Shown: positions 1 to 64,000 of the stretch, one piece after another
Layout of the letters: every line of letters begins with the position of its first letter
How positions within the stretch are numbered: the first letter of the stretch is position 1
NCBI GenBank assembly: GCA_030603495.1
Contig: JAUVXR010000002.1
Location: 88,603-152,602, forward strand
Direction of reading: 5' to 3'
Source of the DNA: a bacterium
Lineage (GTDB): Bacteria > Armatimonadota > Zipacnadia > Zipacnadales > Zipacnadaceae
DNA: 64,000 nucleotides
The notes under the pieces: generated by a model
Seen by the model: the letters and a program-made list of their open reading frames with translations, nothing else
The model's database searches: none
Told to the model about the DNA's origin: nothing
Position numbers and translations under genes: made by a program

Positions 1-21
1 TCCCGGCTGAGCTAACCGCCC
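1..21 (-). tRNA. 5' end of a tRNA gene, cut by the window edge
   Basis: Read on the minus strand, the first 21 bases give a 7-nt acceptor strand (GGGCGGT), then TA and GCTCAG, the usual start of a bacterial tRNA through the D-stem and into the D-loop. It lies 22 nt downstream of the tRNA-Leu gene in the same orientation, so the two are probably cotranscribed. The anticodon is outside the window, so the isotype cannot be given. Confidence 0.55.
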
Positions 22-43
22 ACTTTGCCGGTCATACTCTAGC

Positions 44-131
44 TGGTGCCGAGGGCGGGATTCGAACCCGCACGAACCTTGCGGTCACTAGCCCCTCAAG
101 CTAGCGTGTCTGCCAATTCCACCACCTCGGC
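44..131 (-). tRNA. tRNA-Leu (anticodon GAG)
   Basis: The minus strand folds as a class II tRNA. The acceptor stem is GCCGAGG/CCTCGGC with discriminator A and an encoded CCA. The anticodon stem CTAGC/GCTAG encloses the loop TTGAGGG, giving anticodon GAG. A variable arm and the T-loop GTTCGAATC are present. The length is 88 nt including CCA. A near-consensus promoter lies directly upstream. tRNA genes often serve as integration sites, which is relevant to the accessory cassette that follows at 0.57-3.4 kb. Confidence 0.95.
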
Positions 132-140
132 GCACCCCAA

Positions 141-169
141 AGTATACCTCTCACGACCGGATTAGTCAA
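141..169 (-). promoter_or_regulatory. Sigma-70-type promoter of the tRNA-Leu gene
   Basis: On the minus strand, -35 TTGACT (164-169) and -10 TATACT (141-146) are separated by 17 nt. The -10 box ends about 10 nt before the mature tRNA 5' end, so the primary leader would be only a few nucleotides long. Confidence 0.8.
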
Positions 170-231
170 GCTACGAGATGCGAATCTAGGCCCGGTCGGC
201 AGACTCCGATAACGCGGAAATATACTTGTCA

Positions 232-399
232 TCATGACGTCCAGGAAGAAGCTTTGCTCGGCACGCGCAGGCCCAGTGGCAGGTAGGTAAAGACACCGGA
301 GGTCAGCGGGCGGACGAACCCGCCGCGCACCAGCAGCTTATGACTGGGGATTTCCGCTTCCGCCGGCGTCGGATGGTGCGAGCTGCGGATCGGGGAGCA
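232..399 (-). pseudogene. Remnant of prolyl-tRNA synthetase N-terminus
   Basis: One minus-strand frame encodes [18 protein letters not shown] followed by [19 protein letters not shown]. This matches the start of bacterial ProRS (family pattern: [28 protein letters not shown]). The reading frame stops at a TGA (232-234) after about 45 recognisable residues, and the catalytic domain is absent. It is therefore a gene fragment, not a functional proS. It lies between the tRNA promoter and the nuclease/kinase cassette, and suggests that a rearrangement joined unrelated DNA here. The exact upper boundary is uncertain. Confidence 0.6.
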
Positions 400-567
400 G
401 TAGACCTGTCCGGGGCGCTTCCCGCCGCCACGTCGCCACGTTGACCAGGCAGAATGTGGGTCGGCCTGGCGACTCCTTGTGAGGAAAGTAAGTCATCACA
501 GCTCCCTCGCCATCTTCCGCCAACTTAGAGCAAGAGATTCGGCGGCTCGTTCAAAGCATTCGCTGCG

Positions 568-1773
568 CTAGCTGCTTCCTTGCCAAACGCGCTCGAGGAC
601 GAACCCCCTCGCAGCGTGAAGCGCAGACAAAGCAGAGCGATTGACATCGATGAAGTTGCCAAAATCGCGATCTTGTTCACGCACGCCGAGACGGTGAAGC
701 TGGTCTATCTCTGCCTGAGCGTCGTCAAGCAAAGCAAGGTGGGCCTCGAACGTCTCTCTGTACGAGCCCCTTGAAGCTAGGGAGCATTGCCTGTGCAGGC
801 ACTGCAAGTAGTGTCGATACGATTGCTGCTCAGAATAGTCTGTAGACGTTGGCTGAGCACCAGAGAAAAGCACGTCAGCATAGTCTGAGCCGAGGTCCAC
901 GTCGGGCCGAAGCGAATCGAGCGCGCCATCCCTGTAGGCTATGTCCAGGAAAGGCACTTTGAATTCGGACAACGCTTGCGGACAGTAGTACCACTTTGCC
1001 TTGCGCTTTATGTCGCCAGGTTGACGCTCGTGAAACTTCTCAGGCGCGAACGAACGCACATTAAGCCAAGTGCCGGATGCGATAGCGTCCACGCGTGCTG
1101 TAGCGAGGCAGAGCATCTGATGGCTGCCATAACCGAGGAGCACGTCCTTGTCTTGCAGCTTCAACCCAGCGCACAGAATCAGGAGATTGCCGAGCCACAT
1201 TGAGTCGTCAACTAGGTATTGGGTCGCTGGATGCTCTGGGACGATGTAAACTCCGCCTACATCCCAGGCTTCGGCGGCATTTAGTGCCATCTCAATCTGA
1301 TCCTCGAATCGGAGTGCTTCAGCGGAAAGGCACAACGTTGCAATGCGAGGCCTATCGGTTACCAGATTTGCGGCCTCGTCGATGACCGTGCTCTGCACCG
1401 CCAACCAGTCATCATCGACACGTTCACCATAGAGTCCCGGGACCACGAATCTGTCCGCACACGCTGAGTCGTTCAAAGCCAGAAGACGCTGCAACAAGTC
1501 AACGAGGGCCGAACCTCCATCCAACATGCTTGTGGCGAAGTCGTCAGGCCAATAGTCGTGATTGACAAGTCGATGATGCGTCGCTCGTGGCTCGAAGAAC
1601 TGCGGATCCAGAAGGTTGCGGCCTCCGCATTTCACAATTTCTGAACCGAAGTGTTGGATCTGCTTGCGGGTCAGATCGCGAGGGCTTAGGATTACCGTAG
1701 CCTCTTCCCAACGCTCCAGCAGATGGCGGCAGTGTGCCATCATCCCATAGCCGAGCTGAAGGTAGAGTTCCAC
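568..1773 (-). CDS. TGT-like TIM-barrel protein of a kinase/nuclease cassette
   Basis: This 401-residue protein has no obvious signal peptide or membrane segment. I do not recognise it by name. Alternating hydrophobic strands (TVILSPRDL, RNLLDPQFF, DRFVVPGLYG, RIATLCLSAE, GGVYIVPEHP, DVLLGYGSHQM, RVDAIASGTW) suggest a TIM barrel. The late segment LLGYGSHQML followed by DAIASGTW resembles the glycine-rich end of tRNA-guanine transglycosylases (LMGVGTPEDL). The classical Cys3-His zinc site of TGT is not clear. It is the last gene of a three-gene operon and starts 12 bp after the kinase gene. A role in modifying or recognising nucleic acid is inference. Confidence 0.6.
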   Translation of the reverse strand: MELYLQLGYGMMAHCRHLLERWEEATVILSPRDLTRKQIQHFGSEIVKCGGRNLLDPQFFEPRATHHRLVNHDYWPDDFATSMLDGGSALVDLLQRLLALNDSACADRFVVPGLYGERVDDDWLAVQSTVIDEAANLVTDRPRIATLCLSAEALRFEDQIEMALNAAEAWDVGGVYIVPEHPATQYLVDDSMWLGNLLILCAGLKLQDKDVLLGYGSHQMLCLATARVDAIASGTWLNVRSFAPEKFHERQPGDIKRKAKWYYCPQALSEFKVPFLDIAYRDGALDSLRPDVDLGSDYADVLFSGAQPTSTDYSEQQSYRHYLQCLHRQCSLASRGSYRETFEAHLALLDDAQAEIDQLHRLGVREQDRDFGNFIDVNRSALSALHAARGFVLERVWQGSS

Positions 1774-1785
1774 GAGCTTGCCTCC

Positions 1786-2655
1786 TTAACTCTCGTCCAG
1801 GTTCATTACCGCGCATATCGCGTCAAACCACTGCTTGGCCTGAGCGGCCGACGGCGGGCGCCGAGAGGGGTACTCATCCATCAGCACGGCAAAGAAGCCG
1901 CCCAATTGATTCTCTGGATCTTCGGGAATCTCAAGCGCCGGAGTGGTCATCTTTTCGGTTCTGCGCAGTATGTCCAATTGATCTCTAGCCCCGTCTGCGA
2001 AAGGATGCACGCCCAAAAGACATTCGTACGCCACCACGCCAATCGCGAACAGGTCCGCACGGATGTCGATCTTCTTCTTCAGATTGCGGAATTGCTCAGG
2101 AGCAGCGTATCCTGGTGTGTGAGGGCCGAACTGCGCTTCTGTCGGCGTTATGGACGTCTTGGCAAGATGCCGGGCGATCCCGAAGTCCAGAAGCCTAAAA
2201 GACGCATCTGGGCAAACCATGATGTTTTCCGGCTTAATGTCTCGATGGACTATTTTCTGTTCCTCCATCGCCACAGCCGCCTCAAGCAATACCCTGACCA
2301 GTTTCAGAACGGTCGGCGTGCAGAGCCTCTGCTTTGCCTTTAGCTCGTTCCGAAGCGTCACGCCTTCGATGAACTCCTCAACGATGTAGACAGCGCAACC
2401 GTCGACACGCTCAAATGCTCCCGAACCATATAACCGTGCTGTATTGGGGATTTCACACACTGTTGCCACTTCGACCTCACGTTCCAGTCTCAGTCGTTCG
2501 TCGGAATCCGACTCCGGCAGGACCTTTATCACAACCTTGCCATGGTCCTCGTGCACGCCATAGAAAACTGTCCTCTGTCCGCCGCGATCCAGTAGAGTAA
2601 CCGCGCTAGTCTTGGGAATATTGGCCTCAACCTCCTGGGCGTTCATCTCTTGCAT
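1786..2655 (-). CDS. Hanks-type serine/threonine protein kinase
   Basis: The protein has 289 residues and is a soluble kinase domain alone, without PASTA or membrane segments. Visible motifs are the ATP lysine in VVIK (K44), the catalytic HRDIKPEN (137-144), DFG (157-159) and the APE-like AAPEQ (184-188). The glycine-rich loop is unusual (LLDRGGQRTVFYG). All essential catalytic residues are present, so it should be active. It is sandwiched with 12-bp gaps between a predicted nuclease and a TGT-like protein, which implies that phosphorylation controls one of these partners. It could start at the first ATG or at the ATG three codons later. Confidence 0.9.
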   Translation of the reverse strand: MQEMNAQEVEANIPKTSAVTLLDRGGQRTVFYGVHEDHGKVVIKVLPESDSDERLRLEREVEVATVCEIPNTARLYGSGAFERVDGCAVYIVEEFIEGVTLRNELKAKQRLCTPTVLKLVRVLLEAAVAMEEQKIVHRDIKPENIMVCPDASFRLLDFGIARHLAKTSITPTEAQFGPHTPGYAAPEQFRNLKKKIDIRADLFAIGVVAYECLLGVHPFADGARDQLDILRRTEKMTTPALEIPEDPENQLGGFFAVLMDEYPSRRPPSAAQAKQWFDAICAVMNLDES

Positions 2656-2667
2656 GGATTTCCCCCG

Positions 2668-3384
2668 TTAACTGCTCTGAAGACGCCGGCCTATCCATTC
2701 GTTGAACAGCCATGAGCCATAGGAAGCGGGAATGTGGCCCTTTCGAGCGCTCTCCAGGCGACGCACTCGACCGCCGTTGAGCAGTAGTATCCCCACGCCG
2801 GTTCGACGTGAACGGTCCAAAGCCGTACCGCTGGGGCTCTCGATGGGCGACAGGACATAGGATTGTGACGCGAACCACTGGTCAAGCTGGGCTTGCCGAA
2901 AAGCATTGCGCCAGTTCTTCATTTTCGCTTCCACAGCCACAATTGAACGGAGACCGAACACCCATTTGAGGGGCTTGGGCATCCATTTGCCTCCCGATCG
3001 CGTGATCATATTGGCATCAAGGAGCCTCTCCAGCGTGCCCAGAAGTGTTCTTGGGTCGACACCAAGCGCGCCAATCAACATGCGCACATCGGCACCCTTC
3101 ACACCCACAAGATGATGCATCACCTTGAGATCCACTGGCTTGAGTTCTAGTCGTGTCGCTGGCCAGCGAAAGGCCCTTGGCATATATTGGACAGCAACAA
3201 GATCAGGGAATCCACTGTCCATCTGAGGCTCATGGAAAAGCGCTACATCGCCCTTCTGCCACCGGAAGCAAGCAGGGACAAACTCCTTGAAGTCCTCAAC
3301 TAGCTCAGCTTCGGGTCCCGCTGCCCCGTTGCGGGCCGCGAGGCCAATGCCGGGATTGCTTCCCCGGAATTCGATGATGTTCAT
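2668..3384 (-). CDS. Predicted PD-(D/E)XK nuclease with winged-helix insert
   Basis: Counting from the ATG at 3384, the protein has 238 residues. FPDLVAVQ (D61) and VEAKMKNW (E152, K154), followed by AFRQAQLDQW, look like the D, ExK and Q motifs of the PD-(D/E)XK fold. Between them, residues 88-135 (VMHHLVGVKGADVRML to LLDANMITRSGGKW) resemble a winged helix. The longer reading frame begins at 3405, but that ATG lies inside the -10 box, and AAGGAG at 3391-3396 suits the ATG at 3384. It is the first gene of the kinase cassette. Nuclease activity is inferred from motifs only; a non-catalytic DNA sensor is possible. Confidence 0.65.
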   Translation of the reverse strand: MNIIEFRGSNPGIGLAARNGAAGPEAELVEDFKEFVPACFRWQKGDVALFHEPQMDSGFPDLVAVQYMPRAFRWPATRLELKPVDLKVMHHLVGVKGADVRMLIGALGVDPRTLLGTLERLLDANMITRSGGKWMPKPLKWVFGLRSIVAVEAKMKNWRNAFRQAQLDQWFASQSYVLSPIESPSGTALDRSRRTGVGILLLNGGRVRRLESARKGHIPASYGSWLFNEWIGRRLQSS

Positions 3385-3400
3385 CATCAGCTCCTTCTTT

Positions 3401-3430
3401 ACCATAGCACTCCTATTTATGGCTTGTCAA
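3401..3430 (-). promoter_or_regulatory. Promoter of the nuclease-kinase-TGT-like cassette
   Basis: On the minus strand, -35 TTGACA (3425-3430) and TATGGT (3401-3406) are separated by 18 nt. Transcription would begin about at 3394, giving a very short leader before the ATG at 3384. The -10 box is imperfect, so this is a moderate prediction. Confidence 0.5.
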
Positions 3431-3460
3431 CACGCAGGTAACGTACACCCAGACGCCTGA

Positions 3461-4048
3461 CATATACGGAAATCTGGTCAGTCAGCGACGCAGCACCACT
3501 ACGGCGACTATAGCGACCGTCGGGCAACTACTCAAGGCCAATCACTTCCCGCCAGGAACCGCGCCAGTCTGGCGGTCGTCTGCACCAATAGGGCGGTTGC
3601 GTACGCTCTGCCAAATGGCGCACCGACTCTGGCAGCCGAGCCCTATTATCCGTTTGATCAAGCTGCAATGTGGTTCCCCCAGCATGGCGTCTCGCAGGCT
3701 GTCATAGGGCTTTCCTCCTTTTGGCAAACGCCCCTTGAATCGTATCTTCTCATGTTCGAGTTGCCCAAGCAACTGAAGGTATACACTCCCCAGTCAAGCA
3801 GCAGGTACCACCCTCGCGCAGCCTGGGGACTCGAAGAGCTCAGGGACAGGTGTAACCAAGGTGCAGTTGACTATTTGATAGCACCCGACCTATCGGGTTT
3901 GAGCTTTCCCTGGACGGACCCTAGATTCCGGATCATCAACCCGAGAGAAATCGCTCTTCTTGCGTCCGACCAAGCCAAGGGCTTCACCTATGTCACTACG
4001 TTCTCTGCCCACGGCAGGAGCCTGATCTTGTGCCGCGTTGACAAATAG
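3461..4048 (+). pseudogene. 5'-truncated gene, possibly the tail of a membrane glycosyltransferase
   Basis: The frame is open from the stop at 3458-3460 to TAG at about 4046. No ATG occurs before 3668, although the upstream 60 codons (for example SLAVVCTNRAVAYALPNGAP) look coding. The later part (AAMWFPQHGVSQAVIGL, DYLIAPDLSG, GRSLILCRVDK) resembles the soluble C-terminal region of large membrane glycosyltransferases of the PMT type, but this is only an impression. The N-terminal membrane part is missing and the minus-strand cassette begins just beyond it, so this looks like a gene cut by insertion of the cassette. Confidence 0.4.
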
Positions 4049-4101
4049 CCACGGACGCAAGCTGAGTCACTGGGCAATGCCCTTTGGCCGGCGAGACGCA
4101 G

Positions 4102-4419
4102 TCAGCCAGAGCGGGAGCGGAGGCCAAGCAGCAAGCCGAGCAGAAAACCGACGGCCATGGGAAGATTGTAGGCGAGCGCGCTGACCCCGGCTTGCAGCGC
4201 ATCCCCAGCCAGACCCGGGACGGGCTTCAAATGCTCAAAAAAGGCCGCCCAGTCCCACTCGACCAGACCGTAGTAGCCGAGGATCTGGACCGCGATGAAC
4301 AGGACAACAACCAGACAGCCCAGCGCCCGTGCTGCCGACTTCAATGCCAGCACGGCCAGCCAGCCCAGCAGTATGCCGAGCGCTGCGCTTACTATGATTG
4401 AGACTACGTAACTGGGCAT
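4102..4419 (-). CDS. FUN14-like small membrane protein
   Basis: The 105-residue protein has three hydrophobic stretches: about 5-30 (VVSIIVSAALGILLGWLAVL), 33-51 (LGCLVVVLFIAVQILGYYG) and a C-terminal one (LPMAVGFLLGLLLGLRSR). The middle block FIAVQILGYYGLVEWDW resembles the FUN14 family pattern of a helix followed by GYI.+.W. Bacterial members are of unknown function. It ends in basic residues. No neighbouring gene points to a role. Confidence 0.65.
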   Translation of the reverse strand: MPSYVVSIIVSAALGILLGWLAVLALKSAARALGCLVVVLFIAVQILGYYGLVEWDWAAFFEHLKPVPGLAGDALQAGVSALAYNLPMAVGFLLGLLLGLRSRSG

Positions 4420-4477
4420 CTGTGATCACAGAGAAGTGGGTTCGCGCCACGCTAGGAGGCGGCCTGGGGACCCCAGA

Positions 4478-6898
4478 TCATCTAGTCGCGTACACATGCA
4501 CATCGTGCGGAGCAAAACTGTCTTGGAAGGTGCCGATGGGTGCAGTGAAGTCAGCCCTAGGCGAACCCAATCCCGACGTTCGGACCTCGACGTGTTCATC
4601 TGGGCTTGGTTCGCCGCGGGTGCCCTGATCGTTGCACGTGATCGCGCGGTGCTCAAACATAACACTTAGCTGGCGCGCTGCAATGTCGGGCAGAGCAAAG
4701 TCCGCTATGACACCCCGGTCTGACGTATTGACCACGACAATGTAGTCGCCGCCGTCGTAGTGCCAGGCGGCCAGATGCAGATCACCGTCGCTGGCCGTCG
4801 GCAGCAGGCGGTGTTTCCCCTGCAAGAACACCGGCGAGAGCCACTGCAGCTCGCGGTTGATCTGGGGCAGCGTTGCCCACAGGTCGGGGGCATCCTGACG
4901 CAGCCGGAACCGCCTCGTGCCCGGATAGCTGGGAATATCATACCCGTAATAGATCAACCCGGTAGCGCCGTGGACAAGCGCCAGATATGTCATCGCCCGC
5001 ACCTCGGCCGAAGTCGGCTGCCGGCCGGAGTCGCTGGGGTCCAGGGCCGCGTCCTCGTACCAGGCCCGCCCGGCCGCCTGGATGACCGCCCACACTGGGC
5101 GCTCGCCATCGGTTGCCTCCACCGCCGCAGCGACGATACGTGCTAGAGAAGTTATCGGCGCCCTGGGCACGGGCAGTGACCAAGCAACCACAATGTCGGC
5201 GAAGTCGCTATAGTAGGGCAGCAGTGAGGGCGAACTAAGGGCCATCAGCGTGGGGTGCGCTGGACTCATTATTTCTAGCTCCTGACACACGGCCGCAGCC
5301 ACTTCCGGCGGGGCGGTCTGCTGATCTGGCCGCGGCAGCACGTACCAGCCCAGGAGGGCCGAATTGCCCCCGAACTTGCGCACCAGGTTTTCCCACAAGT
5401 CGCGGCTCGGAGCGGGAATGCCGAGGCCTGTCCGGGGTCCAAGTATGCGTGGCGAAGAGACAATTAGGGATATGCCTTGGTTGTGCGCTTCATCGGCGAA
5501 GGCATAGCTGGCCCGGGACGAGGGAACAACCGCGAAGTTGAAACCGGCACCGGCGATAGGTGCCAGGTCAGTCGACTCGCAAACGTAATAGATGCCGCGT
5601 GGCAATATGGGCATGCCGTTCAGCCACAGCCGACGGTGACGATCGTAGCCTACTTCCGCGGCGGAGGGCGGTAGCCGTTTCAGCACAAGCTGCAAGCTCT
5701 GGCTAAGCTCACCACTGGGTGTGGCCGCCGTGATCAACGTCGTGTAGTTGCCACTGAGCAAGTTATCGGCAGACATGGTGATGACAAAGCGGGTCGGCCC
5801 AATCCGAGTAATGCCGCCGTTGTGCTCCGTCACCTTTGTTCCGGTTTCCGAGATCTCCGCAGTCAGTTCGAGTCGGCGGGCGATATTCTCAACGGCGTTT
5901 ATCTGGCCGACAATCTCCAGTGTGTCGATCGGTATGCTGGATAGGAGCGTGCTGCGGAAGGCCGGTTGGGTGAATTGAGCTTCGATCAGTCCAGGGGCAA
6001 GCGTCTGCTGGTGGTCATATATCTCGCCGCTGTCGTCGTCCCTGACTACGAGCTGGAGGGTATGGGGCAAATCGAGCGGCAAGGCGTAGTCAAGATCCAG
6101 CACACCGGTGCCGTTAGCCTTAATGCGCGCCTCTTGCTCCACCCGTTTTCCGTTGCCCCGCTGGTCTACCGCGACAAGCACTACCTGCAGCTCGCGACTA
6201 CGGGAGCTATGGTTGTCTAGACGGACGGTAGTCCGTCGCTTATTGGGCAGCTCATACACCGTTCCCTTACGCACAATCGTCGCCGCCACCTCGTCGGGGT
6301 AGGGGCGCAAGGCCACCTGGTCAACGTAGAATTTCCCCGGACCGGTAAAGCGGAGGATTGGCACCACCTGGCGCGCACCGGGGAGAGCTTCAAACTGCCA
6401 CGAGAGCAGACTCCAGTCTTTGGATTCTGGGATATTTTTGGCCTCGGCCTGCAGCGCACGGGTCTGCCACTCCTGTTCGCGGAAATCCTCGGCGAAGGTC
6501 ACCAACGACATCTGCACGTCGGGCTCCTGCTCGGTGCGATAATAGCAGGTCAACAACATCTTGTTGCTGCCCAGCTCGCTCATCTCGATCGGCGGTGCAT
6601 ACACATCGAACAGAATGAGCTGCTCGGCACTTTCCATCAGCAAGCAGTTGCGGCTCTTGTAGCCCTGCTGGACTACCCTAAGATTCGCCTGAGACCCAGG
6701 CTCGGGCGGAAAGGTACGCCAGCCGACCGGCATTCCCGCCACATCCAGCTCTTCAAATCCCCCATTTGAGAGCAGATTCCCAGCATAAGCGCCGCCAGGC
6801 AGACTGAGCAAAGATGTGATCGCCGCCAGCACCAGCACCATGCGCGTGGTTTGTCCGGCTAAGATCAGCGTTGAATAGGGACACTTGCTACGAGTCAT
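4478..6898 (-). CDS. Secreted glycoside-hydrolase-like protein
   Basis: The 806-residue protein has a signal peptide (hydrophobic core MVLVLAAITSLLSLPGGAYA, cleavage near residue 39). A domain starting with NLLSNGGFEE resembles carbohydrate-binding beta-sandwiches (about 40-200). A second beta-rich region follows. From about residue 420 there is a likely TIM barrel beginning NGMPILPRGIYYV and including GWYVLPRPD, GATGLIYYGYD and a closing beta domain (DYIVVVNTSDRG). The layout is that of glycosidase-like proteins of polysaccharide degraders. Catalytic acids cannot be assigned with confidence and no specific GH family is claimed. The start may be either the first ATG or the internal ATG that begins the hydrophobic core. 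Confidence 0.6.
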   Translation of the reverse strand: MTRSKCPYSTLILAGQTTRMVLVLAAITSLLSLPGGAYAGNLLSNGGFEELDVAGMPVGWRTFPPEPGSQANLRVVQQGYKSRNCLLMESAEQLILFDVYAPPIEMSELGSNKMLLTCYYRTEQEPDVQMSLVTFAEDFREQEWQTRALQAEAKNIPESKDWSLLSWQFEALPGARQVVPILRFTGPGKFYVDQVALRPYPDEVAATIVRKGTVYELPNKRRTTVRLDNHSSRSRELQVVLVAVDQRGNGKRVEQEARIKANGTGVLDLDYALPLDLPHTLQLVVRDDDSGEIYDHQQTLAPGLIEAQFTQPAFRSTLLSSIPIDTLEIVGQINAVENIARRLELTAEISETGTKVTEHNGGITRIGPTRFVITMSADNLLSGNYTTLITAATPSGELSQSLQLVLKRLPPSAAEVGYDRHRRLWLNGMPILPRGIYYVCESTDLAPIAGAGFNFAVVPSSRASYAFADEAHNQGISLIVSSPRILGPRTGLGIPAPSRDLWENLVRKFGGNSALLGWYVLPRPDQQTAPPEVAAAVCQELEIMSPAHPTLMALSSPSLLPYYSDFADIVVAWSLPVPRAPITSLARIVAAAVEATDGERPVWAVIQAAGRAWYEDAALDPSDSGRQPTSAEVRAMTYLALVHGATGLIYYGYDIPSYPGTRRFRLRQDAPDLWATLPQINRELQWLSPVFLQGKHRLLPTASDGDLHLAAWHYDGGDYIVVVNTSDRGVIADFALPDIAARQLSVMFEHRAITCNDQGTRGEPSPDEHVEVRTSGLGSPRADFTAPIGTFQDSFAPHDVHVYATR

Positions 6899-6971
6899 TA
6901 TCCGCCTCCGTTCTCGGCCCAGGGATTCGCGTGGCAGTTGAATCTCCTGCTACCTTGATTCACCGCAGCGG

Positions 6972-7898
6972 CTATTCTCCCTGCCCATCGGTTACCACAT
7001 AGATGTGCCGGGTCAGCCTCCCCTTGACCACCTGTACCTCTTGGTGGATGCAAAACCCCAGTTGTCGGAGCAGGCGCCGTTCGTCAGCGCCAACCACCAC
7101 GGCCATCCGCCTGACTTGGCTGCGCAGATTGAGCAGAATATCAGTGTGCAGGCCGGGAGCAACCGGGGCAGAATGGCCGTAGGGAAGATCAACCACCGCC
7201 GCATCAAAGCTTCCGGCGATAGTGCAAGCGTCACCGACGAAAATGTTGGGAGACAACCGTAGCGCCCGCAGGTTGGCAGCGGCCTGGTGAGCCAGCGCTG
7301 GGCTTATCTCCATGCCCCAGGCGTGAATACCGTCAGCGAGGGCCTCAGCCACCACTGTTCCACTGCCACAGCACGGATCTAGCAGAAGATCGCCAGGAGC
7401 CGCCACTAGGTTCACCAGCGCCCGGGCCATCCGGGGCGCCAGCGCATGAGAGTAATGGTAAGGACGCCGAACCCCAGCCCGCCAGCGCTGTGCGCTGCGC
7501 GAGATGATAGGCCCGAAATGCCAGCCATCATGGGTGACCACCACCGCAAGCTCCGTTCGCGGATAGTCAAGGTTAGGACGGCCCGATATCAAGTCAGCGA
7601 TAGCTTTCTTCAACTCAGTCGCGCTAACTGCCGCCTTAGGCCCAGGCCGGAAGACCTCGATACGGTAGCCCTCAAGCTGAAGCTCAAGCTGGCCTACGGC
7701 CTCTTGCAATTCGGGCCAGTCGCTACCGGTGGCGACTTGCTCGCCGCACAAGCGGATGTAGGCAGCGCGAGTAACGTCTGCACCCATCGCCCCCACAGCA
7801 ACTCGGCCTTGGGGTGTGCAACCAGCCACCGCCCACAACTCGGCGCGAGCCAGATCGAGTTCCTCGTCCGGCCCCATCAGCAGATAGAAATGGGCCAA
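6972..7898 (-). CDS. THUMP-type RNA N2-guanosine methyltransferase (Trm11/TrmG10-like)
   Basis: The 308-residue protein has a Rossmann methyltransferase half beginning DLLLDPCCGSGTVVAEAL (motif I), then WGMEISPALAHQAAANL and the motif IV equivalent DLPYG in place of (N/D)PPY. The N-terminal half matches the leader region of Trm11/TrmG10-like enzymes, which add methyl groups to tRNA guanosine using S-adenosylmethionine. The substrate guanosine position cannot be read from sequence. The frame begins with TTG immediately after a GGGGGTGA stretch; an ATG seven codons later is an alternative start. Confidence 0.75.
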   Translation of the reverse strand: MAHFYLLMGPDEELDLARAELWAVAGCTPQGRVAVGAMGADVTRAAYIRLCGEQVATGSDWPELQEAVGQLELQLEGYRIEVFRPGPKAAVSATELKKAIADLISGRPNLDYPRTELAVVVTHDGWHFGPIISRSAQRWRAGVRRPYHYSHALAPRMARALVNLVAAPGDLLLDPCCGSGTVVAEALADGIHAWGMEISPALAHQAAANLRALRLSPNIFVGDACTIAGSFDAAVVDLPYGHSAPVAPGLHTDILLNLRSQVRRMAVVVGADERRLLRQLGFCIHQEVQVVKGRLTRHIYVVTDGQGE

Positions 7899-8016
7899 TC
7901 ACCCCCACCCCCTGGGGGACTGCCAACGCAGGTGCAACTGCAGCAATAGTGAGGCTCGCCGCCGAGTCTGGGGCACGGCCCAACCAGTGCGCTATGCGGG
8001 CCCCCGCCGGCAGACG

Positions 8017-9498
8017 TCAGCAATCTTCCTCGGCCTCAGAGACTGGTGTCTCCTGCTGGAGAGAGTCCGTCCGGTGTAAGCCTTGCATCACGATTCGGCG
8101 AAAGGCCATCACCAACTCAGGGTCGAATCCGCTGCCGGCTCGGGCTAGGATATCATGCAGAGCCTCCTGCGGCGACAGACTCGCCTGACGAGCCGGGTTG
8201 TGCGGATTGATGAGCCGATCATAGGCATCGGCGATGGCGATTATGCGTGCGTCGTAGGGAATGGCGTCGCCCTTGAGGCTCTCGGGGAAGCCCGTGCCGT
8301 CCCAGCGCTCGTGGTGGTGGGTAACCACCGAGAGCACAGGTTGCAGGAAGGTCACGGGCGCCAGAATGCTCTGGCCGATGAGGGGGTGCATCCGATAGAA
8401 GGCCTGCTCAGGTTCGCCAGGTTCGCCGTTGGCAGGGAGGTCGTCCCGGTCGAGCCCGATCTTGCCGACGTCATGGAGGATCGAGCCGAAGCGCAGCAGT
8501 TCGCGTTGCTCCTCGGGTATCCCCACTTCTGCGGCAATCTGGTCAACGATGTCAGTGACCCGTTCAGAGTGACTGTAAGTATCGCTATCTTTGGCCTCAA
8601 TCGCCCGGGTCAAGGTGCGGACGGTCTCGTAGTAGCTGCGGCGGATATCCTCGTACAGTTCGGCGTTCTCGATGGCCACGGAGGCCTGGTGGGCGAAAGC
8701 AGTAAGCAGATCCACTTCCCGCTGGACAAATCTGCGCGGGGACTTGGCGTAGACCCGCACCACCCCCAACACCTTGTCTTTGGTCTCCAAAGGCACAATG
8801 AGCACGGAGGTCAGGCCAGCTTGCCTGGCGGCTTCAGGGTACTGAAAATGAGGGTCAGTGCGCACGTCGTAGATCTGCTCAGCGTGGCCGCTGAGCACCC
8901 GTTGATCCACCACACTGCCTGGCACCAGCACTGGGCCTTTTTGCCAGTAGTCCTCGCCCAGCCCAGCGCTAGCCGTGAGCTTTAGCTCGCCGGTCTCCTC
9001 GTCGAGCAACCGGATGTTGCATGCCTTAGCATCCATAACGCGCATAGCGTGGGAAGTGATAAGCTCAAGCACCTGCTTGATGCGCAAGGTCGAGGTTATA
9101 CTGCGGGCTACTTCATAGAGCGTCCGGGCCTCCACCACCCGCCGTTTGAGTTCGGACGATAGTCGCGAGGCAACGATGCCTACCACATAGAAGATGAGCA
9201 TGCGCAGGATCATATTGAACAGATTCTGCAAGCTCGAATCGGCTGAGGAGAGCCCCTGTCCAGATTCGGTAGGCATCCACCAACCGCAGCCAAGCCCAGC
9301 TATCAGGGAGACGATTATCGCCCCGGGGTCACCAAACATGAAAGCGGCCCACAGTATGGGCAGATAGTAGAAGTGCACAGCATAGCTGTCGGTCCCGGCC
9401 AAGTACACCAGCCATGTGACAAACGCCATGGCCAGGGCCAGCACCATCAGGGATACTATGGTTCCTGTTCGGCTACGCTTCATCGCTGCCAAGACCAT
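8017..9498 (-). CDS. Membrane GAF / HD-GYP signalling protein
   Basis: The 493-residue protein begins with about four hydrophobic helices (residues 10-120), continues with a GAF domain (around ARSITSTLRIKQVLELI to ENAELYEDI) and ends in an HD-GYP phosphodiesterase domain. Visible motifs are LHDVGKIGL, HPLIGQ, HHERWDGTGFP and DAYDRL. The signature is GFP rather than GYP. The family hydrolyses cyclic di-GMP. The start is odd: AGGAGG almost abuts the first ATG, so the TTG two codons later may be the real start. A stand-alone gene upstream of metG. Confidence 0.88.
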   Translation of the reverse strand: MVLAAMKRSRTGTIVSLMVLALAMAFVTWLVYLAGTDSYAVHFYYLPILWAAFMFGDPGAIIVSLIAGLGCGWWMPTESGQGLSSADSSLQNLFNMILRMLIFYVVGIVASRLSSELKRRVVEARTLYEVARSITSTLRIKQVLELITSHAMRVMDAKACNIRLLDEETGELKLTASAGLGEDYWQKGPVLVPGSVVDQRVLSGHAEQIYDVRTDPHFQYPEAARQAGLTSVLIVPLETKDKVLGVVRVYAKSPRRFVQREVDLLTAFAHQASVAIENAELYEDIRRSYYETVRTLTRAIEAKDSDTYSHSERVTDIVDQIAAEVGIPEEQRELLRFGSILHDVGKIGLDRDDLPANGEPGEPEQAFYRMHPLIGQSILAPVTFLQPVLSVVTHHHERWDGTGFPESLKGDAIPYDARIIAIADAYDRLINPHNPARQASLSPQEALHDILARAGSGFDPELVMAFRRIVMQGLHRTDSLQQETPVSEAEEDC

Positions 9499-9626
9499 TC
9501 CTCCTGGTTACCCGTTGTCCTCCCACTCTAAGCTGGACACATTCGCGGTAGCACTGACCGTTGGCGACAAAGTAACACCGATTGACAGCCGGCTTCCCCG
9601 CTCACAGCTCAGTCATACTGTCCCGC

Positions 9627-11603
9627 CTATCGGACTACAGTGCCTGGCGGGCAAAGGCGATCGGCCACCACCAATGCCTCGGGCTCCTCCGCACCGACGG
9701 CAAGAATCATACCCTGCGACTCTACCCCATGGATGGTCGCCGGTTCCAGATTCGCTACTACGACCACGTTGATGTTCAACATCTCCCGGGGATTGAACTG
9801 CTTGGCAATCCCTGCTACGATCTGGCGGGACTCGGACTCGCCCACGTCAACTATCAGCCGCAGGAGCTTATCGGCCCCGGGGATGCGATGAGCCTCCAGT
9901 ATTGTACCCACGCGCAGATCTAGCTGCGCAAACTGCTCAATAGTGACAGTATCGGCACGGGCCACGGCCTGCTGTTCTGCTGCGGATTGCTCGGCCCGCT
10001 CACTGCGCGCCTGGAGACGGTCCATGGCTCGCCTTATGTCCACACGCGGGAAGATGGGGCGTCCGGGCTCGATAGCGATACCACTGGGTAGCTGCAGTGC
10101 CCGGCAGTCGTCCCAGGATTTTTCGGCCCCCGCAGATTCTAGCCCCAGTTGCCGCCAGATCTCATCACAGATAGCGGGCATGAACGGCGAGACCATTATG
10201 GCCAGTACCCGCACGCAGTCCAGGACATCGTACAGGACCGCCTCGAGCTCGACCTGCTTGGCCTCTTTATGGAGTGTCCAGGGCGCGCGCGTGTCCAGGA
10301 ACTTGTTAGCGCTCGCCACCAGCTCCCAGATGGCTACCAGAGCAGCACTGAAGCTATATTCCGCCATCTCCTGCTCCACAAGCGCGCGGACCCGGTCAAT
10401 CTCGGCGGCCAGTTCGCCCGCACCCGGCCCGGGCTCGGGAATCTTCTTCTCCAGGTAGCGCTCGACCAACGGTAAAGTGCGGTTGAGCAGGTTGCCCAGA
10501 TCGTTGGCCAGGTCGGCATTAAATCGACTTAGCAGTCCCCGCCAGGAGAATGAAGCGTCCAGACCGAAGGTTACCTCGCGCAGCAGGAAGTAGCGCAGAC
10601 TGTCCACGGCCACAGCGGTCGTCGCCCCGGAAATATCGGCCAGCTCGCGCGCCACTTCGTACGGGTGCAGCACGTTCCCCTTCGACTTCCTCATCCTGTC
10701 ACCTTGGGCAGTGATCCACCAGCCATGTGCAAAGAGCGTCTCGGGCAGCGGCAAGTCCAGCGCCATGAGTATAGCCGGCCACAGGGTGGCGTGAAAGCGG
10801 GTTAGGATGTCTTTGCCCATCAGTTCCAGACGCGGCGGCCACCACTGCCCGAACTCGTCGAGGTCATCGGGATACCCGACCTGGGAGAGGTAGTTTATCA
10901 GGGCATCGAACCAGACATAGATGGATTGCGTGTCGTCGTCGGGCACCGGTATGTCCCATTCGGTATGGCCGCGGCTGATGCAGGCATCGCGCAAGCCCTC
11001 CCCCATAAACGAGAGCACCTCGTTGCGCCGCGACTCGGGCAAGATGAATTCGGGATGGCGCTCGATGTGTTCCCGAAGTCGGTCGGAATAAGCAGACGTG
11101 CGGAAGAAATAAGCCGGTTCGGTGACCTGCTCGACCTCCCGCTTGCATTCGGGGCAGTCGCCCCCCACCAGTTCACTCTCTAACAGGTGCGTCTCGCACG
11201 GAATGCAATACCAGCCTTGGTACTCGCCCAGGTAGATGTCACCGGATTCCCGCAGCCGCCGGAAGACGTACTGGACAGTCGCCACATGATGGGAGTCGGT
11301 GGTGCGGATGAAGCGGTCATAATCAATGTGCAGTCGCTTCCACATCCGCTGCCAGGCCTCGACTACCTCGTCAACTAACTCCTGAGGCTTCAGGCCGCGG
11401 GCCTCGGCAGAGCGGGCTATTTTCTGCCCGTGCTCGTCGGTTCCGGTCGAAAAGAGGACCGGTTCGCCGAGCAGCCGGTGGTACCGCGCCTGGGCGTCCG
11501 CCCCTATCGTGGTGTACGAGTGCCCAATGTGGGGCAAGTCGTTAACGTAGTAGATAGGCGTGGTAATGTAGAAGCTTCTGCCCGAATCGTCTGCTGATCT
11601 CAT
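9627..11603 (-). CDS. metG: Methionyl-tRNA synthetase
   Basis: This is class I methionyl-tRNA synthetase of 658 residues. HIGH is at residues 25-28, the zinc knuckle region contains CIPCETHLLE and CPEC, and the KMSKS loop reads RMRKSKGN. A C-terminal EMAP/Trbp tRNA-binding domain starts near LDLRVGTILEAHRI, as in long bacterial MetRS. The open frame runs further upstream to 11735 but would overlap the fmdB-like gene. The ATG at 11603 gives the expected N-terminus and has AAGGA upstream. Confidence 0.97.
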   Translation of the reverse strand: MRSADDSGRSFYITTPIYYVNDLPHIGHSYTTIGADAQARYHRLLGEPVLFSTGTDEHGQKIARSAEARGLKPQELVDEVVEAWQRMWKRLHIDYDRFIRTTDSHHVATVQYVFRRLRESGDIYLGEYQGWYCIPCETHLLESELVGGDCPECKREVEQVTEPAYFFRTSAYSDRLREHIERHPEFILPESRRNEVLSFMGEGLRDACISRGHTEWDIPVPDDDTQSIYVWFDALINYLSQVGYPDDLDEFGQWWPPRLELMGKDILTRFHATLWPAILMALDLPLPETLFAHGWWITAQGDRMRKSKGNVLHPYEVARELADISGATTAVAVDSLRYFLLREVTFGLDASFSWRGLLSRFNADLANDLGNLLNRTLPLVERYLEKKIPEPGPGAGELAAEIDRVRALVEQEMAEYSFSAALVAIWELVASANKFLDTRAPWTLHKEAKQVELEAVLYDVLDCVRVLAIMVSPFMPAICDEIWRQLGLESAGAEKSWDDCRALQLPSGIAIEPGRPIFPRVDIRRAMDRLQARSERAEQSAAEQQAVARADTVTIEQFAQLDLRVGTILEAHRIPGADKLLRLIVDVGESESRQIVAGIAKQFNPREMLNINVVVVANLEPATIHGVESQGMILAVGAEEPEALVVADRLCPPGTVVR

Positions 11604-11676
11604 CAACTGAGACGTCCTTCGTGCAATTGTTGCTCTCCGCCCCGCATATTGCGCTGCTCTATGGCTCGGCATCAGC

Positions 11677-11913
11677 TTACCTACAGCATGAGGCGCAACT
11701 GCTAGCGCTGCAACTGGTGCAGCTTCCCGAACCACTTATACTCCGGCTGGTCGAAGAGCCCGAGCCGACCCGTCCGTAGAACGACGACATTATACGCTGG
11801 ATATCGCTCCCACCACAAGACGGGCAGGCGGCCGGCTCATCTCGAGCAGTGCGCGAACGCAGCAGTTCAAAGCTGTTCGCACACTCTCGGCACCTATACT
11901 CAAACAATGGCAT
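11677..11913 (-). CDS. FmdB-family zinc ribbon protein
   Basis: The 78-residue protein has the FmdB pattern MPLFEYRCREC...CPSCGG with two CxxC pairs, then a low-complexity Ser/Gly/Cys tail (SGSGSCTSC...). Members are small putative regulatory or zinc-binding proteins of unclear function. It lies between the RicT-like gene and metG on the same strand. Confidence 0.85.
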   Translation of the reverse strand: MPLFEYRCRECANSFELLRSRTARDEPAACPSCGGSDIQRIMSSFYGRVGSGSSTSRSISGSGSCTSCSASSCASCCR

Positions 11914-11963
11914 AGCTCCACTCCGACTGCCTTTTTCTCAATATCCTCTGGGTGCTGGCTAGG

Positions 11964-12899
11964 TCAACTGTCTTGGTCTATCCTGCGCTCTTGCCTTGCC
12001 ACCGTGTGCGCATCGGCGGCAGACACAACGACGATACGCTGGTCGGCCAGCTTCACCGTTAACTCCTGCTTGAGTACGCGCTGCTCAACGACTTGGCCCT
12101 CGCCGTGGGGCGTCTGGACTTGCTCTCCCACGTCTGCCAACCGGGCGCGGGCGGTGGCATATACGCCGTGTTCATAGCGCAAGCAACACATCAATCGGTT
12201 GCACACCCCGCTGATCTTCTCTGGATTCAGGGGCAGGTCCTGGTCCTTGGCCAAGCGAATGCTGACCGGTTTGAACTCGCGCAGGAATCGCGCGCAGCAC
12301 AGCGGCTGGCCACAGGGGCCCAGGCCGCCGTGCATCTTCGCCTCGTCACGCACCCCAATCTGGCGCAGCTCGATATGGCAGTGAAAGGTCTGGGCCAAGT
12401 CCCGGACCAACTCGCGGAAGTCCACCCGGCCCTCAGCAGTGAAGAAGAAAATAAGCTGGCGCTGGTCCAGGGTATAGTCGGCCCTGACCAGCTTCATCAC
12501 CAACCCGTGCTCGGCGATCTTCTGCCTGCAGACCGCGATGGCCTCCCGGGCCTGCTCCTGGAGCCAACGCTTCCTCCGGAAGTCGCTCGATTCGGCTTTG
12601 CGCAATAGCGACTTGGTGGGGGCAGGATGACCTGGTTCGGCTTTGTCCTTCACGTAGACCACTTGGCCAACATCCGGTCCCCTCTCAGTTTGGGCCACGA
12701 CAAACTGCCCCGGCCTGATCTTCACTCCGCCGGACTTGAACCAGTAGATCGGCCCGGTACGCCAAAAGCACAGCGCGACAACCTCGTCGCGGCGCTGCTC
12801 CGCCCGACTCCGCGTGGGCATGTCCGCCCCCCGCGCAGTCTGGCCAGCCTCGGTCTGACCATCTTGATCCCGATTGTCCTGCAGGTCCCTGTCAGCCAT
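11964..12899 (-). CDS. PSP1/RicT-family protein
   Basis: From the ATG at 12899 (MADRDLQ) the protein has 311 residues. The PSP1 core contains the cysteine cluster typical of RicT (YaaT): LGPCGQPLCCARFL and SGVCNRLMCCLRYE, which in Bacillus helps bind 4Fe-4S clusters in the RicA-RicF-RicT complex that acts on RNA processing and sporulation signalling. The N-terminal 35 residues are charged and disordered. The frame extends 13 codons further upstream, but the internal ATG fits better. It follows mfd with a 42-bp gap. Confidence 0.88.
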   Translation of the reverse strand: MADRDLQDNRDQDGQTEAGQTARGADMPTRSRAEQRRDEVVALCFWRTGPIYWFKSGGVKIRPGQFVVAQTERGPDVGQVVYVKDKAEPGHPAPTKSLLRKAESSDFRRKRWLQEQAREAIAVCRQKIAEHGLVMKLVRADYTLDQRQLIFFFTAEGRVDFRELVRDLAQTFHCHIELRQIGVRDEAKMHGGLGPCGQPLCCARFLREFKPVSIRLAKDQDLPLNPEKISGVCNRLMCCLRYEHGVYATARARLADVGEQVQTPHGEGQVVEQRVLKQELTVKLADQRIVVVSAADAHTVARQERRIDQDS

Positions 12900-12941
12900 A
12901 GTCTTGATCACCGATCGTGCAGAGCCGCGCCACCACACAGC

Positions 12942-15900
12942 TTACGAGGCGGTCGCTACAGTATCCTGCTCTGCTAGGTCGTAGTTGGCCCTGTCCAACA
13001 GCCGCCCAACCAACTCCTGGACAGCAGCCATTGCAAACTGGCCACCCTTTTGTCTGTATCCGAAGCAGATCTGCTGTGAGTCGAAACTGGCGCGGGGCAG
13101 CTTGGAGCGCGCCCCCCGCCGGGCCTGAAGCTTGGTCGGCTTGTACAGACCCTGTAGCAGACGCAACTCCCCAGGCTTTAGACGTGCCTCGGCCCGCAAT
13201 CGGATAACAATCCGACTATTCTCTGTGGTGATGTCAGCGATACCGACGGCGATACAGCGCAGCTTGAGTTCAGCTATCTGCACCAGGTTCTCAACCGCAG
13301 GCGGCAGCCTGCCGTAGCGGTCGGTCATCTCCGCGGCCAGGTCAGCTATCTGCTCAGGAGTGGTCGTCGCAGCAAGCTGCCGGTACAACGCTATGCGCTG
13401 GTTCTCTGCCGGCACGTACTCGGCGGGAATCAGCGCCTCGATGGGCAAGTCAAGCGCCGGCGCGCCCTCGTAGTCAGACGTCGGTTCGCCTTTGAGCGTC
13501 TTAACGGAGTCGGCTAGCATCTGGCAGTACAGGTCCAGGCCCACCGCCGACAGGTGCCCGCTCTGCTCGGCCCCCAAGATATCGCCGGCACCCCGTATCT
13601 CCAGGTCGCGCAACGCCAGCTTGAAGCCGCTGCCCAGTTCGCTGAATTCCTCCAACGCCTTGAGGCGCTGCTCGGCCTCGGCAGTCATTCGTTCCGGGTA
13701 GCGGTACAGTAGATATGCGTAGGCCTGGCGGTCGGATCTGCCCACACGCCCCCGAAGCTGGTAAAGCTGGGCCAGCCCCAGTCTGTCCGCATCATCAATT
13801 ATTATAGTGTTAGCGTTAGGTACGTCCAGGCCGCTCTCGATGATGGTCGTGCAAACCAGTACATCAAACTCCTCGGCATAGAAGGCCAGCATGACCTGCT
13901 CGAGATCAGCTTCGGGGAGTTGGCCGTGCCCAACTGCTACCGTAGCCTCGGGCACCAGACGCTGAACGGCGGCGGCAATATGATTAATAGATTTTACCCG
14001 ATTATGGACGAAATACACTTGGCCGCTGCGGCGCAACTCGCGGAGAATCGCCTCGCGGATTAGCTGATCGTCTCGCTCTCGGACGAAGGTGCGGATGGGC
14101 ATACGGCCCCGGGGCGGGTCGTTGATCAGCGAAATGGCCCGCACCCCCGACAGGGCCATATTCAGCGTCCGCGGAATCGGCGTAGCGGTCAGCGTTACCA
14201 CATCCACGCTCTGGCGCAGTTTCTTGAGCTGCTCTTTCTGCTTTACTCCGAACCGCTGCTCCTCGTCAATAACCACCAAACCCAGGTCATTCAAGCCAAC
14301 ATCAGTGGCCAGCAGACGGTGGGTACCTATGACGATATCCACGGTGCCTTCTTTGAGCCCGCGGATTATCTTCTGCTGCTGCTCGCGCGTGCGGAAGCGG
14401 CTGAGCATAGCTATTTCAACCGGGTACCCCGACAGACGCTGGCCGAAGGTATTATAGTGCTGTTGGGCCAGTACGGTTGTCGGCACCAGCACGGCGACCT
14501 GCTTGCCGGCCAGCACCGCTTTGAACGCCGCCCGCACCGCCACCTCGGTCTTACCGAAGCCGACATCACCACAGATGAGCCGGTCCATCGGCTTGCCTGC
14601 TTCCATATCCGTTTTGACATCGGCAATGGCCCCCAGTTGGTCGCCAGTCTCCTCGTAGCGGAAGGAGTTCTCCAGTTGGGCCAGCCAAGGGTTGTCGGGG
14701 GCGAAGCAGTAGCCCTCGACCTGCTCCCGCGCGGCATACAGCTTCATCAACTCACGGGCTAGCAGCCTGGTGGAGGCTTGGGCCTTCTTCTTGGCACGAT
14801 TCCAGCGCCCACTGTTGAGCTTGGTAATCGGCGGTGAGCCATGCGAACCGATGTACTTCTGAACGCGGTCGAGTTGAGTGGCCGGCACGTAGAGCTTGTC
14901 GCCGTCGGCATACTCGAGGACGAGGTATTCCCGCTCCACTCCGTTGAGGGCCTGCTTAGTCAGACCGCGATAGACGCCAATGCCGTGGTTGATGTGCACC
15001 ACGTAGTCGCCTTCGTGCAACTCGCGTAACGAGGTGAGCGAGAAGCCCGGGTGGTAGCTGCGCTCTGGGGGCCGCCGCAGCTTGCGCCAACCGTAGATCT
15101 CATTTCCGGTCAGGACTATGAGATCCACTTCGGGGACGGTGAAGCCGCCAGAGAGGTCAACGTCCACCACGTTGATACTGCCAGGTAGCAGCTCGTGAAG
15201 CTCGGTTTCCTGGTAGACTCTATCAAGCTCTCGCGAGCGTAGGACCTCGCTGATGCGGGACGGATCGCTGGTGCAGATGACCAGGTACTTGCCTGCGCGT
15301 TGCCACTCGGCCAGGCCTTCAACCAGCAGTTCGAATCTGCCGCCGAAGCTGTCCACGGGCGGAGTATCGAAGCGCACCACCGGAGCATCTTGCTGCCACG
15401 GCACTTCCCGGCGGAGCATACTCAGGTAGATTATCGGTCGGGCCCAGCGGTTGTGCTCAAAATACATAGCCAGGAGCTTAGCAAAGGGCATACAAGCAGT
15501 CTCGGGCAGCCGCAGGTGGCTACCTAGCTTAACGCCGGCCCGGTAGGCCTCGTGGACCTCGTCCTCAAACTGCTCGGCATGCGACTTGAGGTGGATTGGC
15601 TCGTCCACGACCAAGTAAGCGTCCTCAGGCAGGTAGTCACAGAGCGCCTGGGGGCGGGAGTATACATAGGGCAGGTAATGCGCCAGCCCGGGCGCGGGCC
15701 GAAGCTGTCTGAGCAGGCGCAGGTCCTCGTCCATTCGCTCGCGGAGCCGCTCGGCCTCGCGCAGCTTGTTCTGGGAGCGGAGCTGGTCCAACTCGCGCTC
15801 AAAGGCGCTGCGAATGGCCGGAAGCGCCGCCTGTAGCGACTTGTGGGTGAGCAGTATTTCCCCGGCTGGACCTATCCCGATACGCTCCAGGGGCTGGGTG

Positions 15901-16565
15901 GCCCTCTGCGTGACCGGGTCAAAGAGCCGCAACCGCTCCACTTCATTGCCCAGTAGTTCCAGGCGCACCGGCCACTGGCTAGTCGGCGGCGAGATATCTA
16001 CAATGCCCCCCCGTACCGAGAACTGCCCGACCTCATCTACCAGGTCCACCCGCTCATAGCCCAGATCCAACAGCGCCCCGCCCAGCTCGTCGCGGTCAAT
16101 CTCCTGCCCTGCTACCACCTCCCGGCGGGCTTTACGTAGCTCTGTCTGAGGCATCGTGAGATGCAGGACCGCCTTGATGCATGCTACGACTACCGTTGGC
16201 CGGCCGGCGCACAGCCGTTCGAGAACTGTCAAGCGCTGGGCGACCTGAGCAGGGCCAGGCTCTACCCCATCGTAGAGAGCCGAGGCTGTCGAGGGATACA
16301 GCATCACCTCGAGGTCAGCGATATTGCTAAGCAATTGGCCTAGGTCGGTAGCCAGCTGCTGGGCGCGGTCGTCGGTGTAGGTGATTAGCAGAGCAGTGGA
16401 CCGCTCACGGCTGAACAGCGCGGCCAGCAGCACCGCCTTGCCCACAGCACTGACCCCTTCAACCGAGAGGGCCCTCGCGCCACTGGCGAGTTGCTGCTGC
16501 AGTTCAGCGAAGCTGTCCGCTTCGGCAATCTTGTCACGAAGTTGCGAAAGAATTGTCGTCGCCAT
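12942..16565 (-). CDS. mfd: Transcription-repair coupling factor Mfd
   Basis: The protein has about 1207 residues, the usual size for Mfd. In order it shows a UvrB-like N-terminal region, an RNA-polymerase-interacting CarD-like domain (EGDYVVHINHGIGVYRG), the translocase with Walker A GDVGFGKTEVA and DEEQ box VVIDEEQRFGVKQKE, and a C-terminal TRCF domain. It removes RNA polymerase stalled at DNA lesions and recruits UvrA. The start was taken at MATTILSQLR; the first ATG, six codons upstream, is possible. Confidence 0.98.
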   Translation of the reverse strand: MATTILSQLRDKIAEADSFAELQQQLASGARALSVEGVSAVGKAVLLAALFSRERSTALLITYTDDRAQQLATDLGQLLSNIADLEVMLYPSTASALYDGVEPGPAQVAQRLTVLERLCAGRPTVVVACIKAVLHLTMPQTELRKARREVVAGQEIDRDELGGALLDLGYERVDLVDEVGQFSVRGGIVDISPPTSQWPVRLELLGNEVERLRLFDPVTQRATQPLERIGIGPAGEILLTHKSLQAALPAIRSAFERELDQLRSQNKLREAERLRERMDEDLRLLRQLRPAPGLAHYLPYVYSRPQALCDYLPEDAYLVVDEPIHLKSHAEQFEDEVHEAYRAGVKLGSHLRLPETACMPFAKLLAMYFEHNRWARPIIYLSMLRREVPWQQDAPVVRFDTPPVDSFGGRFELLVEGLAEWQRAGKYLVICTSDPSRISEVLRSRELDRVYQETELHELLPGSINVVDVDLSGGFTVPEVDLIVLTGNEIYGWRKLRRPPERSYHPGFSLTSLRELHEGDYVVHINHGIGVYRGLTKQALNGVEREYLVLEYADGDKLYVPATQLDRVQKYIGSHGSPPITKLNSGRWNRAKKKAQASTRLLARELMKLYAAREQVEGYCFAPDNPWLAQLENSFRYEETGDQLGAIADVKTDMEAGKPMDRLICGDVGFGKTEVAVRAAFKAVLAGKQVAVLVPTTVLAQQHYNTFGQRLSGYPVEIAMLSRFRTREQQQKIIRGLKEGTVDIVIGTHRLLATDVGLNDLGLVVIDEEQRFGVKQKEQLKKLRQSVDVVTLTATPIPRTLNMALSGVRAISLINDPPRGRMPIRTFVRERDDQLIREAILRELRRSGQVYFVHNRVKSINHIAAAVQRLVPEATVAVGHGQLPEADLEQVMLAFYAEEFDVLVCTTIIESGLDVPNANTIIIDDADRLGLAQLYQLRGRVGRSDRQAYAYLLYRYPERMTAEAEQRLKALEEFSELGSGFKLALRDLEIRGAGDILGAEQSGHLSAVGLDLYCQMLADSVKTLKGEPTSDYEGAPALDLPIEALIPAEYVPAENQRIALYRQLAATTTPEQIADLAAEMTDRYGRLPPAVENLVQIAELKLRCIAVGIADITTENSRIVIRLRAEARLKPGELRLLQGLYKPTKLQARRGARSKLPRASFDSQQICFGYRQKGGQFAMAAVQELVGRLLDRANYDLAEQDTVATAS

Positions 16566-16738
16566 AACCGAGTGCCAAAACACACCTAGCCCGAGATACC
16601 AACTCGGGCGGGGTGAAAGTTGAATGATTCTAAGTTGTTAGACATAATCCGGCGCGCTACGGTTCGGTCTTCTACTAGTACAGACCGGGCAAATCAGCAG
16701 CCGCAGAGTGCTATCAAGGGCTGAACATGCTCCGGGTG

Positions 16739-17218
16739 TTACTGGTCCCCGAAGATGTCCTCACCCTCGGGAATCGAGCTGAACTCGTCGTCAGTGTCGG
16801 AGGCTGCCCCGGCTTCGCCGCCCGTACTAGGTGCAGCAGGGGCACCAGCCCCGGCGCGCTGCTGTTGGCCAGCCCGGCGGCGTTCGGCTTCCTGGCGGCT
16901 TTCCAGGAACTGAACGCGTTGCGCATTAATCTCCACCGCATAGCGGTTCTGGCCGTCCTGGGTCTGCCAGGTCCGCGACTGGACCCGGCCCTCGACGGCT
17001 ACCAACGAGCCCTTGTCCAGGTACTGGGCGCAGTTCTCGGCCTGCGCTGCCCAGGTTACGATGTTGAGCCAGTCAGTTTGCTGCTCCCCCTCGGGAGCAT
17101 CACGTCGAGGCGGGCGACCTACCGCCAGGCGAAACTTGGTGACGGCCGTCCCGCTGGGCGTATACCGCATCTCCGGGTCGTTTGCCAGCCGTCCTACGAG
17201 CACCACGTTGTTGACCAT
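16739..17218 (-). CDS. ssb: Single-stranded DNA-binding protein
   Basis: The 159-residue protein has the OB fold typical of SSB (MVNNVVLVGRLANDPEMRYT, then DWLNIVTW and GSLVAVEGRVQSRTW). A Gly/Ala/Ala-Pro-rich linker and an acidic tail follow. The tail ends GEDIFGDQ, so the phenylalanine is not at the very C-terminus as in the classical DDDIPF tip, which may affect partner binding. It lies 13 bp after rpsF, the common bacterial rpsF-ssb arrangement; rpsR is not present next to it. Confidence 0.95.
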   Translation of the reverse strand: MVNNVVLVGRLANDPEMRYTPSGTAVTKFRLAVGRPPRRDAPEGEQQTDWLNIVTWAAQAENCAQYLDKGSLVAVEGRVQSRTWQTQDGQNRYAVEINAQRVQFLESRQEAERRRAGQQQRAGAGAPAAPSTGGEAGAASDTDDEFSSIPEGEDIFGDQ

Positions 17219-17231
17219 AGCACATCCCCCG

Positions 17232-17927
17232 TTATTCGTCGCTTGCGGCCACTGGGCGGGCAGCTTCCGCTTCGGACTCCTCGGCGGGTGGTCCGGGCTC
17301 TTCTGCGGCTTCAGGCGCCTCCGGGGATGATTCGGCCGCTTCCTCGCCTATCTCGTCCTCTACGGCGAGTGCTTCTTCCTCTTCCCCCACAGCTTCCGGC
17401 AGCTGCTCAGCCGACTCCGAGGATGATTCGGCCGCTTCCTCGCCTATCTCGTCCTCTACGACGAGTGCTTCTTCCTCTTCCCCCGCAGCTTCTAGCGGCC
17501 GCTCAGCCGACTCGGAGGCGGCCAGCGCATCGGCCACAGCTAACTCGTCTTCCCGTCCTGCCGCCTCACCCCGCTCTTCCAGCTCTTCGGCGCGCTTTTC
17601 CTCTTCTTTGCCAGAGCGGAAAATGGCCGCCGGATTGGCCACCAATACCCTCCCACGTATTATCCGTTCGTTCAGTCCAAACTCATTCTTGAGAGCCAGC
17701 ACAGCCGCGCCGGTGCCCTTGAAGTACAGAATCCGGTAGATGCCGTCGCGGCTGTCGTTGATCTCGTACGCCAGGCGGCGCCGGCCGAACAACTCGTCTG
17801 CCATTACTTCGCCGTCAGCAGCTTCCACGGTGCTTCTGAGTACCCCAACTATCTCCGTCATCTCCTCGTCTTCAACGTCCGGGAGCAAGATATACATCGC
17901 CTCGTAAAGAGTCAGATCGTTTTCCAC
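17232..17927 (-). CDS. rpsF: Ribosomal protein bS6 with long acidic repeat tail
   Basis: Residues 1-100 are a normal bS6 (YEAMYILLPDVEDEE, GRRRLAYEI, DGIYRILYFKG). The remaining 130 residues form a Glu/Ala-rich extension, more than twice the usual length, built partly of two 32-residue repeats containing GEEEEAL.VEDEIGEEAAES. It starts with GTG, with TAGGAGG about 10 nt upstream. First gene of the rpsF-ssb operon, with a good promoter at 18026-18054. Confidence 0.95.
   Translation of the reverse strand: MENDLTLYEAMYILLPDVEDEEMTEIVGVLRSTVEAADGEVMADELFGRRRLAYEINDSRDGIYRILYFKGTGAAVLALKNEFGLNERIIRGRVLVANPAAIFRSGKEEEKRAEELEERGEAAGREDELAVADALAASESAERPLEAAGEEEEALVVEDEIGEEAAESSSESAEQLPEAVGEEEEALAVEDEIGEEAAESSPEAPEAAEEPGPPAEESEAEAARPVAASDE
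17325..17516. repeat. Two tandem 96-bp units inside rpsF
   Basis: Positions 17325-17420 and 17421-17516 are nearly identical copies of 96 bp (32 codons, so in frame). The first 70 bp differ at only a few positions. They encode the duplicated acidic segment of the bS6 tail. An odd or even number of units would keep the frame, so copy number could vary between strains. Confidence 0.85.
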
Positions 17928-18025
17928 TTAGTCGGTTTCCTCCTATGGCCTGGCGGCTTTGCCCAGATGGACAAAACAGGATAGGGTCGCGAACGCACGG
18001 TCGGCGACCCCGAAAATCATCAGGT

Positions 18026-18054
18026 ATTATACCACAACCCGGCTCCGCGCGCAA
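18026..18054 (-). promoter_or_regulatory. Promoter of rpsF-ssb
   Basis: On the minus strand, -35 TTGCGC (18049-18054), a 17-nt spacer and a perfect -10 TATAAT (18026-18031) lie about 100 bp upstream of the rpsF start. Confidence 0.7.
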
Positions 18055-18058
18055 CCTA

Positions 18059-18087
18059 GTGACAGCACCCCCGTGTTCTGCTATACT
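18059..18087 (+). promoter_or_regulatory. Promoter of the fhaA-pknB operon
   Basis: On the plus strand, -35 GTGACA (18059-18064), a 17-nt spacer and an extended -10 TGCTATACT (core 18082-18087) are followed by GGGAGG and the TTG start at 18111. Its -35 box lies only 4 bp from the -35 box of the divergent rpsF promoter. Confidence 0.7.
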
Positions 18088-18110
18088 CTTGCCGCTGGGA
18101 GGTAACAGCC

Positions 18111-18764
18111 TTGCTTGAGAAGCTGGAAGCCGCTCTACGGTCGGCGTTAGAGGGAGCGGCCAGGCTGCTGCCGGGCAAACTGCACCCCCTGGAGCTAGCG
18201 GGACAGCTGCGCGTGGCAATGGACAGCAGCCGGGTAGTCTCCACCGAAACCGGGTATGTGGCCAACAGATACCGCGTTCTGCTCCATCAAGAGGACTTCG
18301 AGCCGTTGGCGGAGCTTGCGGCCGACATCGAAGCCCAGTTGGCTCACCACCTACAGGAATACGCAGCGCAACAGGGCTACGGTGGTAGTCCGCGGATCAC
18401 GGTGAAGATCGCCAGTGACGGCGAAGTAGCCCGCGGCTCGGCCAAGGTGACCTCGACGTTCGACCGTTCGCTACTGCCTGCTGAATTGGCAGTAGTAGGC
18501 GGCTTGCCGGCGCAGGTGTTCGAGGTGACCAAGGCAGCAGAAATGGGCCGGTCCGCACAGTGCCCGATTCACCTCCCCGAGCCGAGCGTCTCGCGGCACC
18601 ACTCCCGACTGGAGTGGACCTATCAGGGCTGGCTGCTGCGCGACCTGGGCAGCAGCAATGGCACCTACGTGAACGGCGAGCTGCGGTCTGAACAACTACT
18701 CAGTGATAACGACCTCATCCAGCTCGGAGACGTTCAATTGCGTTTCAACTGCCGCGTTGAGTGA
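18111..18764 (+). CDS. fhaA: FhaA-like protein (DUF3662 plus FHA domain)
   Basis: The 217-residue protein has the N-terminal DUF3662 region of mycobacterial FhaA (LLPGKLHPLELAGQL, SRVVSTETGYVANRYRVLL). Its C-terminal FHA domain (about 125-217) carries GRSAQ, SVSRHHSRL and GSSNGTYVNG, the phosphothreonine-binding residues. FHA proteins read marks placed by PknB-type kinases. It starts with TTG and has GGGAGG eight nt upstream. It opens a co-directional operon with fhaB, rodA, pbpA and pknB; the linker between the domains is much shorter than in actinobacterial FhaA. Confidence 0.88.
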   Translation: MLEKLEAALRSALEGAARLLPGKLHPLELAGQLRVAMDSSRVVSTETGYVANRYRVLLHQEDFEPLAELAADIEAQLAHHLQEYAAQQGYGGSPRITVKIASDGEVARGSAKVTSTFDRSLLPAELAVVGGLPAQVFEVTKAAEMGRSAQCPIHLPEPSVSRHHSRLEWTYQGWLLRDLGSSNGTYVNGELRSEQLLSDNDLIQLGDVQLRFNCRVE

Positions 18765-18770
18765 TTACTT

Positions 18771-19328
18771 GTGGGACTTGGCCTGCTAGTGACAATCGGC
18801 AAGTACCTATTTGTTGGGCTGATATACCTGTTCGTCATTGCCATCTTCCGCACACTCATCGTGCAGATCACGGCTGTGACACAGACAATAGCTTCACGGC
18901 GAGCAGCGACTGCGCCGCCTATGCCCCGCCGGCCGCTTCCTCGCCAGCCTGCGCCAGATCCCGCTACTACCGGTGAGCCAGTTGCAGCAGCCCCGCCCGA
19001 AGTGCCGCCGACAGCAGCACCACGGCCGCATATCGCGCGTCTGGTAGTGGTGAAGACCTCGGCAGCCAATCTGGCCAGCGGCTTGAGCTTCCCGCTGAGC
19101 AAGTCAATCAGCATCGGGCGCAAGTCTCACAACGACATAGCCCTGCAGGACCGGTATGTGTCGGCTACGCACGCACTAATCATGGGCGACGAGAGCAACC
19201 ACATTCTGCGCGATTACCATTCCACCAACGGAACGCTGCACAACGGCGCCAGAATCAAGGAGGACGTGGTCCTGCGCGACGGCGACGAGGTCACAGTGGG
19301 CACTACCGTCCTCCGCTACCAGGGCTAA
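18771..19328 (+). CDS. fhaB: FhaB-like membrane-anchored FHA protein
   Basis: The 185-residue protein begins with a hydrophobic helix (about 4-28: LLVTIGKYLFVGLIYLFVIAI), followed by a proline/alanine-rich linker and an FHA domain with IGRKSHNDI, YVSATHALIMG and HSTNGTLHNG. The layout is that of FhaB/FipA, which in mycobacteria binds phosphorylated division and wall-synthesis proteins. Start GTG, 6 bp after fhaA. Confidence 0.88.
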   Translation: MGLGLLVTIGKYLFVGLIYLFVIAIFRTLIVQITAVTQTIASRRAATAPPMPRRPLPRQPAPDPATTGEPVAAAPPEVPPTAAPRPHIARLVVVKTSAANLASGLSFPLSKSISIGRKSHNDIALQDRYVSATHALIMGDESNHILRDYHSTNGTLHNGARIKEDVVLRDGDEVTVGTTVLRYQG

Positions 19329-19445
19329 CCTGATTCGCGCGGCAGTGCGGCCCGGTCGAACCCTGGGGGAAACCCTCTTCCTCACGAAGCGTCTTGCTCA
19401 AGGAGAGAATTCCTTATAACCGCAGCACGACGAACAGAACTCAGC

Positions 19446-20705
19446 TTGTTGGTGGTCTGTGGCGCGATAGGTGGCCTGGGGCTGGCGCTGGTGGCGGAAG
19501 CTACGGCTCAGCCGCTCTCCTGGGCCCTGCGCGGTCTGACCCCGGCTGGGGTACTGCTCCTGGCGGCCCTGCTGATGGATCTGGTAAACGGCCACCGTGA
19601 CCGTCTGCTGCTGCCGCTGTGCGGGCTGCTGGCCACCCTCAGCGTGGTCTTCCTGACGCGGACCGATGTCTTCCTGGCGATGCGCCAGCTCATCGCAATC
19701 GTCATCGGCGTCTTCCTAATGGTTGCCATCTATTTCCTGATTGAGGACGTCCGGTCGCTGGGGCGGCTGAAGTACACTGCGGGAGTGTGCGGGGTCGGGC
19801 TATTGGTGGTTACTATGCTGTGGGGCGAAGTCCATCACGGCGCCCGCCTGTGGCTGGCGATACCTCATCTGGTCACTTTCCAGTCCGGCGAGGTTGCCAA
19901 GATCCTGATGGCCATATTCCTGGCTGGATATGTGGCCGAGCGGGGCGAGTTGCTGCGACGCACCGGTATCCGCCGCATGGGAATGCGCCTGCCCCCACTG
20001 CAGGTCGCCGCCCCGCTGCTGGTGGTGGTGATCTTCTGCCTGGCCATATTCGTGGCCCAGCGGGATCTGGGAGCAGCGATGCTGTTCTTCGGCCTGTTCG
20101 TAGCAATGTTCTACCTGGCTACCGGCCAGGCCAGCTACGGACTATTAGCCACGGTGGTCTTCGGGCTCGGCCTGGTCATCGCCCACCACTACTTCCCCCA
20201 CGTCGGCGTGCGGATGAGCAGTTGGCTCAATCCCTGGGCAGACCCACAGGGAGCGGGCTACCAGCCGCTTCAGGCACTGTTCTGCCTTGGCGAAGGCGGC
20301 ATCTTCGGGGCGGGACTAGCACACCTGCCGGTCACCAAGCTGCCCGCCGCCGCCACCGACCTGATCCTAGTGGTGATCGGGGCGGACCTGGGGCTGATCG
20401 GCTCGCTCAGCATCGTGCTGATTTATGCACTGATAGCGCTGCGCAGTTACGGCCTCGCCTGGCAGGCCACCGACCGCTTCGCCAGCCTGTTGGCCGCTGC
20501 GCTGGCGACGGTCTTCTCCCTGCAAGCCCTGGTCATCATGGGGGGAGTACTGCGGGTCATTCCCCTCACCGGCATTACGACCCCTTTTCTCAGCTACGGG
20601 GGCACATCGGTCGTAGTCAACTTCGTCGCCCTCGGCCTGCTGCTGGCGGTATCGCGCGACTGTGTGCCGCAACCGGAACCGACGGAACCAGATGCAAGAG
20701 CTTAG
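19446..20705 (+). CDS. rodA: SEDS-family peptidoglycan glycosyltransferase RodA/FtsW
   Basis: The protein has at least 419 residues and about ten membrane helices. It carries the SEDS signatures, including a C-terminal block FLSYGGTSVVVNFVALGLLL. SEDS proteins polymerise lipid II with a class B PBP, here encoded next door. The start is uncertain: AGGAG at 19401-19405 lies 40 nt upstream of the first TTG (19446), while the frame stays open upstream and encodes a family-like ITAARRTELSL. A non-canonical ATA at 19416 is therefore possible. It overlaps pbpA by 14 bp. Confidence 0.92.
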   Translation: MLVVCGAIGGLGLALVAEATAQPLSWALRGLTPAGVLLLAALLMDLVNGHRDRLLLPLCGLLATLSVVFLTRTDVFLAMRQLIAIVIGVFLMVAIYFLIEDVRSLGRLKYTAGVCGVGLLVVTMLWGEVHHGARLWLAIPHLVTFQSGEVAKILMAIFLAGYVAERGELLRRTGIRRMGMRLPPLQVAAPLLVVVIFCLAIFVAQRDLGAAMLFFGLFVAMFYLATGQASYGLLATVVFGLGLVIAHHYFPHVGVRMSSWLNPWADPQGAGYQPLQALFCLGEGGIFGAGLAHLPVTKLPAAATDLILVVIGADLGLIGSLSIVLIYALIALRSYGLAWQATDRFASLLAAALATVFSLQALVIMGGVLRVIPLTGITTPFLSYGGTSVVVNFVALGLLLAVSRDCVPQPEPTEPDARA

Positions 20706-22083
20706 CGCCAACATAAGACGACTCGCCGTCCTGATGTTGTGGGGATTTCTGCTGGTATGCCTACTCTTCGGCTACTGGCAGGCCGTCCGCGCTCCGGGGC
20801 TGCGCGCCAACCCCCATAACGAGCAAGCCCGACAACGCGAAAATGCCATCAAACCCGGATGCGTCTACACCGCTGATGGCGAGGTCGTCCTGAGAGCCGA
20901 GAGGATCGCCGACGAGTGGCGGCCTGCCTATCCGCAGGGGGCAGTCTACTGCCATCTGACCGGTTACAACCGCGACACCGGCCTGCAGAAGGCCATGCGG
21001 GAGGTGCTACTGGGCATTGGCGCTTATGAAGACTGGTGGCGCACAGTCCGCTATGGCCCAGGTGGCTTGGACATAGCACTAACGGTCAACAGTAAGGCGC
21101 AGAAGTTAGCCACCATGCTAATGCGCGGCAAGCGAGGCAGCGTGGTGGCACTAGACCCCAGGACCGGGGCAGTGCTAGCGATGGTCAGTGCGCCCGCCTA
21201 CGATCCGGCCGTCGTCCTTGAGAATAAGCTGAGCTACGAGATGTTCCGCAACGATCCCAACTCGCCCGAGTTGAACCGGGCACTGCAAGGTCTCTACCCG
21301 CCGGGATCAATCTTCAAGGTATTCACGGCTGCGGTTGGGCTGGACATTGGTCTGGTCGAACCCGAAACAATCTTCGAGTGCAGCGGCGCTACGCGAGTCT
21401 CTGGAGTTCTGGTAAAGTGCCGCAAGCCCAGCGGGCACGGACGGCTGACGCTTTCGTGGGCTCTGGCCGATTCGTGTAATGTGGCTTTTGCCAAGCTGGC
21501 TGAGCAGATTGGGCCGGCGCAGTTCCGCAGCTATCTCAAGAAGTTCCACCTGCTGGACCAATCGGATGTCTCCCTACCCGCTTCTCAGGGGAAGATGGCG
21601 GACTTTGACGCATATAAGGGCGAGAGGGAACTGGCCCAGGCGGCTTTCGGCCAGGGGGCAACGATGGTGACGCCCCTGGCAATGGCCCGTATGACGGCGA
21701 CCGTCGCCAACGGTGGCGAGCTTATCCAGCCCTATCTGGTCGCCCAGGTCAAGCGACGCGACGGCCAGATCCTCAGAGAGTACAGCGGGCGCTCGCTGGG
21801 GCAGGCGATAAGTCAGGAAACTGCGGGGCAGGTGGCAGGTATGATGGCCCAAGCTGTCGAAAAGGGCACAGCAAGCAGGATGGCACTGCCCGGCTACAGT
21901 GTCGCAGCCAAGACGGGATCTGCCCAGGTCATGCACGGAGAGCCCCACGCCTGGATGGTAGCCTTCGCGCCAAGGCAAGCGCCACGGGTGGTCGTAGCGG
22001 TAGTTGTGGAGAACGGCGGCGCCGGTGGCACAGTGGCAGGTCCCATTGCCCGTGAGCTGCTCAATACTTTGCTCGCCGAGTAG
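20692..22083 (+). CDS. pbpA: Class B penicillin-binding protein PbpA
   Basis: From the ATG at 20692 the protein has 463 residues. One N-terminal membrane helix (about 10-30) is followed by a short dimerisation region and a transpeptidase domain. Active-site motifs are SIFK (S206, K209), SCN (261-263) and KTGSAQ (about 395). It crosslinks peptidoglycan together with RodA. It overlaps the end of rodA by 14 bp, which suggests translational coupling. The longer frame from 20662 gives an unlikely Arg/Asn-rich leader. Confidence 0.95.
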   Translation: MQELSANIRRLAVLMLWGFLLVCLLFGYWQAVRAPGLRANPHNEQARQRENAIKPGCVYTADGEVVLRAERIADEWRPAYPQGAVYCHLTGYNRDTGLQKAMREVLLGIGAYEDWWRTVRYGPGGLDIALTVNSKAQKLATMLMRGKRGSVVALDPRTGAVLAMVSAPAYDPAVVLENKLSYEMFRNDPNSPELNRALQGLYPPGSIFKVFTAAVGLDIGLVEPETIFECSGATRVSGVLVKCRKPSGHGRLTLSWALADSCNVAFAKLAEQIGPAQFRSYLKKFHLLDQSDVSLPASQGKMADFDAYKGERELAQAAFGQGATMVTPLAMARMTATVANGGELIQPYLVAQVKRRDGQILREYSGRSLGQAISQETAGQVAGMMAQAVEKGTASRMALPGYSVAAKTGSAQVMHGEPHAWMVAFAPRQAPRVVVAVVVENGGAGGTVAGPIARELLNTLLAE

Positions 22084-22144
22084 AGATTCACCCGCGAGTC
22101 AGCGGCGGGTACGGCCGGAAGTCACAGACCGTGGAGGTGAGAGA

Positions 22145-24004
22145 ATGGAAGGCAGGATAATCGCTGATCGGTACCGGATCGAGAGTCGCATCGGTGAGGG
22201 CGGTCTGGCTGTGGTCTACCGCTGCACGGACGCGACCTTGGACCGCATAGTAGCCATCAAGGTCCTCAAACCTGAGTGGGCCTTGGATGCTGAGGCACTG
22301 GCGCGCTTTCGTCGAGAAGCCCGGTCTGCTGCCCGACTAAATCATCCCCATATCGTCCAGGTATTTGATACCGGCGTGGATGGTGATGTCCACTATCTGG
22401 TAATGGAGTATCTGCCCGAGCCAAACCTGAAGCAGATTATCACCGAGTACGCGCCGCTGCCATCGCGGAAAGTGCTGGAGGTAGCCGTGCAGGTCTGCCG
22501 CGCCCTGGCCTACATCCATCAACAGGGCCTAGTCCATGGTGATATCAAGCCACAAAACATTCTGTTTACGGACCAGGGCCTAGCCAAACTGTCTGACTTC
22601 GGCATTGCCGCGGCCGCGGGCAGCGAGAGCGACTCGACCTCGGGGATGGTGCTGGGTACCGCCCACTATATCGCCCCGGAGCAGGCGCAGGGCAAGTCAA
22701 CAGGGCCGCAGTCGGACCTCTACTCACTGGGCTGCATAATTTACGAGGCTTTCACCGGCCAGACGCCCTTTTCCGGTGAGACTGCAGCCCAAGTAGCCGC
22801 CAAGCACGTTCGCCAGCAGCCACCCTCGCCGCGCATCCTCAACCCGAGCATATCGACCTCCGAAGAGTATCTGATAACCAAGGCGATGACCAAGGACTTG
22901 AGCCGCCGCTACCGCTCCGCCGACGAGATGGGCGCCGACCTGGTCAAACTCGCGTCCGGCCAGGAGTTGGACCGCACCGGCGTGCTGTCCCTGGAGGACC
23001 AAGCCACAATGCCGATGCGCCCGACGCCAGCACCACCGGAGCCGGCGGCGGCAGGAAGCCAAGCACCCGCACCAGCGCCGCTGCGCCGCGAACCGCAGAC
23101 CGATGCCACTGTAATCTGGAGCACCGTCACCGTAATTGTCCTGGCGCTGGCCGCGCTCGTGCTATTCGGCTGGTTGATGAAGAGAGCCTTCTACCCGGGA
23201 GCCCCGCCCGCGGAGGTGCAAGTGCCCTCGGTCCGCGGGCTGACCGAGGCCGAAGCCCGCCAGCGATTGGTGGACGCCAAGCTCGAGGTTGTCGTCAGCC
23301 GACCCGAGCAAGATCCAACGAAGCCGGTGGGGCAGATCATTGACCAGTATCCGATGGAGGGCCAATCAGTCCCAGTGGGCACAAAGGTGCGGCTCACCGT
23401 CAATCTAGGCGTGGAAGAGGTCACTGTGCCCGACGTGGTGGGGCTGTTGTATCGTCAGGCCGTAGTCAGGCTCGAACAGGCGGGACTGAGTGTGGGAGAA
23501 TTGGATGAAAGGCATAGCGACGAGGTTCCCGAAGACAGAATCATTCGGCATTCGTCACACGCCCCGGGCACGCGCGTTGACAAGGGCACGCCAATTGACC
23601 TGGTCGTCAGTAAGGGGTCCGAGCCAGACGAGCCCGCTGAACCAGCGGAGACGGCCGAGCTCGTCGAGGAACCTATTGAGGACGATGAAGAGTTCGTGCC
23701 CAACGACCCCCATGTCAGCATCAGCGTGGACGAAACCAGCATCTCGGCGGACGGCATGGAGCGCGATTACATTGTCAGTATCACCGTACTGGGCCAGAAG
23801 GAACAGCAGGAGATCAAGGTAATCAAACGCGATGCGACCGGCAGCCCAATAATTGAGCTCAACGAGACGATGAAGCCGGGTCAGGCGAAGGGGCTACGGA
23901 TTACCGGCCGCGGCAATACGACCATACAGGTCTACCACGATGGTGAGCTTATCAAGCAAGAGCACTTCACCGTCGAAGCGCCAGTGAGCAACAACAACGA
24001 GTAA
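22145..24004 (+). CDS. pknB: PknB-type membrane Ser/Thr kinase with PASTA domains
   Basis: The 619-residue protein has a kinase domain with GEGGLAVVY (17-25), K39, DFG (151-153) and IAPEQ. The catalytic loop reads HGDIKPQN (131-138), lacking the arginine of HRD. A membrane helix lies at about 320-350, followed by two PASTA repeats (VQVPSVRGLTEAEARQRL; VTVPDVVGLLYRQAVVRL) that sense peptidoglycan. A further beta domain (about 540-619) is not typical of PknB. The ATG at 22145 has GGAGGT upstream; the frame upstream of it overlaps pbpA. Last gene of the FHA/wall-synthesis operon; no PstP-type phosphatase is present. Confidence 0.95.
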   Translation: MEGRIIADRYRIESRIGEGGLAVVYRCTDATLDRIVAIKVLKPEWALDAEALARFRREARSAARLNHPHIVQVFDTGVDGDVHYLVMEYLPEPNLKQIITEYAPLPSRKVLEVAVQVCRALAYIHQQGLVHGDIKPQNILFTDQGLAKLSDFGIAAAAGSESDSTSGMVLGTAHYIAPEQAQGKSTGPQSDLYSLGCIIYEAFTGQTPFSGETAAQVAAKHVRQQPPSPRILNPSISTSEEYLITKAMTKDLSRRYRSADEMGADLVKLASGQELDRTGVLSLEDQATMPMRPTPAPPEPAAAGSQAPAPAPLRREPQTDATVIWSTVTVIVLALAALVLFGWLMKRAFYPGAPPAEVQVPSVRGLTEAEARQRLVDAKLEVVVSRPEQDPTKPVGQIIDQYPMEGQSVPVGTKVRLTVNLGVEEVTVPDVVGLLYRQAVVRLEQAGLSVGELDERHSDEVPEDRIIRHSSHAPGTRVDKGTPIDLVVSKGSEPDEPAEPAETAELVEEPIEDDEEFVPNDPHVSISVDETSISADGMERDYIVSITVLGQKEQQEIKVIKRDATGSPIIELNETMKPGQAKGLRITGRGNTTIQVYHDGELIKQEHFTVEAPVSNNNE

Positions 24005-24053
24005 TGGATGTCTACAAGTGTAGGCACAGCATTCCCCAAGGAGTGATGAATCA

Positions 24054-24821
24054 ATGACCAGACCATCGGTGCCAGGATCCGCGGTCATAAGCCTTATAAC
24101 GATTGTGGCCATAGTCTTGCCAATCTACGCGGCCGAGCCGATTGCTGCGGGCGCCACCAACATCGCTGCCGCAGAAAACGGTGGGCATATCGTGGCCTTC
24201 TCCAGCCAAGCTCTGGACGAAAACGGCAGAGTAATGCCGGAGTGGCAGGTAACAAACCTGATTGACGGCAAGCACGTAGTGGGCAACTACACTCCCGCCG
24301 AGTCCTACGGCTGGTCCTCGCAAAGCGCTCCCTCCGAGGAGAATCCCGAGTGGATAATCATTGGCTTTGCGGAGGAGCGAACCCGGCTGCTGCGCCGGAT
24401 CGTGATCGACCCGCAAACTGACGACCCGTCGTTCATCGGCCGGTGGGTGCGGTGGTTCCAACTCCAGGTCTCCACCACTACCCGCGACGGTCCCTACAAA
24501 ACTGTGGGCAGCTTCCTGGTGGACAACCGGTCGGTGCAGCAGGCCTTTGACTTCATGCCAGTTGAGGCCCGTTACGTTCGTATCCTTGTCACCACCAACC
24601 ACGGTTCGGACAAATGCGTGGAGATGGGCGAGGTTGCGATATACGAGGCCATCGTGGCCGACAGCGTCATTGACGACTTGATCATCCGCCTGGAAAACTT
24701 GCTTGGCGAACTCAAGCGCTACCGCGATTTCCAGCTCTACCAGCAGGAGCAACAGAGCCTGGAGGCTGCGACGACGAAGCCTGAGCCGCCTGCGGGCACA
24801 ACCGGCGCCGGCGGCGACTAA
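24054..24821 (+). CDS. Secreted discoidin-like (F5/8 type C) protein
   Basis: The 255-residue protein has a signal peptide (hydrophobic core at about 10-26, VISLITIVAIVLPIYA). A beta-sandwich reminiscent of F5/8 type C domains follows (VTNLIDGK, PEWIIIGFAEERTRLLRRIVI, ARYVRILVTTNH, VEMGEVAIYE). A C-terminal coiled segment (about 200-240) ends in a Pro/Gly-rich tail. Such domains bind glycans. It starts 49 bp after pknB on the same strand and is followed by a hairpin, so it may close that operon. Confidence 0.65.
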   Translation: MTRPSVPGSAVISLITIVAIVLPIYAAEPIAAGATNIAAAENGGHIVAFSSQALDENGRVMPEWQVTNLIDGKHVVGNYTPAESYGWSSQSAPSEENPEWIIIGFAEERTRLLRRIVIDPQTDDPSFIGRWVRWFQLQVSTTTRDGPYKTVGSFLVDNRSVQQAFDFMPVEARYVRILVTTNHGSDKCVEMGEVAIYEAIVADSVIDDLIIRLENLLGELKRYRDFQLYQQEQQSLEAATTKPEPPAGTTGAGGD

Positions 24822-24864
24822 CCATCCATACAGGTCCTGACTACGCAGCACAGCGCTAAATGAT

Positions 24865-24904
24865 AGCCAGGGTTAGCCGGTGACTATACGGTCTAACCCT
24901 GGCT
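24865..24904. terminator. Hairpin between convergent genes
   Basis: A perfect 12-bp inverted repeat (AGCCAGGGTTAG at 24865-24876 and CTAACCCTGGCT at 24893-24904) with a 16-nt loop lies between the ends of the discoidin-like gene and the minus-strand oxidoreductase. There is no clear T-run on either side, so bidirectional termination is inferred from position. Confidence 0.55.
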
Positions 24905-24947
24905 GCGTGGTGGACGTCGGCGCAAGCGGCCCGTGGGGTAGCTGGTT

Positions 24948-25897
24948 CTACCAAGCCTGGCGGTAGATCTCCTCGACCAACTCCATCGTCTTGATCGCGT
25001 CCTCGAACGAGGCAATCGGCTGGGTGCCGGACTTCACGCAGTCAATGAAGTAGCGGTTCTCATCGAAGAAACCGTAGTAGCGGTAGTGCTCATCACTGTC
25101 GGCGAACTGCTGGGCATCGAGCCTCTCAACGAACTCCTCGCCATTGATGTGGATCACAGATTCATAGTCACCATTGATGAAGGCTGAGGCACCGTCGGTG
25201 TGCAGCTCGAACTGGTGGACGCGGGCACCAGCGCGCCAATTGGCCAGCAGTACCCCCACGCAACCGTTATCGAACTGAACCAGCGCCGTGAAGCTGTCGT
25301 CGAAGTCGCAGTGCACTTTCCGCACTGAGCTGGCCACCCGGGTCACCTCGCCGCCGGCCAGCCAGCGCAGCGTATCAACGGCGTGCACGGCATCACACGA
25401 TAGTATGGGCCCTGAGCGTCAGGGTGACACTTGTAGAAGGTAGACACCACCTGCTGGACCCGGTCGCTGTGTGCCAGGACCTTCTCCCGGCAGTGGGTGA
25501 GCACGGGAATGAAGCGACGGTTCCAGCCGACCATGCCGATTACGTCGTTTTTCTCAGCATACCTTGCCATCCACGTAACCTGATGGGCAGTTATGCCCGG
25601 AGGCTTCTCGACAAAGATGTTAAGGCCCATCTCCAGGCAGTCAATGGTCAGGTCGTAGAGGTGGTGCGGCGGCATTATAATGTAGATTGCATCCGGCTGG
25701 GTCTCTTCCACCATTGCTCGATAATCCGTGAAGCGGCCCTCGACACCGTAGCGGTCAGCGGTTGCCTCCAAGCGCTCCGTATTAAGATCGCATATCCCCA
25801 CCAGATCAACATCATCCATGTCGGCTAAAGATGGATAATGTACAGCAGTGGCCATACCACCGGCACCAATGAAACAGACTCGTACTTGGTCGCTCAT
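24948..25897 (-). pseudogene. Frameshifted Gfo/Idh/MocA-family oxidoreductase
   Basis: Two overlapping frames make one enzyme. The first (25897 down to about 25395) has the Rossmann start VRVCFIGAGGMATAVHYPSL and EKPPG. The second (to 24948) continues with SCDAVHAVDTLRWLAGG through to a normal C-terminus (about 310 residues in total). The switch lies near 25390-25410, just after DAQGP, where family members usually have a few more residues, so a small deletion is likely. These enzymes oxidise sugars or inositols with NAD(P). The start ATG at 25897 follows GAGGG. A sequencing error cannot be excluded. Confidence 0.8.
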
Positions 25898-25924
25898 GTT
25901 GGCCCTCTTTCGAGATTGTTGCAC

Positions 25925-26235
25925 AAGCTACCTCTCACAATTGAGACAGCACGATATTCAGTTTTTTTGAAGCCATAGTTCTGGCATTACTTATCCAGTT
26001 TCTTGGTCTAGTTGTGGTTCAGGCGCTTTCTAAGCGATATGTCACGGGCACCATTTCAGCCGTCGTAGCCGTAGGCTACTATGGCGAAGTCGGCCTGGTT
26101 GTTTGTCGTCGTCCCGCGATGTGTCTCGCTGCCTATCACCTCCTCAGCCTACCGCCGGACATAGCTTGCCGCTGGTTCGGCACAGTCCGGCGCTCAATAG
26201 TCTGACTATCTTCTGGCAATTGACCACGATACACG
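25925..26235. other. Non-coding stretch
   Basis: About 310 bp upstream of the Gfo/Idh/MocA gene. No frame looks coding and no RNA gene is recognised. A short hairpin (GTAGCC, loop GTA, GGCTAC) occurs at about 26066-26080. Confidence 0.4.
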
Positions 26236-26565
26236 TCAGCACCACTTGCCCTCTAACTTTAGCCAGGCCCCAGTAGCGCACCTTCCCCAGTGCTTACTTT
26301 CAAAACTCATGCTGTTATGAGCGTGCTTGGCACGGGCGTTGCGTTGAGCGAAGTGGGTGTCTAAAGTGCGGCGTCGCTCAACTGGGTCTTCGAAGTTCCT
26401 ACCGAAAAGCACGCGGCGTTTGGTCTGGTTGAAGATCGCTTCCACCGGGTTCAGCCATGGACTGTAAGTGCATAAGGGGAACAGGAATATCACCGGGCGG
26501 CGCGCAAGCGCTGCGCCGCAGAAGTCCCGGAGGGCCGCGGCCGAAGCTGTCGCCGCAACTCGTGC
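26236..26565 (-). mobile_element. IS630-family transposase fragment
   Basis: A minus-strand frame reads AAALRDFCGAALARRPVIFL and then CTYSPWLNPVEAIFNQTKRR, the C-terminal DDE_3 block of IS630/Tc1-type transposases (usual form: LPPYSPELNPVE.IW). The N-terminal DNA-binding part and the first catalytic aspartates are missing. The segment cuts into the small gene at 26571-26786. The upper boundary is approximate and inverted repeats were not found. Confidence 0.7.
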
Positions 26566-26786
26566 TGATTGGGTTCGCCCAGAAACTTGAAGTACAGTTG
26601 GGGCACTTCCGCCACTTCGTACACCGCGTCCATACCTTTCTCAGGATCAAGAAAGCCACCGTACTGTAAATCGACGTGATACCTATCGGTCGGCGTCTCC
26701 GCGCACGCCGCAAGGATCAGCCCCCGTGCGCCCGAGAATCCAGCGTTGTCGAGTATTTCGTCCAGCTCAAGCTCAGATGTACGCAT
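26566..26786 (-). pseudogene. Truncated small gene behind a LexA-like promoter
   Basis: The open frame runs 26490-26786 (98 codons), but only the first about 72 residues (MRTSELELDEILDNAGFSGA to PQLYFKFLGEP) look original; the rest is IS630 sequence read out of frame. I do not recognise the protein. It is acidic, with YGGFLDPEKGMDAVYEVAEV in the middle. A promoter with a LexA-like box lies about 70 bp upstream, so it may once have been a damage-inducible gene. Confidence 0.45.
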
Positions 26787-26852
26787 CAGGTGTCCCCTTC
26801 CGGCGCATTGCTACGTGTTGCCGTCCGGATTCTCGTCCATCGCTTGATACAC

Positions 26853-26881
26853 ATTATAGCATATATGTTCTAATACGACAA
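26853..26881 (-). promoter_or_regulatory. Promoter with LexA-like operator in the spacer
   Basis: On the minus strand, -35 TTGTCG (26876-26881), a 17-nt spacer and a perfect -10 TATAAT (26853-26858). The spacer holds GAACATATATGC (26859-26870), 10 of 12 matches to the GAACATATGTTC box of Gram-positive-type LexA. Its arrangement mirrors the promoter at 58469-58497. Confidence 0.5.
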
Positions 26882-27107
26882 CCACTTCGCTTCGCGTTTC
26901 GCCAGGAGCCCGAAGTATAGTACGCTGGTCTTACGCATGCCCCGCTCTGGTATTCCCTGCAATCTGCGGCATTCCCTCCTGCACTCCAGCGGGGGCGACG
27001 CCCGGCCCGGGGTGACCATGACCTAAAGCGGCGAAGGATCGGTAGTCTTGCCTATACCCAGGCGAGACTGTCTCTGCTATCGCCTAAGAGCTGTCATATT
27101 TGTTCAA

Positions 27108-27180
27108 TTCGGGGCAGAAGCTTCTTCATAACTGTTCCAATCTCGGGTTGTGTTAGCCAAATGATCCGCAGCAGGAGAAA
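27108..27180 (+). repeat. Dispersed repeat, copy 1 (partner at 56331-56402)
   Basis: About 70 bp resembling 56331-56402; the core TTCCAATCTCG, GTTGTGT and GCAGCAGGA is shared. Both copies can be read in one frame as similar peptides (SNL.LC..ND.QQE..VQ), with a stop in this copy. This suggests remnants of a shared, unknown gene. It lies 150 bp upstream of a secretin-type gene. Confidence 0.5.
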
Positions 27181-27325
27181 TCGGTGCAGGAAACAAAGAA
27201 TGTTAAACGCAGCAACAGAGGATATGGGAAATGCCAGGTATAGTAAAGTGCAATGTCTGCCTAACGCAAACGAGCCGGATGAAGTTCCTTCTGTCGTAGA
27301 TCTTCAGCGAGAATGATAGCAGCAC

Positions 27326-29772
27326 ATGCCAATTTGCCACGAGAGGAGTGCCGGCGTCTTGATCACCATAAATAGACAATTCTTCCGTTGCCCCACGTGT
27401 ATCGTTGTATATTGTGTGATCCTTGTGGGTGGTGCCACCAGCATAGCTTCAGCGTATGAGGTCGCGCCCGGGCTTGACATGCAGCGGTTGACCGAGGACG
27501 GGAAGTCGTATACCGAGCGGGGCATGGGATTTGCCCCCCAAGGCGACAGCATCGTATTATACAAAGAGGTCACGAAGTCGCAACGCGAGCTATGGTTGAT
27601 CAAGGCTGACGGCACCGAGACGCAAGCTATCAGTCCTGTGGGGTGGCCCACGATTGCCGGATGGTCACCTGATGGGAGCAAAGTAGGTTACGTCTTTGCC
27701 AACAATAACGATCCCGAGAGCGAAGCTTCCATTTGCGTGTACGATACGGCTACCAGTGAGACTACGAGGATTGCGGGAGGCTACTAGCTACGTGATTTTG
27801 GTGCGGGGTGCAACGCGCCTCCCATCTGGGCGCCCGACGGCAGCCACCTGGCCTATCAGATTCATGACCGCCAGCGCGAAGCGTGGTTCTTGTGGGTCTT
27901 TCCCGCCGATGGTGGCACACCCGCGCGCCTTGGGGGCAACCTGGCAGGGACGAAAGCTTTCGATACGAACGGATCTTGGTCTCCCGATGGTCACGAGATC
28001 GCCTTCGTTGCGTACCCGTCGGAAGGATCAGAAACAGAGATCTACCGGTGCAAAATAGACGGCACTGGCCTGTTCAAGATCACCGACGACCGACGAGATT
28101 GTGGCGAACCCAAGTGGTCACCAGATGGAGAGTGGATCGTCTTCTTCTCTGCCAAAGACCGACTGCCTGAGGAAGTGCGTATGGGCTGGAAGTGGAATCT
28201 GCTCCTCGTGCGCCCGGATGGCACCGAAGAGCACACTATTCTCAGCGGGAACAGCCAGACCACCGAAGGTCGAGCAACGTACGTACACCCAGAATGGTCT
28301 CCTGACCAGAGCTTCGTTGTTTGCCATGGTAGCGTTCGAGATAGGGATGATCACTCTTACAACGGTACGTATCTGGTTGACTGGCAGCAATACACGTCTG
28401 AGCCCAAGCTCATACTGGGGCACCACTTGGAGATAGGAATCAGAACTGGGGCCATGATTGGGCGATATCACCTGATTCGAAGAAGGTCTTCCGCCACGGC
28501 TCGACAAGCGTTCTTCGGGGAACAGGACGCGAAGCGCAAGACACCGATTACGGCGGCCGCCTCGAAGTGTACGACGTCGCCACCGGCGAGGTTGCCAAGT
28601 TGATCTCCTACCGTGAGGAAAAGGACCCTTACTACCTGTACGGGGCAGAAATAACTAATGACGCCGAATCATGGGCACCGGACAGTAGGTGGATACTAAT
28701 ATGCCAAGCGAAAGTCATTAGCTGGGAGCAAGAGCAATTCGAGCCCGACTTGTACGTACTGACTATTCCAGGGGCAGCGGAAGCCGAAGAGGCCACCCCC
28801 GGCGCTGAGACGCCTCCTGCCGAAGCGAGCCTTCCCGCGCCGCTGAGTGCCCATCTGATCCGCCCCAAGTACCTGACCGTGGAGCAAGTACTCGCAGTCA
28901 TTCCTCAAGAATACCAGTCACATATTCAGGCAGAGCCGGAGCGGAACATATTGATGGTCACGGGGGGTGCTGAATTCACCGAACAGATTCGAGAGTATCT
29001 GGCAGCAATCGACGTCCCGGCACCACAAGTGACACTTGATGTGTTAGCCACAGAGATGTCGAAGCAAGCCAGCCGTGACCTGGGGCTGGATTGGAGCTAC
29101 GCCAAAGGGCGTTTCGGAGCGTACCTTCCGATTGGGGACCTCGGGTTGGGACAGGCTGTCTATCAAGGGGTGGGCAAGCTTGACGAGGAGTTCTTCGTGG
29201 CCCTGAACGCACTCGAGGAGAAGGGTGCTGCGACCGTCTACGCCAATCCGCGTCTTGCTGCAATCAGCGGGAAGTCCGCCGAGTTAAGAATCCGCCGGGT
29301 CAAGTACTACTTCTACACCCAAGGATACGATGCACAGGGCAACCCAATCATTCGGCAGAGTGACATTTCCGCGGACATCACTGGCAAGATTACTCCTCGG
29401 GTTGTGGGGGATGGACACATACTGATCGATATTGAGGTGGGTGTTGGCAACTTCATCTTTACCTCAGCTAGCACCTTGCCTGACGTCACCACTCGGGATG
29501 TTAAGGCTAACGTCGCTGTGAACGAAGGGGAGACCATCATGATCGGCGGTCTTGTGCTTCGGCAGCAAACACGTGCCGTCAGCAAGACCCCCATATTGGG
29601 TGACATCCCGCTGATTGGCAACTTGTTCCGCAAGAGCCATTGGGATACCGAGGAAACGGTCCTGACGATCTTTATCACACCCTACATCGGCTTGCGACCT
29701 GAGCAGACTGCCGAGTCTGAGGGCCACGAGAACTTGCGCCCTCCAAGACTGGGCAAGACTAGTGGTGGTTAG
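27326..29772 (+). pseudogene. Broken TolB-like beta-propeller / secretin-domain protein
   Basis: Three frames join into one protein of about 815 residues. The N-terminal part has a signal-like segment and TolB/PD40-type propeller repeats (GWSPDGSKVGYVF, GSWSPDGHEIAFV, PKWSPDGEWIVFF, PEWSPDQSFVV). The C-terminal part has a short secretin N-domain (YLTVEQVLAVIPQEYQ, EYLAAIDVPAPQVTLDVLA) and a secretin core ending GETIMIGGLVLRQQT and KTPILGDIPLIGNLFR. An in-frame TAG stands at 27785-27787 and a frameshift at about 28430-28445. Secretins form outer-membrane channels; the propeller fusion is unusual. The breaks mean pseudogene or sequence errors. The TTG at 27359, preceded by GAGAGGAG, may be the true start. 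Confidence 0.75.
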
Positions 29773-29927
29773 CATTGCCTGCAAGCGTACGCCCTTGGTC
29801 TCTGCGCAGCATCCAGGTCAAGCTGATCAAGATCGGGGCCAAGGTAGTTCGCCACGCCCGACAGGTAATTTTCCAGATGGCGGAGGTGGCGGTATCCAAG
29901 GAGCTCTTTGAGCAAGCACTGGCGTGA
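29773..29927 (+). mobile_element. IS1380-type transposase C-terminal fragment
   Basis: The plus strand encodes WSLRSIQVKLIKIGAKVVRH and then QVIFQMAEVAVSKELFEQAL before a stop at 29925-29927. This is the usual C-terminal end of IS1380-family DDE transposases (LIKIG..VVRHAR...FQLAEVAV). About 45 residues remain and the rest of the element is absent. It directly follows the end of the broken secretin gene. Confidence 0.65.
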
Positions 29928-30006
29928 ATCTGGGCCTTAGCGCCTGGCACCGGTGACGGTGCGGCCGACGCCCGCGTTACTGATAGCCACTGTCTCACCC
30001 ACCCAG

Positions 30007-30400
30007 CTACAAACTCAGCCCCAGTTGGTGCTTAGCAACAAGCAAAGCCTCCCGGGCCCCCTCGGTCTCCTCACAAAGCTCATCGAACATACCCGGTCTT
30101 AACTCAGCATTGCGGGAGAGGGGGAGAGAAGAGTAGCGCTGCTCTTGAAGGACCTGAGCGGCCAGTACCCTCGCGCGGATCACGGCGGAAGGCTCACCGG
30201 AAGGGGGGGAGAAGACCTCCTCATCGGAAAGCGGGGGAACCCACACTCTCAGGTCAATGCGATCCCAGATAGGCCCGGACATCTTAGCGACATACTTTTG
30301 GCGCTGAGACCTGGTGCAGCGGCACTCGATACAAGGATGACCCCAGTACTCCAATGGGGGCCTACAGCCACAAGGATGCCCACGACAGAAATCGTCAAAA
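30007..30400 (-). pseudogene. comM (YifB, Mg-chelatase-like) fragment
   Basis: The minus strand encodes CIECRCTRSQRQKYVAKMSG and PIWDRIDLRVWVP, the zinc-knuckle and sensor region of ComM/YifB AAA+ proteins (family: C.C..s..qi.rY...isGPllDRiDl). The upstream cysteine block is partly readable to about 30400. Neither the ATPase core nor the final helical end is present, so about 120 residues of a roughly 500-residue protein survive. Confidence 0.7.
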
Positions 30401-30668
30401 ACCGGCCAGAATGCCCCTTACGCACGTCAGGCGGCGATTTGGTAAATTGGCATCCGCTACCACCAGATAGCCCCCCCGCCAGGTCGCCCGCTGGGGTGGG
30501 GGGAAGATGGTGCACAGAGGGGGGTGAGTGGGGTGAGGGGGCAAGGGTGAAGAGTAGGTGGGGAGGGTAAGCAACGGGTGATTTGGTTGTGATATTGGAA
30601 CAAGAATGGGATAAATAGGGGCAGCATCAGAATCAGAAGTAAACAACGGTGTAGAACCAGGAGCAGAC
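30401..30668. other. Low-complexity purine-rich tract
   Basis: The plus strand between about 30480 and 30600 is strongly G-rich, with runs such as GGGGTGGGGGGAAG and GGGGTGAGTGGGGTGAGGGG. No gene is recognised. Such runs could form G-quadruplexes, which is inference only. Confidence 0.45.
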
Positions 30669-31022
30669 TTGAAACCGGAGCAGCGTCAGGAGCTGGTGAT
30701 CAAGCGCAGACAGCGAGGCTGAAGCCTGAGGAGGATCGGTGAGGAGGTAGGTGTTAGCTACGAGACGGTTCGCGGGGACTTATCAACTGTCAGGAGATTG
30801 GCAGTTGACTTCCTCGAGCGCACCGTAGGCAAGGATGGCAGGTCCCGCCCAGGCATGAGTATATACTTGCGTGTACGTTTCCAGGCATGTTTTCTTGTCA
30901 CAGGGAGGAAAGAATCGGGGGACCTGCTTCGATCCTGTGAGTATCCACACCGGACGTCAATACGCGGTGGGCGATATCTATACATATTGGGCACGGTCAG
31001 TTGCCGTCAGAACCTGTTGTGA
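30669..31022 (+). pseudogene. HTH DNA-binding protein with an in-frame stop
   Basis: TTG at 30669 opens LKPEQRQELVIKRRQRG, then an in-frame TGA (30720-30722), then SLRRIGEEVGVSYETVRGDL and AVDFLERTVGKDGRSRPG. The pattern of a HTH (..G.S.r.IaeevGVS..TVrrDL) followed by VGKDGKsrPa is known from small phage- or plasmid-type regulators, often next to ParB-like genes. TGG to TGA is the likeliest mutation at the stop. After SRPG the sequence no longer looks like the family. Confidence 0.6.
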
Positions 31023-31131
31023 GCAAACGCAATACGTGACAGCACAGGGCGGACAACTGGCTCGTTGTTGCCCCTTGCGCACGGCTGAAAGTCGGCCGCT
31101 TTACCACCACGAGCAATGGCCGCGTCGGTTC

Positions 31132-31158
31132 TTGCCTTATGACTGCGTCATAAGGCAA
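31132..31158. other. Perfect 12-bp stem with 3-nt loop
   Basis: TTGCCTTATGAC, loop TGC, GTCATAAGGCAA form a perfect hairpin. It is not followed by a T-run on either strand. It lies in gene-free, decayed DNA. It could be an IS end, a recombination hairpin or a terminator of a lost gene. Confidence 0.6.
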
Positions 31159-31654
31159 TCCCCAGCAACATCCCTAGCCCAGACGGGCACATGACCAGGA
31201 TTATCACCCTTCGGCTTGGCATGACAAAGCCGACTATGCTGCTGAGGAAGAAGAAGCGAACAGGAACGTTGGGGGAAGAGCAGGGGAATCCATGTAGCAC
31301 TTCAATACGTGGCAACAAGTAAGCCGAGTTCTGGGCTCAAAATCCCTAGTTATCCGCCCATTTTCGGGCTCATAGTGGGTGCATAATTGGTGATATTATC
31401 CCACTTTCCCGGAATCCTGCAACCTCGCTTACGCCATCTACTGTATTCCCCGCCACCTATTGAGAAACCTTCTTTTTCACCGAAATCCAGCACTAACATC
31501 TCTCATCCAAATCCGCCTCGGATGAAGCGGCGACCATCTGAAGTCGGTTGAAGCTGCTGGCTGCTAAACCGCGTTCATCTATTGACGTGAGATAAGCACA
31601 GCAACAAGAGCCGGGCAATAGGCAAGAAGTTGGCCGACTATTTGAAGGAAGGAT
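31159..31654. other. Non-coding stretch before HTH element copy A
   Basis: About 500 bp, more AT-rich than the surroundings. No frame, tRNA or known RNA could be supported. Confidence 0.4.
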
Positions 31655-31720
31655 TGAAATTCCGCTGGCTCCCCGGGACCCCCCAAAATCCGAACTTTCC
31701 CCCCTTTAGTTAACATAATA
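31655..31720 (+). repeat. Leader of HTH element, copy A
   Basis: Contains GAAATTCCGCTGGCTCCCC, then ATCCGAACTTT (31688-31698) and GTTAACATAATA. The same blocks precede copy B (58041-58105) and, for the first two, copy C (63126-63168). The reading frame through the first block differs between copies A/B and C, so this part is conserved as DNA rather than as protein. Confidence 0.65.
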
Positions 31721-31993
31721 CTGTACCTAAAGCCGGAATTTGTCCGAAATGGGCGCCCTGAACGTCTGGGCTACTGCTATGCCCTGACCGTCGCAACATT
31801 CTCAGCACCGCCCGAAACACGCAGAGTTAGGAGAGAGACGCCTCTGGAAAGGGCTCAGCGATTCCAGCGGATGCTCGACTCTGGCCAGGTCAGGAATAGA
31901 GCAGATCTCGCCAGGACGCTCGGTTGCTCAAGGGCGTGGGTGACCAAGGTCCTGCGCACCCTTGCCTACAGCGATGCGGGCTCCTCTCCGTGA
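31721..31993 (+). CDS. Small helix-turn-helix protein, copy A
   Basis: Read from CTG at 31721 this is 90 residues: YLKPEFVRNGRPERLGYCYA, a middle linker, then an HTH-like block RAQRFQRMLDSGQVRNRADL and ARTLGCSRAWVTKVL. The C-terminal block is closely shared with copies at 58106 and 63155. No ATG precedes the conserved region and no good ribosome site is visible; copy B has TTG at the same place. It may start at CTG or be a decayed copy. DNA binding is inferred from the HTH pattern (LAR.LG.SRAWVTKVL). It stands alone, not next to a functional gene. Confidence 0.5.
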   Translation: MYLKPEFVRNGRPERLGYCYALTVATFSAPPETRRVRRETPLERAQRFQRMLDSGQVRNRADLARTLGCSRAWVTKVLRTLAYSDAGSSP

Positions 31994-32493
31994 ACGGGAC
32001 TCGGTGGCTGCTGTGGAACTTGCCCACTTCGGGGAGACGGCCGCTCACCAGGCTGGGGCCGTGGCTTGTCCACTGACCGCTATGGCTTTCGCCGGGCTCG
32101 CCGCCGTGGTCTGCAGCACGTATCCCGAGGTCCGAAAGCCATCTTGTCAGAGCGAATAGAATTCCGAAGAAGAAGTCAAGACTGTCACTGACAGCCTATA
32201 CACCGTGCCATCCCGTCCTCCCCAACTGCGCAGATCAGTCCTGGGACCTTACGGGGCACAGCGCCGTCCTATATCGGATAAAGCTGCTATTTGGTCATTC
32301 CGCGGCGGTCAGTTCCCTCCATGATCTTCCATCCACACTAGAGACTAATACTCTTGGTCCATTACGGCAGAAACCGCTGATGCTGTCGCCGCGGGCAAAG
32401 CGACAAACGGTCAATGTCGAGTATCTCATCCGGGCCCGCTGCTTCCGGCACGCAACGAGGACACACTTTAGATCGGCTCCCGCAGGGGGATGC
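31994..32493. other. Non-coding stretch downstream of wtpC
   Basis: About 500 bp separate HTH copy A from the end of the wtp operon. No coding frame or recognisable RNA was found. Confidence 0.4.
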
Positions 32494-33531
32494 TCAGAAG
32501 CAATGTACGGCGGAGCTCTTGAAGGTGCAATACAGTTCAGTGCCCACGTCTATACCCAGAACATTGAATGACTCGTACGTGACGAGGGCCGTTAGGCTCA
32601 ATGCACCGCTGGATATGCGCACCGCCAGCAGAGGGCCGGAATTCTCCCATTCTTCCACTGTACAGCGGAACTGATTCCGCGCGCTGGAATCAAAGGGCTG
32701 GCGGGACAGCAAAATCTCCTCAGGCTTGATCCACATGTGAGATATGGACTCGTCAGCCAAAGCCGCGTGAATCTCCACTCCGCCGGCGCGACATATGCCT
32801 TGGCTAGCAGAATCCACTGTCATGATGTTCCGCATACCGAGGAATTCGGCGACCTCCGGGTGGGAGGGCGAGCGGAACAACTCCTCGGGGGTGGCGACCT
32901 GGCGAATGCAGCCCCCCAGCATCACCCCGATGCGGTCAGCCAGATACAGGGCGTCATCAGGGTCGTGGGTCACGTGCAGGAAGGTGGTGCCGGTGTGTTG
33001 GTGAATGCGCCGCAGCTCATGGCGCAGTCGCGCGCGCAGGCCGACATCCACAGCCGCGAGGGGCTCGTCCAGCAACAGCATGCGCGGACGCGGGGCCAAC
33101 GCCCGGGCCAGCGCTACGCGCTGCTGCTCACCGCCGGACAGAGCACCAGTATGGCGATTCAGTAGGGCAGCGATGCCCAGCGTCTCAGCCAGAGCGCGGA
33201 TCCGCCCCGCAGCTTCCCGCGACTTGACACCCCGCGCCCGCAGACCGTAGGCAATATTCCCGGCGACGGTGAGGTGGGGAAAGAGAGCATAATCCTGATA
33301 GACGACGGCGAAGTCACGGGCTTCCGGGGGGCTGGTTGTGATGTCCTGGCCTTCGCAGAGGATCCGGCCGGCATCCGGAGCCATAAACCCGGCGACCATT
33401 TCAATGAGAACCGTCTTCCCCTCCCCGGAAGGCCCCAACAGGACGAAGTACTCCCCCGGATTCAAACGCAGATTAAGCTCAGCGATGGTGAATAAGCCCA
33501 AACGCTTGCAGAGGGATTCAAGTTCAAGCAT
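32494..33531 (-). CDS. wtpC: Tungstate/molybdate ABC transporter ATPase
   Basis: The 345-residue ATPase has Walker A GPSGEGKTVL, the Q-loop in VVYQDYALFPH, signature LSGGEQQR and Walker B MLLLDEPLAAVD. A C-terminal regulatory beta domain (about 240-345) follows, as in ModC/WtpC/CysA types. It powers uptake of the oxyanion through WtpB. From the ATG at 33531 it overlaps wtpB by 8 bp; the upstream 16 codons of the frame lie inside wtpB and are not used. Last gene of the Mo/W operon. Confidence 0.92.
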   Translation of the reverse strand: MLELESLCKRLGLFTIAELNLRLNPGEYFVLLGPSGEGKTVLIEMVAGFMAPDAGRILCEGQDITTSPPEARDFAVVYQDYALFPHLTVAGNIAYGLRARGVKSREAAGRIRALAETLGIAALLNRHTGALSGGEQQRVALARALAPRPRMLLLDEPLAAVDVGLRARLRHELRRIHQHTGTTFLHVTHDPDDALYLADRIGVMLGGCIRQVATPEELFRSPSHPEVAEFLGMRNIMTVDSASQGICRAGGVEIHAALADESISHMWIKPEEILLSRQPFDSSARNQFRCTVEEWENSGPLLAVRISSGALSLTALVTYESFNVLGIDVGTELYCTFKSSAVHCF

Positions 33532-34333
33532 TCTGAGCCTCCTGAGTTGGGCGACGGGCGAGGAAGCGCACGACCACAAAGATCGCCACGCAGATGATAA
33601 TCAGCAAAACCGCCACTGACCGGGCATAGGCCAGGCCATAGTCGTTGAAACGCTGAAACACCATTACCGGCGTAGTCATGGGATGATAGGCGATGATGAT
33701 CACTGCACCGAATTCGCTGATGCCCCGGGCCCACATCAGCACCATTCCCGAAAGGATGTCCCGCCAAGCCATAGGCAGGGATATAGTGAAGAACACCCGC
33801 CACGGGGAGGCGCCCAAGCTGCGGGCCGCCTTTTCCAGCCTTTCGGGCACGGCCAGAAAGCCCGCGCGGGCGGCGTTGATCAAGAAAGGCACTGATACAA
33901 ACGCCATTGCCACCGCAATCCCCGTGGCACTGCCCATTAACCCGCCCGTCATCGACCCCAGCAACGAGCGCCGGCCAATAACGGTCAGCAAGGCGATGCC
34001 GGCGGCAGAGTGCGGGATGATTATTGGCAAGTCTATAATCGCCAGTAGTGCAGTCTTACCGCAAAACTTCTTTCTCGCGAGCACGTACGACAGAGGAACG
34101 CCCGCGAGGGTACAAATGAGCGTTGCGGCCAGGGCGGCGGCCAGCGTCAGGCGGATGGATTGGGTTACCTCTGCGTCGGCCGCGGCCTGAGAAAGCTCGC
34201 CGAACGACGATGACAATACCAATGCCAGCAACGGCGCGACGATCAAGAGCAGCACAACAGACCCCAAAGCCGCGAAAATCAGGGCGAACCAGGAGATCCG
34301 ATAACTACGCGCCTCGCCCAGCACGGTGCTCAT
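33524..34333 (-). CDS. wtpB: Tungstate/molybdate ABC transporter permease
   Basis: The 269-residue protein has about six membrane helices and the BPD permease loop EKAARSLGASPWRVFFTISLP that contacts the ATPase. The ATG at 34333 overlaps the wtpA stop in an ATGA tetranucleotide, so translation is coupled. The frame continues upstream into wtpA but carries no transporter-like sequence there. Confidence 0.93.
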   Translation of the reverse strand: MSTVLGEARSYRISWFALIFAALGSVVLLLIVAPLLALVLSSSFGELSQAAADAEVTQSIRLTLAAALAATLICTLAGVPLSYVLARKKFCGKTALLAIIDLPIIIPHSAAGIALLTVIGRRSLLGSMTGGLMGSATGIAVAMAFVSVPFLINAARAGFLAVPERLEKAARSLGASPWRVFFTISLPMAWRDILSGMVLMWARGISEFGAVIIIAYHPMTTPVMVFQRFNDYGLAYARSVAVLLIIICVAIFVVVRFLARRPTQEAQNA

Positions 34334-35346
34334 AGTGCACCTGCCTGCTTGCACAACGGTTGCAGTCTGGCCGGCACTCGGTCGTATTGTAGAGCCTGCG
34401 CCGGCACGATAGGCTCCTGGCCGCATTTGCTCATAATGGCCTGTCCCTCCGGCGACAACAGTAGGGCGACGTAAGCCTCGGCCAGATCCCGGTTTGGGGC
34501 AGTCCTGGGAATCGTTACCGAATAGACAATGGGGCCGCCGGATCGGGTAATCAACTCGCCCGGCTGCTTGCCGGTCACCGCGACCGTGGCGCTGCCGTAC
34601 AGATCAGCCAGCTCCGGAGAGCGCAGACTTATTTCATCGGGTAGCCGCAGAATCTTCAATCTGTGCTGCTGGCCGACTGAACGATAGATGAACAGATAAT
34701 CAATCTCACCGGCTTCCAGCAGGGCCAGCAGATCAGTCTCTTTGGGACGGATGTATTTGTGGCCATGCTTCTGCGCCAGGCCTGTGGCCAGACCAGGTAC
34801 GTCGTAGTGCTTCTCCGCAAGCTGGAAGACCATTACCGTACGGTACCCGCAGGGGTCACTGTTGGGATCGGAGCGACCGAACGCCACATCATCCTGCAGT
34901 AGAATCTCAGGCCAGTTGCTGGGACTAATCTCGTCGGCTCTATTGCTCTTCCCGGTGTAGACTATGGCCATCTCGTTGGTGGCGAAACGGATGTTGAAAT
35001 CAGCGTGTTCCGGCATAAGTAGATTCTCAACAACCTTGTAATCTGCGGAACCAAATACGTCGCAGCTTCGACCAAGGTCACTTATCTTGCGGGCACACTC
35101 GCGGCTGCCGCCAGCCTCGGCTTTGACAGCAATCCCCGGATGGCGCTGCTCAAACAGAACGGACACCTCACGAAAAGGTACGGATAGGCTGCCGGCGTGG
35201 AAGATCGTCAGCTCTGTTGACACTGCCGCCTGCTTGCCAACCGGGCCTTTCGGACAGCCAGTCGTCAGGAGCAGCCCAACTGTCGCCAACGCCAATACAC
35301 CATGTACAACCAACGAAGTTCTCGTTATTTGGTTGACTCCTTGCAT
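34330..35346 (-). CDS. wtpA: Tungstate-binding lipoprotein
   Basis: The 338-residue periplasmic binding protein has a lipoprotein signal (VGLLLTTGC, Cys near residue 31). It shows the WtpA pattern: LTIFHAGSLSVPF, GGSRECARKISDLGRSCDVF, SADYKVVENLLMPEHADF and FATNEMAIVYTGKS. WtpA proteins bind tungstate and molybdate, with high affinity for tungstate. Next to a formate dehydrogenase locus this suggests that the enzyme may use tungsten. Confidence 0.92.
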   Translation of the reverse strand: MQGVNQITRTSLVVHGVLALATVGLLLTTGCPKGPVGKQAAVSTELTIFHAGSLSVPFREVSVLFEQRHPGIAVKAEAGGSRECARKISDLGRSCDVFGSADYKVVENLLMPEHADFNIRFATNEMAIVYTGKSNRADEISPSNWPEILLQDDVAFGRSDPNSDPCGYRTVMVFQLAEKHYDVPGLATGLAQKHGHKYIRPKETDLLALLEAGEIDYLFIYRSVGQQHRLKILRLPDEISLRSPELADLYGSATVAVTGKQPGELITRSGGPIVYSVTIPRTAPNRDLAEAYVALLLSPEGQAIMSKCGQEPIVPAQALQYDRVPARLQPLCKQAGAL

Positions 35347-35408
35347 ATTCCGGCACGAGTGCTTCCGAGTTCACAGAATTATTGTCAGATCCAGCTTCTC
35401 TCCTGCAA

Positions 35409-36344
35409 TCAATGTATGTCCAATTCGTGCAACATTAGGATAAGGTGTTCCATAGTACGCAAGATTTCCCCCATATACTCCTCGACCGCCCTGACGCTGC
35501 CCGGAAGCGCATATATCAAAGTCTGGCCGCGAACTCCGGCGACCCCCCGGGTCAGCAGGGCGTTGGGATTCTGGGCCCCGAACTTGACGCGTATCGCCTC
35601 CATTATTCCCGGAATGAGCTTGTCGCAGATGCCGGCTACCGTCTCCGGGGTGATGTCCCTGGGGCCCACGCCTGTCCCCCCGGTGGTGAAGATGACGTCG
35701 ACACCCGTCTCCTGCGCTTCAATCAGCACCGTGCGGAGCTCATCGGCGTCATCGGGGAGGATGGTCTGCTCTATCTGCGGGTGCCAACGCTTGTCCTCCA
35801 GAAAGGCCTCCAGTAATTCCCTAACTCGGGGCCCGCTACGGTCAACGTACTCGCCCGCAAAGGCCCGGTCACTCAGGGTGATGACCCGGAAGCGTAACGG
35901 CCGGGGCAGGTATTCGACAGAATCGCCCGGGCGGATCGTCCCGCCCTGCACAACCCGGCAAAACAGGCCCTCAGTAGGCATAATGCAGGTTCCCACCTGC
36001 TGGTATATCGCACAGGCATCCCCATGACACTCTTTGCCTATTTGGCTGACTTCCAGTTCTATCTCGCCAATCCGAAAACGGTCCAGAACGGCGACTGTAG
36101 TTAGGTCAACCCCACGCAGGTCAATGTTCTCACCAAAGTCGCCGGGAGACAACTCGATCGCCATCTCGGCGGCAAAGCGGTCAATGCTATCCTGGCTGAG
36201 GATGCTCACCTGCCGGTGCCAGACGCCGGCGTGAGCATCATCAATAATGCCCCGCTCATCCAGACGAATCTCTGGCACCGGGCGCTTCACGGTGCCTTTT
36301 TCGTCGGAGATGTTTACCGAGACGACCTCAGCATTCTTCGACAT
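35409..36344 (-). CDS. MOSC domain - MogA fusion protein
   Basis: Residues 1-148 form a MOSC domain (VVSVNISDEKGTVKRPVPEI, GDFGENIDLRGVDL, IGKECHGDACAIY with a cysteine). Residues 150-311 are MogA/MoaB-like (VITLSDRAFAGEYVDRSGP, VIFTTGGTGVGPRDITPE, LPGSVRAVEEYM). MogA adenylates molybdopterin; MOSC proteins bind or sulfurate the cofactor. The fusion links two cofactor-handling steps. It overlaps the end of moaC by 17 bp. Both halves look intact. Confidence 0.93.
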   Translation of the reverse strand: MSKNAEVVSVNISDEKGTVKRPVPEIRLDERGIIDDAHAGVWHRQVSILSQDSIDRFAAEMAIELSPGDFGENIDLRGVDLTTVAVLDRFRIGEIELEVSQIGKECHGDACAIYQQVGTCIMPTEGLFCRVVQGGTIRPGDSVEYLPRPLRFRVITLSDRAFAGEYVDRSGPRVRELLEAFLEDKRWHPQIEQTILPDDADELRTVLIEAQETGVDVIFTTGGTGVGPRDITPETVAGICDKLIPGIMEAIRVKFGAQNPNALLTRGVAGVRGQTLIYALPGSVRAVEEYMGEILRTMEHLILMLHELDIH

Positions 36345-36789
36345 CGCGCTTTACCTTCTCCACGAGAAAAATGTCGCCAATACGCATCTCTTTGTCCACG
36401 GCTTTGCACATGTCGTAGACCGTTAGCAGGGCGACGCTGACCGCGGTAAGTGCCTCCATCTCCGCACCGGTGCGGCCGACGCAGGCCACTTCACTGCTGG
36501 CGACGACTTGCTTCTCCGCCAGCCGCAGTTCCACGTCAACCTTGTCCAATACCAGAGGATGACATAACGGAATAAGCTGTGCAGTCCGCTTGGCCGCCTG
36601 AATGCCCGCGATCTGGGCCACCGTCAGTACATCACCCTTCTTGATATGGTTCTCAGCGATCAAATCCGCAGTGGTCGCGGATATGCTAATGGCACCCGTG
36701 GCGCGGGCCAGGCGTCTCTGCGGAACTTTAGCTCCGACATCAACCATCCTGGCTCGCCCCTGGTCGTCTACGTGAGATAGATTGCCCAT
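36328..36789 (-). CDS. moaC: Cyclic pyranopterin monophosphate synthase MoaC
   Basis: The 153-residue enzyme has the usual length and signatures MVDVGAKVPQRRLARA, LIPLCHPLVL and GRTGAEMEALTAVSVALLTVYDM. It completes cyclic pyranopterin formation from the MoaA product. It sits one base after moaA in the operon. Confidence 0.96.
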   Translation of the reverse strand: MGNLSHVDDQGRARMVDVGAKVPQRRLARATGAISISATTADLIAENHIKKGDVLTVAQIAGIQAAKRTAQLIPLCHPLVLDKVDVELRLAEKQVVASSEVACVGRTGAEMEALTAVSVALLTVYDMCKAVDKEMRIGDIFLVEKVKRDVEEC

Positions 36790-36790
36790 C

Positions 36791-37600
36791 CTACCCTCCG
36801 ATGCCGTGCATCCAGTTATGTGCGCAGGCCCCGCCGGCAGCAGGCTTCTCCCGGATGGCCTGCTCCACAGCCCCGGCCGCTCCCAACTCTCGCACGCTGA
36901 AGGCGAGGTCGGAAAACAGGCACGGCCTAATCAGGCCGTCGCTGGAGATGCGCACCCGATTGCAGTGGGAACAGTCGCCGCCCGCGCCGCCCTCCACCAC
37001 AGAGAATCGGCCCGTGGCCAAGTCCATCACATGAATAAACCGTGCTTCCAAGCCATTCTTACAGGCGAATTGAGCTACACTGACGGCGTCCGGCTCCGCC
37101 GATGACTCTGTGACTACACAGTTGAGTTTTATGGGGACCAGCCCGGCCTCGCGGGCAGCCTTGATCCCCGCCAGCACTCGTTGGAGGTCGCCACCGCCGG
37201 TAATCTGTGCGTAGTGCTCTGGCTCCATACTGTCCAGGCTAATGTTGACCCGATGCAATCCGGCGGCGGCCAGAGCGTCGGCATGGTCGCTGAGCAATAT
37301 ACCATTGGTGCTCATAGCCAGATCCTCAATGCCCTCGATCCTCGCCAGCATTGCCACCAACTGCTCAATATCGCGACGCACCAGCGGCTCGCCACCGGTC
37401 AACCGGACCTTAGTGAAGCCCATGCCAACCGCCATCTGCGCCACTTCCACGATCTCCTCGAACGACAGAATCTCTTCGTGTCGAAGCAATCTAGCAAGCC
37501 CATCGGGCATACAGTACTGGCAGCGCAGATTGCACCGGTCCGTAACCGATATGCGCAGATAGTTGATCAAGCGCCCGAAGCAGTCAATCATTGATGGCAC
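36791..37600 (-). CDS. moaA: Short GTP 3',8-cyclase MoaA-like radical SAM enzyme
   Basis: The 269-residue protein has the radical SAM cluster CNLRCQYC near the N-terminus, TGGEPLVRRD, and the C-terminal second-cluster motif CSHCNRVRISSDGLIRPC. It ends in Gly-Gly, as expected for MoaA. It is about 55-60 residues shorter than typical MoaA: the segment between RFIHVMDLATG and the second cluster is nearly missing. It may be a compact variant form. It starts the pterin pathway from GTP and is placed before moaC. It overlaps the end of moeA by 13 bp. Confidence 0.88.
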   Translation of the reverse strand: MPSMIDCFGRLINYLRISVTDRCNLRCQYCMPDGLARLLRHEEILSFEEIVEVAQMAVGMGFTKVRLTGGEPLVRRDIEQLVAMLARIEGIEDLAMSTNGILLSDHADALAAAGLHRVNISLDSMEPEHYAQITGGGDLQRVLAGIKAAREAGLVPIKLNCVVTESSAEPDAVSVAQFACKNGLEARFIHVMDLATGRFSVVEGGAGGDCSHCNRVRISSDGLIRPCLFSDLAFSVRELGAAGAVEQAIREKPAAGGACAHNWMHGIGG

Positions 37601-38799
37601 CTGGTTAACGGTGTGAACGTGACCCCATTACCCCCGTGAAGCTCAGTAACGCCCACAGGCACGACGAAGAAACCATCAGCGCGCGTCAGAGCGTACAGAT
37701 GCGCGGAGCCGTGATATTCTACCTGTTTAACGGCTCCGTCGCGGGTCAGCTTACAAGGTACATATTCCACTCGCTCCGCCTTGCGGCGCTGGAAATCGCT
37801 GGCCAACGGCAGCGTAAACTCGCGCATCTGGGATTCAGCGCCGGTCATTAGTGCAACCGCGCGCAGCACGAACACGTGAAACGTCAAGTAAACCGCGACC
37901 GGGTTGCCGGGCAAACCGAAGACGACCTTGCCCGGCGCTGAGGCATAGGTCATCGGTTTACCAGGCTTGACAGCGACCCGAGAAAAGTGGAGTTTAAGCC
38001 CCACATCGGCGAGCGCCTCAATAACGAAGTCAAAATCGCCAGCCGAAACTCCGCCCGAGAGCACCACCACGTCCGCTTGGTCCAAGGCGGCGTGCAGAGC
38101 CTGGGCAATCGCCTCCCTGTCGTCAGGCACGCACTCTTCACTATCCACCACAAGCTGGTGCTCGGCGGCCAGTTCGGCGAGGAGGGGCCCGTTGACATTC
38201 ATAATCTTCCCTGGCTCCAGAAGCGCAGCAGAATCCACAATTTCATTACCTGTTGAGATAATGGCCATTGGCGGCTGCCTGGCAACTTTCACCTCGGCGA
38301 GACCACAGCCAATCAGGTTAGCGATGTCCACAGTGCTGAGGATAGTACCGGCGGACAAAACCATATCAGCACGGCGTACGTCCTCGCCCTGCCAACAGAT
38401 GTTGGTGCCGCCACCGTGCTTTAGCACTCTGACTGTGTCTCCATGCTGTTCAGTGTGTTCAATGATGATGACACGTCCGGTGCCCGGCGGTACAGCGACG
38501 CCGGTCATAACTTTTACCGTGGTGCCCGGCTCCAGGCGCTTAGTCCCCACCTCGCCCGCGGCAACTGTTTCCAACAGGCGGTATTCGTCGCGCTCGTCAT
38601 CCGCCAGGACCGCATAGCCATCCATGGCGGACTTGTCAAACGGTGGCAGATCCACCGGGGACGTCTGATCGGAAAGCAATACGCGGCCGACAGCATCACG
38701 AACCGGAATCGTCTCGCCGTGCACTTTGACGTCCGCCAGCGTGTTATCCACTATGCGCAAAGCCGCCTCAAGGGGAATTATCTTCGCAGCGTCATTCAT
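37588..38799 (-). CDS. moeA: Molybdopterin molybdenumtransferase MoeA
   Basis: From the ATG at 38799 the protein has 403 residues, the normal length. Motifs include PPFDKSAMDGYAV, AIISTGNEIVDS, VVLSGGVSAGDFD, VKPGKPMTYA and GLPGNPVAVYLTF. It inserts molybdate (or tungstate) into adenylated molybdopterin. It overlaps the upstream MobB/ModE fusion by 8 bp. Confidence 0.95.
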   Translation of the reverse strand: MNDAAKIIPLEAALRIVDNTLADVKVHGETIPVRDAVGRVLLSDQTSPVDLPPFDKSAMDGYAVLADDERDEYRLLETVAAGEVGTKRLEPGTTVKVMTGVAVPPGTGRVIIIEHTEQHGDTVRVLKHGGGTNICWQGEDVRRADMVLSAGTILSTVDIANLIGCGLAEVKVARQPPMAIISTGNEIVDSAALLEPGKIMNVNGPLLAELAAEHQLVVDSEECVPDDREAIAQALHAALDQADVVVLSGGVSAGDFDFVIEALADVGLKLHFSRVAVKPGKPMTYASAPGKVVFGLPGNPVAVYLTFHVFVLRAVALMTGAESQMREFTLPLASDFQRRKAERVEYVPCKLTRDGAVKQVEYHGSAHLYALTRADGFFVVPVGVTELHGGNGVTFTPLTRCHQ

Positions 38800-39592
38800 C
38801 AGGTGACTCCTCGTGGTTGCAGGCCACAAACCGGGCGTCAGCAAAGGCAGCTACTTCTCGGTTGATGCGCCTGAATACTTCGAGCAGGCGCCGCCCCTCA
38901 GCGGAAAGCGCCGATTGGCCCCCGCCAGTGCCGCCAGAATGCGGCAGGATTAGCTGCTTGCCCAGATGCTTTTCGGCAGTCTTAATCATGTCCCAGGCAT
39001 GGCGGTAACTGATGTGGGCGGCCCGCGTAGCCTCCTGCAGTGTCCCACAGCGTTCCACTCCCGTCAGCAGCCGCGCCAGTCCCGTCCCAAAGATGTGCAT
39101 GCCCTCCGCTTCGAACCACACCTTACTGCGCACCGCCAGGCCGGAGTTACTCAGATAACGCTTCTGCTCGGCCAGTACCTCGCAGACGGCCCTACATAAG
39201 CCGCTGTCCGCCAGTTTGCGGCGTAAAACCCTCTTCCAGTCGCGGACCGAAGCGCCGGCGTAGACCCATAGATGTGCGTGGGAACGCAGTTCGTCCACAT
39301 CAGTGCGTACATCGGTCTGATCATGAATAGCGTCTACAAAGATGACGATATCACCTCTGCCGTGCCGGGCCCATGCGTTGGATTCGATCACGATGTGGTC
39401 ATAGGAGGCGCAGGATTGTTGAACGAACACAGCGAGCTGCTCCTCGGTGTTGAAGAAGTTAGCAGGCTTATTGGCCTGGCGCTGACCGTGCCCGCATTTG
39501 GCATAAGCCGAGTTGGGCAGCACCTCGCACAGCCGCTGGGCCAGATGAGTCTTGCCTACGCCGCGTCCTGCGCCACAAATCACCCACAGCAT
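38792..39592 (-). CDS. MobB-like P-loop NTPase fused to ModE-like winged helix
   Basis: From the ATG at 39592 the protein has 266 residues. The N-terminal domain starts WVICGAGRGVGKTHLAQRL (Walker A) and resembles MobB-type nucleotide-binding proteins. The C-terminal about 95 residues match the ModE DNA-binding domain (GTLQEATRAAHISYRHAWDM, LGKQLILPHSGGTGGGQSAL, SAEGRRLLEVFRRI). ModE represses molybdate genes; no molybdate-sensing TOBE domain is present, so the signal may be nucleotide or cofactor. The palindrome at 39919-39944 is its likely target. TGATG couples it to the gene upstream. Confidence 0.88.
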   Translation of the reverse strand: MLWVICGAGRGVGKTHLAQRLCEVLPNSAYAKCGHGQRQANKPANFFNTEEQLAVFVQQSCASYDHIVIESNAWARHGRGDIVIFVDAIHDQTDVRTDVDELRSHAHLWVYAGASVRDWKRVLRRKLADSGLCRAVCEVLAEQKRYLSNSGLAVRSKVWFEAEGMHIFGTGLARLLTGVERCGTLQEATRAAHISYRHAWDMIKTAEKHLGKQLILPHSGGTGGGQSALSAEGRRLLEVFRRINREVAAFADARFVACNHEESPDE

Positions 39593-39888
39593 CACTTGAA
39601 GCACCCCAGGCCGCAATTGCGCACTTTAATGTTTAGAAAGTCTAACAGCTTCCCCATTTGCCTCGTCCGTATGCCTAGCTTCGCCGCCACGCTCCGGGCA
39701 GTCTCGCAAGCGATGAAACCACCCATATATAGCCTGCGCAAGCCGCAGAGGCGCCGCTCATTAGCCGCCACAACCTGCACGGTGCACTCGTCATCCATCG
39801 AGACTACATGGACTAGAATGCCGTGGGCCCCGACGAACTCGCCAAGTGCCGTCAGCATATTCTCGGGAACGCCCAATGTGGCTGTCAC
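39592..39888 (-). CDS. Small molybdopterin-operon protein with CxxGC motif
   Basis: The 98-residue protein starts with GTG, with GGAGG seven nt upstream. The C-terminal half (ACETARSVAAKLGIRTRQMG and FLNIKVRNCGLGCFK) matches a motif seen in small proteins encoded with molybdopterin and formate dehydrogenase genes (A...A..LGI....VG......I.I..CQLGCF). Its function is unknown. As first gene of the operon it may be regulatory or a metal-binding accessory. Confidence 0.7.
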   Translation of the reverse strand: MTATLGVPENMLTALGEFVGAHGILVHVVSMDDECTVQVVAANERRLCGLRRLYMGGFIACETARSVAAKLGIRTRQMGKLLDFLNIKVRNCGLGCFK

Positions 39889-39918
39889 TGGAGTGCCTCC
39901 GTTGCCATCAGGTCGGCA

Positions 39919-39944
39919 CCGTTATGCAGTGCTGTGCATAACGG
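39919..39944. promoter_or_regulatory. ModE-box-like palindrome upstream of the Mo/W operon
   Basis: Two perfect 10-bp arms, CCGTTATGCA and TGCATAACGG, are separated by 6 bp. They resemble the ModE operator plan (CGnTAT.. / ..ATAnCG around a short spacer). The site lies 31 bp upstream of the first start codon of an operon that encodes a ModE-like DNA-binding domain, which suggests autoregulation by metal or cofactor supply. Confidence 0.65.
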
Positions 39945-40054
39945 TTGGCTTGTAACTTGTTCATTGGTCATTGCGATGGCCATTGCACGGTCGGCAACGT
40001 GCCCAGCTTGAGCACGTCATCCTGCTCGCCTGGCAGATCTAATCTTATTTCGGG

Positions 40055-40234
40055 ATGAATCTGTGTAATCCGTCAGAAGTCAAAGACCGTGTCAAGCTCG
40101 TCATGCGGGACGTCGAAGACGGTTTCGTGCGGCGACAGCGGCTCGTTCTCGAAGGAATCCGGGAGACGATCATGAGGCTGGCCAGCAGCGACTCAGCCCC
40201 AAGGCCGGCCACAACACCACAGCCACCCAAATGA
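40055..40234 (+). CDS. Hypothetical 59-residue protein
   Basis: ATG at 40055 opens MNLCNPSEVKDRVKLVMRDV, continues EDGFVRRQRLVLEGIRETIM and ends in a Pro-rich tail at TGA 40232-40234. Third codon positions are GC-rich as in real genes here, and the charged first 40 residues look helical. There is no strong ribosome site. It lies between divergent transcription units in otherwise empty DNA. No family is recognised. Confidence 0.4.
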   Translation: MNLCNPSEVKDRVKLVMRDVEDGFVRRQRLVLEGIRETIMRLASSDSAPRPATTPQPPK

Positions 40235-40279
40235 GTGTAAACTTGCTGAGCCTGCTCATCGCTTGGCTGCGCTCCCCAT

Positions 40280-40489
40280 CTATCCGACAGGTGTGTCGCT
40301 GCTGTCGGATTTGTCGGGAGATTCTTCGCCCAGGCTCTGGACCTCGTTTACTACCTCGCTCGAGGCCTGCTTGAATTCCTGAATACCTCTGCCCAGCCCG
40401 CGCATCATCTCAGGTATCTTCTTGGCGCCGAACAGGACTAGGATGATTAGCAGAATGACCAGAAGCTCCTGAGTTCCTATTCCGAACAT
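40280..40489 (-). CDS. tatA: Twin-arginine translocase subunit TatA
   Basis: The 69-residue protein has one N-terminal membrane helix (ELLVILLIILVLFGAKKIPE) with the FGxKKIPE hinge, an amphipathic helix (RGLGRGIQEFKQASSEV) and an acidic tail. TatA forms the Tat export pore; the FdnG-like protein encoded at 46.4-49.4 kb has a Tat signal. The ATG at 40489 has AGGAGG upstream. TatC is not in the window. Confidence 0.95.
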   Translation of the reverse strand: MFGIGTQELLVILLIILVLFGAKKIPEMMRGLGRGIQEFKQASSEVVNEVQSLGEESPDKSDSSDTPVG

Positions 40490-40739
40490 AGTCCCTTCCT
40501 CCTGTGCCGTCCCGAAGCTGTATTTGACTAGATTATAACATAAACTACTGACAGCGAACAGCAAGCAGATTGAGCCCTACTTGCCAGGGGTCTGACCTTA
40601 ACCATAACGAGAGAGGGATACGAGCCAGACAACAATCACCCGCTGGCTACCTTGTTTGTCAGACGCATCGACGCGCACAAAGGCCGACGCTCGGAGCAAG
40701 CTCCCCGGGGACTGACCACGGGGCCAGTCTCGTCTACAC

Positions 40740-41774
40740 TCAGTGATGGCGCTCCACGACGTAGTCGGCCAATCGCGACAAGGCGTCACGGGCTGGGCTC
40801 TCGCGTAGTTCAGTCAACGCTGCCTGTGCCTGGTCAACGTGGTGTCTCGCACGGTGCTCAGCATACTCCCGTCCGCCCAGGCGCTCTATGAGCTCAGTGG
40901 CCTGGGCTGCCTGCTCAGATTCTGGCCGCTGCACGATGATGAACTGCTCAATGAGCTCCTGCAGCGGGTCGGCACCTGGCTGTTGCAGGGCATAGATGAC
41001 CGGCAAGGTAAACTGGCCAGCCTGTAGGTCTTGGCCTATGGGTTTACCCAAGGCCACGGTATCGCCGTAAAGGTCCAAAAGGTCGTCTCGAATCTGGAAA
41101 GCGATTCCGAGGTCATAACCGTACTGCCCCAGGACTTGCTCCATGCGTGGGTCAGCCCCGGCACATATAGCTCCCAACCGAGCTGATGCTTGCATCAGCA
41201 CCGCCGTCTTGGCCGAGATTGCACGCAAGTAGTCTGGTTCGGTCGCTGCTTGGTAGCGCCACTGCATCTCCTGTAACGCGCCCAGGCACATCTGTACAAT
41301 CGTCTCCGTTAGCACTGACACAACACGGGAGTCGTCCTGCGCGGCAAGCTGACGGCAGATGTGTGCGACTAAGTAGTCACCAACCAGTACCGCCTGGCGG
41401 TCGCCCAGCAGCATCCTCACTGAGTCCCGACCTCGGCGACTGCGAGTATTGTCGACCACGTCGTCATGGATCACGGAGGCCAGATGTACCTGCTCCACCG
41501 CTACTGCTGCTTGCAGCACGCGTCCGTTGTACTCTCCTGTAGTCTCGGCTCCCAACAGCACAATTAGCGGCCGCAGACGCTTGCCGCCACTGCGGAGCAT
41601 GTGCTGGTAGGCCCGGACTGCTGCTGGGGGCGCGCCTTCTTGGGCCCGCTCCAGACGCAGTTCGACCTCCGCCAGCTGACCAGCAACTGGGAGGCTAATC
41701 TCCTGGAGAATTGTGCGGTCTAGTTGGTCGTCTATGCCGACAGGCCCTCCGAGCAACGGCAGTATGCCGGCCAT
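40740..41774 (-). CDS. Polyprenyl diphosphate synthase
   Basis: The 344-residue trans-prenyltransferase has the two aspartate-rich motifs, HDDVVDNTRSRRG and QIRDDLLDLYGD, and GKRLRPLIVLL near the N-terminus. It builds the long isoprenoid tail of respiratory quinones from IPP. Chain length cannot be fixed from sequence. It is a single gene with intergenic DNA on both sides. Confidence 0.93.
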   Translation of the reverse strand: MAGILPLLGGPVGIDDQLDRTILQEISLPVAGQLAEVELRLERAQEGAPPAAVRAYQHMLRSGGKRLRPLIVLLGAETTGEYNGRVLQAAVAVEQVHLASVIHDDVVDNTRSRRGRDSVRMLLGDRQAVLVGDYLVAHICRQLAAQDDSRVVSVLTETIVQMCLGALQEMQWRYQAATEPDYLRAISAKTAVLMQASARLGAICAGADPRMEQVLGQYGYDLGIAFQIRDDLLDLYGDTVALGKPIGQDLQAGQFTLPVIYALQQPGADPLQELIEQFIIVQRPESEQAAQATELIERLGGREYAEHRARHHVDQAQAALTELRESPARDALSRLADYVVERHH

Positions 41775-41949
41775 TTACGTACAATAAGCCAGTTCGAAGC
41801 CATCTTGGCGGTCATGCTACCCCGAATCACGTAACATGCGCGACTTGCAGGCAGATAGCAGACACAGTGCCCCTCAATCCCCCACGGTTACGCTTCATCG
41901 TTACTCCTAAACCCACTGTCACCCTGGGCCTGGTGCCAGAGCTCGGATT

Positions 41950-41981
41950 CGGCCCCGCTCCCGTTGGTCGCTTCGGGGCCG
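41950..41981. terminator. Hairpin downstream of the porin gene
   Basis: CGGCCCCG (41950-41957) and CGGGGCCG (41974-41981) form an 8-bp stem with a 16-nt loop, 28 bp beyond the porin stop codon. There is no T-run, so intrinsic termination is uncertain. Confidence 0.45.
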
Positions 41982-42008
41982 CCGGTAGATCCGGCACGGC
42001 CTTAGCGT

Positions 42009-43040
42009 CTATCGGAAGCCTAGCTGCCACTGGAAGGCGAGCTCGTCCCGGCTCGGATCCGACATGGCTCTGTTCTTGCCGTTCATGTACTGCAGGGTGA
42101 GTTCGTTGTTATTATCGAGCCACTGGGTGTACCCGATATGCCAGGCATCCCAGTAGGAATTGGGCGTGCCCTTCATGGGATCATACCTGTCGTACTTGAC
42201 AAATGCGGTGCCCCCTGGCATCGCCCGGTACTCCGCTTGGGCATACCACCCGTCAATATCGTTGCCCAGCAGTTCGCCATCGACATACTCGCCCTGGGCA
42301 GCCCACTGACAATCCCGCGGTGCCCACCGCACATAGCCGATAATCGCGCTGCGGTCCGTGATGTCAGGAATGCTGGGGATGTTCAGGTTGTTGATCCACT
42401 TGCCGTCCAGCCACGTGGCCCCGAACTGGCCCCAGTCGCGATCCCAATGCAGCTTGACCACCACGTTCTTGTTGCTATTCAAGTCACTTCCCCGGAACTG
42501 CCCGTTCATTACGCCCAGCGTGACCTTCGGGTCCCACTTGCTGGTTGCCGGCGTGTACGTCAGCCAGACGCCCCGGTCCCACAGGCCGCCGAAGTACAAG
42601 CCCCGAGGCCTCACCCCGCCGCCTTGTAGGACAGCGGCACGCTCAAGCGCCATACGCTTGGATGAGCTCTGTGGCATCTCGAGGCCGAAGTGGTTATTAG
42701 ACTGACCGATTCGAGTCGTCAACGTATCGGTCACCTTGTACTCCACCCAGACATCGCCCCAGTCGGTGGGCGACGTTGCGTTCGGGTCCGCACCGAAGCG
42801 AACCCACTGGACTAGTGTCTTCGTGCGACCATTGGGGGCCGCGAACAGGTTGACGTACATCTGGCGGAAGGTGAACTGATCTACATCCCACTCCGGGTGC
42901 ACGTACCGCATCTGGAAGTAGCCGTTGATATTCATACTGTCCACCCAACTGGGTTTTTCGGTCGCTGGCTTGTCCTCTGCTACAACGGAAGAGGCAACAG
43001 ATAGTACGACGATTACGCCCACCAACAGTGCATGCTTCAT
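42009..43040 (-). CDS. Outer-membrane porin-like beta-barrel
   Basis: The 343-residue protein has a signal peptide (MKHALLVGVIVVLSVASSVVA). The mature part alternates aromatic and polar residues in strand-sized units (NINGYFQMRYVH, QFTFRQMYVNLFA, GLYFGGLWDRGVWLTY, HIGYTQWLDNNNELTLQYMN) and ends FQWQLGFR, like phosphate-selective or general porins. It implies an outer membrane. It lies 183 bp downstream of the fdh operon on the same strand, separated by a hairpin; AAGGAGAG precedes the ATG. Confidence 0.8.
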   Translation of the reverse strand: MKHALLVGVIVVLSVASSVVAEDKPATEKPSWVDSMNINGYFQMRYVHPEWDVDQFTFRQMYVNLFAAPNGRTKTLVQWVRFGADPNATSPTDWGDVWVEYKVTDTLTTRIGQSNNHFGLEMPQSSSKRMALERAAVLQGGGVRPRGLYFGGLWDRGVWLTYTPATSKWDPKVTLGVMNGQFRGSDLNSNKNVVVKLHWDRDWGQFGATWLDGKWINNLNIPSIPDITDRSAIIGYVRWAPRDCQWAAQGEYVDGELLGNDIDGWYAQAEYRAMPGGTAFVKYDRYDPMKGTPNSYWDAWHIGYTQWLDNNNELTLQYMNGKNRAMSDPSRDELAFQWQLGFR

Positions 43041-43149
43041 TACGATCTCTCCTTAAGATAACTGACCGATCTGTGACCATTCTGAGATACGAAAGCGAGG
43101 TGTCGGAACGGATCACCTCCAGCCTCACTGCCTCCCGTCCGTACGTACT

Positions 43150-43171
43150 GGGGGGCTAAGAGTTGCCCCCC
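43150..43171. terminator. Hairpin downstream of the fdh operon
   Basis: GGGGGGC (43150-43156) and GCCCCCC (43165-43171) form a GC-only stem with an 8-nt loop between the fdhE stop and the porin start. A T-run is absent. Confidence 0.5.
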
Positions 43172-43223
43172 ACAGACGCGTATGACAGCCGGCAAAAGGT
43201 GCGTGTCATATTGGCACGAGACA

Positions 43224-44132
43224 TCAACTGCCCTCGCAGATTACGTCGAGAACATCCCGTGCATAGCCCTCCCTCTGCGCGATGAGGTCTAGGTAGAGCG
43301 TTGCAGTGTCCTCCACAAGGGGTAGTACGTCCTCGATCTCCGAGAGCTTGCCCTCGTCCACGGTCTTGATGTACCGTTTGCACTTGTCACAGACCTCAAT
43401 CCACCACGCCTCCACTCCCGTGACGGTGACCAATCCCATGGTGCTCTGGTCATCGTTAGCGCAGAAGGGACATTGTACCCTGGCAAATGCCCACTTCTCC
43501 TCGCACAGCAAGCAGCACAGAATGCGCTTTCGGTCGTCCTGACGCAGCCTCGCCAAGGCCGGTGGCGACCCGCAAACGGGACAGTGGCCTGACGACTCCC
43601 GGGAGGCAGCTACGGGGGCCACGACCTCCCTGCGCCGGTGTGCAGCATCGGCAACGAAGGGCGCCGCAAGTACGCGACCAACGAACAGGAGTACATCGGC
43701 GGCAGTCCCGACCCGGTTGGAAAGCTCCTGCAAGGACTGCTCATCGCCGAACGCGGACACCTCGGCGAGCTCCTCAAAGAGCCCGGCGTCCTCTTCCGCG
43801 GCTTCCTGCAAACCGGCGAGGCCAGCGGTCTGATTGCCAGAGCGCACGACCAGCGCACAGACGTCCTCGAAGAGCGATGCCAACAGTGCGCGGTTCCACT
43901 GGATCGCTCCTCGTGTGAGCGCCGGGCTCGTCCGAGTTGGCCCGGCGTCCGCGGCGACAGTCGATGACTCGCGCTGGGCAAGGGCCTCGCGCACAGACGT
44001 CTGCGCCTTCGCCAGCCCAATGCGGAACCGGACGTAGTCCTCGGAGACTGCTTCCTGGCCAATCAGCGCATCTAGGCGCTCGACCGTATCGGCGAGCCGC
44101 GATGACAGCGTATTGTCGTCAGTTGCAGACAT
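43224..44132 (-). CDS. fdhE: Formate dehydrogenase accessory protein FdhE
   Basis: From the ATG at 44132 the protein has 302 residues. Four paired cysteine motifs (CPVCGSPP, CCLLCEEKW, CPFCAND, CDKCKRY) form the rubredoxin-like metal site of FdhE, needed for maturation of respiratory formate dehydrogenase. The frame extends to 44234 but would overlap nrfD. It follows nrfD by 52 bp and is last in the operon. Confidence 0.93.
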   Translation of the reverse strand: MSATDDNTLSSRLADTVERLDALIGQEAVSEDYVRFRIGLAKAQTSVREALAQRESSTVAADAGPTRTSPALTRGAIQWNRALLASLFEDVCALVVRSGNQTAGLAGLQEAAEEDAGLFEELAEVSAFGDEQSLQELSNRVGTAADVLLFVGRVLAAPFVADAAHRRREVVAPVAASRESSGHCPVCGSPPALARLRQDDRKRILCCLLCEEKWAFARVQCPFCANDDQSTMGLVTVTGVEAWWIEVCDKCKRYIKTVDEGKLSEIEDVLPLVEDTATLYLDLIAQREGYARDVLDVICEGS

Positions 44133-44184
44133 TTGCAGATTGGCCCTCCAGCCGATCAGCCGGCGCGACGGGGTCGCCGGATCG

Positions 44185-45498
44185 TCAGCGATTACCTGCC
44201 GCCCGCGGCGCGGCCGCAGGCAGCCCGAAGCCATCCTGCTCCTCGCGGGTGAAGACCGGGAAGATCTTAGCCGCTAGCGTGAACAGCAATACGACGGCCG
44301 AAACCATGGCTATCGTGATGATGAACTCGCCGATGCTCGGGAAGTACCCGACCTTGCCAGGGATGGTCATGCCGAGTAGAGCCACGCTCAAGCGGTTAAA
44401 GACAACACCCACAATGGCAAGCGTAGCCGCAGTGAACAGGGACGTCATGCTTTCGCGGGCTCTCGCACTCGAGAGGATCAGGGCTGGTAGCCCGAGGCCC
44501 ACCAGCACATCGACGAGGAAGACGAAGCCCTTGCCGCTGACGAAGGCCCCGCCCAGTTCCCCGCGCAGAAGCACATCGATGATGCGCACAGCCAGGCAAA
44601 TCCACAGGGCTCCGCACAGCAACCGGCCCAGGCCAGCGAGTGGCCCCTGCTCCAGCGATCGCCCAAAGAACCTCGCGCTGAGCATCGCCTCGAAGATCAC
44701 CATCGCAAAGCCCACCGCGACGGCACTGAGGAAGAAGTTAATGGGCAGCATGGGGGTCCACCACAGCGCGTGGAGCTTGCCCGGCATCAACAGGAAGAGC
44801 GACCCCAGGGATGACTGATGCATCGTTGACAACACGATTCCGACCATGACCAGGATGATGGGCACGCCTGGCCGCGAGGCGAACAGGCTGGGAACCACTG
44901 CAGCCACAACGGCGAAGACCACCAACACCACCACTGCCCAGGCGACCGAGTGTGACATGATGTAGGTGAAGAAAGCTACCACAATAACCGAAAAGGCCGG
45001 CACCAGCCTCCGCCACAGTCCATGGATCCGATCCCAGCCGAAGCGCTCAAAGACTGCCGGCGCGAACTCCAAAGCCAGCACGCTCATGTACAGCATCACG
45101 CACCAGGCGACCTCAAACATGACGGAGTGCTCAGGCCACATGATGATGGGGTGCCAGATGCGCCAGGGCAGGCCGAGGTCCACCAACAGTGCCACGCCCA
45201 CGAAAACATAGCCGAGAAGCCCGGTGAGGACCGCGGGCCGCACGAACATGTGGTACTTCTCGCCGCCAAAGATATAGACCGCCGCGGCGACGGTAAATGC
45301 TCCGGCCGCGAGAGCCACGCCACACATGATGTCAACGGAGATCCAAAGGCCCCACGGATAGCTATCGCTGAGGTTCGTGACCGCGCCCAGCCCCTGCCAG
45401 TAGCGGATGACAGCTACGATACCGCCTAAGATCATCAGCAAGGCAAGGGTGATGCTGGCTGGAGTTACGAATTTGGCCTTGACGGGTTCATGGTTCAT
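44185..45498 (-). CDS. NrfD/HybB-type membrane subunit of formate dehydrogenase
   Basis: The 437-residue protein has about ten membrane helices with the NrfD pattern (YPWGLWISVDIMCGVALAAG, LLVDLGLPWRIWHPI, STMHQSSLGSLFLLMP). No heme ligands of the FdnI cytochrome type are evident; NrfD proteins pass electrons to quinone. Its ATG overlaps the stop of the Fe-S subunit gene (ATGA). Confidence 0.92.
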   Translation of the reverse strand: MNHEPVKAKFVTPASITLALLMILGGIVAVIRYWQGLGAVTNLSDSYPWGLWISVDIMCGVALAAGAFTVAAAVYIFGGEKYHMFVRPAVLTGLLGYVFVGVALLVDLGLPWRIWHPIIMWPEHSVMFEVAWCVMLYMSVLALEFAPAVFERFGWDRIHGLWRRLVPAFSVIVVAFFTYIMSHSVAWAVVVLVVFAVVAAVVPSLFASRPGVPIILVMVGIVLSTMHQSSLGSLFLLMPGKLHALWWTPMLPINFFLSAVAVGFAMVIFEAMLSARFFGRSLEQGPLAGLGRLLCGALWICLAVRIIDVLLRGELGGAFVSGKGFVFLVDVLVGLGLPALILSSARARESMTSLFTAATLAIVGVVFNRLSVALLGMTIPGKVGYFPSIGEFIITIAMVSAVVLLFTLAAKIFPVFTREEQDGFGLPAAAPRAAGNR

Positions 45499-46370
45499 GC
45501 CTGGTTATTGTCCTCCTGTGCCGACGTCCCGGCTTTGGCTTTGCGGTTGGCAACCCAGTAGACGCCGCTGAGAAGTAGCCCCAGACCCGTAACGACTGCG
45601 GGTATGGCTTTCATCACGGGGCTCGTGTAGGACGGATAACTGCGCTTGCCTAGGTCGGTGGGGAAGCCCAGTTGGTCGAACGGGACGTCCGAGATGTACA
45701 TCCAGCTTGTTCCGCCCACCTCTTGCTCACCGTATATGTGGTCAATGTACTTGCCTGGCTCGGCGGTCATTCGTTCCCTAGCCTCGGCAAGCAACTGGCC
45801 GCGCTCTCCGAACTTAAGCGTTCCTGTAGGGCAGGCCTTGACGCATGCGGGCGTCCGGTTGCTGTCTCGATGGCGGGCGAGCGACTCCTCGGAAAGCGGT
45901 TGGTCGTTAACCGAGGTGGTGCCGGCGTCGTCACCTTGCCTGTCCGCGCAGAACGTGCACTTCCTGATGAGCGGGATGGGCGACTCCCATTGGAACGTGG
46001 GGACGTCAAACGGACACGCCATCATGCAGTATCGACACCCGAAGCACTTGGTGTCGTCATAGACGACGGCCCCCTCGGCCGTCTTGCTGAGTGCGCCGAC
46101 CGGACAGGCTGACGCGCACGCCGGGTCTTGGCAATGCATGCAGCCCACCCGGGCAAACGCCCACTTGAGCTTCCCGTCGCTGTCGGTCATTTCGACGAAG
46201 CGGATCAGAGTGAATGTCTTCGATGACAACGCTGGGGGATTCTGATACCCTCCGGGTGCCCCGAAAAACTCCGTGTGCTCGGCCTCGAGCCCATTCCACT
46301 CCTTGCAGGCCACCTGGCACGCCCGGCAGGCAATGCACTTCGTCAAGTCAACCAGGCAGGCTTTGCTCAT
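45495..46370 (-). CDS. Formate dehydrogenase Fe-S subunit
   Basis: From the ATG at 46370 the protein has 291 residues. It has four cysteine clusters for 4Fe-4S centres (CIACRACQVAC, CMHCQDPACASACPVGAL, CFGCRYCMMACPF, CTFC...CVKACPTG) and a C-terminal membrane anchor (AIPAVVTGLGLLLSGVYWV), as in FdnH. It moves electrons from the catalytic subunit to the NrfD-type subunit. It overlaps both neighbours by 4 bp (ATGA). Confidence 0.94.
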   Translation of the reverse strand: MSKACLVDLTKCIACRACQVACKEWNGLEAEHTEFFGAPGGYQNPPALSSKTFTLIRFVEMTDSDGKLKWAFARVGCMHCQDPACASACPVGALSKTAEGAVVYDDTKCFGCRYCMMACPFDVPTFQWESPIPLIRKCTFCADRQGDDAGTTSVNDQPLSEESLARHRDSNRTPACVKACPTGTLKFGERGQLLAEARERMTAEPGKYIDHIYGEQEVGGTSWMYISDVPFDQLGFPTDLGKRSYPSYTSPVMKAIPAVVTGLGLLLSGVYWVANRKAKAGTSAQEDNNQA

Positions 46371-49300
46371 ATTGTGCCTCCCTTCCTGATATCGCAAAGG
46401 AACGCTTTGTATTCGGGGATGGTGGTGTTGGCGTCACCGACATGGGGCGTGAGCAGGTTGGCGCTGTCTCCTGTCGCGAGCCCTTGGTAACCGAAATGCC
46501 AAACCAGCCCCACGACGTCGACCGTCTTGTCGCCAAGTTGCAGTGAGCCGATGCGGGCCGTAACGACCGCGTGCATGGTCACCTCGCCGCGCGCAGAACT
46601 CATCGTTACCAGGTCGCCGTTCTCGATACCTTTGCGCGCAGCCAGCTCCACACCTATCTCAATGAATGGCCCCGGCATGAGCTCGATGAGCCACGGTTGG
46701 TTCCGGGTGAGTGAGCCGGTCTGGTAGTGCTCGGTCAGCCGGAACGAGGTGGCCACTATCGGAAACTTCTCGGCAGTGCCCGTCTCCTCGGGCCGCCACA
46801 CCCTTATCATCGGGTTGTTCTGCTGATCACACATCCGGTTGAGCACGGGGCTCTCCAGGGGCTCATAATGCTCCGGGAACGGTCCATCCTTTGGGTCCGG
46901 GCTGAAAAGGCACCCGTGCCCCTCCTTGCGCATGATGAACGAGTACTTCCCCGCGGGGTTCCGCGTACCATCGAGGTTGCGCAACGGAGGCCAGCCGCCG
47001 TCGGGCACATCGCCCAGCCACTTTCCTGCCTGCCAGTCGTAAGCGATGACCGGCTTGTCGGGCGCCCACGGCCGCCCCTTAGCATCGCACGAGGCCCGGT
47101 TGTAGAGAATGCGACGGTTGACCGGCCAGCACCACGACCAGTTCGGGTTGAGGTCTATCGGATCGTCCTCGGGCGTCGAGCGCTCCCGACGGGCCATCAT
47201 ATTGCCCTTGTCGGTGTAACTGCCGCAGTACAGCCAGTTCCCGCTGTTGGTGGACCCATCAGCCTGAAGTGCTGCGAACGAGGGAACGAGATCGCCCGCC
47301 TTGTACAGCGTACCCTTGAATTCCACATCGCGCAGGAAGTAGCCGTTGATCTCCTTGGCCACCAGATGCACGTCGGGCTCTTCGTCGCCGTAGCTCCAGT
47401 CCAGATGCTCGATGGGGCCCGGGAAGGTGCCGCCGTCAGCATAGACCTTCTTGAGCGCCTCCACGAGCCGTGTGAGTATCCACAGGTCGGACTTCGCGTC
47501 GCCCGGCGGCGGCACCGCCTGGTAACGCCACTGGCCCCAGCGCCCGGAGTTGGTGATGCTTCCCTCTTTCTCAAACGAAACGGCGGCAGGAAGCAGGAAC
47601 ACCTCGGTTTGGATCTCGCTTGGATTCGCACCGGGACGCTTCCAGAACGCGGCCGTCTCGGTCTCGAACAGATCGAACACAACCAGCCAGTCCAGTTTGC
47701 CCAGCGCCCGGCGGACGACGTTGAGGTTTGCTCCACTGACTGCTGGGTTGTGGCCGATGTTTATCAGGGCCTTTATGTTCCCCTCGTCCATCTCGTGGAA
47801 CAAGGCCAAGTGTGAGCAGTCGCCGGTGCGCTTGGGCAGGTAGTCGTAGGCGAAATCGTTCTCCTCTGTGGCATGGTCGCCCCAGAAGGCCTTGAGCAGG
47901 CTGACGGTGTACTTCGGGTAGTTCTGCCACCAGTTGCCGCTCTTGGAGTCCTGGCTCACCGGGGTCCACTTGTCCAAGTAGGCCTGGAGGGAATCGTTCT
48001 CGGTGGTCGGGGACTTGAGATAGCCGGGAAGAATGTGGTAGAGGACACAGTGGTCGGTCGAGCCCTGCACGTTCGATTCGCCGCGTAGTGCGTTGATCCC
48101 GCCGCCAGCGACGCCGATGTTGCCCAGCAGCATCTGCAGAATCGCGTAGGTCCGGATGTTCTGCGTCCCGGTCGTGTGCTGCGTGGTGCCCATGGAGTAC
48201 ATAATCGTGCCCGACTTGTCGGGCTCGTGGGTTGCGCAGAAGGCCTTCGCGGCCTGCAGGAAGACGTCCTGCGGTGTGCCAGTGATCGCGGACATAGCTT
48301 CGGGCGTGTAGCGCGAGAAGTGCTTCTTCAGCCGCTGGTAAACACAGTGGGGATTCTTCAGGGCGGGGTCCTTCTTGATGTTGCCCCCGGCGTCGGTCTG
48401 GTAGCGCCAGTGCTCCTTGGTGTACTTAGCGTCGTGTAGGAGCGTGCCGCTGTACTCCCCAAACAGCCCTGCGTCGAACTCGAACTCCGGGGCCAGCAGG
48501 AAGCTCGCGTTGGTGTGGGCGACGACGTACTCCCTCTGGATAAGGTCGTTCTGCAGCGCGTAGTTGACCATCCCGCCGATCAGGGCCACGTCGGTGCCGG
48601 GCCGAAAGGGCGCATAAATGTCTGCACGCGAGGATGTCCGCGTGAAACGGGGATCTGCCGAGATCAGCGTCGCGCCCTTCTCCATCGCCTTGGTGACCCA
48701 CTTGAAGGAGATCGGGTGCATCTCGGCGGCATTCGACCCGATGATGAATACGCAGTCAGAGTTGGCGATGTCATTGAAATGGTTGGTCATCGCGCCCCGG
48801 CCGAAGCTGGCGGCTAGCGCAGCGACCGTGGACGAGTGGCACAGGCGTGCGCAGTGATCCAGGTAGACTATCCCCAGAGCCCTGGCGAACTTGGAGACGA
48901 GATAGCACTCCTCGTTGTCCAGGGCCGCACTCCCCAGGCACCCGATCGCGGAGGTGCGGTTCACAACTTGGTCTTGCTGGTCGGTGAGTTCGAAGGTCGC
49001 GTCCCTGGTCTCCTTGATCTTCTCGGCGATCCGATCGATGGCCCAGTCCCAGTCCTTCTCCTCCCAGTCGCTGGCACCCGCAGCCCGATACAACACCTTG
49101 CTCAGCCGTCGGTCGCTGACCACCTGGGAGAGCGCCGCGCCCTTGCTGCACAACGAGCCCTGGTTGATGGGATGATCAGGGTCGCCGGTGACGTCAACGA
49201 TCTTGCCCTCGGCAGCGCTTATCAGTATGCCACACCCCACACCACAGTACGGGCAAATCGTCGTGCTCAAGCGCCCGCGTTTGATGCTCACGCGTTCGGC

Positions 49301-49399
49301 GTAGGCACGAGTAGCGCTCAGGTCTAGCCCGAAAGGGTCCAACAGCGTCCCGGCCATCACACCAGCCGTAGTGAGAAAAGCCCGTCGACTTATCTCCAT
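46367..49399 (-). CDS. Tat-exported formate dehydrogenase catalytic subunit (Cys type)
   Basis: The 1010-residue protein starts with a Tat signal (SRRAFLT, then AGVMAGTLL). The Fe-S site is CPYCGVGC plus C84. The active-site region DHCARLCHSSTVAALAASFG has Cys187 where many relatives have selenocysteine. FGRGAMTNHF and MEHPISF-like cofactor-binding blocks (NAAEMHPISF) follow, and the C-terminal molybdopterin domain ends LTPHVGDANTTIPEYKAFLC. It oxidises formate in the periplasm using Mo- or W-bis-pterin, supplied by the operon at 32.5-39.9 kb. No other Fdh is in the window. Confidence 0.95.
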   Translation of the reverse strand: MEISRRAFLTTAGVMAGTLLDPFGLDLSATRAYAERVSIKRGRLSTTICPYCGVGCGILISAAEGKIVDVTGDPDHPINQGSLCSKGAALSQVVSDRRLSKVLYRAAGASDWEEKDWDWAIDRIAEKIKETRDATFELTDQQDQVVNRTSAIGCLGSAALDNEECYLVSKFARALGIVYLDHCARLCHSSTVAALAASFGRGAMTNHFNDIANSDCVFIIGSNAAEMHPISFKWVTKAMEKGATLISADPRFTRTSSRADIYAPFRPGTDVALIGGMVNYALQNDLIQREYVVAHTNASFLLAPEFEFDAGLFGEYSGTLLHDAKYTKEHWRYQTDAGGNIKKDPALKNPHCVYQRLKKHFSRYTPEAMSAITGTPQDVFLQAAKAFCATHEPDKSGTIMYSMGTTQHTTGTQNIRTYAILQMLLGNIGVAGGGINALRGESNVQGSTDHCVLYHILPGYLKSPTTENDSLQAYLDKWTPVSQDSKSGNWWQNYPKYTVSLLKAFWGDHATEENDFAYDYLPKRTGDCSHLALFHEMDEGNIKALINIGHNPAVSGANLNVVRRALGKLDWLVVFDLFETETAAFWKRPGANPSEIQTEVFLLPAAVSFEKEGSITNSGRWGQWRYQAVPPPGDAKSDLWILTRLVEALKKVYADGGTFPGPIEHLDWSYGDEEPDVHLVAKEINGYFLRDVEFKGTLYKAGDLVPSFAALQADGSTNSGNWLYCGSYTDKGNMMARRERSTPEDDPIDLNPNWSWCWPVNRRILYNRASCDAKGRPWAPDKPVIAYDWQAGKWLGDVPDGGWPPLRNLDGTRNPAGKYSFIMRKEGHGCLFSPDPKDGPFPEHYEPLESPVLNRMCDQQNNPMIRVWRPEETGTAEKFPIVATSFRLTEHYQTGSLTRNQPWLIELMPGPFIEIGVELAARKGIENGDLVTMSSARGEVTMHAVVTARIGSLQLGDKTVDVVGLVWHFGYQGLATGDSANLLTPHVGDANTTIPEYKAFLCDIRKGGTI

Positions 49400-49582
49400 G
49401 CTTTAGAGTCTCCTTACTAGACTGTCTTCGATATTGGATGGAAAGCTATGCCTGATACGCTGATTAGACGTCGGCCGATCCCGCAAGTCGGGCCCCGTCA
49501 ACTCCCACAGCAGCGACGCCACCCTGTGCAGACCAGCCTCTCCCTCAGCGCTTCTCGGTGGGCACCAGGCTCCCAAATGGCC

Positions 49583-49611
49583 AAAGGGCTTCACGTCGAA
49601 AGGGCTTCACG
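49583..49611. promoter_or_regulatory. 13-bp direct repeat in the fdh leader
   Basis: AAAGGGCTTCACG occurs at 49583-49595 and again at 49599-49611 (16-bp period). It lies about 30 bp downstream of the predicted -10 box, a position suited to a repressor. The binding protein is unknown. Confidence 0.4.
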
Positions 49612-49640
49612 GCCTCGAGCTGTGGGTCAAACCGGCGCAC

Positions 49641-49669
49641 ATAATACATCCTTGCTGTGGAATTGTCAA
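49641..49669 (-). promoter_or_regulatory. Promoter of the formate dehydrogenase operon
   Basis: On the minus strand, a perfect -35 TTGACA (49664-49669), a 17-nt spacer and -10 TATTAT (49641-49646). The start codon is at 49399, so the leader would be about 235 nt. I could not recognise a known riboswitch in it. Confidence 0.65.
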
Positions 49670-49733
49670 GCGCCACTGAGTAATACGGGGCAGCTCGTGG
49701 CTCTTTGCGTTTCTGAGTAGTTTCCTGAATTGA

Positions 49734-50069
49734 CTGAAAACAGAAGATCGTGCAGAGAAGCGGGGTGCTATCGGTGAGAATCCGGCGAACGACTATGATC
49801 TGGCGTTGCTGCGGGGTGGTCAACAAGTGGTGTTAACGCAAGACGGCCAGTTCAGCGCGTTTCTGATCACTGACTGCAACAACCTGAAGACAATAACAGC
49901 CTCCGACCTTTACCTCCCCGAAGGTGTGCCAGCGGAACCAGAACCGGCTTTACCGTGCCGATTCGTGATGTCCGTCAGTGAGTGCTGGCTTCCCGTGTCC
50001 ATTGTGCGGGGAGATGCGCACCATGCCTGGCCTACCTACCCTCCCGGCCGCAGTAGACTGGGTGGGTGA
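49734..50069 (+). CDS. Possible unknown ORF or gene remnant
   Basis: A plus-strand frame is open from the TGA at 49731 to 50069. It reads LKTEDRAEKRGAIGENPAND, YDLALLRGGQQVVLTQDGQF and SAFLITDCNNLKTITASDLY, which looks coding up to about 49950 and doubtful afterwards. There is no ATG and no ribosome site. I recognise no family. It may be a remnant. Confidence 0.3.
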   Translation: MKTEDRAEKRGAIGENPANDYDLALLRGGQQVVLTQDGQFSAFLITDCNNLKTITASDLYLPEGVPAEPEPALPCRFVMSVSECWLPVSIVRGDAHHAWPTYPPGRSRLGG

Positions 50070-50133
50070 AGAGACGGAAGTCGCGGGCAGCATTACGGCT
50101 CGGCTGGGCTACGTGCGAGGGTATGAGCCTCGA

Positions 50134-50982
50134 TCATACTCCTCCATACGCGTCAAAGCCACCATCAACTATTATTACCGTCCCGTGGATAAACGAGCAA
50201 ACATCAGACAATAACATCAGAGCTGCGCCAACCAGATCTTCAGGCCGGCCAAAACGCCCCATCGGCGTGTGAGCGATAATTCTCTTGCCTCGTTCGTTCA
50301 GCTCACCAGTCTGTTCGTCAGTTAGTAGGAATCTATTCTGCTCGGTCAGGAAGAACCCCGGTGCAATGGCATTCACCCTGATGTGAGACGAATATTCTTG
50401 CGATATGTGCACCGCCAGCCATTGAGTAAAGTTGACGATGGCAGCCTTGGCAGCGGAGTAGGCCACGCTCTTAGTTAGCGGGCGGTAGGCTCCCATTGAA
50501 GCTATGTTCAGAATGGATCCGCTTTGCTGCTGGACCATTAATTGGCTGAAAACTTGACACGGTAGGAACGTGCCCATGAAATTCAAATCGAAAACCCAGC
50601 GCACTGCATCTTCAGGGAGATCAAAGAACGATAGGCTTTCACTTGTGGTTGCTTCCTTCTTAGCACCGCCTGCTCCATTAATGAGAATGTCAACCTGCCC
50701 GAATTCTTCCATAACGCGCTCGGCGAGCGATTCCAGGGACTGCTTATCCAGCACATCAGCCGATATTCCTATGGCATGTCCCCCTTTGCCGCGGATATCC
50801 GCAGCAACCTTATCCAAAGACTCTTGAGTCCGGGCTACCAGGATTACACTAGCCCCACACTGCCCAAGAGCGTGAGCAATGGCGCTGCAAAGTACTCCTG
50901 ACCCACCAGTAATAACCGCCACTTTATCGGTAGAATCGAGAGTCTGGTCAATCGTCATAGCCTGATCCTCTTCTGTGCTCAA
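50134..50982 (-). CDS. SDR-family oxidoreductase (fructuronate-reductase-like)
   Basis: The 282-residue protein has an SDR Rossmann start (VAVITGGSGVLCSAIAHAL), NGAGG, the catalytic Ser region NIASMGAYRP and YSAAK. The pattern FVLNLMGTFLP-like (FDLNFMGTFLPCQVF) and the C-terminal ending resemble the SDR form of D-mannonate oxidoreductase. The substrate is therefore likely a sugar acid, by family likeness only. It starts 13 bp after the truncated isomerase gene. Confidence 0.75.
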   Translation of the reverse strand: MSTEEDQAMTIDQTLDSTDKVAVITGGSGVLCSAIAHALGQCGASVILVARTQESLDKVAADIRGKGGHAIGISADVLDKQSLESLAERVMEEFGQVDILINGAGGAKKEATTSESLSFFDLPEDAVRWVFDLNFMGTFLPCQVFSQLMVQQQSGSILNIASMGAYRPLTKSVAYSAAKAAIVNFTQWLAVHISQEYSSHIRVNAIAPGFFLTEQNRFLLTDEQTGELNERGKRIIAHTPMGRFGRPEDLVGAALMLLSDVCSFIHGTVIIVDGGFDAYGGV

Positions 50983-50995
50983 TTACTGCTCTCGC

Positions 50996-51616
50996 CTACA
51001 GCTCTGATAGGATAGACTTGATGGTGCAAATTCCGTCTTCCATTGCTTGTCTAGGGTTAGGCAAGGGCAACACTTCAAATGACAGATAACCCGTGTATTC
51101 CATCCGCCACAATTCCCGGAGTACACCTCGTAGGTCCATATGACCGTGTTCCGGCGCCTGCCGATTAGTGCCAACAAGGTGAATATGCCCTATCCGCGGA
51201 CCCGCCCGGCGCAGACTGGCCGCAATGTTTACTTCTTCAATGTTCATGTGAAAAGTGTCGGCCAGAAGCTTGAGATTAGGCGCATCTACCTCGTCTATGA
51301 CTCCCAGACCGTCTTCTACCGTGTTGATATAGTCGCACTCGTAACGATTGAGCGGTTCCAGCAAGATGGTGATACCCGACGCCCTGACCACCTTGCACAC
51401 TTCTTCCAGGCAGGCCAGAGCCACGGCGCGGCGCGTCCCCCGCTCCGGAGAGTCGCTACCCAGATTGCCACTAAGGCTGCCTATAGTCACAGCGGAGTCA
51501 AGACCAGCAGCTAAGTCGATGTGGTCTTTGACGCGCTCCACTGCCTCCCGACGGATGTCTGGATCGGGGTCGGCAGAAGTCAACCCGTCTTCTCCGGCAG
51601 CCATGCCCGTCCCCAA
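50996..51616 (-). pseudogene. 5'-truncated sugar isomerase/epimerase (AP-endonuclease-2 fold)
   Basis: The frame encodes about 206 residues of a xylose-isomerase-like TIM barrel: ITILLEPLNRYECDYINT, LKLLADTFHMNIEE, RIGHIHLVGTNRQAPEHGHM and YTGYLSFEVLPLPNP carry the metal-binding Glu, Asp, His and Glu. The first strands (about 60-70 residues) are missing: an in-frame TAG stands 30 bp upstream and the LarA-like gene begins there. The remaining start TTG at 51616 cannot give a complete barrel. Confidence 0.7.
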
Positions 51617-51650
51617 TGTAGGGACGCCAATGTTAGCCTAGCGGACGACA

Positions 51651-52937
51651 TTAAGCTGTTTTCATGTGTTCATCGCATAGGTTCCGGCTTGCGTCAAACG
51701 GGAGCGGCCGCAGGTCGGTGAGGATTTCCAGATCGTCGCGGTCGCGGGCTTCGTCCAGGTAGGCGGCGGAGCATTCGACTTCGGTCAGGGCCAGCGTGTT
51801 GCGGATCCACAACAGTTTCGCATCGGGTGGCTCGGTGAGACCGATCTGGGACAACATGACTTGTAGCATCTCGCTGTCCGTGTCGTAATCGAGAGGCACC
51901 ATCGATCCCGTATAATGACCGCTTGTCAGGGCGTTCAGGCGCGTGACGTCCACAGCCACCTTCTCAAGCAAACGTGTTCGGCAAAATTCGGCCAGCCCCA
52001 TGCCCTCAGCGTTGCCATGACTCAGGTCCGTGAGATCTCGGAGCGCGATCATATTAACCTTCGGGTACTCATCGTCTGCCGCTTTGTGAACAAGATACTT
52101 TCGGCCCACAACGCTCAAGTCAAAACCGGTTCCGCTGATATTCTTGCCTATCTCATCGATCAGCAGAATGTCTGCCGTTTTGAACGGCAACCGCGGCATC
52201 AATTGCTTGGCCTGGATGAGCAACTCCTTTTCCCGGTCCTCGAATTGCTCGGGCGGGACCGCTTCAATCCTGGCGGTTTGGCAGTAGCTGTTTTCAATAA
52301 TTGCGACACCCGCGGCAATGGAGCACTTGGTCAGGACTTCGCCCGCGACGCTGCGTACAATTTGGCCAAAACTATAATCTTTGATTGCCCGGTGGTAGAC
52401 CTTTGCACCGGAGTGCTTGCCCAGCCCGCTCAACATCATTTTCATCAAGCCGCTTTCGATATCGCCGACGAACTGCGTGTGCGGCTTAATTCGATTGCAC
52501 ACCACCACGTGATCAGCGGCATATGCATGCTTGTCGAAGTGGACCGGAAATCCCTCGGCGGCCTCGCAGACGATAACAGTTTCCATATTCGAACGGATGG
52601 GACATCCGCAGAATTCTTGGGTAATGCCATAGGACTCGACGATCTCCCGTTGCCCTTCAGCCATGCCACCTCCGTGACTGCCCATGGCCGGCACAATGAA
52701 CGGATCGGCACCGAGCCACTTGATGTGAGCGACAATGGTTTTGACGATACGGTGGATATTCGCAATCCCGCGGCTTCCGACAGCGATCGCCACGGTTTGG
52801 CCGGGTTTGATCTTGTTACCCAGAGACAGGCGCGAGAGTTGGGCCTCCACTTCACCGGGCACATCGTCAATCTGTGGCGCATCAAACTTCTGTCTAACGC
52901 GAAAGACAAGCAGGTATTCGATATTGTCGCTAATCAC
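51651..52937 (-). CDS. LarA-like (lactate racemase domain, DUF2088) protein
   Basis: From GTG at 52937 (AAGGGAG upstream) the protein has 428 residues. It shows VAIAVGSRGIANI, AMGSHGGGMAEGQ, RIKPHTQFVGDIESGLMKMM and GLGKHSGAKVYH. These match the large LarA-like family, whose studied members use a nickel-pincer cofactor to racemise or epimerise 2-hydroxy acids; whether this branch does so is unknown. The frame extends upstream to 53057 without family-like sequence. It is placed with a sugar-acid-type SDR and an isomerase remnant. Confidence 0.72.
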   Translation of the reverse strand: MISDNIEYLLVFRVRQKFDAPQIDDVPGEVEAQLSRLSLGNKIKPGQTVAIAVGSRGIANIHRIVKTIVAHIKWLGADPFIVPAMGSHGGGMAEGQREIVESYGITQEFCGCPIRSNMETVIVCEAAEGFPVHFDKHAYAADHVVVCNRIKPHTQFVGDIESGLMKMMLSGLGKHSGAKVYHRAIKDYSFGQIVRSVAGEVLTKCSIAAGVAIIENSYCQTARIEAVPPEQFEDREKELLIQAKQLMPRLPFKTADILLIDEIGKNISGTGFDLSVVGRKYLVHKAADDEYPKVNMIALRDLTDLSHGNAEGMGLAEFCRTRLLEKVAVDVTRLNALTSGHYTGSMVPLDYDTDSEMLQVMLSQIGLTEPPDAKLLWIRNTLALTEVECSAAYLDEARDRDDLEILTDLRPLPFDASRNLCDEHMKTA

Positions 52938-53057
52938 GGCCAACGATGCTCCCTTGTGGGATTTGCCCGAAGCGTCAAGACCGGAATTACCCGTATGGTT
53001 TCTTGCTACCGCCAATATTCTCCGTATGACGCAGGAATTCCTCTCTGGCTCAGGCAT

Positions 53058-53593
53058 TCATCTGCAGAATGTGAGTTTGGAGCCCTCTTGAGGGTCATAT
53101 TGCCCCCAATTAGGTAACACTAGTGGTTCTTGCCGAGACAGAAGACACACTGCTCCCCGCGCGGAGATCGGCCGCAGCGCGTTAACCACGCCGTTAGTGG
53201 ATCGAGCCAGGGGCGGGCAGCCATTCGGATGGTTAACATTTGACCTGGTCCCACCGAAGGTTGTTGCCTGGTAGCTGGGGCGCGCGATTCTGGGCAGCCT
53301 TGAGTGAAGACTGGCTTGCATATGCTACCGATACTGAGGCGCCTCTTTCTGAAGCCCATCAGAAGCCCGCAAACCACTGATTCGTAGTGGAAAACAGCTA
53401 GCACAGGTAGGAGTTCATGCCTCCGCCGAAGAATGTTAGAAGAGGTAAGAGACTGTGTGACGAACGTCAGAGCCGGTATCAAGAGCACGGGTAAGCGCGG
53501 GATACTTGTAGCGAGTCGCAATGTGTACTGCTTGTATTGCCACATTGCTCAAAAGCTAACTCACTTTTGCCAACGGTTAGCAGGAGGGGTGAA
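53058..53593. other. Non-coding stretch between divergent units
   Basis: About 530 bp. A 141-codon minus-strand frame exists here but lacks any family pattern or ribosome site. No promoter could be assigned with confidence. Confidence 0.4.
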
Positions 53594-54736
53594 ATGGGTA
53601 CTGTTGCTATAACTTGCACAGCTATAGGGACTATATTGATAGTTGCCCTGGTGCCGCTGCTGCACCGCAGCATTCTGCCAGGATGGGCAACAGTGCAAGT
53701 GTCGGAGCAATCAAGGAAACCCTCTCAGTTCGTACGGCTGGTCCTGCTAAGCTTACTATGGGCTGTCTGTCTGCTTTCTACTCTCCATTTCCACTTCAGT
53801 TTGCGCCAACAAGTCATCGTCAGTCACCTTTTCTACGTACCCATTATCATTGCGGCCCTCTGGTGGCAGAGATGGGGAATTCTTTTAGCCGTCTGTTCTG
53901 GAGCTTTTCTACTGCTGTCACATCATTTTGCTTCCTTAGGTTCACTTACAGACGATATTGTCAGGAGCTGTCTATTTGTTGTTGTAAGTGCGACCGTTGC
54001 CTGGCTCAGTGAAAGAAACGTGCAAGCGATGACTAGGATTAGGGAAAGTGAAGAACGATTGCGGGCGCTGGCAACACAGTTGTCCTCAGTCGAAGAACAA
54101 GAACGCCGGGCAATTGCCGCCGGGCTGCACGACGATATCAGTCAGACCCTGGCGCTGTGCAAAATGAGAATGGCGGGTCTGGATGAGTCGTCGCCCCCGT
54201 CTGATGTGGCTTCAATCTCCGGTGAAGTCAGTGGATTACTCGACGAAGCTATCAATAGGACCCGCTCACTGACATTTCAGTTGAGTCCTCCGGTTTTGTA
54301 CGAGCTGGGTTTTGTGGCAGCGGTGGAATGGCTGGCCGAACAGCTAGAAGAAGAGCACGGCGTGGTTTTCAGCATCCAGCAAGATAGCCATCCCGCGCCG
54401 ATTGATGACGAGGTCGGCATCGTTTTGTTCCGGGCGGTGCGCGAGCTGCTAATCAACGTTATCAAGCATGCCCAGACTAACACAGCAAGAGTCTCTATTG
54501 ATACGAACGGTGACCAGGTGCGAGTAGTAGTGCAGGACGAGGGCATCGGCTTTGACGTGGAGCAATTGGATTCCCCGGGGCGTCCCCCTGGGTTTGGGCT
54601 GTTTGACATTCGAGAACGGCTGAGCTATCTCGGCGGCGTCCTGCAGATAGAGTCACAGCCGGGCGCCGGCACCCGAGTTGCTATGATAATGCCGCTGAAG
54701 CTGCAGGAACAAGCCGCAACAGATAAGGAGCAGTGA
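53594..54736 (+). CDS. NarL-type membrane sensor histidine kinase
   Basis: The 380-residue protein has an N-terminal helix and a group of helices (about 50-145), then a HisKA_3 dimerisation block EEQERRAIAAGLHDDISQTL with the phospho-acceptor His. The ATPase domain follows (RAVRELLINVIKHAQTN, DEGIGFDV, GFGLFDIRERLSYLGG). The ATG at 53594 has AGGAGGGG upstream. Its partner response regulator begins 7 bp after it. No separate periplasmic sensor domain is seen, so it may sense via the membrane. Confidence 0.93.
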   Translation: MGTVAITCTAIGTILIVALVPLLHRSILPGWATVQVSEQSRKPSQFVRLVLLSLLWAVCLLSTLHFHFSLRQQVIVSHLFYVPIIIAALWWQRWGILLAVCSGAFLLLSHHFASLGSLTDDIVRSCLFVVVSATVAWLSERNVQAMTRIRESEERLRALATQLSSVEEQERRAIAAGLHDDISQTLALCKMRMAGLDESSPPSDVASISGEVSGLLDEAINRTRSLTFQLSPPVLYELGFVAAVEWLAEQLEEEHGVVFSIQQDSHPAPIDDEVGIVLFRAVRELLINVIKHAQTNTARVSIDTNGDQVRVVVQDEGIGFDVEQLDSPGRPPGFGLFDIRERLSYLGGVLQIESQPGAGTRVAMIMPLKLQEQAATDKEQ

Positions 54737-54743
54737 GCTGGAT

Positions 54744-55391
54744 ATGCGAGTGTTGCTGGCAGATGACCACAATATTGTGCGCAGTGGCCTACGCCGCCTA
54801 CTTGATGCGGAGCCCGATATCGAAGTGGTGGCCGAAGCCAGCGATGGCCGAGAGGCCGTTGCACTGGCGACACAGCAGTCTGTTGATGTCGTCGTTATGG
54901 ATGTGGCTATGCCGAATCTTAACGGCGTTGAAGCCACTCGCCAGATTCTGGCACAGTCTCCCGCCCCGAAGGTCATCGTTTTGTCAATGCATTCAGACCG
55001 ACGCTTCGTGGCCAGGACGCTACAGGCGGGTGCCTCCGGCTATCTGTTGAAGGATTGCGCTGCTGAAGAATTGGTCAGCGCTATTCGCTCCGTCGCCACC
55101 GGGCGCACCTATCTAAGTCCCCAAATCAGTGAAGTGGTGGTCGAAGATTATGTCAGTGGATTGGCAGAGGATGACTCTTCTGCTTTGGCCGTCCTGACGC
55201 CCCGCCAGCGCGAGGTGCTTCAGCTCCTGGCGGAGGGAAAAAGTACCAAGGAAATTGCTGCGGAACTCTACGTCAGTCCCAAGACCATCGAGACACACCG
55301 CCATCACATAATGAGGAAATTGGGAGTTGACAGCCTCGCCGAGCTCGTAAAGTATGCCATCCACGAAGGACTGACCTCGTTCGACGCTTGA
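54744..55391 (+). CDS. NarL/FixJ-family response regulator
   Basis: The 215-residue protein has a receiver domain (LLADDHNIVRSGL, phospho-acceptor D53 in VVVMDVAMPNLNG, SGYLLKD) and a LuxR-type HTH (LTPRQREVLQLLAEGKSTKE, SPKTIETHRHHIMRKL). It pairs with the upstream kinase. The two small membrane proteins that follow are candidate targets or co-regulated partners. Confidence 0.95.
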   Translation: MRVLLADDHNIVRSGLRRLLDAEPDIEVVAEASDGREAVALATQQSVDVVVMDVAMPNLNGVEATRQILAQSPAPKVIVLSMHSDRRFVARTLQAGASGYLLKDCAAEELVSAIRSVATGRTYLSPQISEVVVEDYVSGLAEDDSSALAVLTPRQREVLQLLAEGKSTKEIAAELYVSPKTIETHRHHIMRKLGVDSLAELVKYAIHEGLTSFDA

Positions 55392-55486
55392 CAGGACCAC
55401 CCACCGCGCTATGTTGCGCTTTTCCCCCACAGCCCTCTCCCCCAGGAATTAAGGGATTTCGAAGGTGTAATTGAGGGATTCCCTGA

Positions 55487-55516
55487 TTGCGTGTATTGCC
55501 GAAGATTGCCTAGAAT
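55487..55516 (+). promoter_or_regulatory. Possible promoter of the small membrane protein genes
   Basis: TTGCGT (55487-55492), 18 nt, TAGAAT (55511-55516). It lies 45 bp upstream of the first small gene. The match is moderate. Confidence 0.4.
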
Positions 55517-55561
55517 ATACACAAAGCTAACCAACGGGCATCTGGTGAGGAGGTGACCGTG

Positions 55562-55669
55562 ATGAACCGGAAGGTGGTAGTGATATTCGGGGTGCTGCTA
55601 TTAGCACCGGCAGTAGTGGGGGTGTTGCACGTGGCGGCCGCCATCGGATACCGGCTGTGGTGCTGGTAG
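55562..55669 (+). CDS. 35-residue single-span membrane protein
   Basis: The ATG at 55562 is preceded by GAGGAGGTG. The protein is MNRKVVVIFGVLLLAPAVVG followed by VLHVAAAIGYRLWCW. A basic start, one hydrophobic helix and a Trp/Cys end resemble regulatory small membrane proteins. A GTG directly before the ATG could also start it. No family is recognised. Confidence 0.6.
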   Translation: MNRKVVVIFGVLLLAPAVVGVLHVAAAIGYRLWCW

Positions 55670-55698
55670 TGAATTGAGAATAGAAAGGAGCGAGTTCG

Positions 55699-55908
55699 CT
55701 GACTGAGCAGCTAAATGAAGAATTCGAAGAAGAACGCATGGAGCATCTGAGCGCGGAATTGTGGATCCTGGTCATGTTCATTGTGGCAGCGGCTCTACCG
55801 TGGCTCGTGGCAACACTAGCGCCATATTGGCGGATAGTGGGATCGGCCTGTATCGGAGTGGCAATATTGGGGCTGATGGTCTATGCCGCGCTGCAGCGGC
55901 CAACCTGA
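55699..55908 (+). CDS. Small two-span membrane protein, possible CTG start
   Basis: From CTG at 55699 this is 69 residues; from ATG at 55738 it is 56. AAAGGAG at 55684-55690 sits 8 nt before the CTG and far from the ATG, so a CTG start is likely. An acidic head (TEQLNEEFEEERMEHLSAEL) precedes two helices (WILVMFIVAAALPWLVATL and RIVGSACIGVAILGLMVYAA). It lies 29 bp after the 35-residue gene, probably as one operon. The function is unknown. Confidence 0.6.
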   Translation: MTEQLNEEFEEERMEHLSAELWILVMFIVAAALPWLVATLAPYWRIVGSACIGVAILGLMVYAALQRPT

Positions 55909-56064
55909 CCCCATTGGCTGAGGGCAGCGGGGACCTCGGGTCGCACCGGCCTCGGCCCTGCTGCCCTCCGATATTGCAAGGGACAGTCCAGAATTATCGA
56001 GGCTGCCCAAGCAAGAGTCGAGCAGACCCCGCTCCCACCATCAGCATCTTATCCGCCAGCAGGA

Positions 56065-56096
56065 AAAGCCCGGCTCATTTTTCGGAGACGGGCTTT
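56065..56096 (+). terminator. Hairpin after the small membrane protein genes
   Basis: AAAGCCCG (56065-56072) and CGGGCTTT (56089-56096) form an 8-bp stem ending in T residues on the plus strand. The following sequence is not T-rich, so strength is uncertain. Confidence 0.5.
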
Positions 56097-56188
56097 AGCC
56101 TAAAGCACGAATCCCGAACTTCCTCAGCCATGGCCGCCTCAACGGCCACCAGAACCCGCTCTCAGGGCACAATAGGCACCTTGATCAG

Positions 56189-56243
56189 AAGTTCGGATCA
56201 TACAGCCAATTGGCTCCCCCTACGGGACGATTATCGGAACTTT
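56189..56243 (+). repeat. Partial leader of the HTH element (copy D, no HTH gene)
   Basis: TTGGCTCCCCCTACGGGAC followed by ATCGGAACTTT (56233-56243) resembles the leader of HTH copies A, B and C with one mismatch in the 11-mer. The reverse complement of the 11-mer (AAGTTCGGAT, 56189-56198) lies 35 bp upstream, giving an inverted pair. No HTH frame follows. Confidence 0.5.
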
Positions 56244-56330
56244 TTCGGAAGCGATGAGTGCCGGGAACTCGCGCTCGCGATCTAGGCTGAGGTCCTGGTT
56301 TGCGGGCCAGCACTGCCATACTAGTCCAAT

Positions 56331-56402
56331 TCTGCGTGGGACCTTCTTCGGAACTCTTCCAATCTCGCGTTGTGTAAGCGAAACGATCTGCAGCAGGAAG
56401 AA
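56331..56402 (+). repeat. Dispersed repeat, copy 2 (partner at 27108-27180)
   Basis: Contains AACTCTTCCAATCTCG, GTTGTGTAAGC and GCAGCAGGA. It is similar over about 70 bp to 27108-27180. It lies 65 bp from the 3' end of a secretin-type gene, while copy 1 lies 150 bp from the 5' end of another. Confidence 0.5.
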
Positions 56403-56466
56403 TTAGTCCAAGCAAGATCGGATCTTCGGAAACCTCACCGGGGTCGGTACAGCTATCTCCTGCTGC

Positions 56467-57651
56467 CTACTCATCGGTCACTATGGTCGGCGTCACGACT
56501 ACCATTAACTCAGCGCGTTCGTCGTGGTCATCGCCTCTGGCAAACAACGCGCCCAGCAGGGGAATCTTGCCGGGCAGGGGCACCTGCTGGCGCACACCGA
56601 CCGTGGCCTCCCCATCGCTGGTCAACCCGCCGATGATGATGGTCCGCCCGCTTTTGATCTCTATCGAGGTCTTGACCTTACGGCCCCCATACTCCCTGTC
56701 GTTGAGTATATCGTCAACGTCTGCAGCAAAGCGCCACTTCTCCCCAGTCAGCCCGACTCCAAAATCAAAACGGCGACCGGCATCGGGGAACACGCCATAT
56801 CTGTCCGTCAGATCCCGGCCTACCAGAGCGATACTAGGCGTGACCAGCGTATTAGCGACGTTGACTCGCTCCAAGGCCCGCAGAACTAAGCCGACATCGA
56901 GTGTAGTCTTGTTCGGCTGCCAGTGGAGATCATTTCGGCTTACTTTGACCCCCACGGACAGTGCGGCAGGATTATCCCCGATGATGCGGGGATGCGACAC
57001 CACCGCGCCTCCCGCAACGTAGAAGAAATCGTTGTCGAAGTCTTCTATCCATCCCCCGGCGAAAGCGGCTGGGTTGCCGATCTTACCAATGGCCGCCTGA
57101 AAGGATCTGGTGTCCTGGTCGGAGGTAGTGTCCTGGCTGTAGCCAGCCACGCCGACCCCGAGTCCTCTGTAATCAACGCCGACTTCTCTCAAGAAGTTCT
57201 GGTCGATGCTGATGAAGCGTGTTTCGATCTGGACCTGAAGTCTTCCCAAGCCATTTCTTGCCACGGATCGCGACAGGTCAATGCCGCTACGCAAGTGCAG
57301 GCCACTCAAGGCTAGCAACTTGCCGTCAACCCCGCGCGCACTAGCGAACAAGACACCACCAGTAGCCTGGTACCCCGGGGCCGGATCCAGCTCCGCAGTT
57401 GTCTTCTCGGGGCCACGCACGGATTCTGCAGGTCTTTCCGTCGGCATGCGAAACAGCATCGGTAAGGCGGCTGGATTCTTCATGCCGGTAGCATGCTCGT
57501 TTGTGATGGCGACTCCAGTGCCACCACGCGCAAGTATTGCAGATGTGGTGCCAATCTCCGGCAGGAATTGGGCCCTCACCAATCCCGGGCTTGCAACCAC
57601 CAATACAACGCTCACAAGCACAGCCAGTCTACACTTACTCATACGACTCAT
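56467..57651 (-). CDS. Secretin-like protein with an outer-membrane-barrel-like middle
   Basis: The 394-residue protein has a signal peptide (VLVSVVLVVASPGLVRA). An outer-membrane-type start follows (GTTSAILARGGTGVAITNEH, GMKNPAALPML) of the kind seen in TraF/UPF0164-like proteins. The segment RLQVQIETRFISIDQNFLRE is a secretin beta block. A barrel-like region comes next, and the secretin end reads GRTIIIGGLTSDGE, KIPLLGALFARG and ELMVVVTPTIV. It may be a hybrid pore protein. No pilus or secretion genes are adjacent. Confidence 0.65.
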   Translation of the reverse strand: MSRMSKCRLAVLVSVVLVVASPGLVRAQFLPEIGTTSAILARGGTGVAITNEHATGMKNPAALPMLFRMPTERPAESVRGPEKTTAELDPAPGYQATGGVLFASARGVDGKLLALSGLHLRSGIDLSRSVARNGLGRLQVQIETRFISIDQNFLREVGVDYRGLGVGVAGYSQDTTSDQDTRSFQAAIGKIGNPAAFAGGWIEDFDNDFFYVAGGAVVSHPRIIGDNPAALSVGVKVSRNDLHWQPNKTTLDVGLVLRALERVNVANTLVTPSIALVGRDLTDRYGVFPDAGRRFDFGVGLTGEKWRFAADVDDILNDREYGGRKVKTSIEIKSGRTIIIGGLTSDGEATVGVRQQVPLPGKIPLLGALFARGDDHDERAELMVVVTPTIVTDE

Positions 57652-58008
57652 CTCCTTTCACCCACTTCATATTGTGCTTCTCGCTGGCCAAACCGAGGCG
57701 TCAGATGCGTTCGCCTGCAAACCCTGGTGATACCCAGGCCATAGCCCTGCCTGCGCTCATCATCAAGTCGGCTGCTAATGGGAAGTTGATCCCACGAGCG
57801 CCAGTTATGCTATCTACGATGCTCTGGAAGTGACTCTGTTACTAGGTGTTCTTCTCTGGACTACAATGTCCTCCCTCTCCCCACATTCCTCCTCCAGACT
57901 GCGAAAGCTGACACAACAGTGGAACATCATTTCTACCTGCTCGCTCTCGGTGCCGTCATAGTACCAGGTGCGGCTGAGGATTCCTGAGAGCCGCGACATA
58001 GTGCGAAA
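57652..58008. other. Non-coding stretch upstream of the secretin-like gene
   Basis: About 355 bp. It should contain the secretin promoter on the minus strand, but no clear -35/-10 pair was found. A short inverted repeat (CCTGG, 6 nt, CCAGG) lies near 57720. Confidence 0.4.
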
Positions 58009-58040
58009 GGGCCGCCCCTCAACCTCTCGAGGGACGGCCC
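58009..58040. other. Hairpin upstream of HTH element copy B
   Basis: GGGCCGCCCCTC (58009-58020) and GAGGGACGGCCC (58029-58040) form a 12-bp stem with one G-T-type mismatch and an 8-nt loop. It directly precedes the conserved GAAATTC leader of copy B. Copies A and C lack an equivalent. Confidence 0.55.
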
Positions 58041-58105
58041 GAAATTCTCGTAGCTCCACGGGGCCCCCCCCAATCCGAACTTTTCGGCCTGTAGTTAACA
58101 TAATA
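58041..58105 (+). repeat. Leader of HTH element, copy B
   Basis: GAAATTCTCGTAGCTCCACG, ATCCGAACTTT (58073-58083) and GTTAACATAATA match copy A almost block by block; the first two blocks also match copy C. It precedes the HTH frame that begins at TTG 58106. Confidence 0.65.
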
Positions 58106-58387
58106 TTGTACCTAAAGCCTGATTTTGGCCGAAATGGGCGTCCCGAGCACTCTCGCTATCGGTATGGGCTGACCATCCAATCGCTGGTCCCATCTGTAGA
58201 GATGCGCAAAGTTCGGAAGGAGACCCCGCTGGAACGGGCCAGGCGATTCCAAGTAATGCTCGATTCTGGTGGAGTGAGGAATAGAGCACAGCTGGCTAGA
58301 AAACTGGGCGTTAGTAGAGCGTGGGTCACCAAAGTCCTTGGGACTACTCCTCTGGTACCCACGGAAAAATCTTCGGAAGTGGAATAG
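58106..58387 (+). CDS. Small helix-turn-helix protein, copy B
   Basis: From TTG at 58106 the protein has 93 residues: YLKPDFGRNGRPEHSRYRYG, a linker, then ETPLERARRFQVMLDSGGVR, NRAQLARKLGVSRAWVTKVL and a short acidic tail. The frame is also open upstream to an ATG at 57968, but the sequence there is shared as DNA rather than protein. An ATG at 58202 would give a 61-residue HTH-only form. It ends 82 bp before the promoter of the SOS cassette and could be its regulator. DNA binding is inference from the HTH pattern. Confidence 0.6.
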   Translation: MYLKPDFGRNGRPEHSRYRYGLTIQSLVPSVEMRKVRKETPLERARRFQVMLDSGGVRNRAQLARKLGVSRAWVTKVLGTTPLVPTEKSSEVE

Positions 58388-58468
58388 AATCGCTGTTTGC
58401 CTCTCTGTGAGGCGAGAGCCCCTATCCATGCAGCCCCGATGTCAAGTGAAGTAATTATGGTTTTGGTA

Positions 58469-58497
58469 TTGACAATAGAATATATGTTTGATATAAT
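58469..58497 (+). promoter_or_regulatory. SOS-type promoter with LexA-like operator
   Basis: Perfect -35 TTGACA (58469-58474), 17 nt, perfect -10 TATAAT (58492-58497). The spacer carries GAATATATGTTT (58478-58489), 10 of 12 matches to the GAACATATGTTC LexA box of Gram-positive-type bacteria. LexA bound there would block RNA polymerase. It drives the ImuB-like gene at 58522. Confidence 0.75.
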
Positions 58498-58521
58498 GGC
58501 AATTCCCGCAGAGGGATTGCC

Positions 58522-59688
58522 ATGGGTAATTGGATTGCCTTTATACAAATTGAGAGCTTCTATATCAAGGCACACCGACCACCACTGTGGTCAGGGTTAA
58601 TGCCTATGGTGGTGACTCGCGGCAGCCAAGTGCTGCAAGCCTGCAGGCAGGCTCAAGCGGAAGGCGTCAATACTGGTATGCCCTTGCCGCAAGTACGCTG
58701 TCTATGTCCGCAAGCACAGATAGTTACTTTCAACCCCGATGACTGCTGGCCGTTGCACCAGCAGATTTGGGATATTGTCGCTGATCATAGTCCGGTGGTC
58801 GAGCTGACCGGTTTCCATGAAGGCTTCGCTGACATTACGAAAGTCGTATCCAATACCCGGCGGGCCGTGGAATGGCAGAGGAAGGTGAGCAAGCAAATCC
58901 AGCAGCAGACAGATTTGAAATCTCTAGTCGGCGTTGGGCCAGGCAAATTCGCGGCTCGCGTGGCCGCACCTCGCAATGCCGTGGTAGCTGAAGAAGATGT
59001 CAGAGAATTTCTGGCTCCAATCTCGTTGTCTGAGCTTGGTTGGCTGGATAGTAAGCTGCAAGATACTTTGCAGAGGTTAGGTCTTACTACACTGGGTCAA
59101 GTGATTGAAGTGGGCAAGAATACGATCATTCAGCAAGCCGGGCAGCTTGGTGGGCAGCTATATGACTGGATAAAGCGCACAGACAACTGCGTAGTACAGG
59201 CTTTGTATCCTGCTGCTGAGGAACGGGTGCGACAGGTCTTTGATATCGAAGAGAGAGAAGAAGTGATCCTGCAGGCGTTAGGTGAGCTGTGTGAACAACT
59301 GGCTGACAAACTGCTGGGCAGCGGCAGCCAACCGCGCCAGATAACTCTCCGGCTGGAGGCCGACGCTGGATACCACGCGCAAACACAGCAGTATAGCAGG
59401 CCCCCGAAAGATGCCGGCCAGCTCTACCAGGCGGCCCAACGACTGTTGAAGCAGCTTTGGCAAGGCCGGCCCCTGCAAAGCCTAGAGCTGGTAGCGCGTG
59501 ATTTGCAGGCAGTCAAGCCCCAGCAAATAGACCTGTGGGGCGGCCGCCGGCGCAGGACAGTTGAGCAAGTAATGGAAGCAGTCCGCAGCCGCTACGGAGC
59601 ACAAGCAGTCAACCGGGCCTCCCGGTTGAAAGATAAGCGGCGCTTTGCCCAGATGATCCTGGCTGCGGAGGGGAGGGTTAGCTGGTGA
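58522..59688 (+). CDS. imuB: ImuB-like Y-family polymerase, catalytic residues lost
   Basis: The 388-residue protein has the Y-family layout: palm/fingers (about 1-165), thumb with helix-hairpin-helix (LSELGWLDSKLQDTLQRLGL, TTLGQVIEVG) and little finger (about 230-330). The first catalytic motif (DxDxFF in DinB) reads IQIESFY, and the second (S.DEAFLD) reads TGFHEGFADIT, so two of three carboxylates are missing. ImuB proteins are non-catalytic adaptors linking the clamp and DnaE2 in SOS mutagenesis. It overlaps the next gene by 4 bp. A C-terminal RVSW follows basic residues; no clear clamp-binding motif was identified. Confidence 0.82.
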   Translation: MGNWIAFIQIESFYIKAHRPPLWSGLMPMVVTRGSQVLQACRQAQAEGVNTGMPLPQVRCLCPQAQIVTFNPDDCWPLHQQIWDIVADHSPVVELTGFHEGFADITKVVSNTRRAVEWQRKVSKQIQQQTDLKSLVGVGPGKFAARVAAPRNAVVAEEDVREFLAPISLSELGWLDSKLQDTLQRLGLTTLGQVIEVGKNTIIQQAGQLGGQLYDWIKRTDNCVVQALYPAAEERVRQVFDIEEREEVILQALGELCEQLADKLLGSGSQPRQITLRLEADAGYHAQTQQYSRPPKDAGQLYQAAQRLLKQLWQGRPLQSLELVARDLQAVKPQQIDLWGGRRRRTVEQVMEAVRSRYGAQAVNRASRLKDKRRFAQMILAAEGRVSW

Positions 59689-59918
59689 GGCGGCTACCGT
59701 TTGACGAGCTTCGTGTTAAGGGTGGGAAGCAACCAGAGCAGATACTAGTAGGTGGCTGGTGGAGAACGGTAGAGAACATTGTGGATCACTGGCGAGAGGC
59801 TGGGCGCTGGTGGGAAGGAGAAAGACCTCGCGATTTCTTTTTGGTAGAGACCGAGCGAGGAGCATTCATAGTTTCTAAAGGGCCGGAGCGCTGGCGAATT
59901 GAGAGGCTGGTAGACTAA
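59685..59918 (+). CDS. Small DUF6504-like protein of the mutagenesis cassette
   Basis: The 77-residue protein has a Trp/Arg-rich core (VGGWWRTVENIVDHWREAGR, WWEGERPRDFFLVETERGAF) and an end RWRIERLVD. Similar short proteins are encoded between ImuB-like and DnaE2 genes in other bacteria and are grouped in DUF6504. It overlaps both neighbours (4 bp with imuB, 1 bp with dnaE2). Its function is unknown; here it occupies the operon together with ImuB and DnaE2 while no ImuA/RecA-like gene is present. Confidence 0.7.
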   Translation: MRRLPFDELRVKGGKQPEQILVGGWWRTVENIVDHWREAGRWWEGERPRDFFLVETERGAFIVSKGPERWRIERLVD

Positions 59919-62900
59919 TGTTTGTTCATCTTCATGTGCACACTCCGTTTAGCTTTTTAGACGGGGTCGGCCGCATCAGCGAGCTAGTAGGCAAAGCCGT
60001 TGAGCTTGACATGCCAGCACTGGCTATGACTGACCACAATAGCCTCAGCGGAGCGGTCCAGTTCTGCAGGACGTGCCGCCAGGCTGGTATCAAGCCAATT
60101 ATCGGTGCCGAGGTTACCACAGAAACTGGACATCACCTCACCCTGTTAGCCAGAAGTCGAGTTGGGTACGCTAATCTATGTCAACTGCTAAGCCAGGCGC
60201 ATTTGAGCAATGAGCGGGGCAAGCCCCAGGCGACCGAGCAGATGTTGCGAGAGTGTGCCGAGGATATTATTGCCCTGTCCGGCTGCTGGCATAGTGAAGT
60301 GTTTTCCTTGGCCTACAGACGGCGCTACCAGCAGACGGAAAAAGCCATTGAGAAGTATCAGGACATCTTTGGTACGGATAATTTCTATATCGAACTGCAG
60401 GAGGCTTTCTATCCCCAGCAACATGCTACCAACAAGGGCTTGGTCCAGATAGCTCAGAAGCTAAAAGTGCCTGTAGTGGCTACCGGTAATGTCCACTATG
60501 TGGATGAATCTCAGTACAAGGCTCAGGATGTACTTACTTGCGTGCGGACCCTGACTACAGTAGATGAACCCCACCCGGAGCGCAAGATCAATGCTGAGTT
60601 CTACTTCAAGTCTCCCCAGCAGATGGCAAAGCTGTTCTCCTGGGCATCCGAGGCGGTTGCCAATACTCTACGTATTGCGGAGCAATGCCAGGAATATGAG
60701 CTTGGTGATGATAGGTATCTGCCTCGCTTTGACACGAATGGCTGCAAGTCCACGCAGTTGCTGCGTCGGCTTACCTATGAAGGTGCTCAAAAGAGATATG
60801 GGAGGCTAAATCCAAAGATCAGCAGGCGACTGGCATACGAACTGAGTGTAATCGAGCAATTAGGCTTTGCTGATTACTTCCTGGTGGTTTGGGATGCAGC
60901 CCGTGAGGCTCGCCGGCGAGGAATTCGCTATGCTGGGCGGGGCAGTGCCGCTGACTCAGCGGTAGCCTATTGCCTGCACATTACTGATGTGGACGCAGTC
61001 GCTCGCAATCTGAGCTTTGAGCGCTTCATCAACCCCGAACGGGGCGATAATCTGCCTGATATTGACATAGACTTCGATGCCCGCTACCGGGATGACATTG
61101 CTGAGTATGTGACGCAAAAATATGGGGAGGACAAAGTAGCCACAGTCTGCACCTTCCAGACCTATCATGCGCGGGGAGCTATCCGCGATCTTGCCAAGGC
61201 TTTGGGCTTCCCTCTCGAAGAGATTAACCGCTTAGCTAAGCTCATGCCCCATATCAACGCTGACGGTATCGAACAGGCCTTTGATCACTTCCCCGAATTG
61301 CGCGATAGCCAACTGCCGCTTCACAAATACCGTCAGCTCTTTGAGCTTTGCTCCCACGCAGCAGGCCTGCCCCGGCATATCGGCACCCACCTGGGCGGAG
61401 TAATAATCAGCGGCCAACCTCTGAACACCATCTCTCCTATACAGGAGGCCGCCAAGGGCTGCCGGATCATTCAGTTTGATAAAGTTGATGTGGAGGACCT
61501 GCGCCTGTTGAAACTGGATCTGCTATGTCTGCGGATGCTGTCGGCCGTGCAGGACACCGTAACCTCTACTCCCAAGCAGCTGGATTTTAGCAGCATCCCC
61601 CTGGATGATAAAGATACTTACAAGCTGCTCAACAGTGCCGAAACAGCCGGAGCCTTTCAACTGGAAAGTCCCGCCCAGCGCAACCTGCAAAGCCGCTTGC
61701 ACGCAGACAATATTGAAGATGTTGTCGCTTCGGTTGCCCTGATCCGGCCAGGACCGATAAAGGGCAACATGGTCGAGCCTTTCCTGGCCCGTCGCCACGG
61801 CAAAGAACCGGTAACCTATGTAGACTCCCGCCTGGAAGAAATCCTCAAAGATACCTACGGTGTAGTATTGTTTCAGGAGCAGGTCATTGAGATCGCCGTC
61901 AAGATAGCTGGCTTCAGCCCCGGCGAAGCTGACCAGTTGCGCCGTGCTCTGACTCACCACCGCGACAAGGATAAGATGCAGGCCATCGGCAAGGGTTTCA
62001 TCCGCAAGGCTATGCAGCGGGGCTGTACTGAGCAGGTGGCCAAAACCATCTTCTCCTGCATTGAAGGTTATGCTGGCTATGGCTTCTGTGAGGCCCATGC
62101 TGCGGCTTTCGGTGACACCGGCTACAAAACGTCTTACCTGCTAACCCACTATCCGGCCTACTTCTACGCTGCTCTGTTGTCCAATCAGCCTATGGGCTAT
62201 TTCCCTGCTCATACTTTGATCAACGAGGCCAAGCGCCGGGGCATAAGTGTACTGGGGCCTGATGTGAATCGCAGCCAAGTCAGCTTTACTGTTGAGGACA
62301 GCGCCATCCGAGTCGGCCTCAAGCAGGTAAAGGACGCGGCGGAGAGATTAGCAGACAAGATAGTTGAAGGTCAGCCTTATAAGGGCCTCCAGGATCTTAC
62401 GTGGCGCATCAAGCCACCAGCAAATGCGGCTCAGAATCTGGTTCTGGGGGGCGCTCTGGATTGTTTCGACGCAAACCGTCGGCGACTGCTGTGGCAACTT
62501 GGAGCCCATAAGCCGGCCAAGCAGCCCCAGTTGAATCTGCAGCAAGCTGCTGAACTTAAGAATATCAGGGATTTTACTGACCAGCAGAAATGCTGCTACG
62601 ACTGGGATATATTAGGCTTCAGCCCCGCCTGGCATCCACTGGAGTTTGTTAGACCTAAATTGGCTGAAGAAGGGGTACTTACCAACCAACAGATCAAACA
62701 GCAGCGCCCCAAGGGGCCTGTCAAAACTGCTAGCCTGCTCATTCGCCCTCATCGTCCGCCTACTCGCAGTGGCCGAACGGTCGTCTTCTTTACCCTCGAA
62801 GACGAAACCGGGCTACTGGACGTCACGGTCTTCGAAAACGTTTACCAACAGTATGGTAAAGAAATTTTTTCCTCCTCGGCGTTACTGGTCGAGGGACATC

Positions 62901-62956
62901 TGACTCATCGAGGTACCGCTTCCATAATAGCAGACCGCATTGAACAGCTAAGCTGA
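59918..62956 (+). CDS. dnaE2: Error-prone DNA polymerase DnaE2 (ImuC)
   Basis: The 1012-residue C-family polymerase has an N-terminal PHP domain (FVHLHVHTPFSFLDGVGRIS, AMTDHNSLSGAVQF), palm motif NLPDIDIDFDARYRDDI with catalytic aspartates, fingers (EVIEIAVKIAGFSPGEADQL, GYGFCEAHAAAFG) and a C-terminal OB fold (VFFTLEDETGLLDVTVF). Its length, shorter than replicative DnaE, fits DnaE2/ImuC. It copies damaged DNA during the SOS response with ImuB. Its replication partner clamp is elsewhere. The start overlaps the previous stop (TAATG). Confidence 0.93.
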   Translation: MFVHLHVHTPFSFLDGVGRISELVGKAVELDMPALAMTDHNSLSGAVQFCRTCRQAGIKPIIGAEVTTETGHHLTLLARSRVGYANLCQLLSQAHLSNERGKPQATEQMLRECAEDIIALSGCWHSEVFSLAYRRRYQQTEKAIEKYQDIFGTDNFYIELQEAFYPQQHATNKGLVQIAQKLKVPVVATGNVHYVDESQYKAQDVLTCVRTLTTVDEPHPERKINAEFYFKSPQQMAKLFSWASEAVANTLRIAEQCQEYELGDDRYLPRFDTNGCKSTQLLRRLTYEGAQKRYGRLNPKISRRLAYELSVIEQLGFADYFLVVWDAAREARRRGIRYAGRGSAADSAVAYCLHITDVDAVARNLSFERFINPERGDNLPDIDIDFDARYRDDIAEYVTQKYGEDKVATVCTFQTYHARGAIRDLAKALGFPLEEINRLAKLMPHINADGIEQAFDHFPELRDSQLPLHKYRQLFELCSHAAGLPRHIGTHLGGVIISGQPLNTISPIQEAAKGCRIIQFDKVDVEDLRLLKLDLLCLRMLSAVQDTVTSTPKQLDFSSIPLDDKDTYKLLNSAETAGAFQLESPAQRNLQSRLHADNIEDVVASVALIRPGPIKGNMVEPFLARRHGKEPVTYVDSRLEEILKDTYGVVLFQEQVIEIAVKIAGFSPGEADQLRRALTHHRDKDKMQAIGKGFIRKAMQRGCTEQVAKTIFSCIEGYAGYGFCEAHAAAFGDTGYKTSYLLTHYPAYFYAALLSNQPMGYFPAHTLINEAKRRGISVLGPDVNRSQVSFTVEDSAIRVGLKQVKDAAERLADKIVEGQPYKGLQDLTWRIKPPANAAQNLVLGGALDCFDANRRRLLWQLGAHKPAKQPQLNLQQAAELKNIRDFTDQQKCCYDWDILGFSPAWHPLEFVRPKLAEEGVLTNQQIKQQRPKGPVKTASLLIRPHRPPTRSGRTVVFFTLEDETGLLDVTVFENVYQQYGKEIFSSSALLVEGHLTHRGTASIIADRIEQLS

Positions 62957-63006
62957 CCCGCTCCCCCAGAGAATCCCATCCAGCAGGTATGCAAGCCGCT
63001 GGGATT

Positions 63007-63168
63007 AAAGTTCGGATTTCCACTGCTTCGCCCACTTCGATGCTCTCCCGTAGTCACCAGCTTATGCTGCTCGAAATACCCGCCATTAAGCCAAAAAGCC
63101 CCCTTCGATTGCTCAAAGAGGCGCCCGAAATTCCGGTGGCTCCCCGGGCCAGAGTTGATCCGAACTTT
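63007..63168. repeat. Inverted 11-mer pair and leader of HTH element copy C
   Basis: AAAGTTCGGAT (63007-63017) and its exact reverse complement ATCCGAACTTT (63158-63168) lie 140 bp apart. Before the second, GAAATTCCGGTGGCTCCCC (from 63126) matches copy A. The 11-mer begins directly downstream of dnaE2 (stop at 62956). Confidence 0.6.
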
Positions 63169-63421
63169 TCTCCCAATTTCGATCTTTTGTTCTATAGCTC
63201 ATTCCAGAAAGCGCAGATTCTATCGTCTCTGCTACGGCATGTCACCTACCCACGCCCAGCTATCCCTACACCAGCCGTCGCCGTCCCATCAGACCATGGA
63301 AGAACGAGCCAGGCAATTCCAGGCTATACTGGCGTCTGGCAAAGCGAGGAGCAGAGCCGAGCTTGCCAGGAAGCTAGGTTGCTCTAGAGCGTGGGTGACG
63401 AAGGTACTCCAAACCCGCTAA
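63155..63421 (+). CDS. Small helix-turn-helix protein, copy C
   Basis: From TTG at 63155 the protein has 88 residues. IRTFLPISIFCSIAHSRKRR and FYRLCYGMS align with the N-terminal part of copies A and B; the HTH block is MEERARQFQAILASGKARSR, AELARKLGCSRAWVTKVL and ends QTR. An ATG at 63296 would give a 41-residue HTH-only product. It stands 198 bp after dnaE2 in the same orientation, so copies B and C bracket the SOS cassette as direct repeats. Confidence 0.6.
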   Translation: MIRTFLPISIFCSIAHSRKRRFYRLCYGMSPTHAQLSLHQPSPSHQTMEERARQFQAILASGKARSRAELARKLGCSRAWVTKVLQTR

Positions 63422-63800
63422 GACGGTTCGACGCTCCAATGCCCTCCTGCCTCTGGAGGACTACCGCCCATTGCAGTGCAAGTCGCAAGCGAGTAGATGC
63501 GCCGACTGCTGTGAGTGACTATGACGGGCCCCCGCGCAGCCGCCCGAAGTCGAGCTGAATGCCAGCACCCCGCCTATCAGAATGTGATGCCCTTCGCGCT
63601 GCTCGAGAAGAGGCCCGAAAAGCGGCGCCCCCAAAAGTTACCATTCTACCCTCAATAGCCATATTTGCCAATCTGGCAGGCAGGTAATTGCTCTAAGCCC
63701 TTTGATTGCAAGGGCTGACGGCGATGTGGAATGTGGCTTATGATAGAGAAATACACGAAGGACTATTAAGCCAGAGGGCAGAACGCCGATCCACCACATC
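63422..63800. other. Non-coding stretch
   Basis: About 380 bp after HTH copy C. No coding frame, RNA gene or strong promoter was found. Confidence 0.4.
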
Positions 63801-64000
63801 ATGCGCGACCTGATGACCATGACCGAGTTCTTTCTGGAGATGCACGATCATCCCGACCGAGTGCTGAGCCTCGCCAAGAGCATGGAACCGTGGTTCGAGC
63901 AGATGGTCGCCGCGCTGACCGAAAGCACCGCAGAAGTCATCTTCATGGGAGCCAACTACGACGAGACCATCACCTACCCACCTTTCTTTGAGGAGCACTT
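63801..64000 (+). pseudogene. Uroporphyrinogen-decarboxylase-family gene, 5'-truncated and cut by the window
   Basis: The plus strand encodes MRDLMTMTEFFLEMHDHPDR, VLSLAKSMEPWFEQM and EVIFMGANYDETITYPPFFE, running off the window. This matches the middle of URO-D/MtaA-type TIM-barrel proteins (the part after about residue 130). An in-frame TAG lies 57 bp upstream and no better start exists, so the first third of the gene appears lost. The downstream part cannot be seen. Confidence 0.55.

What the first reader, a model, noticed from the sequence alone, without database searches (positions are those of the whole stretch)
568..3430. Three-gene cassette: predicted nuclease, Ser/Thr kinase and TGT-like protein
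Seen: three minus-strand genes with 12-bp gaps and one promoter, next to a tRNA-Leu. Motifs indicate a PD-(D/E)XK fold with a winged helix, a kinase with all catalytic residues, and a TIM-barrel protein whose late glycine-rich segment resembles tRNA-guanine transglycosylase. Known: stand-alone kinases and TGT-like proteins (DpdA) both occur in anti-phage or DNA-modification loci. Inferred: this is a defence or DNA/tRNA-modification module in which phosphorylation gates a nuclease. I know of no described system with this combination.
Basis: partly seen in the sequence, partly recalled or inferred. Interest (0 to 1): 0.8.

Follow-up and report, generated by a model that had tools for sequence, protein, structure and literature searches.

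The report
Nuclease–kinase–pseudo-TGT gene trio
Three neighbouring genes for a DNA-cutting enzyme, a signalling kinase and a relative of a tRNA-base-swapping enzyme that has lost a key catalytic residue travel together through many bacteria and at least one archaeon, often beside anti-virus genes, and look like an undescribed defence module.

Summary
The three minus-strand genes exist as described, with 12-bp gaps. The same trio recurs in about 50 loci across many bacterial phyla, a haloarchaeal plasmid and five viral contigs, in three different gene orders. In an out-of-sample test, 12 of 12 new loci had the nuclease and 10 of 12 an intact kinase. No other neighbour recurs, and the three protein families co-evolve.

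All three fold or family assignments hold. Gene 1 is a PD-(D/E)XK nuclease with a winged helix inserted between catalytic D and ExK; several relatives lack the insert. Gene 2 is a complete PknB-like kinase domain. Gene 3 has the tRNA-guanine transglycosylase (TGT) fold: all 50 best PDB alignments are TGTs (Z up to 21).

One inference fails. Gene 3 keeps the TGT/DpdA Asp102 equivalent (D56), but the nucleophilic Asp is Ala232 and is never Asp in any relative. It is probably not a base-exchanging enzyme.

Defence is supported. Two related loci lie inside a BREX operon, others beside restriction-modification genes. Flanking proteins match 371 PADLOC models, control proteins 16.

No matching description was found in PADLOC (2023), NCBIfam, Pfam or open papers. 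Best reading: a kinase-gated restriction module with a pseudo-TGT as recognition subunit. The mechanism is untested.

The parts
2668..3405 (-). Gene 1: PD-(D/E)XK nuclease with inserted winged helix; likelier start ATG at 3384
   Evidence: AF2 pLDDT 95.7; E32, D68, E159, K161, Q171 invariant in 33 aligned relatives; VIA hits to PaqCI REase Z 10.4 and SPO1766 Z 9.9
2956..3150 (-). Winged-helix insert (about residues 86-150) between catalytic D68 and E159-x-K161
   Evidence: Profile matches Lrp/AsnC wHTH, 2.5e-6; only 13-33 aa at this place in six relatives
3202..3204 (-).
2923..2931 (-).
1786..2655 (-). Gene 2: Hanks-type Ser/Thr kinase, catalytic domain only
   Evidence: Pfam PF00069 2.9e-32; PADLOC PD-T4-6 1.3e-45; PknB 1.6e-48
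2239..2247 (-). HRD motif (residues 137-139) of the kinase
   Evidence: Invariant in all 33 aligned kinases
568..1773 (-). Gene 3: TGT-fold TIM barrel lacking the nucleophilic Asp (pseudo-TGT)
   Evidence: AF2 pLDDT 93.4; all 50 best VIA alignments are TGTs, best 1iq8 Z 21.0, 310 residues
1606..1608 (-). D56, equivalent of TGT Asp102 / DpdA D72
   Evidence: Invariant 36/36; register from hhalign with DpdA
1078..1080 (-). A232, position of the TGT Asp280 / DpdA D215 nucleophile; Ala, Cys, Gly or Thr in relatives, never Asp
2656..2667 (-). 12-bp gap genes 1-2 with ribosome-binding-site-like sequence
1774..1785 (-). 12-bp gap genes 2-3 with GGAGG
3401..3430 (-). Candidate promoter TTGACA-18-TATGGT with TG before the second hexamer
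   Evidence: Consensus match only
44..131 (-). tRNA-Leu(gag), neighbour on the other side, not part of the module

Best explanation
The trio is a mobile, self-contained three-protein anti-invader (restriction-like) module. The PD-(D/E)XK protein is the effector nuclease, with the winged helix as an optional DNA-binding aid. The kinase, a bare PknB-like catalytic domain without a sensor of its own, is the switch. The TGT-fold protein is a pseudo-transglycosylase that I propose recognises a nucleic acid or nucleobase (for example a modified base in phage DNA, or tRNA) through its conserved barrel-mouth residues, and passes that state to the kinase. The kinase then licenses or releases the nuclease by phosphorylation. 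Shown by computation: gene anatomy, folds, intact nuclease and kinase catalytic residues, loss of the TGT nucleophile, co-inheritance, horizontal spread, defence neighbourhoods. Inferred: anti-phage function, DNA as the nuclease target, the ligand of the barrel, the kinase substrate and the direction of signalling.
For: Trio retained: one search gave 32 genome loci and five viral loci; every locus whose contig reaches far enough holds nuclease and kinase. A later profile search gave 12 new loci: nuclease in 12, intact kinase in 10, a C-lobe remnant fused to the barrel in one. Three arrangements: nuclease first, nuclease last on the same strand, nuclease convergent. Co-evolution r 0.79-0.86. 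Catalysis: nuclease E-D-ExK-Q invariant; kinase K-E-HRD-N-DFG and activation-loop T170. TGT fold; D56 kept and nucleophile absent. Defence context: two related planctomycete loci read BrxC-PglXI-[nuclease-kinase-barrel]-BrxHI-PglZ; DUF1156 methylase and PLD-helicase directly upstream with BrxC downstream in L024; PglX/type IIG enzyme directly upstream in L033; type I RM near in L036. Flank proteins match 371 PADLOC families against 16 for 117 control proteins of the same genomes. Accessory status: absent from the six other genomes of the genus although the flank is syntenic in those compared.
Against: Most loci have no recognisable defence system in the flank: 10 of 10 large neighbours gave nothing. 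The 371-model count is driven by a few BREX/RM loci whose helicases and methylases match many models each. No experiment shows phage protection. Nothing links the kinase to the nuclease beyond gene neighbourhood. The residue mapping to TGT rests on fold plus short profile alignments, only one of which is locally significant. A conserved barrel mouth (Q6, S30, D56-P57-Q58, Y176, N238, R240) could be a different active site rather than a binding site.
Confidence: 0.5

Rival explanations
1. Modification-type module: the TGT-like protein still acts on bases (exchange, or hydrolysis using D56 alone like a monofunctional glycosylase), marking or damaging DNA or tRNA, with the nuclease cutting marked or unmarked DNA and the kinase regulating it.
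For: The barrel-mouth residues are nearly invariant, including D56, as expected of an enzyme. 19 of 20 carriers have queC and 19 of 20 a housekeeping tgt, so 7-deazaguanine bases are available. DpdA has a precedent in DNA modification.
Against: The nucleophilic Asp is absent from all relatives. No preQ0, DpdB or DpdC genes recur beside the trio. At least one carrier (Alkaliphilus MAG, G301) shows no real QueC, though the MAG may be incomplete.
Confidence: 0.17
2. Accessory regulator of larger systems: the trio is a split PglW-like unit (PglW fuses a NERD nuclease to a kinase) that serves BREX or RM hosts and acts alone elsewhere only as a remnant.
For: The trio sits inside a BREX operon in L010 and L150, and beside PglX or methylases in L024 and L033. 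PglW kinase activity is essential for Pgl phage resistance (PMC4365076).
Against: Only a minority of loci have BREX or RM within 9 kb; no recognisable system was found beside the window, Luteimonas or Desulfosarcina copies in the neighbours tested. L010 and L150 are close relatives (trio 87-95% identical), so this is one event.
Confidence: 0.15
3. Stress-response or toxin-antitoxin unit: the kinase phosphorylates the winged-helix nuclease, which is a regulator or suicide nuclease, in answer to a cellular signal such as queuine, tRNA state or DNA damage; phage defence is incidental.
For: Winged helix of the Lrp/MarR/TrmB type. A kinase-repressor pair answering DNA damage and controlling immune operons is known (CapK/CapS, PMC13373217).
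Against: The winged helix is lost in six relatives while the nuclease residues stay, so DNA cleavage rather than repression is the kept function.
Confidence: 0.15
4. No joint function: three genes that happen to be neighbours.
For: The genes are short, so chance adjacency in one genome is possible.
Against: About 50 loci over many phyla in three gene orders, with matching distance matrices.
Confidence: 0.02

Closest known systems
DpdA and the Dpd (7-deazaguanine DNA modification) system
   Same: TGT superfamily barrel; short profile match around the catalytic Asp (D56 with DpdA D72); found with nucleases in a defence setting
   Different: Nucleophilic Asp replaced by Ala; no preQ0 genes, DpdB or DpdC linked; a kinase is present; no PADLOC Dpd model matches gene 3
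Eukaryotic QTRT2, the noncatalytic TGT subunit
   Same: TGT fold with degenerate active site kept as a partner protein (PMC6165067)
   Different: QTRT2 lost the Asp102 equivalent and altered the nucleophile to Glu; here Asp102 is kept and the nucleophile lost; no conserved zinc site here
PglW of type 2 BREX / Pgl, and NERD-kinase DndF variants
   Same: PD-(D/E)XK nuclease plus active Ser/Thr kinase in a defence system (PMC12839542, PMC4365076); winged helices present
   Different: PglW is one 1400-1600 aa protein with NERD nuclease, pseudokinase and ATPase-like C-terminus; here separate small proteins and a TGT-fold partner
BREX-related capture (BRC) systems with TGT and GNAT (PMC12839542)
   Same: TGT-family protein in a BREX-linked defence locus
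   Different: BRC centres on HerA/FtsK, PglZ, DUF6079 and DUF4007 and is not reported with a kinase; the trio needs none of these
PD-T4-6 kinase (PADLOC)
   Same: Best PADLOC match of the kinase domain, 1.3e-45
   Different: PADLOC lists it as a system of its own; domain-level similarity only

Membership tests
PD-(D/E)XK nuclease superfamily (gene 1) | E - D - ExK - Q catalytic residues | tested here: met
   Invariant in A4; kept in all divergent members except one Q to R, one truncated start and one split gene
PD-(D/E)XK nuclease superfamily (gene 1) | alpha-beta-beta-beta-alpha-beta core | tested here: met
   DSSP of the AF2 model; PaqCI Z 10.4 over 131 residues, SPO1766 Z 9.9 over 129
PD-(D/E)XK nuclease superfamily (gene 1) | nuclease activity | not testable with these tools
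   Needs protein
Hanks-type Ser/Thr protein kinase (gene 2) | VAIK Lys, helix C Glu, HRD, Asn, DFG | tested here: met
   K44, E60, H137-R138-D139, N144, D157, G159 invariant
Hanks-type Ser/Thr protein kinase (gene 2) | activation-loop Thr as in PknB | tested here: met
   T170 in 32 of 33 and T172 in 29 of 33; only T170 kept in divergent members
TGT superfamily (gene 3) | TGT-type TIM barrel | tested here: met
   All 50 best VIA matches are TGT, Z 19.1-21.0, 291-317 residues
TGT superfamily (gene 3) | sequence match to Pfam TGT PF01702 | tested here: not met
   No match for any of 36 members; the host's PF01702 hit is a separate housekeeping tgt
Catalytic TGT / DpdA | two catalytic Asp (Asp102 and Asp280, Z. 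mobilis numbering) | tested here: not met
   First kept as D56 (36/36), second is Ala/Cys/Gly; the mapping itself is an inference
Catalytic TGT | zinc site (Cys/His cluster) | tested here: not met
   No conserved Cys set among near-invariant columns of A3
Dpd system | linked preQ0 genes, DpdB, DpdC | tested here: not met
   No such neighbour recurs
BREX | BrxC, PglX and PglZ core in the locus | tested here: not met
   Present only in L010 and L150, partly L024; none seen beside the window copy
PD-T4-6 | full-length match to the kinase family | tested here: inconclusive
   Kinase-domain match over 253 of 292 profile positions, but any Hanks kinase scores
Anti-phage defence system | protection against phage | not testable with these tools
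   Context only

The most novel reading that the evidence does not exclude
A new type of prokaryotic immune system in which a catalytically retired tRNA/DNA-guanine transglycosylase senses a nucleobase or nucleic acid and signals through protein phosphorylation to a PD-(D/E)XK nuclease. It would be the first immune role for a pseudo-TGT, and a kinase-nuclease module that also plugs into BREX.
Probability: 0.33. Interest if true: 0.87.

Novelty: new variant of a known kind. Interest (0 to 1): 0.74.

Why it matters
Two of the three protein families match no Pfam, PADLOC or NCBIfam model over their full length, so genome annotation overlooks the module. If it is a defence system, it adds a phospho-signalling restriction module that spreads between phyla and can sit inside BREX. 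It would also give a direct test of whether TGT-fold proteins serve as base sensors rather than base-exchange enzymes, and of what kinases do in restriction, which is open for PglW.

Tried and rejected
TGT-like protein as ordinary TGT or DpdA: no sequence match to PF01702 or DpdA models, nucleophile missing. Foldseek alone ranked generic TIM barrels (glycosidases, xylanases) above TGT; only the VIA re-alignment separated TGT. Whole-profile hhalign with canonical TGT was not significant; with DpdA it placed one 22-residue match on the catalytic Asp. Presence of queC or tgt in carriers did not discriminate. G+C of the trio (0.558) is not unusual for the window, so it gives no evidence of recent transfer; the phylogeny does. 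Looking for a recurring fourth gene found none. Rfam found only the tRNA. Literature searches found no description of the trio; subscription papers and preprints are not covered.
Full report
WHAT IS THERE. On the minus strand lie 2668-3405, 1786-2655 and 568-1773, separated by two 12-bp gaps that each hold a ribosome-binding-site-like sequence. tRNA-Leu lies at 44-131, the end of a five-tRNA cluster. On the other side, block 4102-9498 is syntenic in most of the genus and family genomes compared, and the trio is absent from the six other genomes of the genus, so the cassette is an accessory insertion at a tRNA cluster.

THE TRIO IS A UNIT. tblastn found relatives in three further genomes of the phylum (Armatimonadota, from the titles of the same contigs in genome contigs) and on a plasmid of the archaeon Natribaculum breve, all with the same three genes. 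An alignment scan gave 32 genome loci from Desulfobacterota, Planctomycetes, Myxococcota, Acidobacteria, Spirochaetes, Clostridia, Proteobacteria and archaea and five viral contigs. In every locus whose contig reaches far enough, nuclease and kinase genes stand beside the TGT-like gene. Single-linkage clustering of 364 neighbours found no other protein near more than four loci. Profile searches then gave three divergent loci in the window's phylum and twelve new ones in Planctomycetes and Clostridia. As an out-of-sample test, the nuclease was adjacent in 12 of 12 and an intact kinase in 10 of 12 (one of these cut by its contig end); in one of the other two a kinase C-lobe is fused to the barrel, in the last none is left. 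Gene order varies: nuclease first, nuclease last, or nuclease convergent with the barrel gene. Pairwise identity matrices of the three families correlate at 0.84, 0.79 and 0.86 within the main clade, against a maximum of 0.35 in 2000 permutations. The window copy is closest to Desulfuromusa and planctomycete copies, not to those of its own phylum, which indicates horizontal transfer of the whole set. Sampled frequency: 7 of 291 genomes in the phylum, 12 of 392 in Planctomycetes, 2 of 391 in the clostridial class, 1 of 385 in Alphaproteobacteria.

GENE 1. The AF2 model (pLDDT 95.7) shows a PD-(D/E)XK core. E32, D68, E159, K161 and Q171 are invariant. Non-winged-helix structural matches are the restriction enzyme PaqCI (Z 10.4) and SPO1766 (Z 9.9). 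A winged helix of the Lrp/AsnC/MarR/TrmB type (2.5e-6) is inserted between D68 and ExK. In L086 and L154-L158 only 13-33 residues stand there, so the insert is optional and the nuclease core is what selection keeps.

GENE 2. A complete Hanks kinase domain, nearest to PknB and StkP kinases, without transmembrane or sensor parts. All catalytic residues are invariant. The activation loop carries S-[LI]-T-x-T, matching from my own knowledge the PknB autophosphorylation sites T171/T173. Its input must therefore come from a partner (inference).

GENE 3. No family model matches any of 36 members. The AF2 model (pLDDT 93.4) aligns best with TGTs: all top 50 entries, best archaeosine TGT 1IQ8, Z 21.0, rmsd 3.5, 310 residues, 12% identity. 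Asp102 and Asp280 of bacterial TGT are catalytic (PMC6165067). An unrestricted profile comparison with 11 phage DpdA proteins placed its single match on QHFGSEIVKCGGRNLLDPQFF = QSYVDAMRADGAKIFLDSGAFS, so D56 is the Asp102 equivalent (segment E 1.9e-4). The segment comparison aligned A-S-G-T-W (232-236) with the DpdA D-S-S-S-W, so A232 is the nucleophile position (same register against bacterial TGT; neither is significant alone). Position 232 is Ala 30, Cys 5, Gly 1 in A3 and Ala, Gly or Thr in the later loci, never Asp. The zinc-site cysteines are not conserved. What is conserved (Q6, G8, S30, D56-P57-Q58, P112, Y176, G234, N238, R240) sits at strand ends on the barrel mouth, so a ligand is probably bound. 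I read this as a pseudo-TGT recognition subunit; a different chemistry is not excluded.

DEFENCE CONTEXT. In L010 and L150 the trio lies inside a BREX operon: BrxC, PglXI, nuclease, kinase, barrel, BrxHI, PglZ. L010 and L150 are relatives, so this is one event. L024 has a DUF1156 methylase and PLD-helicase directly upstream and BrxC downstream; L033 a PglX/type IIG protein 64 bp upstream; L036 a type I restriction enzyme; L006/L032 an Eco57I-like protein (my reading). Other loci show nothing recognisable. As a control, 119 proteins flanking the trio matched 371 PADLOC models at 1e-10, and 117 proteins from elsewhere in the same genomes matched 16. The count is dominated by a few loci, so it supports enrichment but does not measure it well.

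MECHANISM. Shown: the parts and their joint inheritance. Inferred: the barrel recognises a nucleobase or nucleic acid, the kinase transmits, the nuclease cuts. The nearest working parallel is PglW, a NERD nuclease fused to a kinase whose kinase activity is needed for phage resistance (PMC12839542, PMC4365076). Modification by the barrel is the main rival and is weakened by the missing nucleophile and the absence of linked preQ0 genes.

KNOWN OR NEW. No description was found in PADLOC 2.0.0, NCBIfam 20, Pfam or open-access papers. The BRC system combines TGT with BREX-like parts but is not reported with a kinase. I file the trio as an undescribed module built of known parts.

Noticed in passing
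L012:6006-8051 (Nannocystis poenicansa): The nuclease gene is split: residues 19-79 and 72-251 of the profile lie about 1.3 kb apart with two minus-strand ORFs (158 and 223 aa) between them, as if an insertion element had interrupted it, while kinase and barrel genes are intact.
   Followed up: partly
L159:2051-3496: A 481-aa ORF joins the C-lobe end of a kinase to the TGT-like barrel; the kinase N-lobe is missing next to a helicase fragment. It is a remnant, but the kinase and barrel can share one frame.
   Followed up: partly
L010:9180-9245: The TGT-like gene differs in frame from the intact, 95% identical L150 copy within a run of T; sequencing error or recent mutation.
   Followed up: yes
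L150 and L010, BREX loci: The trio is more alike between the two genomes (87-95%) than the BREX proteins around it (67-85%), which may mean it moves between BREX operons on its own.
   Followed up: no
L157:5574-7208: TGT-like and nuclease genes are kept without any kinase; the upstream neighbour looks like a glutamate-1-semialdehyde aminotransferase gene.
   Followed up: no
L151:4475-7066: A second, 863-aa protein with a matching kinase domain lies 1.9 kb from the trio.
   Followed up: no
window 3668-4048 (+): Divergent 126-aa ORF upstream of the trio with no Pfam, PADLOC or NCBIfam match.
   Followed up: no
L040 and L041 (IMG/VR contigs): Both share a ~1360-aa gene and a 138-aa gene just upstream of the trio; the large one (tested in L040) has no PADLOC match.
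   Followed up: no
G296:C1:30075-30911 (Desulfosarcina widdelii): A second, divergent PF01702 match besides the housekeeping tgt, possibly a DpdA-like gene.
   Followed up: no
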